Part shown: in pieces, positions 1 through 48,451 of the stretch
How the letters are laid out: each line of letters opens with the position of its first letter
Position numbering within the stretch: position 1 is the first letter of the stretch
Assembly: GCA_024639765.1 (NCBI GenBank)
Contig: JAHEHU010000013.1
Location: 1-48,451 of the forward strand
Direction: 5' to 3'
Origin: Eudoraea sp.
GTDB lineage: Bacteria; Bacteroidota; Bacteroidia; Flavobacteriales; Flavobacteriaceae
Length of the DNA: 48,451 bases
Program-made: the position numbers and the translations under genes
The notes under the pieces: model-generated
Told to the model about the DNA's origin: nothing
The model's input: only the letters and a program-made list of their open reading frames with translations
The model's database searches: none

Positions 1-299
1 CAATTGATGCTGCCTTTGATGCGGCGAATGATGAAGGAAAATGGAACATTATGGCAGAACAGTTCTTTATTGCCCTTAAAGGGAACGGACATGACGCCTA
101 TAATTTTTATAGAAGAAAAGGATATCCTACGAATTTAGAGCCAAACTTGGAACCAAATCCAGGATCCTTTATACGTAGTCACTTCTATCCAGCAAATGCT
201 GCTAACACCAATTCTTCTTTAACACAGAAGTCTAATGTAACCGGACAGGTTTTTTGGGATACCAATCCTGCATCACCTTCATTCCCCGTTGCTAATTAA
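1..299 (+). CDS. SusD/RagB family outer-membrane lipoprotein, C-terminal fragment
   Basis: This is the 3' end of a gene cut by the left edge; the frame is open from base 3. SusD-like lipoproteins sit on the outer surface and act with a SusC/TonB-dependent channel to capture glycans or peptides. The visible 99 codons carry signatures I associate with the SusD C-terminus: NFYRRKGYP, a proline- and asparagine-rich stretch, an R-x-x-x-YPAN segment and a terminal VFWDTNP. The N-terminal lipobox and the TPR-like helices lie outside the window. A SusC partner would be expected just upstream but cannot be seen. The next gene, a lipoprotein, starts 17 bases downstream and is probably co-transcribed. 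The substrate cannot be inferred from this fragment. Confidence 0.8.
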   Translation, partial: IDAAFDAANDEGKWNIMAEQFFIALKGNGHDAYNFYRRKGYPTNLEPNLEPNPGSFIRSHFYPANAANTNSSLTQKSNVTGQVFWDTNPASPSFPVAN

Positions 300-316
300 T
301 TTTAAAAAAAATTACG

Positions 317-1174
317 ATGAAAAAAATTAGTGTATTTATTTTAGCCTTGTCCACGACCTTCTTTATCTCCTGTGAAACGGACGATAAAGTAGTGGACCAA
401 GTTCTGAACGACTATACCGTTGGAGCTGTTTTGAGAACCAGAAATCAGGAAGGGAATCCCTTTAATGCATTTGTACCCGGTTCCGTTTGGACAGTTACAG
501 TAGAGGAGCAAGATGCGGAGTTTGGTGGTTTATTGCAATCCATTCAACTGTATGCTTCATATACTGACAATGCCGGTGGAAATAGTGTCCCAGAGCAATT
601 GATAGAAACGTATTTGCCGAGTGATCTGACTACCAGTTCAAGAGGACTTCCGGAGTTGACATATACTACAACTCTTGAAGAATCTGCAACTTTGTTAGGT
701 GTGAACTATAAAGGAGCAGACGTGTTCAGTTATCGTTTTGAGGTAACCCTTACAGACGGTTCTACCTGGAGTAATCTAAATGGAAATGGTAACGTCTTAG
801 GGGGTTCTTATTTTAACTCACCTTACAAGTACGATATTACTATTGCATGTTTCCCTACAGGTCCTGTTGCAGGTGATTATACCCTAGATATGCAGGATTC
901 TTTCGGAGACGGCTGGAATGGTGCCTCTGTAAGAGTAACGGTTGACGGAGTAGCTACAGATTATACTATTGATGATGGACTTACCAATTCAGTGTCCTTC
1001 TCTATTCCGGACAATACAACAACAGCAACCTTTGAGTATGTTTCTGGTGATTGGGATTCGGAAGTAACGTTCCAGTTATTTGGACCAGACGGAAATTTAG
1101 CGTACTCTGATGGCCCAAGTCCCTTTATAGGTGACTTCACCTCGGAGCTGAGTCTATGTCCGCCCTCGCCATAG
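317..1174 (+). CDS. Lipoprotein encoded after SusD, with a DSFGDGWNG motif
   Basis: A 285-residue protein with a lipoprotein signal peptide: basic MKK start, hydrophobic core, and a lipobox ending FISC with Cys19. It should therefore be lipidated and sent to the outer membrane. The body is rich in Thr, Ser, Gly and aromatic residues and looks like beta-sandwich domains. Residues 194-202 read DSFGDGWNG, a motif I have seen in extracellular domains of Bacteroidota proteins, followed by alternating strands to the C-terminus. No type IX sorting tail is evident. Its place right after a SusD-like gene suggests a surface accessory (SusE/F-like) role in binding the same substrate, but this is inference. 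A strong terminator follows directly. Confidence 0.7.
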   Translation: MKKISVFILALSTTFFISCETDDKVVDQVLNDYTVGAVLRTRNQEGNPFNAFVPGSVWTVTVEEQDAEFGGLLQSIQLYASYTDNAGGNSVPEQLIETYLPSDLTTSSRGLPELTYTTTLEESATLLGVNYKGADVFSYRFEVTLTDGSTWSNLNGNGNVLGGSYFNSPYKYDITIACFPTGPVAGDYTLDMQDSFGDGWNGASVRVTVDGVATDYTIDDGLTNSVSFSIPDNTTTATFEYVSGDWDSEVTFQLFGPDGNLAYSDGPSPFIGDFTSELSLCPPSP

Positions 1175-1193
1175 CAATACATGAGAATTAAAT

Positions 1194-1226
1194 AAAAAGG
1201 CTATCCTTTGAGGATAGCCTTTTTTT
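1194..1226 (+). terminator. Rho-independent terminator after the SusD-lipoprotein operon
   Basis: A perfect inverted repeat AGGCTATCCT / AGGATAGCCT (1198-1207 and 1211-1220) with a 3-base loop is followed by a run of T. The flanking A and T runs extend the stem, so it may also work on the other strand. It lies 20 bases after the stop of the lipoprotein gene. Confidence 0.9.
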
Positions 1227-1399
1227 GTATATGTGCCTGCTATCAGATTACTTTTTAGTACATTTAGCCGAAATTTTGAAGAAAGAAATGTTGCTATAGA
1301 AATATAGCTACTAAAACTTTTTACATACTCTTTGATTACTAAGGAAACCAAATGTAAGCTATTGTTTCCGGTCCAAATTAAATAATTTAATTAGCATCA

Positions 1400-2158
1400 A
1401 TGAAACATTCTTTATTTACCCTTTTACTGCTAGTAAGCCCATTATTTATACTCCATTCACAGGTGACAGGAGCTATTCAAAGAGGTGAAGCCGGTTTGTT
1501 TGACGCTGCCCAGGGAGGAAACCCTATGCTTAATCTCGTGATGATGGAACTTAGGGTAAACAATCAGAAATCTGGCGTGAACGAAATTCTTGGTTCTCCC
1601 TATTTAACGGAGGATTTTATAAAAAGTAAAGTCTATTTTGGGGATGAATTTGTAGGCGACTTCTTTGTTAGGTACAATGCCCTTAACAGCGAGATAGAAA
1701 TTAAGAAGTCTAATTTAGCAGAAGAAAACCCAAAACGATTACTAGCCAATCAGGACCTCCGGGTTAAGTATGGAAAAAGAGAACTCCTTTTTACAACCTA
1801 TATCAACAGGAAAGATGAAACAAAGAATGGCTATTTGTCTATCATTGCAAAAGGAGATAAATATACCCTTTACCATAGACTGGCAGTAAAATACAGCGAG
1901 GGTAAAGCCGCTGCCAATTCGATGGTAAATGATATTCCAAGCAGATATGCGCACTTCGTTGAATACTATTATATGAAAGACGGTATAGACAGAATAGATC
2001 AGCTTCTTCAAAAAAAAGGAGCCCTGTTAAAGATCCTTGATAAGGATCTTAAAGATGATGTAAGTAGGTTTTTAAAAGAAGAAAAAATAGATCTAGACAA
2101 GGAGGAGGATCTTATTAGAACGTTCGATTATATTAATTCGTTGAACAAAACATCATGA
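1400..2158 (+). CDS. Secreted protein of unknown function, paralogue 1 of a tandem pair
   Basis: A 252-residue protein with a probable Sec signal peptide (hydrophobic residues 4-19, likely cleavage near Ser20-Gln21). I do not recognise the family. It is clearly homologous to the product of the next gene. Shared blocks are VGDFFVRYN/LGDFFYRYN followed by SEIEIKK/SEIEVKK, then GDKYTLY, then KAAANSMVN (here ending the block near residue 176), and a C-terminal EEKIDLDKE-DLIR segment. The C-terminal third is lysine- and acid-rich and probably helical. The stop codon overlaps the next start as ATGA at 2155-2158, which implies translational coupling. There is no lipobox, so it is probably periplasmic. 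The function is unknown. Confidence 0.75.
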   Translation: MKHSLFTLLLLVSPLFILHSQVTGAIQRGEAGLFDAAQGGNPMLNLVMMELRVNNQKSGVNEILGSPYLTEDFIKSKVYFGDEFVGDFFVRYNALNSEIEIKKSNLAEENPKRLLANQDLRVKYGKRELLFTTYINRKDETKNGYLSIIAKGDKYTLYHRLAVKYSEGKAAANSMVNDIPSRYAHFVEYYYMKDGIDRIDQLLQKKGALLKILDKDLKDDVSRFLKEEKIDLDKEEDLIRTFDYINSLNKTS

Positions 2159-2910
2159 GAACGCTGGTACTCGCTTTATTTTTCTGTAAGGCAAGTATGC
2201 TACTTTCCCAATTGGCACCAGCTCCACGAACAGGTGCTGTAGAGAACGATCCCATGGCCAATTTCAACAAATGGACACCTATGATGCAAAAATTGTTTCA
2301 ACAGGTGAAAAATGATGGGGAAACGGTTAGCTATTATGTGGGTGCAGAAGTAGGATCTGCCTTTGAAACCGAAGGATTCAATAAAGGAAAGGTCTTTTAT
2401 CAGGAGGAAGATCTTGGAGATTTTTTTTATCGCTATAACATATTTTCAAGCGAGATAGAGGTAAAAAAAACGCATTTGAAAGAAGAAAAACACAAAGCCC
2501 TGATCAGAGATCCCAATGTGGTTCTTATAGCGACTAATGGTGCAAAGAAATACAGATTTCTTCCGTTTATAAACGAAAAAGGGGAACAAGATGAAGGTTA
2601 TTTAATTTCCCTGTATGAAGGGGATAAATATACCCTATATAAGTTTTTGGAAGTTAAGTTTTCAGAGGCTAAAGCGGCCGCTAATTCTATGGTGAATCCG
2701 AAACCCAGCAAGTTTACACAATTTACGGAGTTCTATTATAAACACCAGGACGAAACTATAAGGGCACTATCTTCAAAAAAAAATAAATTTCTCAAATATT
2801 TCAATTCAGCCATGGCTTCCTTAATAAAGGATTTTATTAAAAAAGAGAAGATCAACCTTTCCATAGAAGGAGATCTGATCCGATTGATGGCATTTATTGA
2901 CCAACACTAA
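2155..2910 (+). CDS. Secreted protein of unknown function, paralogue 2 of a tandem pair
   Basis: A 251-residue paralogue of the preceding gene product with the same block order: a signal peptide to about residue 19 (ending LLSQ), LGDFFYRYN, SEIEVKK, GDKYTLYK, KAAANSMVN and a C-terminal helix ending DLIRLMAFI. The two proteins have diverged most near the N-terminus, where this one begins mature sequence with LAPAPRTG. It overlaps the upstream paralogue by four bases and ends 3 bases before rlmB, so the three genes likely share one transcript. This looks like an old tandem duplication in which both copies have been kept. The family is not recognised. Confidence 0.75.
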   Translation: MRTLVLALFFCKASMLLSQLAPAPRTGAVENDPMANFNKWTPMMQKLFQQVKNDGETVSYYVGAEVGSAFETEGFNKGKVFYQEEDLGDFFYRYNIFSSEIEVKKTHLKEEKHKALIRDPNVVLIATNGAKKYRFLPFINEKGEQDEGYLISLYEGDKYTLYKFLEVKFSEAKAAANSMVNPKPSKFTQFTEFYYKHQDETIRALSSKKNKFLKYFNSAMASLIKDFIKKEKINLSIEGDLIRLMAFIDQH

Positions 2911-2913
2911 TAT

Positions 2914-3651
2914 ATGGAACAAAATACCAAGATCTACGGTCTAAGAGCGGTCATTGAAGCTATACATGCCAATGAACCAATAGACAAGGTCTTTATTCAA
3001 AAAGGCCTTCATGGCGCCCTGTCCAAGGAGCTGGAAGGGCTGGTTCGCAAAAATGGCATCAACACCTCCTATGTTCCTTTAGAAAAAATCAACAGGCTAA
3101 GTCAGAATAATCACCAGGGCGTGGTAGCTACTATTTCACCTATTACCTTTCATACTTTCGAATCGTTGGCAGATCAGGTACTGTCCCAAAAAAGTGCGCC
3201 TGTGTTCTTATTACTAGACAAGGTCTCGGATGTGAGGAATTTCGGGGCGATCATCAGAACCGCTGAATGCACGGGTGTAGATGGTATCATCATCCCTAAG
3301 AAAGGTTCTGCGCCGGTCACAGGAGATACAGTTAAAACTTCAGCAGGGGCAGCCTTTAAGGTCCCTATTGCCAAAGTAGATCATATTAAAGATGCGATGT
3401 TCTATTTACAAGCTTCAGGAGTTTCTATTGTTGCTGCTACGGAGAAAACAACTAACCTTATCTATGATGTGAATTTGAAAGGGCCAATTGCCCTTGTCAT
3501 GGGAGCAGAAGATTTGGGTATTTCCCCCTCTATCCTTAAAGCCGCAGATCAAAGTGCTAAAATTCCTATGCTCGGAGAAATTGGCTCCCTTAATGTATCT
3601 GTTGCCTGTGGCGTATTTTTGTATGAAATGGTACGCCAAAGAAATATTTAA
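2914..3651 (+). CDS. rlmB: 23S rRNA (guanosine-2'-O-)-methyltransferase RlmB
   Basis: A 245-residue SpoU/TrmH-type RNA 2'-O-methyltransferase. Family members methylate the ribose of G2251 in the peptidyl-transferase P-loop of 23S rRNA using SAM. The N-terminal substrate-binding domain occupies about residues 1-90 (start TKIYGLRAVIEAI). The knotted SPOUT domain follows, with motif 1 around residues 109-118 (NFGAIIRTAE, catalytic Arg), motif 2 LVMGAEDLG near 193-201, and motif 3 IPMLGEIGSLNVSVA near 217-231. Length and motif order are typical of RlmB rather than TrmH. It starts 3 bases after the upstream secreted-protein gene. It ends in a four-base stop overlap (TTAA) with the convergent rhomboid gene. 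Confidence 0.92.
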   Translation: MEQNTKIYGLRAVIEAIHANEPIDKVFIQKGLHGALSKELEGLVRKNGINTSYVPLEKINRLSQNNHQGVVATISPITFHTFESLADQVLSQKSAPVFLLLDKVSDVRNFGAIIRTAECTGVDGIIIPKKGSAPVTGDTVKTSAGAAFKVPIAKVDHIKDAMFYLQASGVSIVAATEKTTNLIYDVNLKGPIALVMGAEDLGISPSILKAADQSAKIPMLGEIGSLNVSVACGVFLYEMVRQRNI

Positions 3652-4394
3652 TTTTCAGTATCCTTAGTAAGGTCGTTTCCTTTCTTGTAATGATACTTCA
3701 CCTGAACCTCCATCTTATCTGCTTCTGACGTAGCTCTTTCTATAAAGTTCCCATCTTCATCAAAATGCTGAAGAAATTCATCCTCTTCTTCATTGTAGTC
3801 TTCTTTTTCCCATGCATATTTTGTTATTACAGGAACTTTTGCCTGAATAAAGACAGCCATGAGCAAACCAATAACAAAGCCCCCCAAATGGCCTTCCCAG
3901 GAGATCTCCTCTTTAATAGGGAATATGTACCATAACATACTGCCGTAAATAAACGATACAATAAGTGAGACGGCCACCAAGCGATAGTGCTTTGTGAATA
4001 TTCCTTTAAAAAATATAAAACTCGCCAACAGATAGATTACCCCACTGGCACCAATATGATAGGAAGGCCGGCCAATGAGCCAGGTAATTGCACCTGAGAG
4101 GAGCATACCCCAAAATAATACTTTAAAAGAAATACTCCGATAGAAATATAACAGGGATGCCGTTAAGATGGCCAAGGGGAGGGTGTTGTTATAAAGGTGT
4201 TCTACCGAGCCATGTAAAAATGGTCCAAAAAGAACCCCTCTTAGCCCGGTCCAGGTCCTTGGATAAATACCAAAGTTGTTCCAATTACTCTGAAAAGTAA
4301 GTTCTAGCCAAAAGATTGTCCAGATCAGTAATACCAGTGCCATAGGAACCAGCAAAACCCTATTGGAAAATTTAAAGTGCGCTTCCGCTGACAT
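3648..4394 (-). CDS. Rhomboid family intramembrane serine protease
   Basis: A 248-residue polytopic membrane protein. Rhomboids cut transmembrane substrates inside the bilayer with a Ser-His dyad. Using the ATG at 4394, the catalytic serine is S117 in HIGASG and the histidine is H169 in EGHLGGF. The loop motif HGSVEH (H61, H66) is also present. About six hydrophobic segments cover residues 15-190. They are followed by a roughly 50-residue charged cytoplasmic tail, very acidic at first, which is longer than in minimal rhomboids. A GTG codon 12 residues upstream (4430) is in frame, but the ATG is the more ordinary start. The substrate is unknown. It converges on rlmB with a 4-base overlap and diverges from rarA. 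Confidence 0.9.
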   Translation of the reverse strand: MSAEAHFKFSNRVLLVPMALVLLIWTIFWLELTFQSNWNNFGIYPRTWTGLRGVLFGPFLHGSVEHLYNNTLPLAILTASLLYFYRSISFKVLFWGMLLSGAITWLIGRPSYHIGASGVIYLLASFIFFKGIFTKHYRLVAVSLIVSFIYGSMLWYIFPIKEEISWEGHLGGFVIGLLMAVFIQAKVPVITKYAWEKEDYNEEEDEFLQHFDEDGNFIERATSEADKMEVQVKYHYKKGNDLTKDTEN

Positions 4395-4454
4395 GGCTCT
4401 TATTTTATAGGGTAATACTACAAATTTCACGCCGTAAACCCAAAACCTGCCTCC

Positions 4455-4483
4455 TTGTCATCCACAGAAAAAATGTACTTTTA
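4455..4483 (+). promoter_or_regulatory. Bacteroidota-type promoter for rarA
   Basis: TTG at 4455-4457, an 18-base spacer, then TACTTTTA at 4476-4483, close to the Bacteroidota TTTG / TAnnTTTG consensus. Only 5 bases separate the box from the rarA ATG at 4489, so the transcript would start at or next to the start codon. Confidence 0.55.
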
Positions 4484-4488
4484 TTGTT

Positions 4489-5766
4489 ATGAATGAACCA
4501 TTGGCAGAACGCGTGCGCCCAAAGACGCTGGAAGCGTATATTAGTCAACATCATCTTGTAGGTGAAGGAGGCTCTTTGACGCATCAGATCAAAAAAGGGA
4601 TCATCCCGTCCCTCATCCTATGGGGGCCTCCCGGAACCGGAAAGACCACCCTGGCATTGATCATTGCCAATGAAAGCCAAAGACCCTTTTATACCCTAAG
4701 TGCTATCAATAGCGGGGTCAAAGATATCAGGGAAGTAATAGAGAAAGCCAAGGAACGGGGTAACCTTTTTAGTACAAAAAACCCCATCCTTTTTATAGAT
4801 GAGATCCATAGATTCAGTAAGTCGCAACAAGATTCGCTGTTGGGGGCCGTTGAAAAAGGCTGGATCACCCTTATTGGAGCCACAACGGAAAATCCAAGTT
4901 TTGAGGTAATTCCTGCGTTACTAAGCAGGTGTCAGGTGTATATTTTGAATTCCTTTGGAAAGGAAGATCTTGAAACCCTTTTAAAACGGGCTATCAAAGA
5001 AGACACTGTGCTCCAAACCAAACAAATATCATTAAAGGAAACAGAGGCCTTGTTACGCTTATCAGGTGGCGATGCCCGCAAACTACTGAATATTTTTGAA
5101 TTGGTGGTCAATTCTGAAACCTCGGATAAAATAGCCATCACTAATGACCTGGTCATGGCTAAGGTTCAGAAAAATACAGTGCTTTATGATAAGACAGGAG
5201 AACAACATTATGATATCATTTCTGCTTTCATCAAATCTATTAGAGGTAGTGACCCTCAGGGTGCCGTATATTGGTTAGCACGAATGATAGAAGGAGGTGA
5301 GGATGTAAAATTTATTGCACGCAGGCTTTTGATTTCGGCCTCTGAAGATATTGGCCTTGCCAACCCTACCGCCCTGGTGATCGCCAATAATACGTTTCAG
5401 GCCGTGACGACAATCGGTTATCCTGAAGCGCGTATTCTGTTAAGCGAATGCACCATTTATCTGGCCACCAGTCCTAAAAGCAATGCCAGCTATATGGCTA
5501 TTAAAAAAGCTCAGGAGGCCGTTCGGGAACATGGTGATCTCTCGGTGCCCATTAACCTTCGTAATGCCCCTACCAAACTAATGAAAGATCTGGGATATGG
5601 TGCGGATTATAAGTACGCACATGATTATCAACATAATTTTGTGGAAGAAGAATTCTTGCCGGCCTCTATTAAGGGGACTACCTATTACTTCCCGGGCGAA
5701 AATACACGAGAAAAGGCCATCAAGGAATTTTTAAAAAACAGGTGGAAAGACAAATACACCCTCTAG
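4489..5766 (+). CDS. rarA: Replication-associated recombination protein RarA (MgsA), AAA+ ATPase
   Basis: A 425-residue AAA+ ATPase of the RarA/MgsA/WRNIP1 family, which acts at stalled replication forks together with SSB and RecA. The N-terminus ([20 protein letters not shown]) is typical. Walker [10 protein letters not shown] spans residues 46-54 and Walker B ILFIDE spans 100-105, followed by HRF and the SRC sensor region. The C-terminal half has the RarA helical and tetramerisation domain, with [35 protein letters not shown] and [15 protein letters not shown]. Length is normal. The gene stands alone with its own promoter and shares a palindromic CTAG stop overlap with the convergent gene downstream. 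Confidence 0.95.
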
Positions 5767-6647
5767 AACTTTATTTGTATCACTTCCTGCAACCTATCAT
5801 CGCCCTCATAATATTCAAAGACCCATTGCTCATTTTTTTTATAAAGTAACCCCGCCTGTCCTTTTCTCTGTGCTAAATATATATTGGGCATGGACGTTTC
5901 TTGCAAATAAAACTGGATACTAGGCTCCATGTCCACCAGTTGATACCCAGTATCAGTTCTTTGAGCATACAGAGTTCTGATCTCAAGGGTCTCTGACGCA
6001 TCTTCCTCTGCAACCGCATCTTCCAGTGTAATGGCTTCCATAACCTCTGTTGGCTGCGTTAAGGGAGCTGCCTTTTCCTTGTCTGAAACGCTCTCCAGTG
6101 GCATATCGGTATCGGCTGTTTTATCACTTATAGAATTTTCCGCCGGGTCGGTTGCCGGAGGGGGAAGTGTTTTAACATCATCCTTAAAATTAAGGATAAC
6201 GGTCTCATTGCTCTCAACTTTGGGGCTATAGGAAAAGTAAAAGTTCTTAAGGGATTGGAACGCTTCTGTAATTGCTTCCCTATATGCCTCAACGTACTGT
6301 TTTATTTTACTGATCCCCACTTGAGTTCGGTAACGCTCTGTTCCCTGACAGTCCTTAAAAACCACCGTCACCCTGGTAGCGAACATGGATGAATCCTCTT
6401 CCAGAGATGAGACCAGGCCAAGACATCGATCTTCGTTCAGATCTTCCGGTAAAACATCTTCATAGAATGCATTGAATCCCTGTTTTACCAGATAATACTT
6501 TACCAGTGTGCTGGTTTGATATTGATTCTCAGACCGAAACCCCTCAAATCTCTTTGGAACGATCACATATTTATACTCATTTAAAATCGCTTGGGAATGC
6601 GCATTGTACCCCATTGACAGGAAGAGAAAAAAACAGAGATATTTCAT
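5763..6647 (-). CDS. Secreted protein of unknown function with an acidic linker
   Basis: A 294-residue protein with a signal peptide ending near residue 19 (NAHSQ). I do not recognise a named family, although proteins beginning with a similar YKYVIVPKRFEGF block seem common in flavobacteria. Residues 20-145 look like a compact alpha/beta domain. Residues about 150-225 form a low-complexity acidic linker rich in E, D, T, P and A. Residues 230-294 form a second small domain with a repeated aromatic/Tyr pattern. It is the last gene of a minus-strand run, 7 bases after an outer-membrane protein gene and a lipoprotein gene. A periplasmic partner role for those two is plausible but unproven. Confidence 0.7.
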   Translation of the reverse strand: MKYLCFFLFLSMGYNAHSQAILNEYKYVIVPKRFEGFRSENQYQTSTLVKYYLVKQGFNAFYEDVLPEDLNEDRCLGLVSSLEEDSSMFATRVTVVFKDCQGTERYRTQVGISKIKQYVEAYREAITEAFQSLKNFYFSYSPKVESNETVILNFKDDVKTLPPPATDPAENSISDKTADTDMPLESVSDKEKAAPLTQPTEVMEAITLEDAVAEEDASETLEIRTLYAQRTDTGYQLVDMEPSIQFYLQETSMPNIYLAQRKGQAGLLYKKNEQWVFEYYEGDDRLQEVIQIKF

Positions 6648-6654
6648 GGATATA

Positions 6655-8100
6655 CTATCTATTGGTACCCCAAGATAGGATATTTAATCCTATCTGGAAA
6701 GATGCGTAATGGCTGTCTGCAAGGTTTTGATACCCGAGCAAATTATTTGCCATGACGTAGAAATTAACCGGACCGGCCTGAAAATTAATTCCCAGTCCGA
6801 TATTGGTCATAGAAAATTTATCTGCTGTATAGGTGGTCTTCAATGCCATAAAATTTCCAACGCGTCTTAGATAGAAGGCTGTGAGAGCTGCTTGTGGGCC
6901 CCTGGGCCTGTTGATCATATGTATTTGACCTCCAACTGCGTTCCGATATTGAAAACGGCTGTCAGCGTCCGTAACGCCAATATCGCAGTCGCAATCCAAA
7001 TCGCCGTTCACAGGTTCTCCAAAATTATATCGTATGGAGCCATAAAGCTGCGTGGGCCTGAAAGTGATATAACTGTTAAAGGTATCTTCAAAAGGTATTA
7101 AGGCCTCTATTTCATCCACAAGTTCCTGCCAAAAATCAGCATTAGGATCATTGAATGCATCGGGCAGTATTACTTCAACACCCTCCGTGGTAGCGCTACC
7201 CTGCAAGGAATATCCTTTTACATCCCCGGAATGATACACAAATCCGAGATCTAATAAACTCCCTGTTATCACCGTTCTTTGATTTAACTGATACGTAAAT
7301 CCAAGGTCTACCCCCAACCCAAGGTCACCTCCCAACAATGCTCTCTTTGTGATCACATTGGGAACACTCCCGGAAATCTCATCATCCAAAATAGCCCTGA
7401 TCTCCTCAAATCCAGAGGTTCTTAGTTGCATGTCTGCAACCAGGGTGTTAGACAATAGGTTATTTTGTCCTTCTTCGGTAACAAAGTACCCTGAGTTCTT
7501 AGAAGAATGGAAATCGTAGATACCCGAATACAACTTGCCCCTTAGCCCTACCGTTAAATTCCTGTCTACCTCTTTATTTAGTCCGAAATGAAAAACAGTG
7601 AGCCCCTCTCCCCGGGTCTTAAGATGTCCCAGATCGAATCGTCTGCCCAATTGATCAGCATTACCGTCGAATCCAAGATAGGCCAAGTCTTGCGGCCAAT
7701 AAAGTATGGTATTCGATTCAAAATAAACACCGAAGGAGTAAAAATGGTTTGGATTTTTTTTACTTCTGTACCCCCCATGAAGCAGGTCTATCTGTATTGT
7801 TCCTCCAAATTCATCTCTTTTGGTCATTCCATTAAGCGCCCTGTCTCTTACCTTATCATTAATATCCAAGCCGTCATTGGCGAATAGAGAGTGAACCGTT
7901 ATGCCACTGGTTCCTGCCTGCCCATAGATCCCTGAAGCAAGAGGTATCCCTGCGTACCAGGAAAAAGAGGTGTTCATTCCGGGATTCAATAAAATAGCCT
8001 GCGGAATCTCAGTAAAATCGTAGAGTAATTCCTTGTTCTGAGAAAATAGGGAGCCATTGCAAAGAAGTATGGCTAGTAAAAAAAGTAGCCCTTCTCTCAT
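6655..8100 (-). CDS. Outer-membrane protein, probable beta-barrel (DUF5723-like)
   Basis: A 481-residue protein with a signal peptide (hydrophobic residues 4-18, cleavage near SLFSQ). The mature part has alternating polar/hydrophobic strands, many glycines and aromatic girdle residues, as expected for a large outer-membrane beta-barrel. The early segment (FTEIPQAILLNPG, YAGIPLASG, QAGTSGITV, FANDGLD) matches my memory of the flavobacterial DUF5723 family, related in style to PorP/SprF-like barrels. Residues near 370 contain a DCDCDIGVTDADSRF loop that could bind calcium. The start overlaps the stop of the upstream lipoprotein gene (ATGA, 8097-8100), suggesting coupled expression. No function is established. 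Confidence 0.72.
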   Translation of the reverse strand: MREGLLFLLAILLCNGSLFSQNKELLYDFTEIPQAILLNPGMNTSFSWYAGIPLASGIYGQAGTSGITVHSLFANDGLDINDKVRDRALNGMTKRDEFGGTIQIDLLHGGYRSKKNPNHFYSFGVYFESNTILYWPQDLAYLGFDGNADQLGRRFDLGHLKTRGEGLTVFHFGLNKEVDRNLTVGLRGKLYSGIYDFHSSKNSGYFVTEEGQNNLLSNTLVADMQLRTSGFEEIRAILDDEISGSVPNVITKRALLGGDLGLGVDLGFTYQLNQRTVITGSLLDLGFVYHSGDVKGYSLQGSATTEGVEVILPDAFNDPNADFWQELVDEIEALIPFEDTFNSYITFRPTQLYGSIRYNFGEPVNGDLDCDCDIGVTDADSRFQYRNAVGGQIHMINRPRGPQAALTAFYLRRVGNFMALKTTYTADKFSMTNIGLGINFQAGPVNFYVMANNLLGYQNLADSHYASFQIGLNILSWGTNR

Positions 8101-8636
8101 TTTAGTTGTAACCTGAATTTACCACTAGATCTGAATATGATCTTCGGATCTGGTAAAGATGAAGTACTGATGGTATCACCTAGATTTCTGGCATTCACTC
8201 TGATCTCAGAAGTATTGCGAATAATGTCTAAGCTTCTACCGGTTGGCGTGCCATAAGTAGTTTCACGTCTAATAACGGCTGTTGGAGCCGGCGGTATAGT
8301 AAAGATCTCTGTATCCAGGACATTCCCGGCATCGTCCAAATACTCTATTATGATCTCCAACTCCTTACTGGTGGTATTTTCGAGCTCATACACCATGACC
8401 CCATCAAGGACATTTTCTTCAAAGAAATTCTCGCTAAAAGCATCAAAATTAAAAGTCTGAATATACCATATGGCACCAGCAGCCTCATTGATCACACTTT
8501 CCGGACTTTCCACATACAAGATACTGGCTTCTATGGTTGGAATGATCTCCAGATCATCGAACTGATCAAAATTCTGTTCCTCTACACATGAGGATAGACC
8601 TATTAGGAATACTACTATAAAAAGTGATTTTTTCAT
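8097..8636 (-). CDS. Lipoprotein of unknown function
   Basis: A 179-residue lipoprotein: MKK start, hydrophobic core and a lipobox ending LSSC with Cys17. I chose the ATG at 8636 because it gives a normal n-region; another ATG four codons upstream (8648) is possible. The mature chain is acidic at first (EEQNFDQFDDLE). It then looks beta-rich, with a segment about electing or modifying strands (ELENTTSKELEIIIEYLD) reminiscent of extracellular Ig-like folds. It overlaps the downstream DUF5723-like barrel gene by four bases. A lipoprotein-barrel pair is the most likely reading. The family is not recognised. Confidence 0.7.
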   Translation of the reverse strand: MKKSLFIVVFLIGLSSCVEEQNFDQFDDLEIIPTIEASILYVESPESVINEAAGAIWYIQTFNFDAFSENFFEENVLDGVMVYELENTTSKELEIIIEYLDDAGNVLDTEIFTIPPAPTAVIRRETTYGTPTGRSLDIIRNTSEIRVNARNLGDTISTSSLPDPKIIFRSSGKFRLQLK

Positions 8637-8661
8637 CTCAGCACGCATTCACAAGAGTTAC

Positions 8662-8678
8662 ATTGGGTATTGCCCAAT
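8662..8678. repeat. Perfect 6-bp inverted repeat (hairpin) between nucleotidase and lipoprotein genes
   Basis: ATTGGG (8662-8667), loop TATTG, CCCAAT (8673-8678). There is no T-run on either side, so it is not a classic terminator. It sits in the 69-base gap upstream of the lipoprotein and could be a weak terminator, an operator or an mRNA leader hairpin. Confidence 0.4.
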
Positions 8679-8705
8679 TGATCCTTCTCTATACCCTATA
8701 TAACT

Positions 8706-9395
8706 TTATAAATACAATTTTATTTCACGCAGATCATCAATGATCTCCCCATGGTTATGAAGTGGGTCCTTATGCACATTAAGATGTAAGGTATGAAACC
8801 CAACAGCCCGCGCACCAAGGATATCTGCTTCCAGATTATCGCCTACCATAAGCGCATTTTGAGGAAGAACGCGTGTCCTTTCTAAAGCGAGGTGAAAAAT
8901 GATAGGATCGGGTTTCTTTACTCCGGCCATCTCCGAGTTGATTACATGGCCGAAATATTCCAGAATATTGGCATTTCGCAATTTTTTCTCTTGTATCTCT
9001 TCAAACCCGTTGGTAATGATATGCATCCGATACCTGGGTTTCAAATAGTCTAATATTTCCCTTGAATATGGCAACAGATGATCATAAGAAGATAAATGTT
9101 CAATATAGGCATCGGCCAGATCTGTAATAAGTAAATCTTCGATTGGATATCCTATTGTATCAAAGACTTTTCGTAACCTGAGATACCTCAGCGCTTCCTT
9201 TTTGATCTTATTTTCCCTATATAATTTCCAAAACGACAAATTGATGGGAACATACTCCCTGAGAAAATCAGCAAGCTCAACCTTTACATCATATTCAGAA
9301 AAGATCTTTTCAAAAGTAAGGGCAGAATTCTTCTCAAAATCCCAAAGGGTATGATCCAGATCAAAAAATACATCGGTCACGATCTCTTTATACAT
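8706..9395 (-). CDS. HAD-family YjjG-like nucleotidase
   Basis: A 229-residue HAD-superfamily phosphatase of the YjjG type, which dephosphorylates (d)UMP, dTMP and non-canonical pyrimidine monophosphates. The nucleophile motif FFDLDHTLWDF gives D12 and D14. Motif II is the ITNGFE block, motif III is KKPDPIIF, and motif IV is MVGDNLEADILGA. The helical cap between motifs I and II is of the YjjG kind. The short interval LDHTLWDF, with Trp after the catalytic DxDxT, is typical of this group. The start overlaps the stop of the upstream deacetylase-like gene by 8 bases. The exact substrate is inferred from the family only. Confidence 0.85.
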   Translation of the reverse strand: MYKEIVTDVFFDLDHTLWDFEKNSALTFEKIFSEYDVKVELADFLREYVPINLSFWKLYRENKIKKEALRYLRLRKVFDTIGYPIEDLLITDLADAYIEHLSSYDHLLPYSREILDYLKPRYRMHIITNGFEEIQEKKLRNANILEYFGHVINSEMAGVKKPDPIIFHLALERTRVLPQNALMVGDNLEADILGARAVGFHTLHLNVHKDPLHNHGEIIDDLREIKLYL

Positions 9396-10683
9396 GGTAA
9401 CGATCTACAATTTTATCATAAAGTTCAATCCAATTTATCTTTTGTTCTGCGCCTAACAGTTCATTTGAGAACACTGTCATAAAATGCCCGTTTACCTGTC
9501 GTACCTGCTCAAATAGCTGATCTAATTCTTTAAAAATCTCTTCTTCAGTATCATATTTCAACAACGCATAATCATGCACGGCAAAGGGATGGATCTTTAT
9601 TGGTTGTTGTATTTCCAAGGGAATATCATAAAAGTAAAACGAAGTACAGGTCCCGGCCTTAAAACCGGTCTCATGAGTGAAACCCATGCTAAGGTCATCT
9701 GTGAACTCAGCCGCAACCAGATTGCGATAGGTCTCTGGAATATCTACCCTATTGTAACGCAACCGAACATAATTCACGGCTTTGTTAATCACATTGGTAA
9801 GATTCTCTTTTTCCAGCTTAAGCAGTTCCATATTTGCGAACGAGCTATAAGATGCAGCCAGGGATACGGTATTGTAATCTGCTACCGATTTAATGAGGTG
9901 TTTAAAGGCGTTATTTTCGGTAGAGATATTTTTGTCATACCTGGAATACTGCGCATATTGAAAGAAAAAAATACTGGCTACCCTGTTTTTTTTATGAATG
10001 TCAATGAGTAGATCAAAATTGTCATAGGGATCCTTTTTTACTTTGCTTAACACAAGCAGGCGTTGCCATACTTTTCTGAATTTAAGATTTATAAGATCCA
10101 GAAACACGCCTACACCTCCCCGAAAAAGGCCCCGGTGGGCAAAACTATGAGAGACCGTGACATCTACTATAGAAGTAAATCGAACCGATTTTGGTATCTG
10201 TTTCAAGGTGGGGAAACGCTCTTTTAATACGTCTGCCAATTTTTTGGCCCAAAGATCCACCACAGGTTGTTGAAGAAAACCGTGCTGATGTGCAAGACTT
10301 TCCTTATAGGGAAATCTGCCAACCAGGTCTTTCACATGAGGTAAATATTCTTCATACCGGGATAAAAGATAAAAACTAGCAGCAAAAATATCATAGGGGA
10401 TATTACTGCGTTCTCCGGTTGGAAAAAAACAAGGCGTATCACCCCATTCACTCATAGTGATCTGAAGATCGTTTATGCCCTGTTCAAATAATAGTGAGTT
10501 ACTTCTTATAAAAAACTCATTCTGCAAAGGCTGCTTCGTATACGTGATCTTTGGGCCATTATGTTTAATGAAATCTTCAACTTTAGTGGTATACCCCACT
10601 TCTATCCCTAGTATCCTGTGAAAGATCTGCTTCATGATATAGGTAAAGCGTGGTGTTATCTTATGAGTATAGATCAACAACAT
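9388..10683 (-). CDS. Divergent polysaccharide deacetylase-family protein
   Basis: A 431-residue protein without a signal peptide. It resembles a flavobacterial family annotated as polysaccharide deacetylase with an extra N-terminal domain (my recollection: DUF7033). The conserved start MLLIYTHKITPR supports the ATG at 10683; M17 is a second candidate. The N-terminal region has FFPTGERSNIPYDIFAASFY and LLSRYEEYLPH. The C-terminal half has DIHKKNRVASIFFF, SLAASYSS, a DDLSMGF segment and HETGFKAGTCTSFYFYD, which correspond to NodB-barrel strands. The usual NodB TFDDG motif is replaced by SIVDVTVSHSF. Catalytic activity is therefore uncertain. It lies 2 bases downstream of radC and overlaps the YjjG-like gene. 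Confidence 0.65.
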   Translation of the reverse strand: MLLIYTHKITPRFTYIMKQIFHRILGIEVGYTTKVEDFIKHNGPKITYTKQPLQNEFFIRSNSLLFEQGINDLQITMSEWGDTPCFFPTGERSNIPYDIFAASFYLLSRYEEYLPHVKDLVGRFPYKESLAHQHGFLQQPVVDLWAKKLADVLKERFPTLKQIPKSVRFTSIVDVTVSHSFAHRGLFRGGVGVFLDLINLKFRKVWQRLLVLSKVKKDPYDNFDLLIDIHKKNRVASIFFFQYAQYSRYDKNISTENNAFKHLIKSVADYNTVSLAASYSSFANMELLKLEKENLTNVINKAVNYVRLRYNRVDIPETYRNLVAAEFTDDLSMGFTHETGFKAGTCTSFYFYDIPLEIQQPIKIHPFAVHDYALLKYDTEEEIFKELDQLFEQVRQVNGHFMTVFSNELLGAEQKINWIELYDKIVDRYHV

Positions 10684-10685
10684 CC

Positions 10686-11384
10686 TTATAAAATTTGATG
10701 GTCTGCAAAACTAAAGAAGGCCTTTTCCGTGATAATTAGATGATCTAAAACCTTTATATCCAGGGCATTAGCAGCTGTCTGTAGTTTTATTGTGATCTTT
10801 TTATCTGCTTCACTGGGTTTGAGAATACCCGAAGGATGGTTATGTGCCAGAATAAGCGCAATAGCGCCAAGTTCCAAGGCTTTCTTTAATACTATTCTGC
10901 TATCTACCAAGGTGCCGGTAATGCCTCCCTTACTCAATTGTGATGTATGAAGGATGGTATTGGCATTATTCAAATAAAGGATCCAGAACTCCTCGTGTTC
11001 TAATTCTCCCAGTATAGGCTGTAGCACCTCATAGGCATCTTCACTAGAGCTGATCTTAGTTAGTTTTATTTCCCGTTCCTCCCGTCTCCTCCTGCCTACC
11101 TCTAAAGCTGCGGCTATAGCAACTGCTTTGGCCTCACCTATTCCCTTAAATTGCATAAGCTGTCTCACAGAAATTTTTCCCAAGACACTGAGATTGTTAT
11201 TCGCACTTTTTAAGATCCTTTTGGCCAGGCTTACCGCACTTTCATCTCTGCTGCCCGAACCAATTAAAATAGCCAATAGTTCAGCATCAGAAAGTACACT
11301 CCTTCCCTTATGGAGTAATTTTTCACGTGGCTTATCGTCATCTGCCCACGACTTAATTGGAAAAGAAGCCCGCTTTTTTTGCAT
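10686..11384 (-). CDS. radC: RadC family protein (JAB/MPN domain, UPF0758)
   Basis: A 232-residue RadC-like protein, read from the ATG at 11384 (MQKKRASFPIKSW). Longer in-frame extensions exist but would run into the divergent gene. The N-terminal helix-hairpin-helix region contains KPREKLLHKGRS, LSDAELLAILIGSG and MQFKGIGEAKA. The C-terminal JAB/MPN domain carries the JAMM metal-binding motif HNHPSGILKPSEAD near residues 187-200, preceded by the conserved LYLNN block. Despite the historical name, the family has no proven repair role; its fold suggests a metal-dependent hydrolase. It is the first gene of a minus-strand run with the deacetylase-like and YjjG-like genes. Confidence 0.92.
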   Translation of the reverse strand: MQKKRASFPIKSWADDDKPREKLLHKGRSVLSDAELLAILIGSGSRDESAVSLAKRILKSANNNLSVLGKISVRQLMQFKGIGEAKAVAIAAALEVGRRRREEREIKLTKISSSEDAYEVLQPILGELEHEEFWILYLNNANTILHTSQLSKGGITGTLVDSRIVLKKALELGAIALILAHNHPSGILKPSEADKKITIKLQTAANALDIKVLDHLIITEKAFFSFADHQIL

Positions 11385-11449
11385 GTCTAAAGATAAACAA
11401 CTAATATTTTTAATGTACATTTCTTTAGTAAATTCAAAATAACTGATAC

Positions 11450-11893
11450 ATGAAATCACTTTTTGAAAAAGCCAACTATGAAGACATCCTTGCCAGGATA
11501 GACAGCTTAAATGATTCTAAGGTAGGGAAATGGGGTAAAATGAATGTTGGGCAGATGGTTTGGCATTGTCAGGTTCCCCTGAAAGTGGCCATTAAGAACA
11601 AACCCACCAAAAAAGCAGGAAATATTCTAATTAAATGGTTCTTTAAAAAATCCCTTTACAATGAAAAACCATGGCGAAAAAACTTGCCAACAACCTCCTT
11701 TGCAAGGGCTACGGAGGAAAAGAATTTTGAAGAAGAGCGTAAAATTCTACAAAAACTGGTGTCCGACTTTTATCTTTTAAAGGACAAGACAGATTGGAAC
11801 CCTCATCCCATTTTTGGTGAATTTACACCAGATCAGTGGGGTGCTATGCAATACAAACATTTGGATCATCACCTACGGCAGTTTGGGGTATAA
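11450..11893 (+). CDS. DUF1569 / DinB-like protein
   Basis: A 147-residue cytoplasmic protein of the DUF1569 kind, in the DinB four-helix-bundle superfamily. Typical features are the GKMNVGQMVWHC helix with a candidate metal-ligand histidine, the HPIFGEFTPDQWGAMQYKHL block and a terminal LDHHLRQFGV. The three histidine positions fit a DinB-type divalent-metal site. These proteins are thought to be metal-dependent thiol or glutathione-like transferases, but no substrate is known here. The gene stands alone between divergent radC and convergent mpl. Confidence 0.8.
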   Translation: MKSLFEKANYEDILARIDSLNDSKVGKWGKMNVGQMVWHCQVPLKVAIKNKPTKKAGNILIKWFFKKSLYNEKPWRKNLPTTSFARATEEKNFEEERKILQKLVSDFYLLKDKTDWNPHPIFGEFTPDQWGAMQYKHLDHHLRQFGV

Positions 11894-11907
11894 AGAAGAG
11901 AAGGAGG

Positions 11908-13266
11908 CTAAGCTCCTATGTGTTTCAGAAAAGCATTAAGATCTAGACCTCCGTAATCTCCCGAACTCATCAATAAAAAGACAGTATCCTCAACATCCTG
12001 CTCATACAGGAATTTCTTGAATTGTTGCGGATCTGTATAAACCTGTAGGTCTTCCCGATGAAAGGCATCCTTTATCTGAGTGGCCGTAAGTTCCTCTAAT
12101 TTTTTTATCGCTACAGATTTAGGCGAATAGAAAACACTGGCAACGTCTGCTGCCTGTAGAGTTTGCTCATACTGTGATAGGAAATCGGCATTCAGGCTGC
12201 TATACGTGTGTAATTCCAGACAGCCCACTAATTTTTTGGCAGGGAATTGTTCTTTCACTGCTGCCGTTGTAGCGGCTACCTTACTGGGAGAATGTGCAAA
12301 ATCTTTAAATAAAACAGATGATTTACTTTCTCCTAATTTTTCGAGGCGTTTGGAGGCGCCATTAAAAGAACCGATGGCCTGGTAAAAATCATCCTCATCT
12401 ATCCCCATCTGTTGACAGATCCATTTGGCCCCGGCAATATTACTGAGGTTGTGTTTTCCGAAAACATTAATAGGCAAAGGACCCTCCTGGGTTTCCAGAT
12501 AGGTTTGTCCATCTATAATTTGGTATTCCGGGGTATGATATGGAAACTTCCTGATGGTATTCTCTGTACTTTGTACCACCGCAGCTACTTCTTTATCTTC
12601 TTCGTTATAGGTAATACTACCCCCATTCACAATACTGTCTACAAAGAGCTTAAATTGTTCCAGATAGTTTTCAAAGGTGGGAAACACATTCATATGATCC
12701 CAGGCTATACCACTTAACAAGGCGATATTGGGTTTGTAAAGATGAAATTTGGGTCGTTTGTCTATGGGTGATGACAAGTACTCATCCCCTTCCAGAACAA
12801 TAAAGTCATTTTCTTCCGTAAGATGCACCATGCGGTTAAAGCCATCTAATTGAGCACCCACCATGAAATCAACTTTTTTTCCATGATATTTGAGAACATG
12901 TAAGATCATAGAAGTTATGGTTGTTTTTCCATGGCTCCCCCCAATAACTACACGGGTCTTATTTTTTGATTGTTCATAGAGAAATTCCGGGTACGAATAG
13001 ATCTTTAATCCTAATTCCTGGGCTTTTAGCAATTCCGGATTGTCTTTTTTTGCGTGCATCCCTAGAATGACCGCATCTAAGCCTGTATTTAATTTTTCCG
13101 GATACCAACCAAAGGTTTTCGGTAATAGACCTTGTTCCTGTAATCTGGTCCTGGAAGGTTCATAGATCACATCATCACTTCCGGTGATTTGATACCCTTT
13201 ATCATGAAGTGCCAAGGCCAGATTATGCATCGCACTGCCCCCTATGGCTATAAAATGAATTTGCAT
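11908..13266 (-). CDS. mpl: UDP-N-acetylmuramate:L-alanyl-gamma-D-glutamyl-meso-diaminopimelate ligase (Mpl)
   Basis: A 452-residue Mur ligase that recycles murein tripeptide by joining it to UDP-MurNAc with ATP in the cytoplasm. The N-terminus has the Rossmann-like IHFIAIGGSAMHNLA. The ATP-binding P-loop GGSHGKTT is at residues 109-116. The central domain has EGDEYLSSPIDKRPKF and WDHMNVFPTFENY, and the C-terminal domain has KDFAHSPSKV. The DEY and central region match Mpl rather than MurC, which would be expected in the dcw cluster together with murD and murG. Length is typical. It has its own strong promoter, and its 3' end converges on the DUF1569 gene with 14 bases between. Confidence 0.9.
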   Translation of the reverse strand: MQIHFIAIGGSAMHNLALALHDKGYQITGSDDVIYEPSRTRLQEQGLLPKTFGWYPEKLNTGLDAVILGMHAKKDNPELLKAQELGLKIYSYPEFLYEQSKNKTRVVIGGSHGKTTITSMILHVLKYHGKKVDFMVGAQLDGFNRMVHLTEENDFIVLEGDEYLSSPIDKRPKFHLYKPNIALLSGIAWDHMNVFPTFENYLEQFKLFVDSIVNGGSITYNEEDKEVAAVVQSTENTIRKFPYHTPEYQIIDGQTYLETQEGPLPINVFGKHNLSNIAGAKWICQQMGIDEDDFYQAIGSFNGASKRLEKLGESKSSVLFKDFAHSPSKVAATTAAVKEQFPAKKLVGCLELHTYSSLNADFLSQYEQTLQAADVASVFYSPKSVAIKKLEELTATQIKDAFHREDLQVYTDPQQFKKFLYEQDVEDTVFLLMSSGDYGGLDLNAFLKHIGA

Positions 13267-13285
13267 TCCCGTAAGATATTTGTAT

Positions 13286-13316
13286 CAAAGATAGGCATTG
13301 AAAAGTGTACCCCAAA
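13286..13316 (-). promoter_or_regulatory. Consensus Bacteroidota promoter for mpl
   Basis: On the minus strand TTTG (13313-13316), a 19-base spacer and TATCTTTG (13286-13293) match the TTTG-N19-TAnnTTTG consensus exactly. The predicted transcript starts about 13-15 bases before the mpl ATG at 13266. This is the best promoter in the window. Confidence 0.8.
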
Positions 13317-13370
13317 TCATTGATTCCTTTGGAAACTTTCTATCTTAGTATACCTTATTTGTTTTGCACT

Positions 13371-14201
13371 GTGGATCAGAAAATCAATATTCATGAAACC
13401 GCCTTTGTTACGGCAGCCTTCAGGGCAGGAGACACTACTCTCAGCATGGACAGATTTGCACATCTATGGGCCGATCCAATTATTACCAAACATGCCATGA
13501 GGTACAGTAATTCAGTGTCTGCCTACGAAGGCTATGCTCATTGTTTGCGCAACCGGTATTTTTATGACACCCTCAAGGAATTAATCAGCAAAGAGAACAT
13601 AGAAGTACTTATTAATTTTGGCTGTGGTTTCAGTATGTATCCTTTTTTTCTGGACGCCTCGCTGCATTACATAGAAATAGACACGGTAGATGTAATTGCC
13701 TACAAAAAGGAAAAAACCGAAGCCTGGCAAAAAGAAGGATTACTACCGGAAAGAAAAATTACATTTCTTGAAGCCAATTTTAATGCAGTCTCACTCCAGG
13801 ATCTTTATAAAAAACTGGCGGTCATAAAAGCAGCTCAGCGTTCTTTTATTTTACTTGAGGGTGTTTTGTTCTTCCTAGGCAAGAGCGATACCAACAGGCT
13901 TTTCCATCTTTTTAACCAACTGCAGGGACCTGAAGAATTCCTGGCGAGTGTTTCCTTCCAACCGCAGTTAGAAAAACAGGCCGTATTCAAAAAATTGATC
14001 GATTTTGTCGAAGGAAATCTGGAAAAGAATCAGCAATTTGTTTATCAAACAGTGCCCGATTCTTTTTATAAAGATATTTCAACCTATACCCTGGTAGATC
14101 ATCAGGATAGCTTTAGCCTTTCTGAACAATATAAGCCAGAAAAAAAATTACCCTTTGAGGAAATTCTGAACGAACATATGTATCTATTAAGAAAAAATTG
14201 A
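13371..14201 (+). CDS. Leucine carboxyl methyltransferase-like SAM methyltransferase
   Basis: A class I SAM-dependent methyltransferase of about 276 residues that resembles the PPM1/TcmP/LCM group of O-methyltransferases. Evidence: an INIHETAFVTAAFRA start, AHLWADP, then motif I as LINFGCGFSMYPFFL, the acidic pair in YIEIDTVDV, and a FILLEGVLFFLG block that matches the LCM-family post-motif. The start is uncertain. No ATG precedes the conserved N-terminus, so I use GTG at 13371. A GTG at 13305 adds 22 residues but lies beside the divergent mpl promoter. A TTTG (13328-13331) and TACCTTAT (13351-13358), 19 bases apart, could be its promoter. It is followed 9 bases later by a cupin gene. The substrate is unknown. 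Confidence 0.72.
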   Translation: MDQKINIHETAFVTAAFRAGDTTLSMDRFAHLWADPIITKHAMRYSNSVSAYEGYAHCLRNRYFYDTLKELISKENIEVLINFGCGFSMYPFFLDASLHYIEIDTVDVIAYKKEKTEAWQKEGLLPERKITFLEANFNAVSLQDLYKKLAVIKAAQRSFILLEGVLFFLGKSDTNRLFHLFNQLQGPEEFLASVSFQPQLEKQAVFKKLIDFVEGNLEKNQQFVYQTVPDSFYKDISTYTLVDHQDSFSLSEQYKPEKKLPFEEILNEHMYLLRKN

Positions 14202-14210
14202 AAATACGTT

Positions 14211-14528
14211 ATGAACATACACTTGTCAGAAGTAGAACCTAAAGAGATTATGCCCGGATACCATGGTAAGTTGGTCCATGGAGAAACCATGACTTTGGCA
14301 TTCTGGGATGTTGAAGAGGGGGCTGCAGTACCGGAACACTTTCATGTGAATGAGCAGATCATGCATGTTCTGGAAGGCAGTTTCCAGTTCACCGTGGCGG
14401 GTAAAACTAAGGTGTACGAACCGGGAGAATTGGTCATCATTCCCTCTAATACTCCCCATAGCGGAAAGGCATTAACGGCTTGCAAACTAATGGATGTTTT
14501 TAGTCCCGTTAGAGACGCTTACAAATAG
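14211..14528 (+). CDS. Small cupin domain protein
   Basis: A 105-residue single-domain cupin (beta-barrel). Cupin motif 1 is seen in PEHFHVNEQIMHVLEG, giving candidate metal ligands His, His and Glu. Motif 2 is in PGELVIIPSNTPHSG with the final His. Such small cupins act as dioxygenases, isomerases or ligand-binding proteins, and the exact reaction cannot be read from sequence. It lies between a methyltransferase (9 bases upstream) and an SDR (7 bases downstream), so the three form an operon that may modify one small molecule. Confidence 0.85.
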   Translation: MNIHLSEVEPKEIMPGYHGKLVHGETMTLAFWDVEEGAAVPEHFHVNEQIMHVLEGSFQFTVAGKTKVYEPGELVIIPSNTPHSGKALTACKLMDVFSPVRDAYK

Positions 14529-14535
14529 AATATAA

Positions 14536-15324
14536 ATGATAATAACACTCAAAGGAAAAAATGCCCTCGTAGGAGGCAGTAGCAGGGGTATAGGCCTTGC
14601 CATTGCTCAACAACTTGCTGAAAGTGGCGCAAGTGTCACCATCATGGCCCGCAGTAAGGAGAAGTTAGAAAAGATCGTGAGCGAACTGCCCACACATTCT
14701 GCTGATCAGGTTCATCAGTTTTTGGTGATCGATTACACAAATTTGGAGTCCTTCAAAAAGATCATTGAAGCCTATTTTACTACACATACAATAGACATTC
14801 TTGTAAACAATACCCAGGGACCAAAGGCAGGAACTCCCATGGAAAAAGAAATTACAGATTATCAGGAGGCCTTTGATGTCTTATTCAAATCCGTAGTGTT
14901 TACCACTCAGTTGGCCTTAGATCACATGAAATCAAAACAATGGGGACGCGTTATAAACGTAGCTTCTGTTTCTGTAAAGGAACCGCTTTCCTACCTGGTG
15001 CTGTCTAATACTATTAGAGCGGCAGTCGTTGCATGGGCCAAAAGCCTTGCTACTGAGGTGGGAGCCTTTAATATTACCGTGAATAATATCTTAACAGGAT
15101 ATTTTGATACGGAACGACTTTCTGAGCTCAACCAGAAAAAAGCAGAACAACAAAACATACCCATCTCAGAAGTGAAAGAACATATGAAGGAACAGGTGCC
15201 GCTTAAAAGGCTGGGGGCACCACCGGAATACGGATATTTAGTAGCATTTCTGGCTTCTGAGCATGCCTCATATATTACCGGCACTAATATTCCAATTGAC
15301 GGGGGTTTATTGAGATCTATTTAA
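14536..15324 (+). CDS. SDR-family protein lacking the usual catalytic lysine
   Basis: A 262-residue short-chain dehydrogenase/reductase fold protein. The cofactor-binding turn is GGSSRGIG near residues 13-20 rather than TGxxxGIG, and the NNAG motif is NNTQG. The active-site segment reads INVASVSVKEPLSY-LVLSNTIRA: the Tyr is kept but the residue four places on is Ser, not Lys. The C-terminus PLKRLGAPPEYGYLVAFLAS followed by GTNIPIDGG is classical. A subgroup of SDRs carries this LSN-x-R variant, so it may use a different proton relay or have lost oxidoreductase activity. It is the last gene of the methyltransferase-cupin-SDR operon. Confidence 0.85.
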   Translation: MIITLKGKNALVGGSSRGIGLAIAQQLAESGASVTIMARSKEKLEKIVSELPTHSADQVHQFLVIDYTNLESFKKIIEAYFTTHTIDILVNNTQGPKAGTPMEKEITDYQEAFDVLFKSVVFTTQLALDHMKSKQWGRVINVASVSVKEPLSYLVLSNTIRAAVVAWAKSLATEVGAFNITVNNILTGYFDTERLSELNQKKAEQQNIPISEVKEHMKEQVPLKRLGAPPEYGYLVAFLASEHASYITGTNIPIDGGLLRSI

Positions 15325-15366
15325 TAGGATCTCAACCATTTTTATTGGTGCTGCCTATATAGCTTC

Positions 15367-15885
15367 TTATTTTTTCGGAGGATATTTCAGCATGACCTTT
15401 GTCACGAGATCGATCAATATCTTCTCCCTTGTAGCCGGAGAAGCATTCTCCCTGTAATTACTGGAGGATATTGCCTGCCAAAATAATGCATCTTTTTGCG
15501 TATCGATAAAATCGAAAATGATCTCGCGTTCCCTGTTAGAAGATCCAATAGGCAAACCAACGGTTACGCCACCACCTACATTTCTACCACCGCCCCCTAC
15601 TCCGATTCCTACTGAGTTATTTGGAGGCAGTTGAAATTCCCTGGATTCTACATTGATGAGAAAATCTGGTTCTTCTGAAAATTGAATACCTTTTAATTGC
15701 AAGACAGAATCTAACGCTCTTAATAATCGTCTTGTGTCTAACTCACTCAGACCTGTTTGCATATCCGCATAATAATTATAGGTCATATAATTTGAAAAAT
15801 CGGCATTCTTATCATAATCATAGTCTACCCGCAAACCACTGCAGGAGACACATAGAAGACATAAAAATAAAAGCCAATTTCTCAT
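15367..15885 (-). CDS. DUF4136 lipoprotein
   Basis: A 172-residue lipoprotein with signal peptide and lipobox VSC (Cys15), read from the ATG at 15885; two further codons upstream begin with TTG. The mature domain fits DUF4136: VDYDYDKNADFSNYMTYNY at the start, LLRALDSVLQLKGI in the middle, a glycine-rich loop (VGIGVGGGGRNVGGG), and ALFWQAISS near the end. DUF4136 proteins are envelope lipoproteins of unknown function. It is separated from the upstream obg gene by about 110 bases and is probably transcribed on its own. It converges on the SDR gene with 42 bases between. Confidence 0.85.
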   Translation of the reverse strand: MRNWLLFLCLLCVSCSGLRVDYDYDKNADFSNYMTYNYYADMQTGLSELDTRRLLRALDSVLQLKGIQFSEEPDFLINVESREFQLPPNNSVGIGVGGGGRNVGGGVTVGLPIGSSNREREIIFDFIDTQKDALFWQAISSSNYRENASPATREKILIDLVTKVMLKYPPKK

Positions 15886-15996
15886 TATCAAAGCTCCCGG
15901 ATTTTACGTACTACTTCTTTTATTATCGGAAAGTCAGCACTACTCCATGTACTCTAAAATACGGAAAAATGAGATTTTAAGGGAGGGAAACGAACT

Positions 15997-16998
15997 TTAA
16001 TCGTTTAAAAGGGACCACAATCTATCCTTGAGATCCTGTAATCCGTATTGAGAAACAGAAGAAATAAAGAGGAAAGGAACATCTCCGAGATCTTTTTTCA
16101 CTTCTATACGCATTTCATCCATTAATTCCTCATCCAGCATATCTGCTTTTGAAATTGCTACAAGCCTGTTCTTATCTAACAATTCCGGATTGTATTTACG
16201 AAGTTCATTCAGCAAGATCTCATATTCCTGAGAAACATCTGCACTATCTGCAGGGATAAGGAACAATAGAATTGAATTTCGCTCAATATGACGCAGGAAA
16301 TAGTGACCAAGTCCTTTGCCTTCGGCTGCCCCTTCAATGATCCCGGGTATGTCTGCTATCACAAAACTTTTAAAATCCCGGTACTTTACTATTCCAAGGT
16401 TGGGTTTTAAGGTTGTAAATGCATAGTCTGCTATTTTTGGTTTAGCAGAGGTAAGGACTGAAAGTAAGGTAGATTTTCCTGCATTTGGAAACCCTACCAG
16501 ACCCACATCGGCAAGTACCTTGAGCTCCAAAGTAAGGTCTTGATCCGCTCCCGGTATCCCCGGTTGCGCATAACGAGGTGTTTGATTCGTTGCTGTTTTA
16601 AAGTGCCAGTTCCCCCTGCCGCCTTTTCCTCCTTCAAGTGCTATTTTCTCCTGCCCGTGTTCTGTGATCTCAAAAAGCACTTTCCCTGTTTCTAAATCCT
16701 TTACTACGGTCCCAAGCGGCACATCCAGATAGATGTCTGATCCATCGGCACCGGTACTCCTGTTCTTACTTCCATGTTCCCCATGACCCGCCTTAAAATG
16801 CCTTTTGAATTTAAAACTCAGCAGTGTCCAAAGACTTTCATTTCCTCTTAAGATAATATGACCTCCTCTGCCGCCATCTCCACCATCGGGACCTCCCTTG
16901 GGGACGTACTTTTCACGATGAAGGTGGGCAGAGCCCTTCCCTCCATTGCCAGAAGCAACCGATATCTTCACATAATCTACGAAATTGCCTTCTGTCAT
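15997..16998 (-). CDS. obg: GTPase Obg/CgtA
   Basis: A 333-residue Obg GTPase, which binds the 50S ribosomal subunit and links ribosome assembly to growth state. The N-terminal glycine-rich Obg fold covers residues 1-158 ([35 protein letters not shown]). The G domain follows, with G1 GFPNAGKST at 169-177, the ADIPG switch II motif near 215-219, and SKAD and SSVSQYG as G4/G5. The C-terminal Obg extension found in Firmicutes is absent, as is usual in Bacteroidota. It lies 70 bases after the hpt-adk fusion on the same strand and is likely co-transcribed with it. Confidence 0.96.
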
Positions 16999-17068
16999 TG
17001 GTTCGTAATATTCGTTCGCCAGCTACCTTATTAATGCTCTTGGAAGGATATGGAATTATGAACTGTTG

Positions 17069-18178
17069 TTAGGTAAGGGTGTTGATCACTTTTGACAATC
17101 TTTCAGTGATATCTTCGATACTTCCAATACCGTTCACACTGTGAAACTTGTTCTGAGCATCGTAGTATTCTTTTAAAGGAGCCGTTTTCAGATTGTATTC
17201 TTCAAATCTATTTCTGATCTTATTTTCATCCTGGTCATCTGGGCGACCGCTGCTTTTACCGCGTTCCAGCAATCGTTCAATAAGCACTTCATCATCAGCC
17301 TCCAAGGCAATTGTAGCATGAATTTTCATGTCCTTGGTCTCTAAGAAATTATCCAGCGCTTCAGCCTGTGCCGCAGTCCTGGGGAACCCGTCGAAAATAA
17401 ATCCGCTCGCTTCAGAATTCTTCTCTACCTCATCTTTTAACATACTTATGGTTACCTCATCTGGCACCAGATCTCCTTTATCCATGTATGATTTAGCCAA
17501 TTGGCCCAGCTTGGTATTATTCTTAATATTGAAGCGGAATACATCACCTGTGGATATGTGTTTCAGATTGTATTTTTCTTTCAGATATCCGGCCTGCGTA
17601 CCTTTTCCGGCACCAGGTTTTCCAAATAAAACAAGATTGATCATATGAGTTTGGTTAATTTGATAGACATCGCGCAAATTCCTTCCTAGTTCCTTATAAT
17701 CCAGACCATATCCTACTATAAATTTATCCGGAATTTCCAGGCCAACGTAGTCAATGGTATACTCACCATTATAGACCTCAGATTTGAAGAACAGACTAGC
17801 GATCTTAAAGTTCCTGACATTGGTATTCGAAAAAATATGTACTAATTCCTGAAGTGTTCTTCCTGTATCAATTATATCCTCCAGGATAATTACATTCCTT
17901 CCTTCTATAGTATCAGGAACCTCTAATAGTGTTTCAACAATTCCAGTGGATGTTAATCCACTATACGAACTCAATTTCACAAAAGACACTTCACAAGGAT
18001 GGGGATAAAATTTCAGGAAATCTGAAACAAACTTAAAAGCGCCGTTGAGGACCCCTACAAAAATTGGCACGTCATCTTTGTAATCTTCGGCAATTTCTTC
18101 TGCCATACGTTTTACCGCAGCCAGAATTTTTGCCTCAGACAAAAACAACTCAAAATTTGTATTGTGAATCTTTATCAA
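17069..18178 (-). CDS. Fused hypoxanthine phosphoribosyltransferase - adenylate kinase
   Basis: One uninterrupted frame of 369 residues encodes two enzymes. Residues 1-175 are a type I phosphoribosyltransferase with VGVLNGAFKF, KLSSYSGLTSTG and the PRPP motif ILEDIIDTGRTL (98-109), giving IMP/GMP from hypoxanthine/guanine. Residues 179-369 are a complete short-LID adenylate kinase (P-loop GKPGAGKGT 186-194, FDGFPRT, LLERGKSSGRPDD). No stop or frameshift separates them. Met179 (17644) could start a separate 191-residue Adk. Its 5' context is A-rich but the strong Bacteroidota promoter is missing, so a fusion product is the simplest reading. The start is TTG at 18178; no in-frame ATG precedes the conserved HPRT N-terminus. 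Confidence 0.88.
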   Translation of the reverse strand: MIKIHNTNFELFLSEAKILAAVKRMAEEIAEDYKDDVPIFVGVLNGAFKFVSDFLKFYPHPCEVSFVKLSSYSGLTSTGIVETLLEVPDTIEGRNVIILEDIIDTGRTLQELVHIFSNTNVRNFKIASLFFKSEVYNGEYTIDYVGLEIPDKFIVGYGLDYKELGRNLRDVYQINQTHMINLVLFGKPGAGKGTQAGYLKEKYNLKHISTGDVFRFNIKNNTKLGQLAKSYMDKGDLVPDEVTISMLKDEVEKNSEASGFIFDGFPRTAAQAEALDNFLETKDMKIHATIALEADDEVLIERLLERGKSSGRPDDQDENKIRNRFEEYNLKTAPLKEYYDAQNKFHSVNGIGSIEDITERLSKVINTLT

Positions 18179-18201
18179 CGTACTGTCATCGTTTAGGTGG
18201 G

Positions 18202-18209
18202 CAAAGATA
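18202..18209 (-). promoter_or_regulatory. -7 box for the hpt-adk operon
   Basis: TATCTTTG on the minus strand matches the TAnnTTTG box exactly and lies 23 bases before the TTG start. A clear TTTG at the usual spacing upstream is not seen, so the -33 element is weak or absent. Confidence 0.45.
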
Positions 18210-18242
18210 ACACATTGAGTTCTCTTTTTGATGGCGCTTCCC

Positions 18243-18271
18243 TTGGTTTATAAGATTTAGATGTATTTTTG
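18243..18271 (+). promoter_or_regulatory. Promoter for purK-purE
   Basis: TTG (18243-18245), an 18-base spacer and TATTTTTG (18264-18271), an exact TAnnTTTG. It gives a leader of about 37 bases before the purK ATG at 18313. No purine riboswitch-like structure is evident in the leader. Confidence 0.65.
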
Positions 18272-18312
18272 TGAAAAGACTACCCTGTAGCATACTTTAA
18301 AAAACAGCCTTT

Positions 18313-19467
18313 ATGAATTATTTTTCTTCCCGTTTTACTTTAGGAATATTGGGAGGTGGTCAATTGGGTAAAATGCTGTTATATGAAACACGAAAATGGG
18401 ATATTACCACCACGGTCATGGACCCTTCTGATGACGCCCCTTGTAAAATAGCGTGTAATAAATTCATTCAGGGAGATCTAATGGATTTCAAAGCAGTGTA
18501 TGACTTTGGAAAATCTGTGGATGTACTTACCATAGAGATCGAAAATGTGAATACAGATGCTCTGGAAAAATTGGAGGAAGAAGGAATACGTGTTTTTCCA
18601 TCCCCAAAGGAACTCAGGATTATTCAGAACAAGATCACCCAGAAATTATTCTATGTAGATCACAATATTCCTACTGCACCATTTTCTCGTTTTGCTTATA
18701 CGAGTGAGATCAAAGAAAGTATTGCCCACGGCGGGTTAAAATTACCTTTTGTTTGGAAAAGCGCACAGTTCGGATATGATGGACAGGGTGTTAAGATCAT
18801 CAAGGAGGTTTCAGACCTAAAGGACCTTCCCAATGTAGAATGCCTGGCGGAAGATCTGATTCCCTTTAAAACCGAATTGGCAGTTATAGTAGCCAGAAGT
18901 ACAAGCGGGGAGATCGCAACATATCCGGTAGTGGAAATGGAATTCCACCCCGAGGCAAATCAGGTGGAATATGTTTTGTGCCCTGCAAGAATAGATGATA
19001 AGGTGGCCCAAAAAGCCAGGAATATTGCCCTGAAGATATCTGAGGAATTAAAGCACACAGGGCTTCTTGCTGTTGAAATGTTCCAAACTGAAGATGATGA
19101 GGTTTTGGTAAATGAAGTGGCCCCAAGGCCGCATAATAGTGGTCATTATAGTATAGAGGCCAGCTATACGAACCAGTTTGAGCAGCACCTCCGCTGCATT
19201 TTAGGACTTCCTCTTGGCATGACTGACAGTAAGGTAGCCGGAGTAATGGTGAACTTGGTGGGAGCCGAAGGATATGAGGGTGACGTTCACTACAATCACA
19301 TTGAGGAAATATTAAAATTAAAAGGAGTAACTCCGCATATTTACGGAAAAACAAAAACGAGACCCTTTCGAAAAATGGGGCATGTCACTATAGTCAATAA
19401 AGACATGGCAGAAGCTAGAAAAATAGCGCAAGAAGTAAAAGAAACCATCAAAGTAATAAGTACGTAA
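18313..19467 (+). CDS. purK: 5-(carboxyamino)imidazole ribonucleotide synthase
   Basis: A 384-residue ATP-grasp enzyme that converts AIR, bicarbonate and ATP to N5-CAIR in purine synthesis. The N-terminal Rossmann-like start GILGGGQLGKML, the ATP-grasp central region (PFVWKSAQFGYDGQG near residues 149-163) and the hallmark NEVAPRPHNSGHYS are all present. The C-terminal domain ends with HIYGKTKTRPFRKMGHVT. Length is normal. The purE gene starts 5 bases after the stop, so the two consecutive steps are co-expressed. It diverges from hpt-adk, placing purine synthesis and salvage side by side. Confidence 0.96.
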   Translation: MNYFSSRFTLGILGGGQLGKMLLYETRKWDITTTVMDPSDDAPCKIACNKFIQGDLMDFKAVYDFGKSVDVLTIEIENVNTDALEKLEEEGIRVFPSPKELRIIQNKITQKLFYVDHNIPTAPFSRFAYTSEIKESIAHGGLKLPFVWKSAQFGYDGQGVKIIKEVSDLKDLPNVECLAEDLIPFKTELAVIVARSTSGEIATYPVVEMEFHPEANQVEYVLCPARIDDKVAQKARNIALKISEELKHTGLLAVEMFQTEDDEVLVNEVAPRPHNSGHYSIEASYTNQFEQHLRCILGLPLGMTDSKVAGVMVNLVGAEGYEGDVHYNHIEEILKLKGVTPHIYGKTKTRPFRKMGHVTIVNKDMAEARKIAQEVKETIKVIST

Positions 19468-19472
19468 GAATT

Positions 19473-19958
19473 ATGAGTAAAGTAGCCGTTGTCATGGGAA
19501 GCACAAGCGATCTTCCGGTAATGCAGGAAGCCGTTGATATCTTAAAGGGATTTGATATTGAGGTAATGGTCGATATCGTTTCAGCACATAGAACCCCTGA
19601 AAAATTGTTTGAATTTGGGCGATCTGCTCATCAAAACGGCTATACCGTGATCATTGCCGGAGCAGGAGGAGCTGCCCATTTACCTGGAATGCTGGCCTCC
19701 TTGTCCCCTCTCCCCGTCATTGGGGTCCCTATAAAAAGCAGTAATTCCATTGACGGCTGGGATTCTGTCTTGTCTATTCTTCAAATGCCTGGCGGGGTGC
19801 CGGTTGCTACCGTAGCACTAAATGGAGCCAAGAATGCAGGTATATTAGCAGCGCAGATCATAGGTAGTCAAGATTCCTGTGTACGAGATAAGGTCATTTT
19901 TTATAAAGAAGGCCTTAAAGAAAAAGTAATTCAAGGGGCCAAAAAAATAAAAAAGTAA
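19473..19958 (+). CDS. purE: N5-carboxyaminoimidazole ribonucleotide mutase
   Basis: A 161-residue class I PurE, which moves the carboxylate of N5-CAIR to give CAIR. Motifs: MGSTSDLPVM at residues 8-17, SAHRTPEKL near 39-47 with the catalytic His, the glycine-rich AGAGGAAHLPGML near 68-80, and SLSPLPVIGVP. The substrate-binding loop GVPVATVALNGAKNAG follows. Length is typical of the stand-alone enzyme. It lies 5 bases behind purK. A 109-base gap separates it from the M3 peptidase gene. Confidence 0.96.
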   Translation: MSKVAVVMGSTSDLPVMQEAVDILKGFDIEVMVDIVSAHRTPEKLFEFGRSAHQNGYTVIIAGAGGAAHLPGMLASLSPLPVIGVPIKSSNSIDGWDSVLSILQMPGGVPVATVALNGAKNAGILAAQIIGSQDSCVRDKVIFYKEGLKEKVIQGAKKIKK

Positions 19959-20067
19959 CATTCTTATATAATACAACAGAGAACACAGACGTAAATTCCC
20001 TAATTCCTGCCCCTGATAATTTTAGGGTAATTTTCGCAATCCTAACCATAAAAATTGCATCCAATAC

Positions 20068-22101
20068 ATGAAGAATTTATTGCTGGCACCTTTTGACAAA
20101 GCACCTTTCGAGCATATTGAAACAGCTCATTTTAAACCGGCCTTTGAGAAAGCACTTAAAGAAGCTAGAGCAGAAATAGATCATATCACCACGTCTAAAG
20201 AAGATCCTACTTTTGAGAACACCATTGAAGCACTGGAATTCTCTGGAGCTCATTTAGATAGGTTATCCAGTGTTTTCTTTAATTTGAATTCTGCAGAAAC
20301 CAACGAGGAACTGCAGCAATTGGCACAGGAAATTTCTCCGATGCTCACAGAGTTCAGTAATGACATAGCACTTAATACGCCCCTTTTTAAAAGAGTAGAG
20401 ACCTTATACCATAGTAAGGAAACGTTATCCTTATCCGGGGAACAGCATATGCTACTGGATAAAAAATACAAGCATTTCAGCAGGAACGGGGCGCATCTTC
20501 CAGAGGAAAAGAAACAGAGGTTGCGAGCTATTGACAAAGAACTGGCACAACTGAAGTTAACTTTCGGTGAACATATCCTTGCAGAGACCAATGCTTATGA
20601 ATTGCACCTTACCCAGGAAGAACAAGTAGATGGTTTGCCAGAAGGAGCCAGGGAAGCAGCTTCCCAACTGGCAGTTTCCAAAGGCAAGGAAGGATGGCTG
20701 ATCACCCTGGACTATCCCAGCTATATCCCTTTTATGACCTACGCCACCAACAGAGATCTTCGTAAAAAATTAGCAATCGCTTTTGGGAGCAAGGGATTTC
20801 ACAAGGACAAACTAGATAATCAGAAAATTGTTTTGAAGATCGTGAACTTACGTCATGAACGTGCAACCTTATTGGGTTACAATTCGCATGCTCATTTTGT
20901 GCTTGAGGAAAGGATGGCGGAAACTCCCGAAAAAGTTCAATCGTTCCTTGAAGAACTGTTGGAAAAGGCCAAACCAGCAGCTGAAAAGGAATTTGAGGAA
21001 CTAAAGGATTTTGCGAGGCAAGAAGAGGGGGTCAGTGATCTTTATAAATGGGATGCCAGCTATTACGGCGAGAAATTAAAACAAAAGCGATTTGATCTGG
21101 ATGATGAGAAATTAAAACCTTATTTCAAATTAGAAAAGGTAATTGACGGTGTATTCAGTATATCCCATGCTCTATTCGGAATATCATTTAAAGAAGTTTA
21201 TGATGTAGAAACCTATCACAAGGATGTAAAAACCTATTTGGTCACTGATGAACAAGGGGGAGAAATAGCTTTACTGTATGCCGATTTTCATCCCAGGCCC
21301 GGTAAAAGAGGTGGTGCCTGGATGACTTCATACAAACCTCAGTATCGGAAAAACGGGGTTAATGAACGCCCTCACATATCTATTGTCTGTAATTTTACCA
21401 AACCAACCCAGAGCAAACCATCTCTTTTAACCTTTAACGAGGTCACTACCCTTTTTCATGAATTTGGCCATGCATTACACGGTATGTTGGCAAACACTTC
21501 ATATCCCAGTCTTTCGGGTACATCTGTCTACTGGGATTTTGTGGAATTACCAAGCCAAATCATGGAAAACTGGTGTTTTGAGAAAGAGGCATTAGAATTA
21601 TTTGCACACCATTATGAGACGGGGGAATTGCTTCCTATGGATATGATCACCAAGATTAAGGAATCAGCAAATTTCCAGGAAGGGATGGCAACCCTCAGAC
21701 AATTGCGTTTTGGATTTCTGGATATGGCCTGGCATGCAAAGGACCCTTCGACTATAACGAATGTTAAAGAGCATGAACTTCATGCGTTCAGGAACACGCT
21801 ATTGTACCCCGATACTCCTGAAACCTGTATGAGTACTGCCTTTGCACATATTTTTCAAGGGGGATATTCAGCAGGATACTACAGCTACAAATGGGCTGAA
21901 GTACTAGATGCAGACGCCTTTGCTTACTTTAAGGAACAAGGGATATTCAATAAGGAAGTGGCACAAAAATTCAAGGACTATATCTTGAGTAAGGGAGGTA
22001 CAGAAAAACCAATGAAACTATACAAGAAATTCAGAGGGAGTGAACCCAAACTCGACGCCTTACTGGAACGAGCCGGATTACTCAAAAAAACGGGTGCATA
22101 A
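20068..22101 (+). CDS. M3 family metallopeptidase (oligopeptidase A / dipeptidyl carboxypeptidase type)
   Basis: A 677-residue thimet-oligopeptidase-family zinc peptidase that degrades short peptides, probably in the cytoplasm since there is no signal peptide. The zinc motif HEFGHALHG begins at residue 464 (H464, E465, H468), and the third ligand glutamate is in DFVELPSQ about 25 residues later. The N-terminal helical half (PFDKAPFEHIETAHFKPAFE) and the C-terminal AHIFQGGYSAGYYSYKWAEVLDADAF block are diagnostic. I cannot separate the PrlC/OpdA and Dcp subgroups with certainty. It sits alone on the plus strand after purE. Confidence 0.93.
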   Translation: MKNLLLAPFDKAPFEHIETAHFKPAFEKALKEARAEIDHITTSKEDPTFENTIEALEFSGAHLDRLSSVFFNLNSAETNEELQQLAQEISPMLTEFSNDIALNTPLFKRVETLYHSKETLSLSGEQHMLLDKKYKHFSRNGAHLPEEKKQRLRAIDKELAQLKLTFGEHILAETNAYELHLTQEEQVDGLPEGAREAASQLAVSKGKEGWLITLDYPSYIPFMTYATNRDLRKKLAIAFGSKGFHKDKLDNQKIVLKIVNLRHERATLLGYNSHAHFVLEERMAETPEKVQSFLEELLEKAKPAAEKEFEELKDFARQEEGVSDLYKWDASYYGEKLKQKRFDLDDEKLKPYFKLEKVIDGVFSISHALFGISFKEVYDVETYHKDVKTYLVTDEQGGEIALLYADFHPRPGKRGGAWMTSYKPQYRKNGVNERPHISIVCNFTKPTQSKPSLLTFNEVTTLFHEFGHALHGMLANTSYPSLSGTSVYWDFVELPSQIMENWCFEKEALELFAHHYETGELLPMDMITKIKESANFQEGMATLRQLRFGFLDMAWHAKDPSTITNVKEHELHAFRNTLLYPDTPETCMSTAFAHIFQGGYSAGYYSYKWAEVLDADAFAYFKEQGIFNKEVAQKFKDYILSKGGTEKPMKLYKKFRGSEPKLDALLERAGLLKKTGA

Positions 22102-22110
22102 CCCCCCCTT

Positions 22111-22458
22111 TTACTCAGATTTGTAAGCGTCATACCCACCGGTGAGATCAATGGCTTTATACCCCAAAGAATCTAACAGAGCGGATGCCTTGGCACTCCT
22201 TCCTCCTTTTTTACAGTACACATAGAGTGTATGTTCTTTGGGAACCACTTTCAGCTGATCAACAAAATCGGTATCATACCAATTAATGTTTACTGCATTT
22301 TCGAGGTGTCCTTCGGCAAATTCCTCAGGGGTTCTTACATCCAGCAACGTATAGTCCTCCAGATCTTCCTGGGAAAATTCAGTGATAGGTAATGTATTGG
22401 TGTTACCACACCCTACTGCAAGTATGGCTAAAAAGAGAGTAATAAAGAATTTTTTCAT
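22111..22458 (-). CDS. Rhodanese-like lipoprotein
   Basis: A 115-residue lipoprotein (lipobox AVGC, Cys17) carrying one rhodanese domain. The ATG at 22458 gives a normal signal peptide. The domain has the TLLDVRTPEEFAEGHLENAVNI start (residues 37-58) and the active-site loop CKKGGRS beginning with Cys82. Single-domain rhodaneses handle sulfur, selenium or arsenate chemistry, and an envelope-anchored form could act on periplasmic sulfur species; no specific substrate can be inferred. It is convergent with the M3 peptidase gene, 9 bases away, and divergent from the sigma factor gene. Confidence 0.9.
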   Translation of the reverse strand: MKKFFITLFLAILAVGCGNTNTLPITEFSQEDLEDYTLLDVRTPEEFAEGHLENAVNINWYDTDFVDQLKVVPKEHTLYVYCKKGGRSAKASALLDSLGYKAIDLTGGYDAYKSE

Positions 22459-22506
22459 CGCTTTGAGTTGTATGTCAAAGGTATCTAATTTCATTAAAAA
22501 ATCGCT

Positions 22507-22514
22507 TACTTTTG
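22507..22514 (+). promoter_or_regulatory. -7 box upstream of the sigma factor gene
   Basis: TACTTTTG matches TAnnTTTG exactly and ends 12 bases before the ATG at 22527. It covers an in-frame TTG, which argues against that codon as the start. No clear TTTG lies at the normal distance, so it may be weak or depend on an activator. Confidence 0.45.
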
Positions 22515-22526
22515 AGATGTATAAAA

Positions 22527-23093
22527 ATGGCTAAGTCTAACAATACATTACAACCTAATACCTGGGTAGAAGCCCATGCAGACTACCTCTTCAACTACGC
22601 TATAGTGAGGGTCAGCGATGAAGAAATAGCTAAGGACCTTATACAGGATACTTTTATCGCAGGATTAAAATCAGCTAAGAATTTCAAAGGTCAGGCTACT
22701 GAACGGACATGGCTTATTGCTATCTTAAAGAGGAAGATCATTGATCATTACCGAAAGATAAACTCTAAAAAGGGAAAGGCAGAAGTTAGAATACAGTACA
22801 ATCCCAATTCAGATTCGGATGGTAACTGGCTGGAGGAACAAGTAGCGGATCCGGGCAGTATTGTGGAAAATGATGCCCTGGAAAATGAAGAATTAGGCCT
22901 CGCTATACAGATGTGCATAGACCAATTACCACTGAATCAGCGGAAAGTATTTACCATGAAGACCGTTCGCGGACTTTCAACTGAAGATATTTGTAAAGAA
23001 CTCAACATAAATCCGTCTAACCTATGGGTAATGATCCATAGAGCCCGCACAGCCCTTATGGGTTGCCTTAACCAAAATTGGTTTACACTATGA
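22527..23093 (+). CDS. Sigma-70 family (ECF-type) RNA polymerase sigma factor
   Basis: A 188-residue alternative sigma factor with only regions 2 and 4. Region 2 spans about residues 10-75 (YLFNYAIVRVSDEEIAKDLIQDTFI, then ATERTWLIAILKRKIIDHYRK). Region 4 spans about 125-183, with the helix-turn-helix LSTEDICKELNINPSNLWVMIHRAR. The linker is rich in Ser and Asp. It reads from ATG at 22527; an in-frame TTG five codons upstream falls in the promoter box. The stop overlaps the start of a small Cys/His protein gene (ATGA, 23090-23093), which is the usual sigma/anti-sigma layout. The target promoters and inducing signal are unknown. Confidence 0.92.
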   Translation: MAKSNNTLQPNTWVEAHADYLFNYAIVRVSDEEIAKDLIQDTFIAGLKSAKNFKGQATERTWLIAILKRKIIDHYRKINSKKGKAEVRIQYNPNSDSDGNWLEEQVADPGSIVENDALENEELGLAIQMCIDQLPLNQRKVFTMKTVRGLSTEDICKELNINPSNLWVMIHRARTALMGCLNQNWFTL

Positions 23094-23317
23094 TTTCATG
23101 TGATGAAGCCTCCGTGATTTGCAGTAAAACTCAATACAAAGAGGCTGGTTTATGGGAAAAACTAAGGTTAAAATTACATCTGCTGTTTTGCCGAACCTGT
23201 TCTGTTTTTTCCAAAAAGAACAAACAACTCACTTCCTTAATGGGAAAGGCCAACATACGTGTAATGAGCGACTCGGAAAAAGAAGTATTAAAGCAAACAA
23301 TTGAGAAGTTACTCTAA
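23090..23317 (+). CDS. Small zinc-anti-sigma (ZAS)-like protein
   Basis: A 75-residue protein whose start overlaps the sigma factor stop (ATGA). It contains the H-x3-C-x2-C pattern in HLLFCRTC, with earlier cysteines in MISCDEASVIC, resembling the zinc-binding ZAS fold of anti-sigma factors. It has no membrane segment, so it would be a soluble, possibly redox- or metal-sensing regulator. The helical C-terminal half ends with EKEVLKQTIEKLL. The genetic position and the motif support an anti-sigma role; binding to the sigma factor is inference. Its stop overlaps the convergent membrane protein gene by four bases (CTAA). Confidence 0.72.
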   Translation: MISCDEASVICSKTQYKEAGLWEKLRLKLHLLFCRTCSVFSKKNKQLTSLMGKANIRVMSDSEKEVLKQTIEKLL

Positions 23318-24138
23318 AAAAAATTCACACTTCCCCATAAAATTAGTACCCATAAAATAGGGAGCGCCTCTACCCAGAAAGAACTAAAATACCTGGGTTG
23401 TTCTTTGGGCATAAAGATCATAAGTGCTCCTAAAGAAAGCAGTATTAATGTTTTGTTGAAGATCTCAAGGACTGACAGATCAACCTTTAAAAAGGTCATA
23501 AAAAAACATAGGGAACACAAAAAGACACCTACAATTCGGGTTTTCCTGGCACCCAATCGTTGAGCTACTGTCTGTAATTCCTCAGGATCATAAAGAAGGT
23601 CCCGTATCTCAAAAGGGATCATCAGCACCAAAATGATGAGAAACCGTTGAAGAAATTCTATCCAAACATCCCATGATAGTTCTATTTGTGCTTCGAATAC
23701 CGGCAACAATACAGTGGTTCCAGACCATACAATACTAACAATGATGATCTTCAGAATGCCCAGGTTTCGAAGATTTCTTTTTCGTGGAAAAACCGGCAGG
23801 GCATAAAATGCCACAAGAAGCCCAAGAACAAGGACACCTAACCAGGTTGTTGCGCTTATAAAGGACCCAAAAAAAAGCGATATCAATAGGGCAATTACAC
23901 TAACCAATTGTATACTTCTGTGTGTAGTTTGCCTGCGTAAGAGATATTTCTTCCCATCTATGCCAAATTTGATGATGTTATAGGCAGGTATAGTTCCAAA
24001 AAAAATAAAATACAGAAGGTTTTTTTCCAGCGAAATGTTTAAGAATTGAACGGTTAAATAAACGAAGGCAATTACGGCAAAAGCCACGTGAATACTAGCC
24101 TTAACATAAAAACGGAATAAATGCCCCAGCCATTGCAT
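23314..24138 (-). CDS. Polytopic membrane protein, possibly UbiA-like
   Basis: A 274-residue hydrophobic protein with about eight or nine transmembrane segments and short loops. Weak resemblance to UbiA prenyltransferases comes from the helical pattern, a conserved-looking LPVFPRKRNLRNLG loop near residues 121-135, and an IPFEIRDLLYDPE segment near 180-192. The usual first Asp-rich NDxxDxxxD motif is not present, so a prenyl-transferase reaction is doubtful. Membrane-embedded, function unknown. It is convergent with the anti-sigma-like gene, overlapping by four bases. It diverges from gcvP. Confidence 0.55.
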   Translation of the reverse strand: MQWLGHLFRFYVKASIHVAFAVIAFVYLTVQFLNISLEKNLLYFIFFGTIPAYNIIKFGIDGKKYLLRRQTTHRSIQLVSVIALLISLFFGSFISATTWLGVLVLGLLVAFYALPVFPRKRNLRNLGILKIIIVSIVWSGTTVLLPVFEAQIELSWDVWIEFLQRFLIILVLMIPFEIRDLLYDPEELQTVAQRLGARKTRIVGVFLCSLCFFMTFLKVDLSVLEIFNKTLILLSLGALMIFMPKEQPRYFSSFWVEALPILWVLILWGSVNFF

Positions 24139-24235
24139 TAAACAAAAGTAGACAAACTGTTAATATCCGCTATTTTTCGTTAAAAACTTTAGGTCCTATA
24201 CCCTTGAAAGTGCATATTTTAAAGGAATTTATACC

Positions 24236-24243
24236 TAATTTTG
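24236..24243 (+). promoter_or_regulatory. -7 box upstream of gcvP
   Basis: TAATTTTG, an exact TAnnTTTG, lies 36 bases before the gcvP ATG at 24280. No good -33 TTTG is present at 17-23 bases. The leader shows no glycine-riboswitch-like structure that I can recognise. Confidence 0.45.
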
Positions 24244-24279
24244 TGCTCTTATTTAGACTTTACTAAAACATCCGGATTT

Positions 24280-27132
24280 ATGAATACAAATTCTTTTGCA
24301 TTGCGTCATATTGGTATTAGGGACGAAGACCTGCCTACTATGTTACAAACAATCGGTGTAGATAGTTTGGACGAACTAATGTATCAGACCATTCCCAAGG
24401 ATATTCGCCTACAGGAAGAACTGCCACTAAACGCCCCAATGAGTGAGCATGAATTTCTGAATCACATCCATGCTTTGTCCAGAAAGAATGAAGTATTTAA
24501 ATCCTATATAGGGCTGGGATATCATGAAAGCATCACCCCATCTGTCATAAAGCGGAATATCTTGGAAAATCCGGGATGGTATACGGCTTATACCCCCTAT
24601 CAGGCAGAAATTGCTCAGGGCCGACTTGAGGCTTTATTGAATTTCCAAACAATGATCTGTGACCTTACAGGTATGGAATTGGCAAATGCATCACTACTGG
24701 ATGAAAGTACGGCGGCTGCAGAGGCTATGACCATGCTCTTCGATATCAGAAGCAGGGATCAGAAAAAACAAGAAGTGGTAAAATTCTTCATCTCTGAAGA
24801 AGTATTGCCACAAACTATTTCCCTTTTGAGAACCAGAGCCACTCCATTAGGGATAGAATTGGTGATTGGTGATCATCAGGATCTTGACTTTAACGACTCC
24901 TTTTTTGGAGCACTACTTCAATATCCCGGAAAATACGGGCAGGTAAATGATTACGCTGGCTTTGTTTCAAAAGCGAAAGAACATGATATGAAGGTAGCAG
25001 TGGCTGCTGATATTCTAAGTTTGGCCCTGCTGGTTCCTCCGGGTGAATTTGGAGCAGATGTGGTTGTGGGAACTACACAGCGCTTTGGCATCCCCTTAGG
25101 GTATGGCGGACCGCATGCAGCTTTTTTTGCCACCAGAGAAGAATATAAACGAAACATTCCGGGTCGTATCATAGGTGTTACCAAGGACACGGATGGTGCT
25201 ACAGCACTCCGAATGGCCCTGCAGACAAGAGAGCAACATATAAAAAGAGACAAGGCTACTTCTAACATTTGCACGGCGCAGGTACTTTTAGCAGTTATGG
25301 CAGGTGCCTACGCTGTTTATCACGGCCCTCATGGAATCCGCTCTATTGCAGAAAATGTACACAACAAGACCCTGGCCTTAGTTGATGGATTAGAAAAAAT
25401 GGGGATCTATCAGACCAATTCCGCTTACTTTGATACGCTGGTTGTTAAGGCCAACTCCACTAAAATTAAGCCGGTTGCCGAAAAATACAAGGTAAACTTC
25501 CTTTATGTAGATAGTGAGACCATTGCTATTTCCCTAAATGAAGCTACCAGCCAAGATCAGCTGTCCGAAATTCTGGAAATTTTTGCAAAAGCTTTAGGAA
25601 AAGAGGTCTCTAACCTTCATGAACAAAAAAGGCAAACTATACTTCCTGAAACGCTTCAGAGGAAGTCGGATTATTTAACACATGAGGTTTTCAATTCGTA
25701 TCATTCCGAAACGCAACTGATGCGGTACCTAAAAAAATTAGAGCGCAAAGACCTGGCATTGAATCATTCCATGATATCCCTTGGTTCATGTACGATGAAA
25801 CTTAATGCAGCTACAGAAATGTTGCCCTTAAGTATGCCGGAATGGGGCAATATTCATCCCTTTGTTCCCCTCAACCAGGCAAAAGGATATCAAGAGATCC
25901 TGGAAGTTCTGGCTAATGAACTAAGTATTATAACAGGATTTGAAGCCACCTCTTTACAACCCAATTCTGGTGCACAAGGAGAATACGCCGGCTTAATGAC
26001 CATCAGAGCCTACCATGAATCCAGAGGAGATACCCATAGAAATATTTGTATCATTCCGGCATCTGCACATGGAACAAATCCGGCATCTGCCGTAATGGCC
26101 GGGATGAAGGTAGTAGTTACCAAAACAGATGAAAAGGGAAATATAGACGTAACAGATCTTGAAGAAAAGGTTGTTCTTCACTCAGAAAATCTGGCTGCAT
26201 TAATGGTGACCTACCCTTCCACTCATGGTGTTTTTGAGTCTTCTATACGCAAGATCACCCAATTGATCCACGATCATGGGGGACAGGTTTACATGGATGG
26301 CGCCAATATGAATGCACAGGTTGGCCTTACTAATCCGGCTATTATTGGTGCAGACGTTTGTCACCTCAATTTACACAAAACCTTTGCCATACCTCACGGA
26401 GGTGGGGGACCGGGCGTAGGTCCTATCTGTGTGGCAAAGCAATTAGCGCCTTTCCTGCCGGGTAATCCTATTGTAAAAACCGGAGGCGATAAGGCCATTA
26501 CAGCAATTAGTGCAGCGCCCTGGGGAAGTGCCCTTGCCTGCCTCATCTCTTATGGATACATAAAGATGTTAGGGGCTCATGGATTGAGAAAATCGACTGA
26601 AATTGCCATCCTTAATGCCAATTATATCAAGCAACGTTTAGAGGGTAAATATGACGTATTGTATACAGGTGAAAAAGGCAGAGCGGCTCATGAAATGATC
26701 ATTGATTGCAGACCTTTTAAAAAGAATAATATTGAAGTAACAGATATCGCAAAGCGACTTATGGACTATGGTTTTCATGCGCCTACAGTATCGTTCCCTG
26801 TTGCAGGGACTATGATGATAGAACCTACAGAAAGTGAGGGTCTGGCAGAATTAGATCGATTCTGTGATGCCATGATATCCATACGACATGAAATTGATGA
26901 GGCCAGTGCAGACGATGACAATAATGTATTGAAAAATTCGCCACACACCTTACAAATGGTTACTAGTGATTCCTGGTTGTTTGGATATTCAAGAGAAAAG
27001 GCAGCATTTCCACTTCCCTATGTCTCAGAAAATAAGTTTTGGCCTAGTATTAGGCGTGTAGATGAGGCGTATGGCGATCGTAATCTAATTTGCACCTGTA
27101 CTCCCATTGAAGCGTATGCAGATGCTGAGTAA
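24280..27132 (+). CDS. gcvP: Glycine dehydrogenase (decarboxylating), glycine cleavage P-protein
   Basis: A 950-residue single-chain P-protein of the glycine cleavage system. It decarboxylates glycine on PLP and passes the aminomethyl group to lipoylated GcvH. The start is the ATG at 24280 ([17 protein letters not shown]); a TTG 13 codons upstream falls in the promoter box. The N-terminal half has [20 protein letters not shown] and [16 protein letters not shown]. The C-terminal half has [28 protein letters not shown] and the PLP lysine K700 in NLHKTF followed by [12 protein letters not shown]. It is full length with no split into two subunits. GcvT and GcvH are not in the window. Confidence 0.97.
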
Positions 27133-27220
27133 TTTACTCTTTATCAATTAATTATGATCTCAACCGTTGTGTAGTATTCATTTCAATGCTATCTATTAAC
27201 TATTGAACATCGTATTTCAA

Positions 27221-27368
27221 AGGATAATCATTTCTTTTTAAAGTAGTCTTTCTTTACATTTCTTCGATAAATTAACTAGTAGAATATGAGCGTGGCAATT
27301 ACCGGTACCGGATCTTACATTCCTCAGGTCCTGGTCCCAAACAAGGCATTTGAGGATAATCATTTCTT
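27221..27368 (+). repeat. 16-bp direct repeat flanking the start of the KASIII-like gene
   Basis: AGGATAATCATTTCTT occurs at 27221-27236 in the intergenic region and at 27353-27368 inside the coding sequence. The spacing is 132 bases, so both copies have the same codon phase. The preceding bases (catttc/catttg) also resemble each other. The start and end given here span both copies. Confidence 0.7.
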
Positions 27369-28344
27369 AAATAGCGATGGCTCGGACATTCCCCATTCGA
27401 ATACAGTGATCATTGAAAAATTCAAGGCGATAACGGGCATACGTGAAAGACGATACGCCAAAAAAGAATTTAACACTTCAGACATGGCATTTATGGCCGC
27501 TCAAAATGCTATTGAAGATGCCAATATTAATGCTGAAGATCTGGACTATATAATTTTTGCACACAATTTTGGAGATATTTCCTATGGGATGTCTCAAGGA
27601 AATACACTGCCCAGTCTGGCAACCAGAGTAAAGAACCACCTTCAAATCAAAAACCCCAAATGCGTTGCCTATGATATCCTCTTTGGGTGTCCCGGCTGGG
27701 TTGAAGGAGTGATACAGGCGTATGCCTTTATTAAAAGTGGCATCGCAAAAAAATGCCTGGTGATTGGAGCAGAGACTCTCTCTAGGGTCGTAGATCCCCA
27801 TGACAGGGATTCTATGATCTATTCAGACGGTGCCGGGGCCTGTATCGTAGAGGACAAAGAGGGAGCCGGTAAGATCATTGCCCATAATTCTGCTACCTAC
27901 GCCAACGAAGAGGCATATTATTTATTCCATGGATCTTCCTATCATCAAGAGATTCCGGACGATCTAAGGTATATTAAAATGTACGGCAGAAAAATCTACG
28001 AATTTGCGATCAGTTATGTTCCGGGGGCCATGAAAGAATGTCTGGACCAAAGTGGAGTGACTATTGATGAGGTAAAGAAGATCTTTATCCATCAGGCCAA
28101 CGAAAAAATGGATGAGGCTATCATAAAAAGATTCTATCAATTGTATGATAAACAGATGCCTGAAGGCGTTATGCCGATGAATATCCACGAACTGGGGAAT
28201 AGTTCTGTAGCCACCGTCCCCACCCTATATGATATGGTAAGAAAGGGAAAAATAGAAAATCAGGAGCTTGCAAAAGGGGATGTAGTTATATTTGCCAGTG
28301 TAGGCGCTGGAATGAACATCAACGCCATTGTTTATAGATATTGA
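27286..28344 (+). CDS. 3-oxoacyl-ACP synthase III-family protein (KASIII/FabH-like)
   Basis: A 352-residue thiolase-fold condensing enzyme. The catalytic triad is intact: Cys135 in LFGCPGW, His269 in FIHQAN and Asn305 in LGNSSV. The N-terminus (TGTGSYIPQ, TGIRERRYA) and the C-terminal GAGMNINAIVYRY fit FabH relatives. It is longer than housekeeping FabH (about 320-335), and it sits in an operon with a methyltransferase and a glycosyltransferase rather than with plsX/fabD. A specialised lipid or polyketide-like condensation is therefore more likely than general fatty-acid initiation; that is inference. The methyltransferase-like gene starts 3 bases after its stop. Confidence 0.85.
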   Translation: MSVAITGTGSYIPQVLVPNKAFEDNHFLNSDGSDIPHSNTVIIEKFKAITGIRERRYAKKEFNTSDMAFMAAQNAIEDANINAEDLDYIIFAHNFGDISYGMSQGNTLPSLATRVKNHLQIKNPKCVAYDILFGCPGWVEGVIQAYAFIKSGIAKKCLVIGAETLSRVVDPHDRDSMIYSDGAGACIVEDKEGAGKIIAHNSATYANEEAYYLFHGSSYHQEIPDDLRYIKMYGRKIYEFAISYVPGAMKECLDQSGVTIDEVKKIFIHQANEKMDEAIIKRFYQLYDKQMPEGVMPMNIHELGNSSVATVPTLYDMVRKGKIENQELAKGDVVIFASVGAGMNINAIVYRY

Positions 28345-28347
28345 TGG

Positions 28348-28878
28348 ATGTACGAAACGCATTTTCCCAAAAAACGATATAAGAATACCCTGTCTTTTTT
28401 ACGGAAACACATAGATACCTCACAGCCAATTCTGGATCTTGGAGTTGAGAACCCATTTACCCAGATTATGCGCGATCATGGATATACCGTTGCGAATACC
28501 CAGGGCGAGGATCTTGATGTCAACATTGAGGAAGTTATAACTTCAGACGCAGTAGTGGTCACCGCTTTTGAAATATTCGAACATCTTCTGGCTCCCTTTA
28601 ATGTACTTTCCCAAATGAAGGCAGAAAAATTAGTAGCCAGCGTACCTCTTAGACTTTGGTTCTCAAAAGCTTACCGAAGTAAAACAGACGAATGGGACAG
28701 GCATTATCATGAATTTGAAGTTTGGCAATTCAATTGGCTCCTTGAGAAGGCAGGTTGGAAGATCGTTGACCATGCTACATGGGCACATCCTGTAAATAAG
28801 ATCGGAGTAAGACCCATACTACGCTTATTCACCCCTCGGTACTATATTGTGTATGCGGAACGAATTAGAACTGCATAA
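28348..28878 (+). CDS. Methyltransferase-like protein with degenerate SAM motif
   Basis: A 176-residue protein that looks like a small class I methyltransferase. The first strand and turn read ILDLGVENP, lacking the usual GxGxG, and an EIFEHL segment occupies the position where SAM enzymes often have an acidic-rich motif. The later segments (VASVPLRLWFSKAYRS, WDRHYHEFEVWQFNWLLEKAGWKIV) match the Rossmann C-terminal half of methyltransferases of the type-11 group. With the glycine motif degraded it may be inactive, or may bind another ligand. It lies between the KASIII-like gene and a glycosyltransferase gene in a tight operon. Confidence 0.65.
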   Translation: MYETHFPKKRYKNTLSFLRKHIDTSQPILDLGVENPFTQIMRDHGYTVANTQGEDLDVNIEEVITSDAVVVTAFEIFEHLLAPFNVLSQMKAEKLVASVPLRLWFSKAYRSKTDEWDRHYHEFEVWQFNWLLEKAGWKIVDHATWAHPVNKIGVRPILRLFTPRYYIVYAERIRTA

Positions 28879-28918
28879 AAATGAAGCACTACAACCCGCA
28901 ATGCAATCACTTACGGCA

Positions 28919-29770
28919 ATGAAGTATTATATCATCATGCCTGCCCATAATGAAGAAATATTCCTTAGCCAGGCCCTTGACAGTGTTATTACTCAAAGCC
29001 TCCCTCCTAAAAAGGTAGTTGTGGTTAATGACCATTCAACCGATGATACAGCTAAGATCATTGATGAATATGCCTCCCTTCATCCTTTTATAAAAGGGAT
29101 CCACAGCCTGTCTTCCGATGAACACTTGCCTGGGAGTAAGGTAATAGCCGCTTTTAACAAAGGACTTTCGCTCCTGGATGATGACTATGATTTTATTGTC
29201 AAATTAGATGCAGATGTTGTACTCCCTTCACATTATTTTAAAAAGATAGCCGCTATTTTCAAATCCTCCACAAATATTGGGATCGCAGGTGGATTTGCCT
29301 ATGAAAAAAATAGTGACGGCGAATGGGCTTTAAATCACCCAATGGATAATGATCATGTTAGGGGTGCTTTCAAATCGTATTCTAAAGCATGCTTTAAGGC
29401 CATGGGCGGCCTCCGTACTGCCATGGGATGGGATACGGTAGATGAATTACTAGCCCAATACTATGGTTTTAAACCCTATACAGATGCCACCCTTAACGTA
29501 AAACATCAAAGACCTATTGGTGCAGCCTATAACAGCAAAGCCAGACGTTCTCAGGGAAAAGCCATGTATCTAATGCGCTATGGTCTTATCATCTCACTGA
29601 TAGCCTCCTTAAAAATGGCATGGAAGAATAGAAAGCTCAAAATAATACAAGACAATCTTTTAGGATATTGGGAAGCAAAACGAGAAGAGATTCCTTTTGT
29701 TGTTACTCAAAAGGAAGGTCACTATATTCGAAACCTACGCTGGAATAGAATTTTAAAGAAGCTATTCTAA
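28919..29770 (+). CDS. Glycosyltransferase family 2 protein
   Basis: A GT-A fold transferase of 283 residues from ATG 28919 (MKYYIIMPAHNEE); ATGs at 28901 and 28853 would add 6 or 22 residues, and the last would overlap the previous gene. The nucleotide-sugar motif is in VVVNDHSTDDTA, and the DxD metal site is in VKLDADVVLP near residues 96-105. The later acceptor-side region has GGLRTAMGWDTVDELLAQYYG. The final helical segment is likely amphipathic, so the enzyme is probably membrane-associated. It closes the KASIII/methyltransferase-like operon and overlaps the convergent phosphatase gene by 9 bases. Donor and acceptor are unknown. Confidence 0.85.
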   Translation: MKYYIIMPAHNEEIFLSQALDSVITQSLPPKKVVVVNDHSTDDTAKIIDEYASLHPFIKGIHSLSSDEHLPGSKVIAAFNKGLSLLDDDYDFIVKLDADVVLPSHYFKKIAAIFKSSTNIGIAGGFAYEKNSDGEWALNHPMDNDHVRGAFKSYSKACFKAMGGLRTAMGWDTVDELLAQYYGFKPYTDATLNVKHQRPIGAAYNSKARRSQGKAMYLMRYGLIISLIASLKMAWKNRKLKIIQDNLLGYWEAKREEIPFVVTQKEGHYIRNLRWNRILKKLF

Positions 29771-31417
29771 TATCTCTTCAATCGGATTTCCAGTAGTTCC
29801 ACTGGGAAATGCAATTCCCAATAAAGAGGCAATTGTAGGTGCTATATCTATAATTTCTGTGCGACCAACCATACTTCCTTTTGATATGCCCTTTCCGTAA
29901 AAAATCAGAGGTACATGTGTGTCATATGTATAGGGAGATCCATGAGTTGACCCTGTTTCCGGATAATACACCACGGAGGGATCTAATACCAGCAATACAT
30001 CTCCGGAGCGTTTTTGGTTATAGCCATTCTGCATGATAGAGGGAATACCTTTGGTGTATTCATTCTGAACCATTTGATGTCCGGTAAATACCCTGCTAAT
30101 ACCATCATAGCTCAACAACTCTTGTGCAATGGCATGCTGAACCTCCTCTACTTTAAGATCGAGGTTTCGGATAACGTCGTGGTCTAAAAAGAAAGATGCA
30201 TTACTATAATTTCTGATAAGATTGGCATCACCATAGGTAAAGGACATGAATTCTTTAAACTTGGAACTCATTCCCTGAGAATCCATGTATCCTGCCGGTA
30301 TTTTTTGATCTTTCAAATACCCGGGGACGTCTACGGCCCCATGATCTGCAGTAAGAAAAACAACATACTCCCCGGTACCTACTTTCTTATCCAGCGCTTT
30401 GAGTAATCGTTCCAGGTCCAGGTCTAACCGAATATACGTATCCTGAATTTCTTTGGAATTAACGCCAAATTGGTGACCCACATAATCCGTACTACTAAAA
30501 CTCACAGCAAGAAAATCTGTAACATTATCCTCGCCAAGTGCTTCTCCATCCAAGGCTTCCAGGGCAAAATCGGCTGTAAGACTATTCCCGTATGGCGTTC
30601 CTTTTAAAATATCGAACTGACTGTTATTATCCCAAATGGCGGGTAGATCATGAGGGAAAACGGGTGAAACTTCTCCGCCAAAAAGACCCTCATACAGATT
30701 ATCGTCTGTACCGCTTTCTACATAGCTCTTTATATCCTTAAGGGTATTCCATGTTTTTTTGTATTTCTCTCCAGGATTGGCTTTGTTGAAATTACGGACC
30801 CATTTAGGAAGCTCCTCCATATAATATGAGCTGCTGATCCAATGACCTTCCATTCCACCATTAAACCAATAGGCTGCATTGGCCATATGGCCGCCTGGCA
30901 AGACAGCACCACGATCTTTCAGAGCAATGGCAATTACCTTGCCTCTTTTCTGCGTTGCCAGTCGCAATTCATCTGTAATGGTAGAAACTGTCATCCAATG
31001 GGGAGACATCTTCCCTGCATCAAGATCCGTCCCTATTGAATTATATCGGTTATCCCCTGCGCAATACACAATTTTATTGGTGACCTTATCGTACCAGTTG
31101 TTACCTATAACACCATGTGTGGATGGTGTAGTTCCTGTGTAGATGGATGCATGTCCAGGCCCGGTGGAGGTTGGTGTATAATTAAAGTGGTTGTTCTTAC
31201 AGTTGAAACCACCATTAACCAATCGTTTAAAACCTCCCTCGCCATAATGATTCCAGAATCGGGTTAAATAATCATAGCGCATTTGATCAACTACAATTCC
31301 AACCACCAGTTTTGGATTGCTTCTAAGTGATTCATTTGAAGTGTTTTGCGCCGAAGTTACAGGCATAAAACCAAAACAGAAACCAGACAATAATAGTAAA
31401 AAGAGTAATTTTTTCAT
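29762..31417 (-). CDS. PafA-type alkaline phosphatase
   Basis: A 551-residue exported phosphomonoesterase of the flavobacterial PafA kind. It releases phosphate from many esters in the periplasm and, unlike PhoA, is not strongly inhibited by phosphate. The signal peptide ends near residue 23 (TSAQ). Active-site residues fit PafA: Asp44 in VVDQMR, nucleophile Thr85 in PTSTGPGH, Asn106, and Lys167/Arg169 in ALKDRG at nearly the same spacing as K162/R164 of PafA. The metal ligands are in SSTDYVGHQFG, TADHGAVD and GSTHGSPYTYDTH. It is convergent with GT2 and divergent from mlaE. No pho-box analogue was recognised. Confidence 0.92.
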   Translation of the reverse strand: MKKLLFLLLLSGFCFGFMPVTSAQNTSNESLRSNPKLVVGIVVDQMRYDYLTRFWNHYGEGGFKRLVNGGFNCKNNHFNYTPTSTGPGHASIYTGTTPSTHGVIGNNWYDKVTNKIVYCAGDNRYNSIGTDLDAGKMSPHWMTVSTITDELRLATQKRGKVIAIALKDRGAVLPGGHMANAAYWFNGGMEGHWISSSYYMEELPKWVRNFNKANPGEKYKKTWNTLKDIKSYVESGTDDNLYEGLFGGEVSPVFPHDLPAIWDNNSQFDILKGTPYGNSLTADFALEALDGEALGEDNVTDFLAVSFSSTDYVGHQFGVNSKEIQDTYIRLDLDLERLLKALDKKVGTGEYVVFLTADHGAVDVPGYLKDQKIPAGYMDSQGMSSKFKEFMSFTYGDANLIRNYSNASFFLDHDVIRNLDLKVEEVQHAIAQELLSYDGISRVFTGHQMVQNEYTKGIPSIMQNGYNQKRSGDVLLVLDPSVVYYPETGSTHGSPYTYDTHVPLIFYGKGISKGSMVGRTEIIDIAPTIASLLGIAFPSGTTGNPIEEILE

Positions 31418-31434
31418 TTTAAAAGCTTATCTAC

Positions 31435-31442
31435 CAAAAATA
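31435..31442 (-). promoter_or_regulatory. -7 box upstream of the PafA-like gene
   Basis: TATTTTTG on the minus strand, an exact TAnnTTTG, ends 17 bases before the ATG at 31417. No TTTG is seen at the expected upstream distance. Confidence 0.4.
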
Positions 31443-31526
31443 ATTAAATAATCCCTATAAATTTTAATTGAGGGTTATAAGACCGTTAATATTATTATTT
31501 TTACGGCAAGAACCATTCCATCACCC

Positions 31527-32264
31527 ATGAATTACGTATCCTCTATTGGCAGCTATTCCATAATGGTTCGTGAGGTTTTCAAAAAACCTACCAAGTGGCC
31601 AATAATGAAAGCCCTCATCCTTAAAGAGATTGATGAATTGATCTATGGCTCTATGGGGATCATCATTTTCATATCATTCTTCATTGGAGGGGTAGTCGCT
31701 ATACAAACCGCCCTTAATATCAGTAATCCCCTGATTCCACGAAATCTGATCGGGTTTGCCACACGCCAATCTGTGATTCTGGAATTTGCCCCCACTTTTA
31801 CCTCTATTATCATGGCAGGTAAAGTAGGCTCTTATATTACGTCAAGCATTGGAACCATGAGGGTTACTGAGCAAATTGATGCCCTGGAGGTAATGGGTGT
31901 CAATTCCTTAAATTACCTGGTATTCCCAAAGATCATAGCCATGTTTCTGTATCCCTTTGCCGTTGCTATTGCCATGTATGTTGGGATATTTGGCGGTTGG
32001 ATCGCGGGTGTATTTGGTGGCTTTAGTTCTAGTGCTGACTTCGTTGAAGGGCTTCAATTAGATTTTATACCGTTTCATGTCACCTATTCTTTCATCAAAT
32101 CGGTAGTATTTGCGTTTGTTATTGCCACTGTTCCTTCTTATCACGGTTATTATATGAAGGGTGGAGCCCTGGAAGTAGGTAAAGCAAGTACCACCGCCTT
32201 TGTTTGGACCAGTGTGGTGATCATCATATTGAATTACATCCTTACACAACTTTTATTAGGCTAA
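31527..32264 (+). CDS. mlaE: MlaE-family ABC transporter permease
   Basis: A 245-residue MlaE/YrbE permease of the Mla phospholipid transport system, which moves lipids between inner and outer membranes to keep outer-membrane asymmetry. There are about five or six hydrophobic segments. The family features ILEFAPTFTSIIMAGKVGSYITSSIGTMRVTEQIDALEVMGVN (split by residue positions about 92-134) and the VFGGFSSSADF loop are clear, as is the C-terminal SYHGYYMKGGALEVGKAST block. The ATPase gene starts within its stop codon (TAATG). The MCE protein MlaD is not in this window; in many Bacteroidota it lies elsewhere. Confidence 0.93.
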   Translation: MNYVSSIGSYSIMVREVFKKPTKWPIMKALILKEIDELIYGSMGIIIFISFFIGGVVAIQTALNISNPLIPRNLIGFATRQSVILEFAPTFTSIIMAGKVGSYITSSIGTMRVTEQIDALEVMGVNSLNYLVFPKIIAMFLYPFAVAIAMYVGIFGGWIAGVFGGFSSSADFVEGLQLDFIPFHVTYSFIKSVVFAFVIATVPSYHGYYMKGGALEVGKASTTAFVWTSVVIIILNYILTQLLLG

Positions 32265-33031
32265 TGATTGAAGTAAACAACATACATAAATCGTTTGGTG
32301 AAAACCACGTCTTAAAGGGGATCAGCACCGTATTTGATAAGGGTAAAACCAATCTGATCATAGGGCAAAGTGGCTCCGGGAAAACTGTTTTTATCAAATG
32401 TCTGTTAGGGTTGTTTACACCAGATGAGGGCACTATTAGCTATGATGGTCGTATCTATTCAGAACTTACCCCTGCGGAACGAAGAGACCTAAGACAGGAA
32501 ATGGGTATGGTATTCCAGGGCAGTGCCCTGTTTGATTCGATGACCGTTGAGGGCAATGTGATGTTCCCATTGGAAATGTTTACCAATCAGTCCAGGTCAG
32601 AAATGCTGGACAGGGTTAATTTTGTGCTGCAACGCGTAAATCTTTCTGATGCCAACAACCGCTATCCCGCTGAGATCTCTGGTGGTATGAAAAAAAGAGT
32701 CGCTATCGCCAGAGCGATTGTTATGAATCCTAAGTACCTGTTTTGCGATGAACCAAATTCTGGTCTCGATCCCAAAACCGCTATCGTCATAGATAATCTT
32801 ATCCAGGAAATTACGCAGGAATACGACATCACAACTGTTATTAATAGTCATGATATGAATTCTGTCATGGAGATCGGTGAAAAGATAGTCTTTCTAAAAG
32901 ATGGCCATAAGGAATGGGAAGGATCAAACAAGGAGATCTTTAAAACAGAGAATGCTGCTGTAACTAATTTTGTCTATTCCTCAGAGCTATTCAAAAAAGT
33001 GCGTCAGATGTATATCGAAGAACGAAATTAA
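32264..33031 (+). CDS. mlaF: MlaF-type ABC transporter ATP-binding protein
   Basis: A 255-residue ABC ATPase partner of MlaE. Walker A GQSGSGKT spans residues 34-41, the signature reads SGGMKKRVAIARA (the SGGMKKR form is typical of MlaF), and Walker B is LFCDEPNSGLDP. The H-loop is in INSHDMNSV. The start is ATG 32264, sharing one base with the mlaE stop. The C-terminal region beyond residue 235 is short and ends with VRQMYIEERN; the extended C-terminal handshake of E. coli MlaF is not obvious. It converges on the DUF389 gene with a TTAA stop overlap. Confidence 0.93.
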   Translation: MIEVNNIHKSFGENHVLKGISTVFDKGKTNLIIGQSGSGKTVFIKCLLGLFTPDEGTISYDGRIYSELTPAERRDLRQEMGMVFQGSALFDSMTVEGNVMFPLEMFTNQSRSEMLDRVNFVLQRVNLSDANNRYPAEISGGMKKRVAIARAIVMNPKYLFCDEPNSGLDPKTAIVIDNLIQEITQEYDITTVINSHDMNSVMEIGEKIVFLKDGHKEWEGSNKEIFKTENAAVTNFVYSSELFKKVRQMYIEERN

Positions 33032-34482
33032 TCCTTCCACGCCTTCACCTTTATTTTATCATCTTTTAATCTGATCTTAAGCCAGTCATTCAACTTTTTA
33101 GCTTCGAGTTCAATCTGTTGCGAATTAGATGAATCCTTCCATTTTACTTCAAAAACCGGGATGGTGTCCTGAGATTTAAAATCTGTGGTGATCAGATAAG
33201 AGAAAGCCAAAGAGGAAAGGTTTTCATAGTTGGTTTTAGCTTCTGCACTGATATCCGAGAACGGGATTTGTTTTTTTGTAAAACTACTCAGACTTGCCAA
33301 TTCCTCTTCCAGTAATTGAATGCGCTGATCTTTATCGAGCAGTTCTGCTTTTTTGGCCTCGTATAATTCATTCACATAATTGAACTTCTGTTCAGAATCA
33401 TCTTGCCCGCCTTGCAGGATCTTTAGTTCGGTATTCTCTAGCTTTGAGTATTGGCCCAATTGATTTTGCCATGTAACAATCACATTCTCCGGTATAGCTT
33501 CATCACCCATAGTCACCAATTCTATAGTAGAAAGCCCATCCCTTTTGTAACTAATTTCAGTTAGGTTCTCCATAAACCTACCCCTGTCCTTAAACTGATA
33601 AATCCCAATTGTCTCACGGATCAGCTGGTTGGCCTGATTCATAAAACGTGATTCCTGAAACACATTGTAAAAAGTAACCCCGGCTGGCACCATCACCAAT
33701 AAAGCTATGAGAGAAGCTAATCTGGCTGTCATTTGTCGCCTGGCAGAATCCACATACTTTACCATTGGAAATCGCAACAGTTTAAGAACTAAGAAGGTGG
33801 CAAGTCCAATAAAAATGGTGTTTATAATGAACAAGTACATTGCCCCCATCGCAAAATCGTAATTCCCGATTGCCAATCCAAAACCTACAGTACACAATGG
33901 TGGCATTAAAGCCGTAGCAATTGCCACCCCAAAAATAACGCTTGCTATGGTCCCTTTCTTGGCTCTGGCAATTACCAAGGCCAGTCCCCCAAAAAAAGCA
34001 ATAAGGACATCCCTTATATCTGGTTTTGTACGGGCAAGAAGTTCGGAAGATTGGTCTCGCAGTGGAAAAAGCTCAAAAAACAAATAGGCTGTCAGAACAC
34101 TTAGGACCACCATCACCGCAAAACTTCGCAGCGATCTTCTAAGGGTATCAAGGTCATTGACTGCTATTGACATACCAATACCCAGGATTGGACCCATTAA
34201 TGGGCTAATAAGCATGGCTCCTATCACCACTGCCGTAGAATCCGCGTTAAGTCCTATAGATGCAATAAATATTGAGCACACAAGAATCCATGCGGTATGT
34301 CCTTTGAATGGAATATCGGCAATGATGGCTTCTTTGGTTGCCGCCCGGTCAGTATTTTTACGGATGTCTAATAACTCCGTCAGAAATATTTTGGTAGAAC
34401 CCAATAATCCCCTGAACTCCTTTTTTACTTCTTCCGCACTCTTTATGTCGTCCTTATTCCTTTGCTCAGTCTCGTTGTTCAT
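33028..34482 (-). CDS. DUF389 family membrane protein
   Basis: A 484-residue membrane protein with DUF389. Residues 70-270 hold about six hydrophobic segments containing the family motifs AMLISPLMGPILGIGMS and IASVIFGVAIATALMPPLCTVGFGLA. The C-terminal 200 residues are soluble, with a coiled-coil-like stretch around residues 355-390, and probably lie outside the membrane. The family is widespread and uncharacterised, and I infer a possible transport or stress role. It is the last gene of the sprT-manC run, 12 bases after the guanylyltransferase gene. Confidence 0.88.
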   Translation of the reverse strand: MNNETEQRNKDDIKSAEEVKKEFRGLLGSTKIFLTELLDIRKNTDRAATKEAIIADIPFKGHTAWILVCSIFIASIGLNADSTAVVIGAMLISPLMGPILGIGMSIAVNDLDTLRRSLRSFAVMVVLSVLTAYLFFELFPLRDQSSELLARTKPDIRDVLIAFFGGLALVIARAKKGTIASVIFGVAIATALMPPLCTVGFGLAIGNYDFAMGAMYLFIINTIFIGLATFLVLKLLRFPMVKYVDSARRQMTARLASLIALLVMVPAGVTFYNVFQESRFMNQANQLIRETIGIYQFKDRGRFMENLTEISYKRDGLSTIELVTMGDEAIPENVIVTWQNQLGQYSKLENTELKILQGGQDDSEQKFNYVNELYEAKKAELLDKDQRIQLLEEELASLSSFTKKQIPFSDISAEAKTNYENLSSLAFSYLITTDFKSQDTIPVFEVKWKDSSNSQQIELEAKKLNDWLKIRLKDDKIKVKAWKD

Positions 34483-34494
34483 AGTTGATACTTA

Positions 34495-35577
34495 TTATCC
34501 GTATTGTTCGCCAAACGTGGCCTTCGTTTTTGCTACGATCTCTTTGATATGCTGTTCTTTTGCCTTTGGAACAATGAGTAAGACATCTTCTTTATCTACT
34601 ATGATGTAATCCTCAAGGCCATCTATGACCGCTACCTTACCCTTAGGTAAACGCACCATATTTCCGCTGGATCCCATGTCTAGTAATTTCCCATTAACCA
34701 CAGCATTTTGGTGTTCATTCTTATCCAATTTATCGTAAAGGGATCCCCAGGTGCCCAGATCGTTCCAATCAAAACTCGCAGGTAATACATATATCGCCTT
34801 GGATCTTTCCAGGATAGCATAATCTATTGATATGTTTGCTGCCCTGGCATAATTCTCCTGAATAAAACTTCTTTCATTCTTAGTATTGAACGAAGAAATA
34901 CCGGCACTAAATAATGCATATTGATCTGGTTGATGCTCTTTAAAGGCCTTAATGATAGTTTGTACGCTCCACATAAAAATTCCTGCGTTCCAAAGAAAAT
35001 TACCTTGTTCCAAAAAAGACTTTGCCGTTTCATAATCTGGCTTCTCTCTAAACTGTATTACTTCCTTTAAAGAATCTTTATGTTCTTTATTAAATTCTAT
35101 ATAACCAAACCCGGTATTTGGAAAGGAAGGTTGTATCCCCAGAGTACAAAGTACCTCTTCTGCTTCACATTTTTGAAAGCACTGAGTAACATCTTTTGCA
35201 AAGGCAGCTTCATCCTCAATCCAATGATCACTTGGTGCTACGATCATCACAGCATCCGGATTCATCTTCTGAATCTTTAGAGCTGCATAAAGAATACACG
35301 GCGCAGTATTCCTCATGGCGGGTTCTAGCACAACTTGCTTTTGTTGAATCATCGGTAATTGTTCCAGGACCAGATCATTGTACCGTTCATTGGTCAGGAT
35401 CAGAATGTTTTGTGTTGGCACAAATGTATTTAGGCGCTTAAAAGTCTTTTGGATCAGTGTGTCTCCTGTACCTAACATATCATGAAACTGTTTAGGATAC
35501 TTAGTGGTACTAACCGGCCAAAACCTTGAACCTACACCCCCGGCCATTAACACTGCATAATAATTCTTATTTTTCAT
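34495..35577 (-). CDS. Mannose-1-phosphate guanylyltransferase
   Basis: A 360-residue nucleotidyltransferase that makes GDP-mannose from mannose-1-phosphate and GTP, a precursor for fucose, rhamnose-type sugars and exopolysaccharide. The signature MAGGVGSRFWP spans residues 11-21, with the conserved Lys in TTKYPKQF (residues 24-31). Further motifs are EPAMRNTAPCI, VAPSDHWI, FGYIEF, REKPD and WNAGIFMW, then the C-terminal DWNDLGTW. Length matches the single-domain manC/RfbM form without the phosphomannose isomerase tail. The gene is 1 base downstream of the sprT-like gene, so the two are co-transcribed. Confidence 0.95.
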   Translation of the reverse strand: MKNKNYYAVLMAGGVGSRFWPVSTTKYPKQFHDMLGTGDTLIQKTFKRLNTFVPTQNILILTNERYNDLVLEQLPMIQQKQVVLEPAMRNTAPCILYAALKIQKMNPDAVMIVAPSDHWIEDEAAFAKDVTQCFQKCEAEEVLCTLGIQPSFPNTGFGYIEFNKEHKDSLKEVIQFREKPDYETAKSFLEQGNFLWNAGIFMWSVQTIIKAFKEHQPDQYALFSAGISSFNTKNERSFIQENYARAANISIDYAILERSKAIYVLPASFDWNDLGTWGSLYDKLDKNEHQNAVVNGKLLDMGSSGNMVRLPKGKVAVIDGLEDYIIVDKEDVLLIVPKAKEQHIKEIVAKTKATFGEQYG

Positions 35578-35578
35578 G

Positions 35579-36181
35579 TTATAATTCTTTAAGAAGTTCT
35601 ACCTCAGCATTAGGCTGAAATAAATACAATCTACCTGTTCTTACCTCTATACATTCATATCGTTTTACTTTCCGATGGCCCTTTTTAAATGTTCGGCCAT
35701 TATATAATCTGAAAATGCTGCCAAAAGGCAACTCGTATACAAATGTATGATCTGTGGGAGGATCATAATTCTTCAAAGCTATAGACAATTTTGCATCCGT
35801 ACTACTACTAGCCTTTGGATTGCGGAAATGTTTCGCCAGCAAGGGTAAAAGTGTAGATGGGAATATCTCCGGCCTAAGAAAAGGGAGCATAAGATATTGA
35901 AAGGTACCTTTCCATTCTTTACCATGGGGTTTTATACGCCTGCCATATGTTTCAAAAGCTACCAGATGTGCTATTTCGTGAATAAGCGTTATAAGAAATC
36001 TATAGGGATTAAGATTAGCATTCACGGTAATTTGATGTGTCCCACCCGGCATTAATCTGTAATCACCATGGCGGGTTACTCTTTCGTTAACCACTTTTAA
36101 GTGTACCTTGTTTTTCTTAATAAGTTCAAGACAAGGCGCTATTGCCCTTTCTGGCAGATATTTCTGCAAAATGCGATCCAT
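35579..36181 (-). CDS. SprT-like zinc metalloprotease-fold protein
   Basis: A 200-residue protein with the SprT-like metallopeptidase domain. The zinc motif HEIAH is at residues 68-72 (E69 catalytic) with a third ligand His86 in KPHGKEW. The N-terminus AIAPCLELIKKNKVHLKV and a C-terminal RKVKRYECIEVRTGRLYLF zinc-ribbon-like region without the full set of cysteines follow the bacterial SprT layout. Activity and substrate are unknown in bacteria; eukaryotic SPRTN relatives cut DNA-protein crosslinks. It is the first gene of the manC/DUF389 run. Confidence 0.88.
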   Translation of the reverse strand: MDRILQKYLPERAIAPCLELIKKNKVHLKVVNERVTRHGDYRLMPGGTHQITVNANLNPYRFLITLIHEIAHLVAFETYGRRIKPHGKEWKGTFQYLMLPFLRPEIFPSTLLPLLAKHFRNPKASSSTDAKLSIALKNYDPPTDHTFVYELPFGSIFRLYNGRTFKKGHRKVKRYECIEVRTGRLYLFQPNAEVELLKEL

Positions 36182-36185
36182 AAAA

Positions 36186-36193
36186 CAAAAATA
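36186..36193 (-). promoter_or_regulatory. -7 box next to the sprT-like start
   Basis: TATTTTTG on the minus strand matches TAnnTTTG exactly and ends only 4 bases before the ATG at 36181, so transcription would begin at about the start codon. No convincing -33 element is seen. Confidence 0.4.
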
Positions 36194-36283
36194 AGGTTTC
36201 TACCAATTACGGATACTTGAAATTGATCAAATAAAAACAACACTCTGCAGGATTAGGTATCTTTATGTAAACACATAGTTACG

Positions 36284-36679
36284 ATGGCGAGATCTATCTC
36301 ATTCTTATTAATTATCCCATTGCTGCTCTCCTGTAAAAAGGATAACACCAACCCTGACAATGCTATCGTGGGTACATGGAAATTAATAGCGATGTACGCC
36401 GATCCGGGTGACGGCAGTGGCGACTTTGTATCTGTGAACAGTCAGAAGACCATAGTATTTAAAGCAGATGGAACCTATTCGTCTAATGGCAACATTTGCG
36501 ATTTCTCTACCACGGCAGCTGCGGAGACAGAAGGGGACTATCTTGAGATGGATGCTGGGTATGAAATTGTTTGTGAAAGCGAATTTAATGCCCAAATAAG
36601 GTTGGAAGTGCGCAATAACTATCTAATTGTCACTTTCTTCTGTATTGAACCTTGTCAACAAAAGTTCCAAAGAATATAA
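36284..36679 (+). CDS. Lipocalin-like lipoprotein
   Basis: A 131-residue lipoprotein (lipobox LLSC, Cys17; mature start CKKDNTNPDN). The mature part opens with IVGTWKLI, the usual start of the small lipocalin-like domains of Bacteroidota lipoproteins, followed by KTIVFKADGTYSS and a set of short strands. Two cysteines near the C-terminus (FFCIEPCQQ) plus others could form disulfides. Ligand unknown. It is a single-gene unit upstream of nothing on its strand; its 3' end is 4 bases from the convergent SDR gene. Confidence 0.8.
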   Translation: MARSISFLLIIPLLLSCKKDNTNPDNAIVGTWKLIAMYADPGDGSGDFVSVNSQKTIVFKADGTYSSNGNICDFSTTAAAETEGDYLEMDAGYEIVCESEFNAQIRLEVRNNYLIVTFFCIEPCQQKFQRI

Positions 36680-36683
36680 TGAT

Positions 36684-37364
36684 CTAAGGAGTAGACATGG
36701 ACACTTGCAGTAGCTTGCCGTTATACAGTTGTTGCCCTCTTAGGGCAAAATCCATTATGTAAGCAGCCATTTGGCTGGCAGTTACCGGAGCTTTGTATCC
36801 TGGAAAAGCTTCTTCCAACATTTCCGTTTGTACCGCTCCAAGCGCCAGTACATTGAATGAAGGGCCCGTTTCTTTAAATTCTTCTGCCAGTACCTCTGTT
36901 AAGGTAATTACAGCCCCTTTACTTGAGCTGTAGGCAGCTAACCCTGGAAATTTAGCACTACCCTGAACACCTCCCATGGAACTAATAGTAACCACATGCC
37001 CTTTTGCAGACATAAAGGGAAGAACCGTCCTACTCAGTGCTGCAACCCCAAAGACATTTACGCGATATACACTTTCGAACATGTCGGAAGTAGTCTCTAC
37101 GAATGGCTTATTGACGAGCATACCGGCATTATGGATCAAAACATCCACCGTTGTCCAATGGGCCTTAATAAAGTCCGTCACCTTTTCAAGAGATGTATCA
37201 TCTGTAATATCGAAAGAGAAACTGTGAATATTCTTATGATTCAAATCGCGGATCGGTTTTTCATTCCTTGATAGGGCTAATACCTGGTGCCCTGCCACTG
37301 CAAATAAACCTGCTAACTCAAAGCCGATTCCTCTACTACATCCTGTGATGATAACATTTGCCAT
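36684..37364 (-). CDS. Short-chain dehydrogenase/reductase (SDR)
   Basis: A 226-residue classical SDR oxidoreductase using NAD(P)H. The cofactor turn is TGCSRGIG near residues 7-14, NAG is in IHNAGML, and the active site contains the Ser in TISSMGG with the Tyr-x3-Lys in AAYSSSKGAV. The N-terminus MANVIITGCSRGIGFELAG starts directly with strand 1, and length is near the short end of the family. The ATG overlaps the stop codon of the M28 peptidase gene (TAATG), so both genes are translated from one mRNA. The substrate is unknown. This SDR has a complete catalytic triad, unlike the one at 14536. Confidence 0.9.
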   Translation of the reverse strand: MANVIITGCSRGIGFELAGLFAVAGHQVLALSRNEKPIRDLNHKNIHSFSFDITDDTSLEKVTDFIKAHWTTVDVLIHNAGMLVNKPFVETTSDMFESVYRVNVFGVAALSRTVLPFMSAKGHVVTISSMGGVQGSAKFPGLAAYSSSKGAVITLTEVLAEEFKETGPSFNVLALGAVQTEMLEEAFPGYKAPVTASQMAAYIMDFALRGQQLYNGKLLQVSMSTP

Positions 37365-38323
37365 TACTTCAGTATGATTTCTTTTGTGCCCGAATTTGTG
37401 ATGCCTTGTACCACCGGAATCATTTTATTAACCACCTGGGCCATATGTGAAAAATCCATACTATTTGCTTCGTCCCCAACCTTGTGATAATGGTCAAAAT
37501 TGGTAAAATCGAAGGTTGAAAAGGTATGTGCGGGGATCTTAAAGACCTCATAAAATGGATAATTATCCGAGCGTTTAAATAAATTATAACTTTCTGCTGT
37601 CGGCAAAAAGCCTACTATATTTTCTTCGGCATAGGCGTTACTCACTGCTGCAATATTAGAGGAATTGAAACCCGTAACATACACAAGGTATTCCTTATCT
37701 GTCATGGGTACACCTGTCATTTCAAAGTTCAACACCGCATATAGATCAACGCCCTCTTCTTTCATTCTTTTGGCAAGGTGGGCAGATCCCCTTAGTCCTT
37801 TTTCCTCCGCACTAAAGAAAGCGAACACCATGGTCCGTTTATTGGTCCCGGCCTTGGCAAAATAACGGGCTAATTCCAGTACCGTAACAGTACCACTGGC
37901 ATTGTCATTTGCGCCATTGGCAATGGAATCTCCATTTTGATTGCTAAGCAAACCAATGTGGTCGTAGTGGGCGCCCACCAATATCACTTCATTCTTCAAG
38001 CCGGGATCGGTCCCTTCCAAAGCACCAACGATGTTGAAGGCTACAGATTCATAATTTGATAAAGTATCCTGGTAGGTCTTGTAATACGTGGATATTCCAT
38101 TCTCCTGCATTTTTTCCATGAGAAAGGTTGCGGCAAGATCGATCCCCTCTGAACCCGTATCCCGTCCCTTTAAGGCGTCAGAAGCAAGAAAGTTCATATG
38201 TTCCCCCATAAGGGTTGCATTTGAAAAATTAGCAATATCTATCTCCTCTGCTCCTGCTGAACGCTTGGTAGCCTTGCATGCCATGAGAAGAGCAAGGAAT
38301 AAAAAAATAAGACTTCTTTTCAT
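37364..38323 (-). CDS. M28 family zinc peptidase lipoprotein
   Basis: A 319-residue lipoprotein (lipobox LMAC, Cys16) with an M28 aminopeptidase domain. Metal ligands are visible in GAHYDHIG, NGANDNASG, FSAEEKGLRG, NFEMTG (Glu in place of the more usual Asp) and FDHYHKVGDEAN. The substrate is probably N-terminal amino acids of peptides in the envelope or outside the cell. A PA (protease-associated) domain is not present; the segment before the domain (GEHMNFLASDALKGRDTGSEG) is typical of the family. It overlaps the downstream SDR gene by one base. Confidence 0.92.
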   Translation of the reverse strand: MKRSLIFLFLALLMACKATKRSAGAEEIDIANFSNATLMGEHMNFLASDALKGRDTGSEGIDLAATFLMEKMQENGISTYYKTYQDTLSNYESVAFNIVGALEGTDPGLKNEVILVGAHYDHIGLLSNQNGDSIANGANDNASGTVTVLELARYFAKAGTNKRTMVFAFFSAEEKGLRGSAHLAKRMKEEGVDLYAVLNFEMTGVPMTDKEYLVYVTGFNSSNIAAVSNAYAEENIVGFLPTAESYNLFKRSDNYPFYEVFKIPAHTFSTFDFTNFDHYHKVGDEANSMDFSHMAQVVNKMIPVVQGITNSGTKEIILK

Positions 38324-38343
38324 CTACTACTTATTTTAAGAAA

Positions 38344-38377
38344 TTAAAAAAGCATTCATGTATACCATAAATGCTTT
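38344..38377 (-). terminator. Rho-independent terminator after aceF
   Basis: AAAGCATT (38349-38356) and AATGCTTT (38370-38377) pair, with extra pairing of CATG/CATA-like bases inside the loop. On the minus strand a T-rich run follows the stem. It sits about 40 bases past the aceF stop and before the M28 peptidase gene. Confidence 0.7.
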
Positions 38378-38413
38378 GAAGTTATAGGTTTTATGTGTTC
38401 ACCCTCTCTTGTA

Positions 38414-40072
38414 TTATGCAAGCATAGTTACCGGATTCTCCATATATGCCCTGAGCGTTTGCAAGAATTGAGCTCCCGTGGCACCATCTACAGTTCTATG
38501 GTCACATGCAAGCGATAGTTTCATAGTGTTTCCAATAACTATCTCCCCATTTTTCACAACGGGTTTTTCAACAATAGCACCAACCGATAGTATAGCTGAA
38601 TTTGGTTGGTTAATAATAGAGGTAAACTCCAGAATTCCAAACATCCCCAAATTAGAGACCGTAAAAGTACTTCCCTCCATTTCGGCAGGGGTTAATTTTT
38701 TAATGCGTGCCCTGCCTGCAAGATCTTTAACTGCCCCTCCTATTTGGGTAAGGCTCAACTGATCGGCAAATTTTAACACAGGAACAACCAGGCCATCCTC
38801 CACTGCAACGGCTACGCCCATGTGAATGTGTTTGTTGTAGCGGGTGGTATCACCGTTCCAACTGGTATTCACCTGTGGATGCTTTTGAAGTGCCATGGCA
38901 CATGCTTTTAGTACCAGGTCATTGTAAGAAACCTTGGTGTCTGGGAGATCATTTATATGCGCCCGTGACTGAGCGGCATTTGTCATATCCACCTCTATGG
39001 TTAGGTAGTAATGAGGTGCAGTAAATTTTGATTCACTCAAACGCTTGGCAATGACCTTTCGCATTTGAGAGTTTTTAATCTCTTCAGACCCTTCCTCTCC
39101 TACCGGTAACATTACAGGCTTTATTGTTTGGGGCTGAGGTGCTGAAGTATCAGCAACTCCTGCCGCAGGAGCAGCAGATTCTGAAGGTTTATAATTCTCA
39201 ATGTCGCGCTTTACGATCCTGCCGTGATCTCCTGAACCTTTTACCGCAGTAAGGTTGATCCCTTTATCCGCAGCCATTTTCTTTGCCAGCGGCGAAACAA
39301 AAATTCGTTGGCCATCAGGGGCGACAGCCACTTCACTTGCTTCGGATGCTTTAGCTTCATCAACTGCCGTAGTGCTGGTCTCCGGTTCAGATTTCTCCGG
39401 TACTTTATTCTGCCCTTCTGCGGATTTCTGATTTAATATAGCCTCAACATCGGTTCCTTTTGGTCCAATGATGGCAAGAACATCATCAACTGGTGCAGAT
39501 TCTCCTTCTTTTATACCTATATATAACAGGTTGCCAGAATAAAACGATTCAAACTCCATGGTGGCCTTGTCTGTCTCGATCTCGGCAAGGATATCTCCTT
39601 CTTCCACATCGTCACCAACTTTCTTCAACCAGGTAGCCACGGTCCCCTCTTCCATTGTATCACTTAATCGGGGCATTTTAATCACCTCAACTCCTTTAGG
39701 AATTTCTGCTACCTCCTTGCCTGAACCGGCAGTTTCGGGTACACTCGCCTTTGGTGCTTCTTCGGCTTTTGGGCTTTCATTAGTAGTACTTACCTCTGCA
39801 GATCCGCCCTTTAAAAGGCCGGAAATATCTTCACCTTCTGCCCCTATAATGGCTAAAAGGGAATCAACGGGCGCTCCATCACCTTCGGCAATACCGATAT
39901 GTAAAAGCGTTCCTTCATGAAATGATTCAAACTCCATGGTAGCCTTGTCCGTTTCTATTTCCGCTAATATATCACCCTCTTCTACCTTATCCCCTACCTT
40001 CTTTAGCCATTTTGCCACGGTACCTTCTTCCATGGTATCACTTAGCCTGGGCATATTTATGATCTCTGCCAT
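38414..40072 (-). CDS. aceF: Pyruvate dehydrogenase E2, dihydrolipoamide acetyltransferase
   Basis: A 552-residue E2 of the pyruvate dehydrogenase complex, which transfers acetyl groups to CoA. Two lipoyl domains (residues 1-77 and 128-203) each carry ETDKATMEF with lipoyl lysines K43 and K169. Ala/Pro/Glu-rich linkers follow each. The E3/E1-binding domain is at about 256-294 (RIFVSPLAKKMAADKG, SGDHGRIVKRDI). The catalytic domain ends with DHRTVDG at 524-530 (H525). The two lipoyl segments are about 80% alike at DNA level (39925-40072 and 39545-39700), an internal direct repeat. It follows pdhA by 4 bases. Confidence 0.95.
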   Translation of the reverse strand: MAEIINMPRLSDTMEEGTVAKWLKKVGDKVEEGDILAEIETDKATMEFESFHEGTLLHIGIAEGDGAPVDSLLAIIGAEGEDISGLLKGGSAEVSTTNESPKAEEAPKASVPETAGSGKEVAEIPKGVEVIKMPRLSDTMEEGTVATWLKKVGDDVEEGDILAEIETDKATMEFESFYSGNLLYIGIKEGESAPVDDVLAIIGPKGTDVEAILNQKSAEGQNKVPEKSEPETSTTAVDEAKASEASEVAVAPDGQRIFVSPLAKKMAADKGINLTAVKGSGDHGRIVKRDIENYKPSESAAPAAGVADTSAPQPQTIKPVMLPVGEEGSEEIKNSQMRKVIAKRLSESKFTAPHYYLTIEVDMTNAAQSRAHINDLPDTKVSYNDLVLKACAMALQKHPQVNTSWNGDTTRYNKHIHMGVAVAVEDGLVVPVLKFADQLSLTQIGGAVKDLAGRARIKKLTPAEMEGSTFTVSNLGMFGILEFTSIINQPNSAILSVGAIVEKPVVKNGEIVIGNTMKLSLACDHRTVDGATGAQFLQTLRAYMENPVTMLA

Positions 40073-40076
40073 GTAT

Positions 40077-41075
40077 CTATAATTTGTGTTCTATAAACGG
40101 ATAATCCTCTTGTTCGTATACCATGTCATAAAGTTGCTGTACAGGTGGATACTCTGATTCTTCTGCAAATTTTTCGCATTCCTTAACCATGTTTTTAACC
40201 CGATCATTAATAACTTTGATCTCATCATCATTGGCATACTTTTTCTGTTTGATCACCTCAAGTACCTGAGTTATAGGATCTATCTTTTTGTACTCTTCCA
40301 CTTCATCCTTGGTACGATAGTGCTGAGCATCAGACATTGAGTGTCCTCTGTACCTATATGTTTTCATTTCCAGGAAGGTGGGCCCTCCGCCGCTTCTTGC
40401 ACGTTCAATAGCCTTGCTCATTTCTTCCGCAACGGTAACAGGATCCATTCCATCAACAGGTCCGCATGGCATTTCGTAGCCCAGGCCTAGTTTCCAAATT
40501 TCAGTAGAATGCGATGTCCTGGCCACCGAAGTTCCCATGGCATATCCGTTATTCTCACATATAAAAACCACTGGTAGCTGCCACAGCATCGCCAAATTAA
40601 ATGATTCATGTAAAGAACCCTGGCGTACTGCTCCATCACCCATATAACAAAGGGTTACAGCGTCTCTTTTGAAATATTTATCCCCAAATGCCAAGCCTGC
40701 TCCTAATGGGATCTGACCACCTACAATTCCATGGCCTCCATAAAAACGGTGTTCCTTTGAAAAAATATGCATGGATCCACCCATTCCCTTTGAGGTACCG
40801 GTCACCTTTCCGTACAATTCCGCCATAACCTTTTTAGGATCTACGCCCATTCCAATAGGTTGCACATGGTTCCTGTAGGCAGTGATCATACGGTCTTTTG
40901 TTAGATCCATTGCATGCAATGCACCCGCCAAAACAGCTTCTTGTCCATTGTACAAGTGAAGGAATCCACGAACTTTTTGCTGGATATATACGGCCGCCAA
41001 TTTGTCTTCAAACTTTCGCCAAAACAGCATATCCTCATACCATTTTAAGTAGACCTCCTTGGTAATTTTTTTCAT
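40077..41075 (-). CDS. pdhA: Pyruvate dehydrogenase E1 component, alpha subunit
   Basis: A 332-residue E1-alpha subunit that binds thiamine diphosphate and decarboxylates pyruvate. The TPP motif GDGAVRQGSLHESFNLAML to VFICENN is complete (residues about 147-177). YNGQEAVLAG, TAYRNHVQPIG and FGGHGIVG-like (FYGGHGIVGGQIPLGAGLA) blocks are present. The phosphorylation-loop-like YRYRGHSMSDAQHYRT segment is present too. It pairs with an E1-beta subunit that is not in this window. The gene has its own promoter and is followed by aceF after 4 bases. Confidence 0.95.
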   Translation of the reverse strand: MKKITKEVYLKWYEDMLFWRKFEDKLAAVYIQQKVRGFLHLYNGQEAVLAGALHAMDLTKDRMITAYRNHVQPIGMGVDPKKVMAELYGKVTGTSKGMGGSMHIFSKEHRFYGGHGIVGGQIPLGAGLAFGDKYFKRDAVTLCYMGDGAVRQGSLHESFNLAMLWQLPVVFICENNGYAMGTSVARTSHSTEIWKLGLGYEMPCGPVDGMDPVTVAEEMSKAIERARSGGGPTFLEMKTYRYRGHSMSDAQHYRTKDEVEEYKKIDPITQVLEVIKQKKYANDDEIKVINDRVKNMVKECEKFAEESEYPPVQQLYDMVYEQEDYPFIEHKL

Positions 41076-41135
41076 TCAGTGAATTATTTATTCGTTAGTA
41101 TCCCCATCCTAATAAGACTAAGGAGATGAAGAAAA

Positions 41136-41143
41136 CAAAAATA
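41136..41143 (-). promoter_or_regulatory. -7 box for pdhA-aceF
   Basis: TATTTTTG on the minus strand, an exact TAnnTTTG, 60 bases before the pdhA ATG. TTTC stands 17 bases upstream as a possible -33 element. The leader of about 55 bases is A/T-rich with no clear hairpin. Confidence 0.5.
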
Positions 41144-41240
41144 CACATTATATTAATAGTGAAAAAGAAATGCGAAAAAAGCTTGGATCGCAAGTAAACT
41201 GGTAAACGAAGGCTGTTTCGGTATTTTGATAATTTCTATT

Positions 41241-41726
41241 CTATCCCAGTGAATCACTCCCGAAAGCAAGCGGTAAAATATCATTTACAGAAAGACATTT
41301 ATAGATAGGACCTTCACCGCCCATAAGAAGCAGTTCAATAGGATTCTCCTGTCTATTCTCATATTCAAAAATAGATTGTCTGCAATTTCCGCAAGGCGCA
41401 GCTGGTTTCAGTGTTGTTTGCTTTTCTGAACTAGCAACAATAGCAATCTTTACTATTGCAACCCCGGGGAATTTAGCCCCTGCCTGAAAGACCGCCACAC
41501 GTTCCGCACATAAGCCTGAAGGGTAGGAAGCATTTTCCTGATTACTTCCTATGACTACTTGTTTGTTTTCGAGTAAAACCGCAGCACCTACCTTAAACTG
41601 AGAATAAGGCGCATAGGCATCCTCCCCGGCCCGGGAAGCCAGGTTTATCAATTCCTGATCCCCTTCGGGCAATTCAGCCAAAGATTCAAAGACGTATAGC
41701 TGAAAAGAAAGTGTTTTGCTTTTCAT
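41241..41726 (-). CDS. cdd: Cytidine deaminase
   Basis: A 161-residue zinc-dependent deaminase that converts cytidine and deoxycytidine to uridine forms in pyrimidine salvage. The ATG at 41726 (MKSKTLSFQLY) is preferred over a TTG five codons upstream. Motifs: AYAPYSQFKVGAAVL, ENASYPSGLCAERVAVFQAG (Zn Cys and catalytic Glu) and PCGNCRQSIFE with two Zn Cys. Length is that of the tetrameric form plus a short N-terminal extension. It lies between porV and pdhA, an order I recall as conserved in Flavobacteriaceae. Confidence 0.95.
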   Translation of the reverse strand: MKSKTLSFQLYVFESLAELPEGDQELINLASRAGEDAYAPYSQFKVGAAVLLENKQVVIGSNQENASYPSGLCAERVAVFQAGAKFPGVAIVKIAIVASSEKQTTLKPAAPCGNCRQSIFEYENRQENPIELLLMGGEGPIYKCLSVNDILPLAFGSDSLG

Positions 41727-41759
41727 TAGGTAAATATACAATTCCTTACCCCCTAAAAT

Positions 41760-41786
41760 AAAAAAACCCGCCCGAAGGCAGATTTT
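41760..41786 (-). terminator. Rho-independent terminator after porV
   Basis: On the minus strand CTGCC-TTCG-GGCGG forms a hairpin with a UUCG tetraloop (one G-U pair), extended by flanking A-T pairs, and is followed by a run of seven T. It lies between porV and cdd, so cdd probably has a separate promoter. Confidence 0.85.
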
Positions 41787-41808
41787 TAAAATAAATTTTT
41801 CTTGCGTA

Positions 41809-42954
41809 TTAGTTGTTTATGAATTCCTCACCCAAATTAAAGGTCAATGAAAAACGCAAGGTGTTCTCCAACGGATTCCTGACCTGAGAAGAAGAAAACA
41901 AGTAAGAAAGGTCTATTTGAGCTGCTTTAAATTTAAAGCCTGCACCGAGGGCAAAGAACTTTCTGGATCCCTTTACTTCACTTTCATGGAAGTAGCCGGT
42001 TCTTACCATAAAGGATTGCTGGTACGAATATTCGGCTCCTAAGGCCCAGGTGATCTCCTTGAATTCTTCGCTCCCACCATCGGGTGCATCTCCAAAAGAT
42101 TCAAAAACGCCATTAAGAAAACCTATTTGTTGGTATTCATCATTATCAGCAGAATCTACGTCCCCATCACCATCAAAATCTCTAGGAGTGGGCACCAATA
42201 ACTTATTGAACTCTGTCGTAATTCCCAGCACATTATCTTCATCAAGGATAAAATCGAATCCGCCACCAAACTTCAGGTTGGTTGGCAAGAAGTTCTCCTG
42301 CCCGCCTTCATCATATTGTATCTTGCCACCAAGGTTAGATATATTAAAACCTGCGCGCCATCTACCGTTAAAACTGGAGAAGGCCACTTCTTTCGAACGA
42401 TAATATCCGGCTACATCTACTGCAAAAGAGCTCGCAGCCTGAGAATCTACATTGCTGATCTCCGGCAATCTCAAATTTGACCTAATAAAACGACCTGCAA
42501 CGGCCATGGAAAAATTATCACTCAATTTTAAGGAATATGATCCGTCTAATGCCAGTTCATTTGGTTTTGCCAAAGTTCCCGGATCATTCGCAAATTGTCT
42601 GAGTTCAATTTCACCCAAGGTAAAATATCTCAAACTAAAAGCAAAGGCACTTCTTTCATTGATCTTATTATAAAAGCTACCATTAAGTAATGATATATCC
42701 GTAATGATACTTTCCAGGTATGGTGTATAACTTACCCCGATGCCCATTTTCCTTTCTGCAAATGCAAATTTAGCCGGATTCCATTGCTGTGAAAAGGCAT
42801 CAACCGAAGTAGCAACTCCCATATCTCCCATCCCCGCAGCACGTGCATCGGCTGCTATGGTAAGGAAAGGTACCGCTGTGGTGATTACTCTGTCTTGTTG
42901 TGCAAAACCTTTGCAAACAATTAATAATAACAAAATACCTATTAAATTCTTCAT
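41809..42954 (-). CDS. porV: Type IX secretion system outer-membrane protein PorV
   Basis: A 381-residue outer-membrane beta-barrel (FadL-like) of the type IX secretion system. It carries substrates from the translocon to the PorU sortase. The signal peptide ends near residue 19 (KGFAQ). Start ATG 42954 is preferred over a GTG three codons upstream. Family features: AVPFLTIAADARAAGMGDMGVATSVDAFSQQWNPAKFAF (residues about 27-65, cited in parts) with the conserved AARAGGMG-like core, GVSYTPYL, FSLRYFTLG, and the C-terminal LRFSLTFNLGEE. A DGDGDVDSADNDEY loop may bind calcium. The usual porU neighbour is absent upstream. Confidence 0.93.
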   Translation of the reverse strand: MKNLIGILLLLIVCKGFAQQDRVITTAVPFLTIAADARAAGMGDMGVATSVDAFSQQWNPAKFAFAERKMGIGVSYTPYLESIITDISLLNGSFYNKINERSAFAFSLRYFTLGEIELRQFANDPGTLAKPNELALDGSYSLKLSDNFSMAVAGRFIRSNLRLPEISNVDSQAASSFAVDVAGYYRSKEVAFSSFNGRWRAGFNISNLGGKIQYDEGGQENFLPTNLKFGGGFDFILDEDNVLGITTEFNKLLVPTPRDFDGDGDVDSADNDEYQQIGFLNGVFESFGDAPDGGSEEFKEITWALGAEYSYQQSFMVRTGYFHESEVKGSRKFFALGAGFKFKAAQIDLSYLFSSSQVRNPLENTLRFSLTFNLGEEFINN

Positions 42955-43484
42955 TTTTTTCACGCGTAATTTAATTTTAAAAAATCCTTTTCTGCTTTAA
43001 TGATCCCATGCCAAACTATTATTCAAAAAGCGGTAAGAACAGAATCCGGGAAGTTATTTCACTCCCGCTTCTCTCAGGATTAATTATTTGTACATCTGGT
43101 AAACGGCCTTTTTGAAAATATCTTGTGTAGAAAGTAGTATTATTTCAGTTGTTGCGGTACAAGGTTATACGTATTTCATCGATGGGAGTCTATTTTAGCG
43201 GGTACGTCCTATTAGTACTACCTAATTTTAACATCTTAGGCCCTAAAGAATATCTCAGCTTCATACTATAATGAAATTTGTTCCGTTATGAATTTGTGAA
43301 CTTGGCCTGATATCATGTAGCATATGGGCCTCAATTATTTTTACGGCTGTAAAATATTATGTGTAAAACATCGTTTAAGTAGCCGAAAGTCTTAATAAAA
43401 TCAATAAACACAGGATCATTCACCATATTAGAATGGTCTAAAGCTTAAAAAAATCCGGAAGGAATTTAAATCAAAGATCAACAG
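42955..43484. other. 530-base intergenic gap between divergent porV and gldJ
   Basis: No coding frame of useful length is seen here on either strand. The stretch should hold the promoters of porV and gldJ, but I find no good TTTG/TAnnTTTG pair for either; TATTTTTA at 43336-43343 is the nearest. One imperfect structure is visible: AATCC (43043-43047) pairs with GGATT (43077-43081), with an inner GAAG/CTTC. In other flavobacteria porU lies here. I see no remnant of it. Confidence 0.6.
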
Positions 43485-45152
43485 ATGAAAAAACAATTTA
43501 TCAAAGTTGTACTCTCTTGCACAGTGCTGGTAGCAGGATTTACAGCCACCAGCTGTAAAAAATCGTCTAGTTCAAAAAACACTTCTCGTGCCACAGGATG
43601 GAAGATCAATGCCAAAGAAGGTGGTTTTCAATACAACTCCGATTTTAAGGAGCAGGAAACTTCTCCCGGCCTTGTATTTATTGAAGGTGGTACTTTTACA
43701 AAAGGGAAGGTACAAGATGATGTTATGCACGATTGGAACAATACCCCTACGCAACAACACGTGCAGTCTTTTTATATGGACGAAACTGAGGTAACCAACG
43801 TAATGTATTTGGAATACCTGGATTACCTTAAGAGTGTTTATCCACCCGAAAATCCAAAATACGCGAATATCTATAAAGGTGCGCTACCGGATACCCTGGT
43901 TTGGAGAAACCGATTAGGCTTTAATGAGACCATGACTAACAATTATCTGCGTCACCCGGCCTATGCGGAATATCCTGTAGTTGGGGTAAACTGGATTCAG
44001 GCAACACAATTTGCAGAGTGGAGAACAGACAGGGTAAATGAGGCTGTATTGGAGAGGGAAGGATTCCTGGCTAAAGATGCCAAATACCAGGCTGTAACCG
44101 GCGAAGTTGGCGGCACTTTCAATACTGAAGCTTATTTGAACAGACCAGAGTCTGTGTACAATGGTCAGATAGACTCCTTGCAAGGGAACCAGAAGAAAGA
44201 TTCTGTTTCCGTTTTTGCCAAACGCAGCAGCGGTATCATCTCTCCGGAGTATCGCCTGCCCACTGAAACCGAATGGGAGTATGCAGCGGCGGCTTTACAG
44301 GGTAGCAGAGAATATAACAACTACCGCGGTAGAAAGAAATATCCATGGGAAGGTGAATATACCAGAAATGGGCAGCGTGTTGGTCGTGGTGATCAATTAG
44401 CAAACTTCAAACAAGGAAAAGGAGATTACGGCGGTATTGCAGGATGGTCTGATGATGGTGCTGATATCACAGCTGAAGTTAAATCCTATAAACCGAATGA
44501 TCTTGGATTGTATGATATGGCAGGTAATGTTGCCGAGTGGGTTGCTGATGTATATAGGCCTATCGTAGATGATGAAATAAGTGACTTTAACTACTATCGT
44601 GGAAATATCTATACTAAAACAGCCATCGGAGAAGATGGGAAGGTTAATGTTTTAAGAGACAGTATTGTATTCGATACCCTGCCTAATGGTAAAGTGGTTG
44701 CCGTAAATCTTCCGGGAGAGATCCTTATGGTACCGGTTGATGAACAAGAAACTTATTTAAGAACCAATTTCTCTGATAGTGATAACAGAGGATATCGTGA
44801 CGGTGATCCGGGCTCATCGAGATTTTTTGATCGCTTTAGTGAAGATGATGATCCGGAAAGTCAACGTAAAATGTATGATTCTCCAAAACATAAAGTTGAA
44901 AGAGATTCTACCGGAAATATTGTAAGAGGTTATGACACCAGTAATGAGCGTACAACCCTTATCAATGATGAAGTACGAGTTTACAAAGGTGGATCATGGC
45001 GAGACCGAGCGTATTGGTTAGACCCCGCTCAAAGAAGATTCTTACCGCAATATATGGCAACAGATTATATAGGATTCCGTTGTGCCATGTCCAGAGTAGG
45101 TTCCAAAGCAAAAACAAAAAATAAGACCGTACGCGGCAAGAAAGCCAAATAG
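43485..45152 (+). CDS. gldJ: Gliding motility lipoprotein GldJ
   Basis: A 555-residue lipoprotein (lipobox ATSC, Cys24) of the formylglycine-generating-enzyme (SUMF1) fold, required for gliding and for stability of other Gld proteins and the type IX secretion system. The N-terminal part has GLVFIEGGTFTKG (residues about 62-74), FYMDETEVTNVMYLEYL and PVVGVNWIQATQFAEWRTDRVNEAV. The central segment has RLPTETEWEYAAAAL and the DMAGNVAEWVADVYRP block, and the C-terminal part has VYKGGSWRDRAYWLDPAQRRF and DYIGFRCAMS. The redox Cys of true sulfatase-activating enzymes is not evident. It is followed by a terminator and murF. Confidence 0.95.
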   Translation: MKKQFIKVVLSCTVLVAGFTATSCKKSSSSKNTSRATGWKINAKEGGFQYNSDFKEQETSPGLVFIEGGTFTKGKVQDDVMHDWNNTPTQQHVQSFYMDETEVTNVMYLEYLDYLKSVYPPENPKYANIYKGALPDTLVWRNRLGFNETMTNNYLRHPAYAEYPVVGVNWIQATQFAEWRTDRVNEAVLEREGFLAKDAKYQAVTGEVGGTFNTEAYLNRPESVYNGQIDSLQGNQKKDSVSVFAKRSSGIISPEYRLPTETEWEYAAAALQGSREYNNYRGRKKYPWEGEYTRNGQRVGRGDQLANFKQGKGDYGGIAGWSDDGADITAEVKSYKPNDLGLYDMAGNVAEWVADVYRPIVDDEISDFNYYRGNIYTKTAIGEDGKVNVLRDSIVFDTLPNGKVVAVNLPGEILMVPVDEQETYLRTNFSDSDNRGYRDGDPGSSRFFDRFSEDDDPESQRKMYDSPKHKVERDSTGNIVRGYDTSNERTTLINDEVRVYKGGSWRDRAYWLDPAQRRFLPQYMATDYIGFRCAMSRVGSKAKTKNKTVRGKKAK

Positions 45153-45176
45153 ATCTTATTACGTAAATAGTATAGC

Positions 45177-45208
45177 AAAGCCCTGACAATTATGTTGGGG
45201 CTTTTTTT
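45177..45208 (+). terminator. Rho-independent terminator after gldJ
   Basis: Stem AAAGCCCTGACA / TGTTGGGGCTTT (45177-45188 and 45193-45204) with loop ATTA and two G-U pairs, followed by a T-run. The stem's T-run merges into a TATCTTTA box (45208-45215) five bases before murF. Confidence 0.85.
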
Positions 45209-45215
45209 ATCTTTA
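45208..45215 (+). promoter_or_regulatory. Possible -7 box for murF
   Basis: TATCTTTA, one base from TAnnTTTG, overlaps the end of the gldJ terminator T-run and ends 4 bases before the murF ATG at 45220. No -33 TTTG is found at the right distance. Confidence 0.3.
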
Positions 45216-45219
45216 GTGC

Positions 45220-46494
45220 ATGAAAATCAACCTGCTCCACGAGCTATTTTTAAAACACCCATTGATCTGCACAGACACCAGGAAGATAAAGCAGGGCTGC
45301 TTGTTTTTCGCATTAAAAGGACCAAATTTCAATGGTAATTCGTTTGCAAAGCAAGCACTTGATTCTGGTGCGGCCTATGTCATCATAGATGAAGAAGAGT
45401 ATCTTTTAAATGATCGATGTATACACGTAGCCGATGTGCTAGAAACATTACAACGTCTCGGAACCTATCATCGCTTTCAATCCAAGGCCACTATTGTTGC
45501 TCTTACAGGAAGTAACGGAAAGACAACCACCAAAGAATTGATAGATGCAGTACTTTCACGGAAATTTAAGACCATTGCAACTAGGGGAAACCTGAACAAT
45601 CATATTGGGGTACCCCTTACTTTGCTTTCCATCCGGGAGGATACGGAAATAGCGATCATTGAAATGGGCGCCAACCATCAAGAGGAAATCGCCTTTCTAT
45701 GTTCCCTAGCCCAGCCAGATCATGGATACATTACTAATTTTGGAAAGGCCCACCTTGAAGGTTTTGGCGGAGTTGAAGGAGTGATCAAGGGGAAAAGCGA
45801 AATGTATGATCATCTTATGGCTCATGGAAAACACATCTTTTGGAATGCAGACGATCCCATACAGGCTACAAAACTCAAGGAGTATAACCACAAAACAGGT
45901 TTTAGTACGGACAAAACCCATTACGAATCTATTTCCTTCCTGGGAGCCAGCCCCACCGTGAAATTAAAGGTAAAGGAAGAATCTATTGTTACACAATTAC
46001 CAGGAGCCTATAATTTTACCAACTGCGCTATAGCCGCACTGATGGGGATCTATTTCGAAGTGCCATTATCGGATATCAAAAATGGGATTGAAGCCTATCA
46101 TCCAAAAAATAACAGATCCCAGCTAATAGAGAAAAACGGATTGCACATAATGCTAGACGCGTATAATGCCAACCCCACTAGTATGAAAGCAGCCCTGGAA
46201 GCCTTTGAGCAACTACCCGGAAGCCATAAAACGGTCTTATTGGGCGATATGTTCGAATTAGGTGAAAGTGCAGCGGAGGAACACCAGAAGGTCTCAGAAT
46301 TAGTGGAGCAAATGCCTTTAAAAGCCTGTTTCTTAATAGGGGAGCATTTTTATGGTACTGAGACCCACTGTCAGAGATTCAGGTCTTTTGAAGCCTTCTC
46401 CGAATACCTAAGAGAAAACCCTATTAAAAATGGTACTGTATTGATAAAAGGATCACGAGGTATGGCACTGGAAAGAGCGCTGGACATGCTCTGA
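45220..46494 (+). CDS. murF: UDP-N-acetylmuramoyl-tripeptide--D-alanyl-D-alanine ligase
   Basis: A 424-residue Mur ligase that adds D-Ala-D-Ala to UDP-MurNAc-tripeptide, the last cytoplasmic step of the peptidoglycan precursor. The P-loop TGSNGKTTT is at residues 96-104. Further signatures are ATRGNLNNHIGVPLTLL, IIEMGANHQEEI, ITNFGKAHLEGFGG, the LPGAYNFTNCAIAALMG block, and the C-terminal LDAYNANPTSMKAAL and VLIKGSRGMALERAL. Length is normal. It lies outside a dcw cluster, next to gldJ, as I recall for Flavobacteriaceae. It converges on eda with 76 bases between. Confidence 0.95.
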   Translation: MKINLLHELFLKHPLICTDTRKIKQGCLFFALKGPNFNGNSFAKQALDSGAAYVIIDEEEYLLNDRCIHVADVLETLQRLGTYHRFQSKATIVALTGSNGKTTTKELIDAVLSRKFKTIATRGNLNNHIGVPLTLLSIREDTEIAIIEMGANHQEEIAFLCSLAQPDHGYITNFGKAHLEGFGGVEGVIKGKSEMYDHLMAHGKHIFWNADDPIQATKLKEYNHKTGFSTDKTHYESISFLGASPTVKLKVKEESIVTQLPGAYNFTNCAIAALMGIYFEVPLSDIKNGIEAYHPKNNRSQLIEKNGLHIMLDAYNANPTSMKAALEAFEQLPGSHKTVLLGDMFELGESAAEEHQKVSELVEQMPLKACFLIGEHFYGTETHCQRFRSFEAFSEYLRENPIKNGTVLIKGSRGMALERALDML

Positions 46495-46570
46495 TTGAAA
46501 TCCAAATAGAAGACACCAAATGTAAATGGTCATATTATTGGAATAGGTGATTTGGCCATAAATAAATGAA

Positions 46571-47239
46571 CTATGTACGCAGTTCCCTGATGGTTGCGAG
46601 GGTACTTTTCACCTTATCTTCCAGGACTCCCAAATCCTTATTATCCAGGATCTCTTTACTAATGAGTTTAGAACCAATTCCAACGCAGGTTACGCCGGCC
46701 TCGAACCATGCTTTTAAATTGGCCTTATCTGTACTAACACCTCCGGTAGGCATGATACTGGTCCAGGGTTGAGGACCTTTAATGGCTTTTACAAATTTAG
46801 GGCCATACACATCTCCAGGAAATAATTTCACGATCTCACACCCCATTTCTTCAGCTCTGTTTATTTCTGATAACGAACCGCAACCCGGAGCCCATAGCAC
46901 TTTCCTTCGGTTACAGATGACAGCAATATCTTCCCTGAAAGACGGTGTGACAATAAAATTGGCCCCCATTTGCATGAACATCGATGCTGCTGCAGCATCG
47001 GTAATTGAACCCACTCCCATTATCATTCCCGGCAATTCTTTCATTGCATATTTGTTCAATGAAGCAAATACTTCATGCGCAAAATCCCCTCTGGCCGTAA
47101 ATTCCATCAATCTTGCCCCGCCATCATAACAGGCCTTCAGCACCTTTTTACTCACTGCTATGTCAGGATGGTAAAACAAAGGTACCATGCCGATTTCTTT
47201 CATTACCCTTATTACTTCCAATCTGGAAAATGTTGCCAT
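46571..47239 (-). CDS. eda: 2-dehydro-3-deoxyphosphogluconate aldolase (KDPG aldolase)
   Basis: A 222-residue class I aldolase (TIM barrel) that cleaves KDPG to pyruvate and glyceraldehyde-3-phosphate. The catalytic Glu46 is in LMEFTARG and the Schiff-base Lys138 is in CEIVKLFPGDVYGPKF. The MGVGSITD and TPSF blocks and PTGGVS (phosphate site) are also present. This is the longer form common in Bacteroidota. Its ATG lies 15 bases after the kdgK stop, so the two consecutive steps of 2-keto-3-deoxygluconate breakdown are co-expressed. Confidence 0.93.
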   Translation of the reverse strand: MATFSRLEVIRVMKEIGMVPLFYHPDIAVSKKVLKACYDGGARLMEFTARGDFAHEVFASLNKYAMKELPGMIMGVGSITDAAAASMFMQMGANFIVTPSFREDIAVICNRRKVLWAPGCGSLSEINRAEEMGCEIVKLFPGDVYGPKFVKAIKGPQPWTSIMPTGGVSTDKANLKAWFEAGVTCVGIGSKLISKEILDNKDLGVLEDKVKSTLATIRELRT

Positions 47240-47254
47240 GGTATTTATGTTCGT

Positions 47255-48295
47255 TTATCTGGCTACCCTGCCTGAGCTGTCGCCATCCATTAACTTTTTA
47301 ACTTCTGCCACGGTGACCAGGTTAGCGTCTCCTTTGATGGTATGTTTTAAGGAAGATGCAGCCACCGCAAAATCTAATGCCTTTTGATCGTCATCAGGAT
47401 ATGTTAGCGATCCATAGATCAAGCCGCCCATAAAGGAGTCGCCACCACCGACGCGATCCACAATGTCCGTTATTTGGTACTCTACAGAATTGTACAAGGT
47501 TTTGCCATCGTACAATACCCCTGCCCAGGTATTATGCGAAGCTGAAATAGAACCACGAAGAGTGATTATTACCTTTCCGGCATTTGGAAATTTTTTCATT
47601 AGCTGCTTACAGACAGATAAAAAGGCTTCCGCTTTTACTTCATGTCCCTGTGTCGTAATATCTAATCCTTCGGGCTTTATGCCAAAATGTTTTTCGGCAT
47701 CTTCCTCATTGCCCAGAATAATATCGCAATAGGACGTTAATTCGGTCATTATTTTTTCCCGTTCCCCACCATAATTCCAAAGCTTGGCCCGGTAATTCAG
47801 ATCCGTGGAGATCGTGAGCCCCATTTCCCTGGCGGTCTTTACAGCTTCTAAACACACATCTGCTGCTCCTTGTGAAATAGCCGGTGTAATTCCTGTCCAA
47901 TGGAACCACCCGGCCCCCTCAAAGACTTTTTCCCAATCTATCATTCCAGGTTTGATCTCGCTCATGGAAGAATGCGCACGATCATAAACTACCTTACTTC
48001 CCCTGCTTACTGCACCAGTTTCCAAGAAATACACCCCAAGGCGATCTCCACCATAGATGAGCTTATCAACCCCAACTCCTCTTTTGCGCATTTCCATCAT
48101 CGCACATTCTCCAATATCATTTTTTGGCAACCGACTAATAAAATCCACAGGAATTCCATAATTGGCCAAGGACACCGCTACATTAGACTCGCCTCCGCCA
48201 TATACAACATCAAAACTAGTAGCCTGTGAGAACCTCAAAAATCCCGGAGGTGCTAATCGCAACATAATTTCCCCAAATGTTACTACCCTTTTCAT
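47255..48295 (-). CDS. kdgK: 2-keto-3-deoxygluconate kinase (PfkB family)
   Basis: A 346-residue PfkB/ribokinase-family sugar kinase. The first signature lies in YGGGESNVAVSLANYG, the substrate side in FEGAGWFHWTGITPA, and the second signature in VGGGDSFMGGLIYG, with the catalytic base Asp286. The start ATG at 48295 gives the normal N-terminus VVTFGEIMLRLAPPG. Its downstream partner eda makes KDG phosphorylation the likely reaction. This supports uronate, pectin or alginate use, or a branched Entner-Doudoroff route. The upstream region to the window edge holds no further gene or clear promoter. Confidence 0.9.
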   Translation of the reverse strand: MKRVVTFGEIMLRLAPPGFLRFSQATSFDVVYGGGESNVAVSLANYGIPVDFISRLPKNDIGECAMMEMRKRGVGVDKLIYGGDRLGVYFLETGAVSRGSKVVYDRAHSSMSEIKPGMIDWEKVFEGAGWFHWTGITPAISQGAADVCLEAVKTAREMGLTISTDLNYRAKLWNYGGEREKIMTELTSYCDIILGNEEDAEKHFGIKPEGLDITTQGHEVKAEAFLSVCKQLMKKFPNAGKVIITLRGSISASHNTWAGVLYDGKTLYNSVEYQITDIVDRVGGGDSFMGGLIYGSLTYPDDDQKALDFAVAASSLKHTIKGDANLVTVAEVKKLMDGDSSGRVAR

Positions 48296-48451
48296 GTTAT
48301 AAAAACTTTTATTGAGGCTGCTGTTCCTTTAATCCTTTTAGCTATTACAAGTTAATCCTATTAAAACTTTTGAAAGGAATCTTATCTTGGTTCCTTGCAG
48401 TTGTTAAGGTAAAAAAAGAATTTGAATCTAGCGGTGACGTGAGGTAAACCA

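Follow-up and report, generated by a model that had tools for sequence, protein, structure and literature searches.

A conserved in-frame ATG as a putative second translation start in the fused HPRT–adenylate kinase gene of Flavobacteriaceae

Introduction

Does a gene that encodes a hypoxanthine phosphoribosyltransferase (HPRT) and an adenylate kinase (Adk) in one reading frame make one protein or two? This question is raised by a locus on a contig of a Eudoraea sp. (JAHEHU010000013.1), of which we analysed positions 1 to 48,451; this whole stretch of 48,451 nucleotides is referred to below as the window. A preliminary description of this DNA had proposed a fused gene that is read from TTG and whose internal Met179 could also yield a free Adk. 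The HPRT–Adk fusion itself is already known, and the putative conserved second start described here appears to be new; among the open-licence papers listed by our searches, none described a conserved internal start for an HPRT–Adk gene.

The fused enzyme of Zobellia galactanivorans (ZgHGPRT/AMPK) was made in E. coli from a supplied gene construct, purified via an N-terminal tag and measured for both activities (Acosta et al. 2020, PMC7326950). According to the sections of that report cited here, the protein gave a single 42-kDa band, was mainly a dimer, formed IMP and GMP, and converted AMP and ATP to ADP with a kcat of 0.07–0.16 per second and a KM for AMP of 8 mM, the kinase assays listing AMP, ADP and ATP only. 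Its authors suggested a role in salvage and, given the modest kinase activity, that adenine-nucleotide homeostasis could be maintained without the fused protein. In the same sections, the enzyme is treated as one 42-kDa product, with no mention of an internal start. Because the protein was purified via its N-terminal tag, any free Adk would have been lost.

The HPRT–Adk frame and its domains

On the minus strand, a single open frame of 369 aa without internal stop runs from 18178 to 17069 (Table 1), and stops are numerous on the plus strand across these positions. The N-terminal domain matched Pfam Pribosyltran over the cut-off (residues 17–162, 75.9 bits) and NCBIfam TIGR01203 HGPRTase (151.7 bits, cut-off 150), and the C-terminal domain matched Pfam ADK (PF00406; residues 184–343, 174.4 bits, cut-off 26.8) and NCBIfam NF001381 adenylate kinase (231.5 bits, cut-off 187). 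The variable part of the linker between the two domains is approximately four residues long (175–178). These results bear out the earlier claim of two complete enzymes, joined in one frame by a linker of a few residues.

Across 62 aligned sequences, E100, D101, D104, G106 and T108 of the HPRT domain were invariant, as were K132, the P-loop residues, R215, R267, R302, R312 and D314; E100, D101 and D104, together with this second set, are active-site residues of the two domains. HPRT residues ~96–109 presumably form the PRPP loop, and the sequences GKPGAGKGT and DGFPRT carried by the Adk part are assumed to be the P-loop and a known Adk motif, respectively. AlphaFold2, run on the alignment of 62 sequences, predicted two domains well (mean pLDDT 85, pTM 0.54); with a pTM of this level, the predicted model does not settle the orientation of HPRT relative to Adk, and it gives no sign of a channel.

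Table 1. Features of the HPRT–Adk locus and its surroundings in the window
Feature	Position	Strand	Basis or remark
Fused HPRT–Adk coding sequence	17069..18178	−	TTG start at 18178, stop at 17071-17069; open frame, Pfam and NCBIfam
HPRT domain, residues 1–174, class I phosphoribosyltransferase	17657..18178	−	Pfam, NCBIfam
Adk domain/putative free Adk, 191 aa	17069..17644	−	Pfam, NCBIfam, alignment
Linker and putative internal translation-initiation region, codons 170–178	17645..17671	−	Synonymous constraint; G-poor, A-rich
ATG at codon 179, candidate start codon for a free Adk	17642..17644	−	Conservation among fused genes
TATCTTTG, match to the −7 box TAnnTTTG	18202..18209	−	24–31 nt upstream of TTG
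obg (GTPase), next downstream gene	15997..16998	−	70 nt after the Adk stop
purK and purE, divergent upstream neighbours, purine synthesis	18313..19958	+	NCBIfam

With both domains in a single frame, a short linker and the active-site residues kept, the gene is, as judged by its sequence, a member of the bifunctional ZgHGPRT/AMPK type, the known HPRT–Adk enzyme of Flavobacteriaceae, in a new organism. Its domain order is the same as that given for ZgHGPRT/AMPK, and the published linker (REVYQLNQKH) differs from that of the window (RDVYQINQTH) at 3 of 10 positions. Among aligned congeners of Z. galactanivorans, the proteins of Z. russellii and Z. barbeyronii shared 79% and 77% identity, respectively, with that of the window. 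The nearest named record was from an uncultured Muriicola (Flavobacteriaceae), with 92% identity.

We then surveyed the window genome for related genes. The fused gene was the one ADK-family match over the cut-off, and the whole fused protein as query gave a single match at E ≤ 0.001. Nine matches to the phosphoribosyltransferase domain exceeded the cut-off, counting the fused gene; of the remaining eight, three were typed, namely, as PyrR, as adenine phosphoribosyltransferase and as one below all cut-offs, and none of the three was an HPRT. The genome also carries separate gmk (guanylate kinase) and apt-type genes. A 165-aa phosphoribosyltransferase (L005, on G000:C163) fell under all NCBIfam cut-offs and was nearest to PyrR and weakly similar to HGPRT.

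Distribution of fused and separate genes

Among 395 Flavobacteriaceae genomes with a completeness of at least 90%, the uninterrupted fused frame was present in 280. Nine others carried both domains in the same frame with at least one stop inside the match, 31 had adjacent separate hpt and adk genes, 73 had adk without an adjacent HPRT match, and two gave no match. The expectation that similar fusions exist in related flavobacteria was thus confirmed by mapping the combined Pribosyltran and ADK architecture, and a stop or frameshift between the domains, sought in independent sequence, was absent from the same 280 frames. Within the family, hpt may have been lost repeatedly.

The phylum sample consisted of 392 genomes, 46 in Flavobacteriaceae (the window's own included) and 346 in other families. 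Among the matches listed for these 346 Bacteroidota genomes, there was no uninterrupted fusion, a fusion with a long linker being one that would give two separate matches in this search. The only matches listed outside the family that spanned both domains were those of G503 and G623, and both contain stops. Similarly, none of the 23 loci from outside Flavobacteriaceae that were examined as DNA was fused. Three genomes of other families, G489, G691 and G719, had been considered as carrying fusions from their large open-frame values and were rejected on account of stops between the genes (L192, L193 and L196).

In a FastTree phylogeny of the Adk domain (234 sequences), the fused label changed at least 20 times, seven of these changes being forced by well-supported branches, counts that cannot tell gain from loss. 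As an example, three split genes with the genus code g28 (L163, L164 and L364) grouped with three fused genes at a support of 95, and the enclosing fork, at a support of 90, held 50 fused and 3 split rows. The full collection comprised 433 loci, 10 of them without a usable Adk match. Its 310 fused loci were reduced to 289 distinct ones by dropping exact duplicates, the own-genome copies L002 and L006, and short or N-bearing sequences.

In 57 of 58 distinct genomes with the fusion (59 of 60 handles, G773 and G774 showing the same coordinates as G001 and G002, i.e. two genomes entered twice), no ADK-family match other than the fused gene passed the cut-off. Many of the 60 handles are single-contig, and two Zobellia species are included. 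The exception, G342, has a second, weak ADK-family match of 34.7 bits. The presence of a sole ADK-family gene is hard to reconcile with the suggestion of the Zobellia study that the fused protein is dispensable for adenine-nucleotide homeostasis.

The first start codon and its upstream box

TTG is the first ATG, GTG or TTG codon in the 369-codon frame. A relative with 92% identity (L013) likewise carries TTG at this position, where two others (L017 and L018) carry GTG; the genus relatives L014–L016 have instead an in-frame ATG five codons further upstream. The proposed TTG start is therefore retained, as the first possible start codon in the frame and with a TTG or GTG at the same place in these relatives. 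Upstream of the TTG lies a match to TAnnTTTG (Table 1), which we take to be the consensus of the Bacteroidota −7 promoter box. Such a −7 box has been described for Flavobacterium johnsoniae. Of 122 representative fused genes, 105 had the TAnnTTTG sequence within 100 nt upstream of the first start, at a median position of −30 (−31 in the window).

The nearest start codon of the 289 distinct fused genes was TTG in 127, GTG in 97 and ATG in 65; for the 122 representatives, the corresponding numbers were 48, 28 and 46. Split hpt genes with a distant adk had ATG in 29 of 30 cases, and those with a close adk had ATG in 23, TTG in 10 and GTG in 8. The start of obg, which was found at 100 of the 122 loci, was ATG in 99. 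The association of a non-ATG first start with fusion is offered as a suggestion only; phylogenetically independent pairs were unsupportive of such a tie (8 pairs, median p 0.625). At ~18174-18188 on the minus strand, we observed a four-codon ATG reading with its TGA overlapping the TTG start; as it is missing in the nearest relative, L013, this overlap is probably due to chance.

Conservation of codon 179 and of synonymous sites

Codon 179 was ATG in 286 of the 289 distinct fused genes (198 of 199 in an earlier set), the three others being L160, L407 and L421. The neighbouring residues 175–178 vary among fused genes. At unfused loci, the same codon was ATG in 110 of 113.

Next, we analysed the synonymous diversity of the fused genes, normalized for amino acid, in nine-codon segments. 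The diversity was nearly flat along the gene except for one dip with its minimum at codons 170–178, where it was 0.63 of expectation in 132 representatives and 0.68 in 122 stricter representatives; the lowest segment elsewhere in the gene was 0.899 (122 representatives). Codon shuffles within the gene never reached the dip (0 of 200, lowest value 0.913; 0 of 500, lowest value 0.897), and, as such shuffles break column coherence and understate the spread of the null, the rest of the gene is the better yardstick. The dip was found separately in two identity bands, at 70% identity or more with the window protein (0.59, n=80; lowest other segment, 0.88) and at 55–70% identity (0.56, n=47; lowest other segment, 0.84). 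The third identity group, of five sequences only, gave 0.65 at codons 170–178 and lower segments elsewhere.

In the constrained stretch, third-base G drops from 17% to 3% and third-base A climbs from 28% to 60%. Q173 was encoded by CAA in 119 genes and by CAG in one, as compared with 81 CAA and 51 CAG for Q195. No synonymous dip was found ahead of the invariant Met246, which indicates that a conserved internal methionine alone does not cause the dip. Met179 may have a role as an amino acid, but such a role would leave the synonymous signal unexplained.

Nucleotide context of the internal ATG

The phylum of F. johnsoniae is described as being without Shine–Dalgarno signals, and the well-translated genes of this species as carrying A at positions −14 to −11 and also at −3 and −6, being weakly structured at the start and containing few stray AUGs, in the part of that study cited here (PMC6847099). 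In 131 fused genes, A was present at −13, −12 and −11 before ATG179 in 89, 92 and 82%, respectively, a pattern like the A motif that F. johnsoniae initiation regions have at −14 to −11. At −3 and −6, A was present in 44% and 46% only. The window's own site is mediocre, with TTAA at −14 to −11 and C at −3. In 57 of 61 genes (every second of the 122), predicted unpairedness at −20 to +20 of ATG179 was higher than the mean of the gene, accessibility and A-richness being mutually dependent measures at this site. Another ATG starting in the interval from −21 to −1 was found in 4 of 122 fused genes.

Within the 120 nt preceding ATG179, the sequence TAnnTTTG was present in 4 of 122 genes, as against 302 of 1511 other intragenic segments, and this depletion makes a separate transcript unlikely. 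A scan for sigma-70-type promoters detected 4 sites, compared with 5.1 in shuffles.

As a control, we used split genes. Over all codons, third-base G at the hpt end was 11.1% where adk lay within 30 nt (whole gene, 14.2%; n=26) and 11.6% where adk was distant (whole gene, 14.0%; n=26); by this measure, close-adk and distant-adk split loci do not differ. Considering E, Q and K codons, those ending in G at the hpt end were 23/424 in fused genes (rest of gene, 2634/8508), 11/120 in split genes with adk within 30 nt (rest, 345/1336) and 14/86 in split genes with adk farther away (rest, 224/1011), with p=0.002 for the fused versus the far group and p=0.14 for the fused versus the close group. The fused genes thus appear to be the most constrained, and, from these mixed controls, part of the A-preference may predate a nearby Adk start or be independent of it. 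In summary of the codon data, both a conserved internal start codon and a selected nucleotide context of the initiation type were detected, and the all-codon split-gene control was neutral. Taken with the synonymous dip, the proposal that Met179 could yield a free Adk is well supported at the level of sequence.

Proposed products of the fused gene

We propose, with a probability of roughly 0.7, that the gene makes two products from one mRNA, namely, the full-length HPRT–Adk and a free Adk. Translation from TTG would give the full-length 41-kDa protein, and independent in-frame initiation at ATG179 would give a free Adk of 21 kDa. The end of the HPRT coding part would be forced to keep the A-rich, unstructured stretch around ATG179, and adenylate kinase activity, for which the genome has no second ADK-family gene over the cut-off, would come from the free Adk. 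That ribosomes start at ATG179 itself is what we infer from this pattern, and a comparison of the TTG or GTG first start with the internal ATG points to free Adk as the more abundant product. The three fused genes without ATG179 indicate that free Adk from codon 179 is not needed everywhere. Such a second start, if true, would reconcile the poor published kinase with the sole ADK-family gene. In addition, two operon genes could fuse and split again at a small cost with the downstream start being kept, and annotation of such genes as one product would miss a protein.

More tentatively, and at somewhat less than even odds, this arrangement might serve as a translational dosage device, in which the weak TTG or GTG would give little HPRT–Adk, the protected internal ATG would give most of the Adk in its free form, and the bifunctional enzyme would be a minor by-product. 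As adk kept its own start, loss or regain of the hpt stop would be nearly costless, which would account for the alternation of fused and split genes on the tree. Such a device, if true, would be used by most of the Flavobacteriaceae for their only adenylate kinase, and the weak reported kinase activity would not reflect the Adk of the cell.

One gene and one frame with two products differing at the N-terminus, as proposed here, are described for infB, cheA and clpB in the portion of the source cited (PMC11005335); unlike in those genes, the putative start of the HPRT–Adk gene would release a whole second enzyme, and it lies in an A-rich, G-poor context. Phage endolysins that yield two polypeptides from one gene are likewise reported, with overlapping in-frame ORFs and a shared stop codon, as would be the case here, but these are lysis proteins, whereas HPRT–Adk combines two metabolic enzymes (PMC9430671).

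A rather unlikely alternative is that the gene makes the full-length bifunctional protein and nothing else; the A-rich, constrained stretch would then be a relic of a separate adk or an aid to co-translational folding or ribosome pacing at the domain junction. The published recombinant protein, seen as one 42-kDa band, mainly a dimer and active in both reactions, agrees with this, although its N-terminal tag would have caused a free Adk to be lost (PMC7326950). A single product also accords with the three fused genes that lack Met179, with the split hpt ends that are A-rich whether or not adk starts nearby, and with the good confidence of both domains in the fused model. A relic should decay, however, and both identity bands that hold enough sequences show a strong constraint, while pacing leaves unexplained the near-invariant ATG179, the scarcity of other ATGs and the A at −13 to −11. 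For a free Adk arising from an internal promoter or by proteolysis of the linker, rather than from internal initiation on the same mRNA, the chances appear very small: a free Adk, however produced, would make good the shortfall in kinase activity, yet TAnnTTTG, the type of box counted across the family, is depleted before ATG179, and proteolysis would not constrain synonymous sites.

The preliminary description had supposed that the fusion couples the formation of IMP and GMP to nucleotide phosphorylation. That the fusion exists for this purpose, with salvage products passing from HPRT to the kinase, is highly improbable. Two purine enzymes do share one chain and a salvage role has been suggested, but the products of HPRT are IMP and GMP, not AMP, and the listed substrates of the kinase are adenine nucleotides only (PMC7326950). 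The window genome has separate gmk and apt-type genes, with a guanylate kinase of its own for GMP; moreover, the model, at a pTM of 0.54, does not fix how the domains are arranged, fused genes alternate with unfused ones along the tree, and in 73 of the 395 Flavobacteriaceae genomes adk has no HPRT match next to it. IMP is not known to be a substrate of Adk, and its conversion to AMP needs other enzymes first. The supposed coupling was thus left unsupported. An artefact of assembly or a frameshift has a negligible probability, the same open frame being present in 280 of the 395 family genomes.

Other observations at adk loci

Several genomes with adk and without an adjacent HPRT match were smaller than 2.3 Mb. 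In the window, an out-of-frame ATG upstream of codon 179 (~17641-17670, minus strand) was noticed by eye; it opens a nine-codon reading, the TGA of which overlaps the internal ATG. Two loci with the same genus code (g202), one split (L395 in G237) and one fused (L400 in G355), carry TAA and AAA, respectively, at the same codon; this difference, two codons before the Adk ATG, is one among others between them.

A frame of 373 codons in G316 (L390) has an acetyltransferase-like part before Adk, keeps the start Met and has no adjacent HPRT match. We take this N-terminal part to be a GNAT domain, a name given by eye from its motifs, and from its sequence the locus may represent another type of N-terminal Adk fusion. 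Finally, a second, distant Adk-like match with 30–37% identity was found beside the normal one in five cases (G172:C4, G220:C1, G277:C8, G280:C1 and G385:C12).
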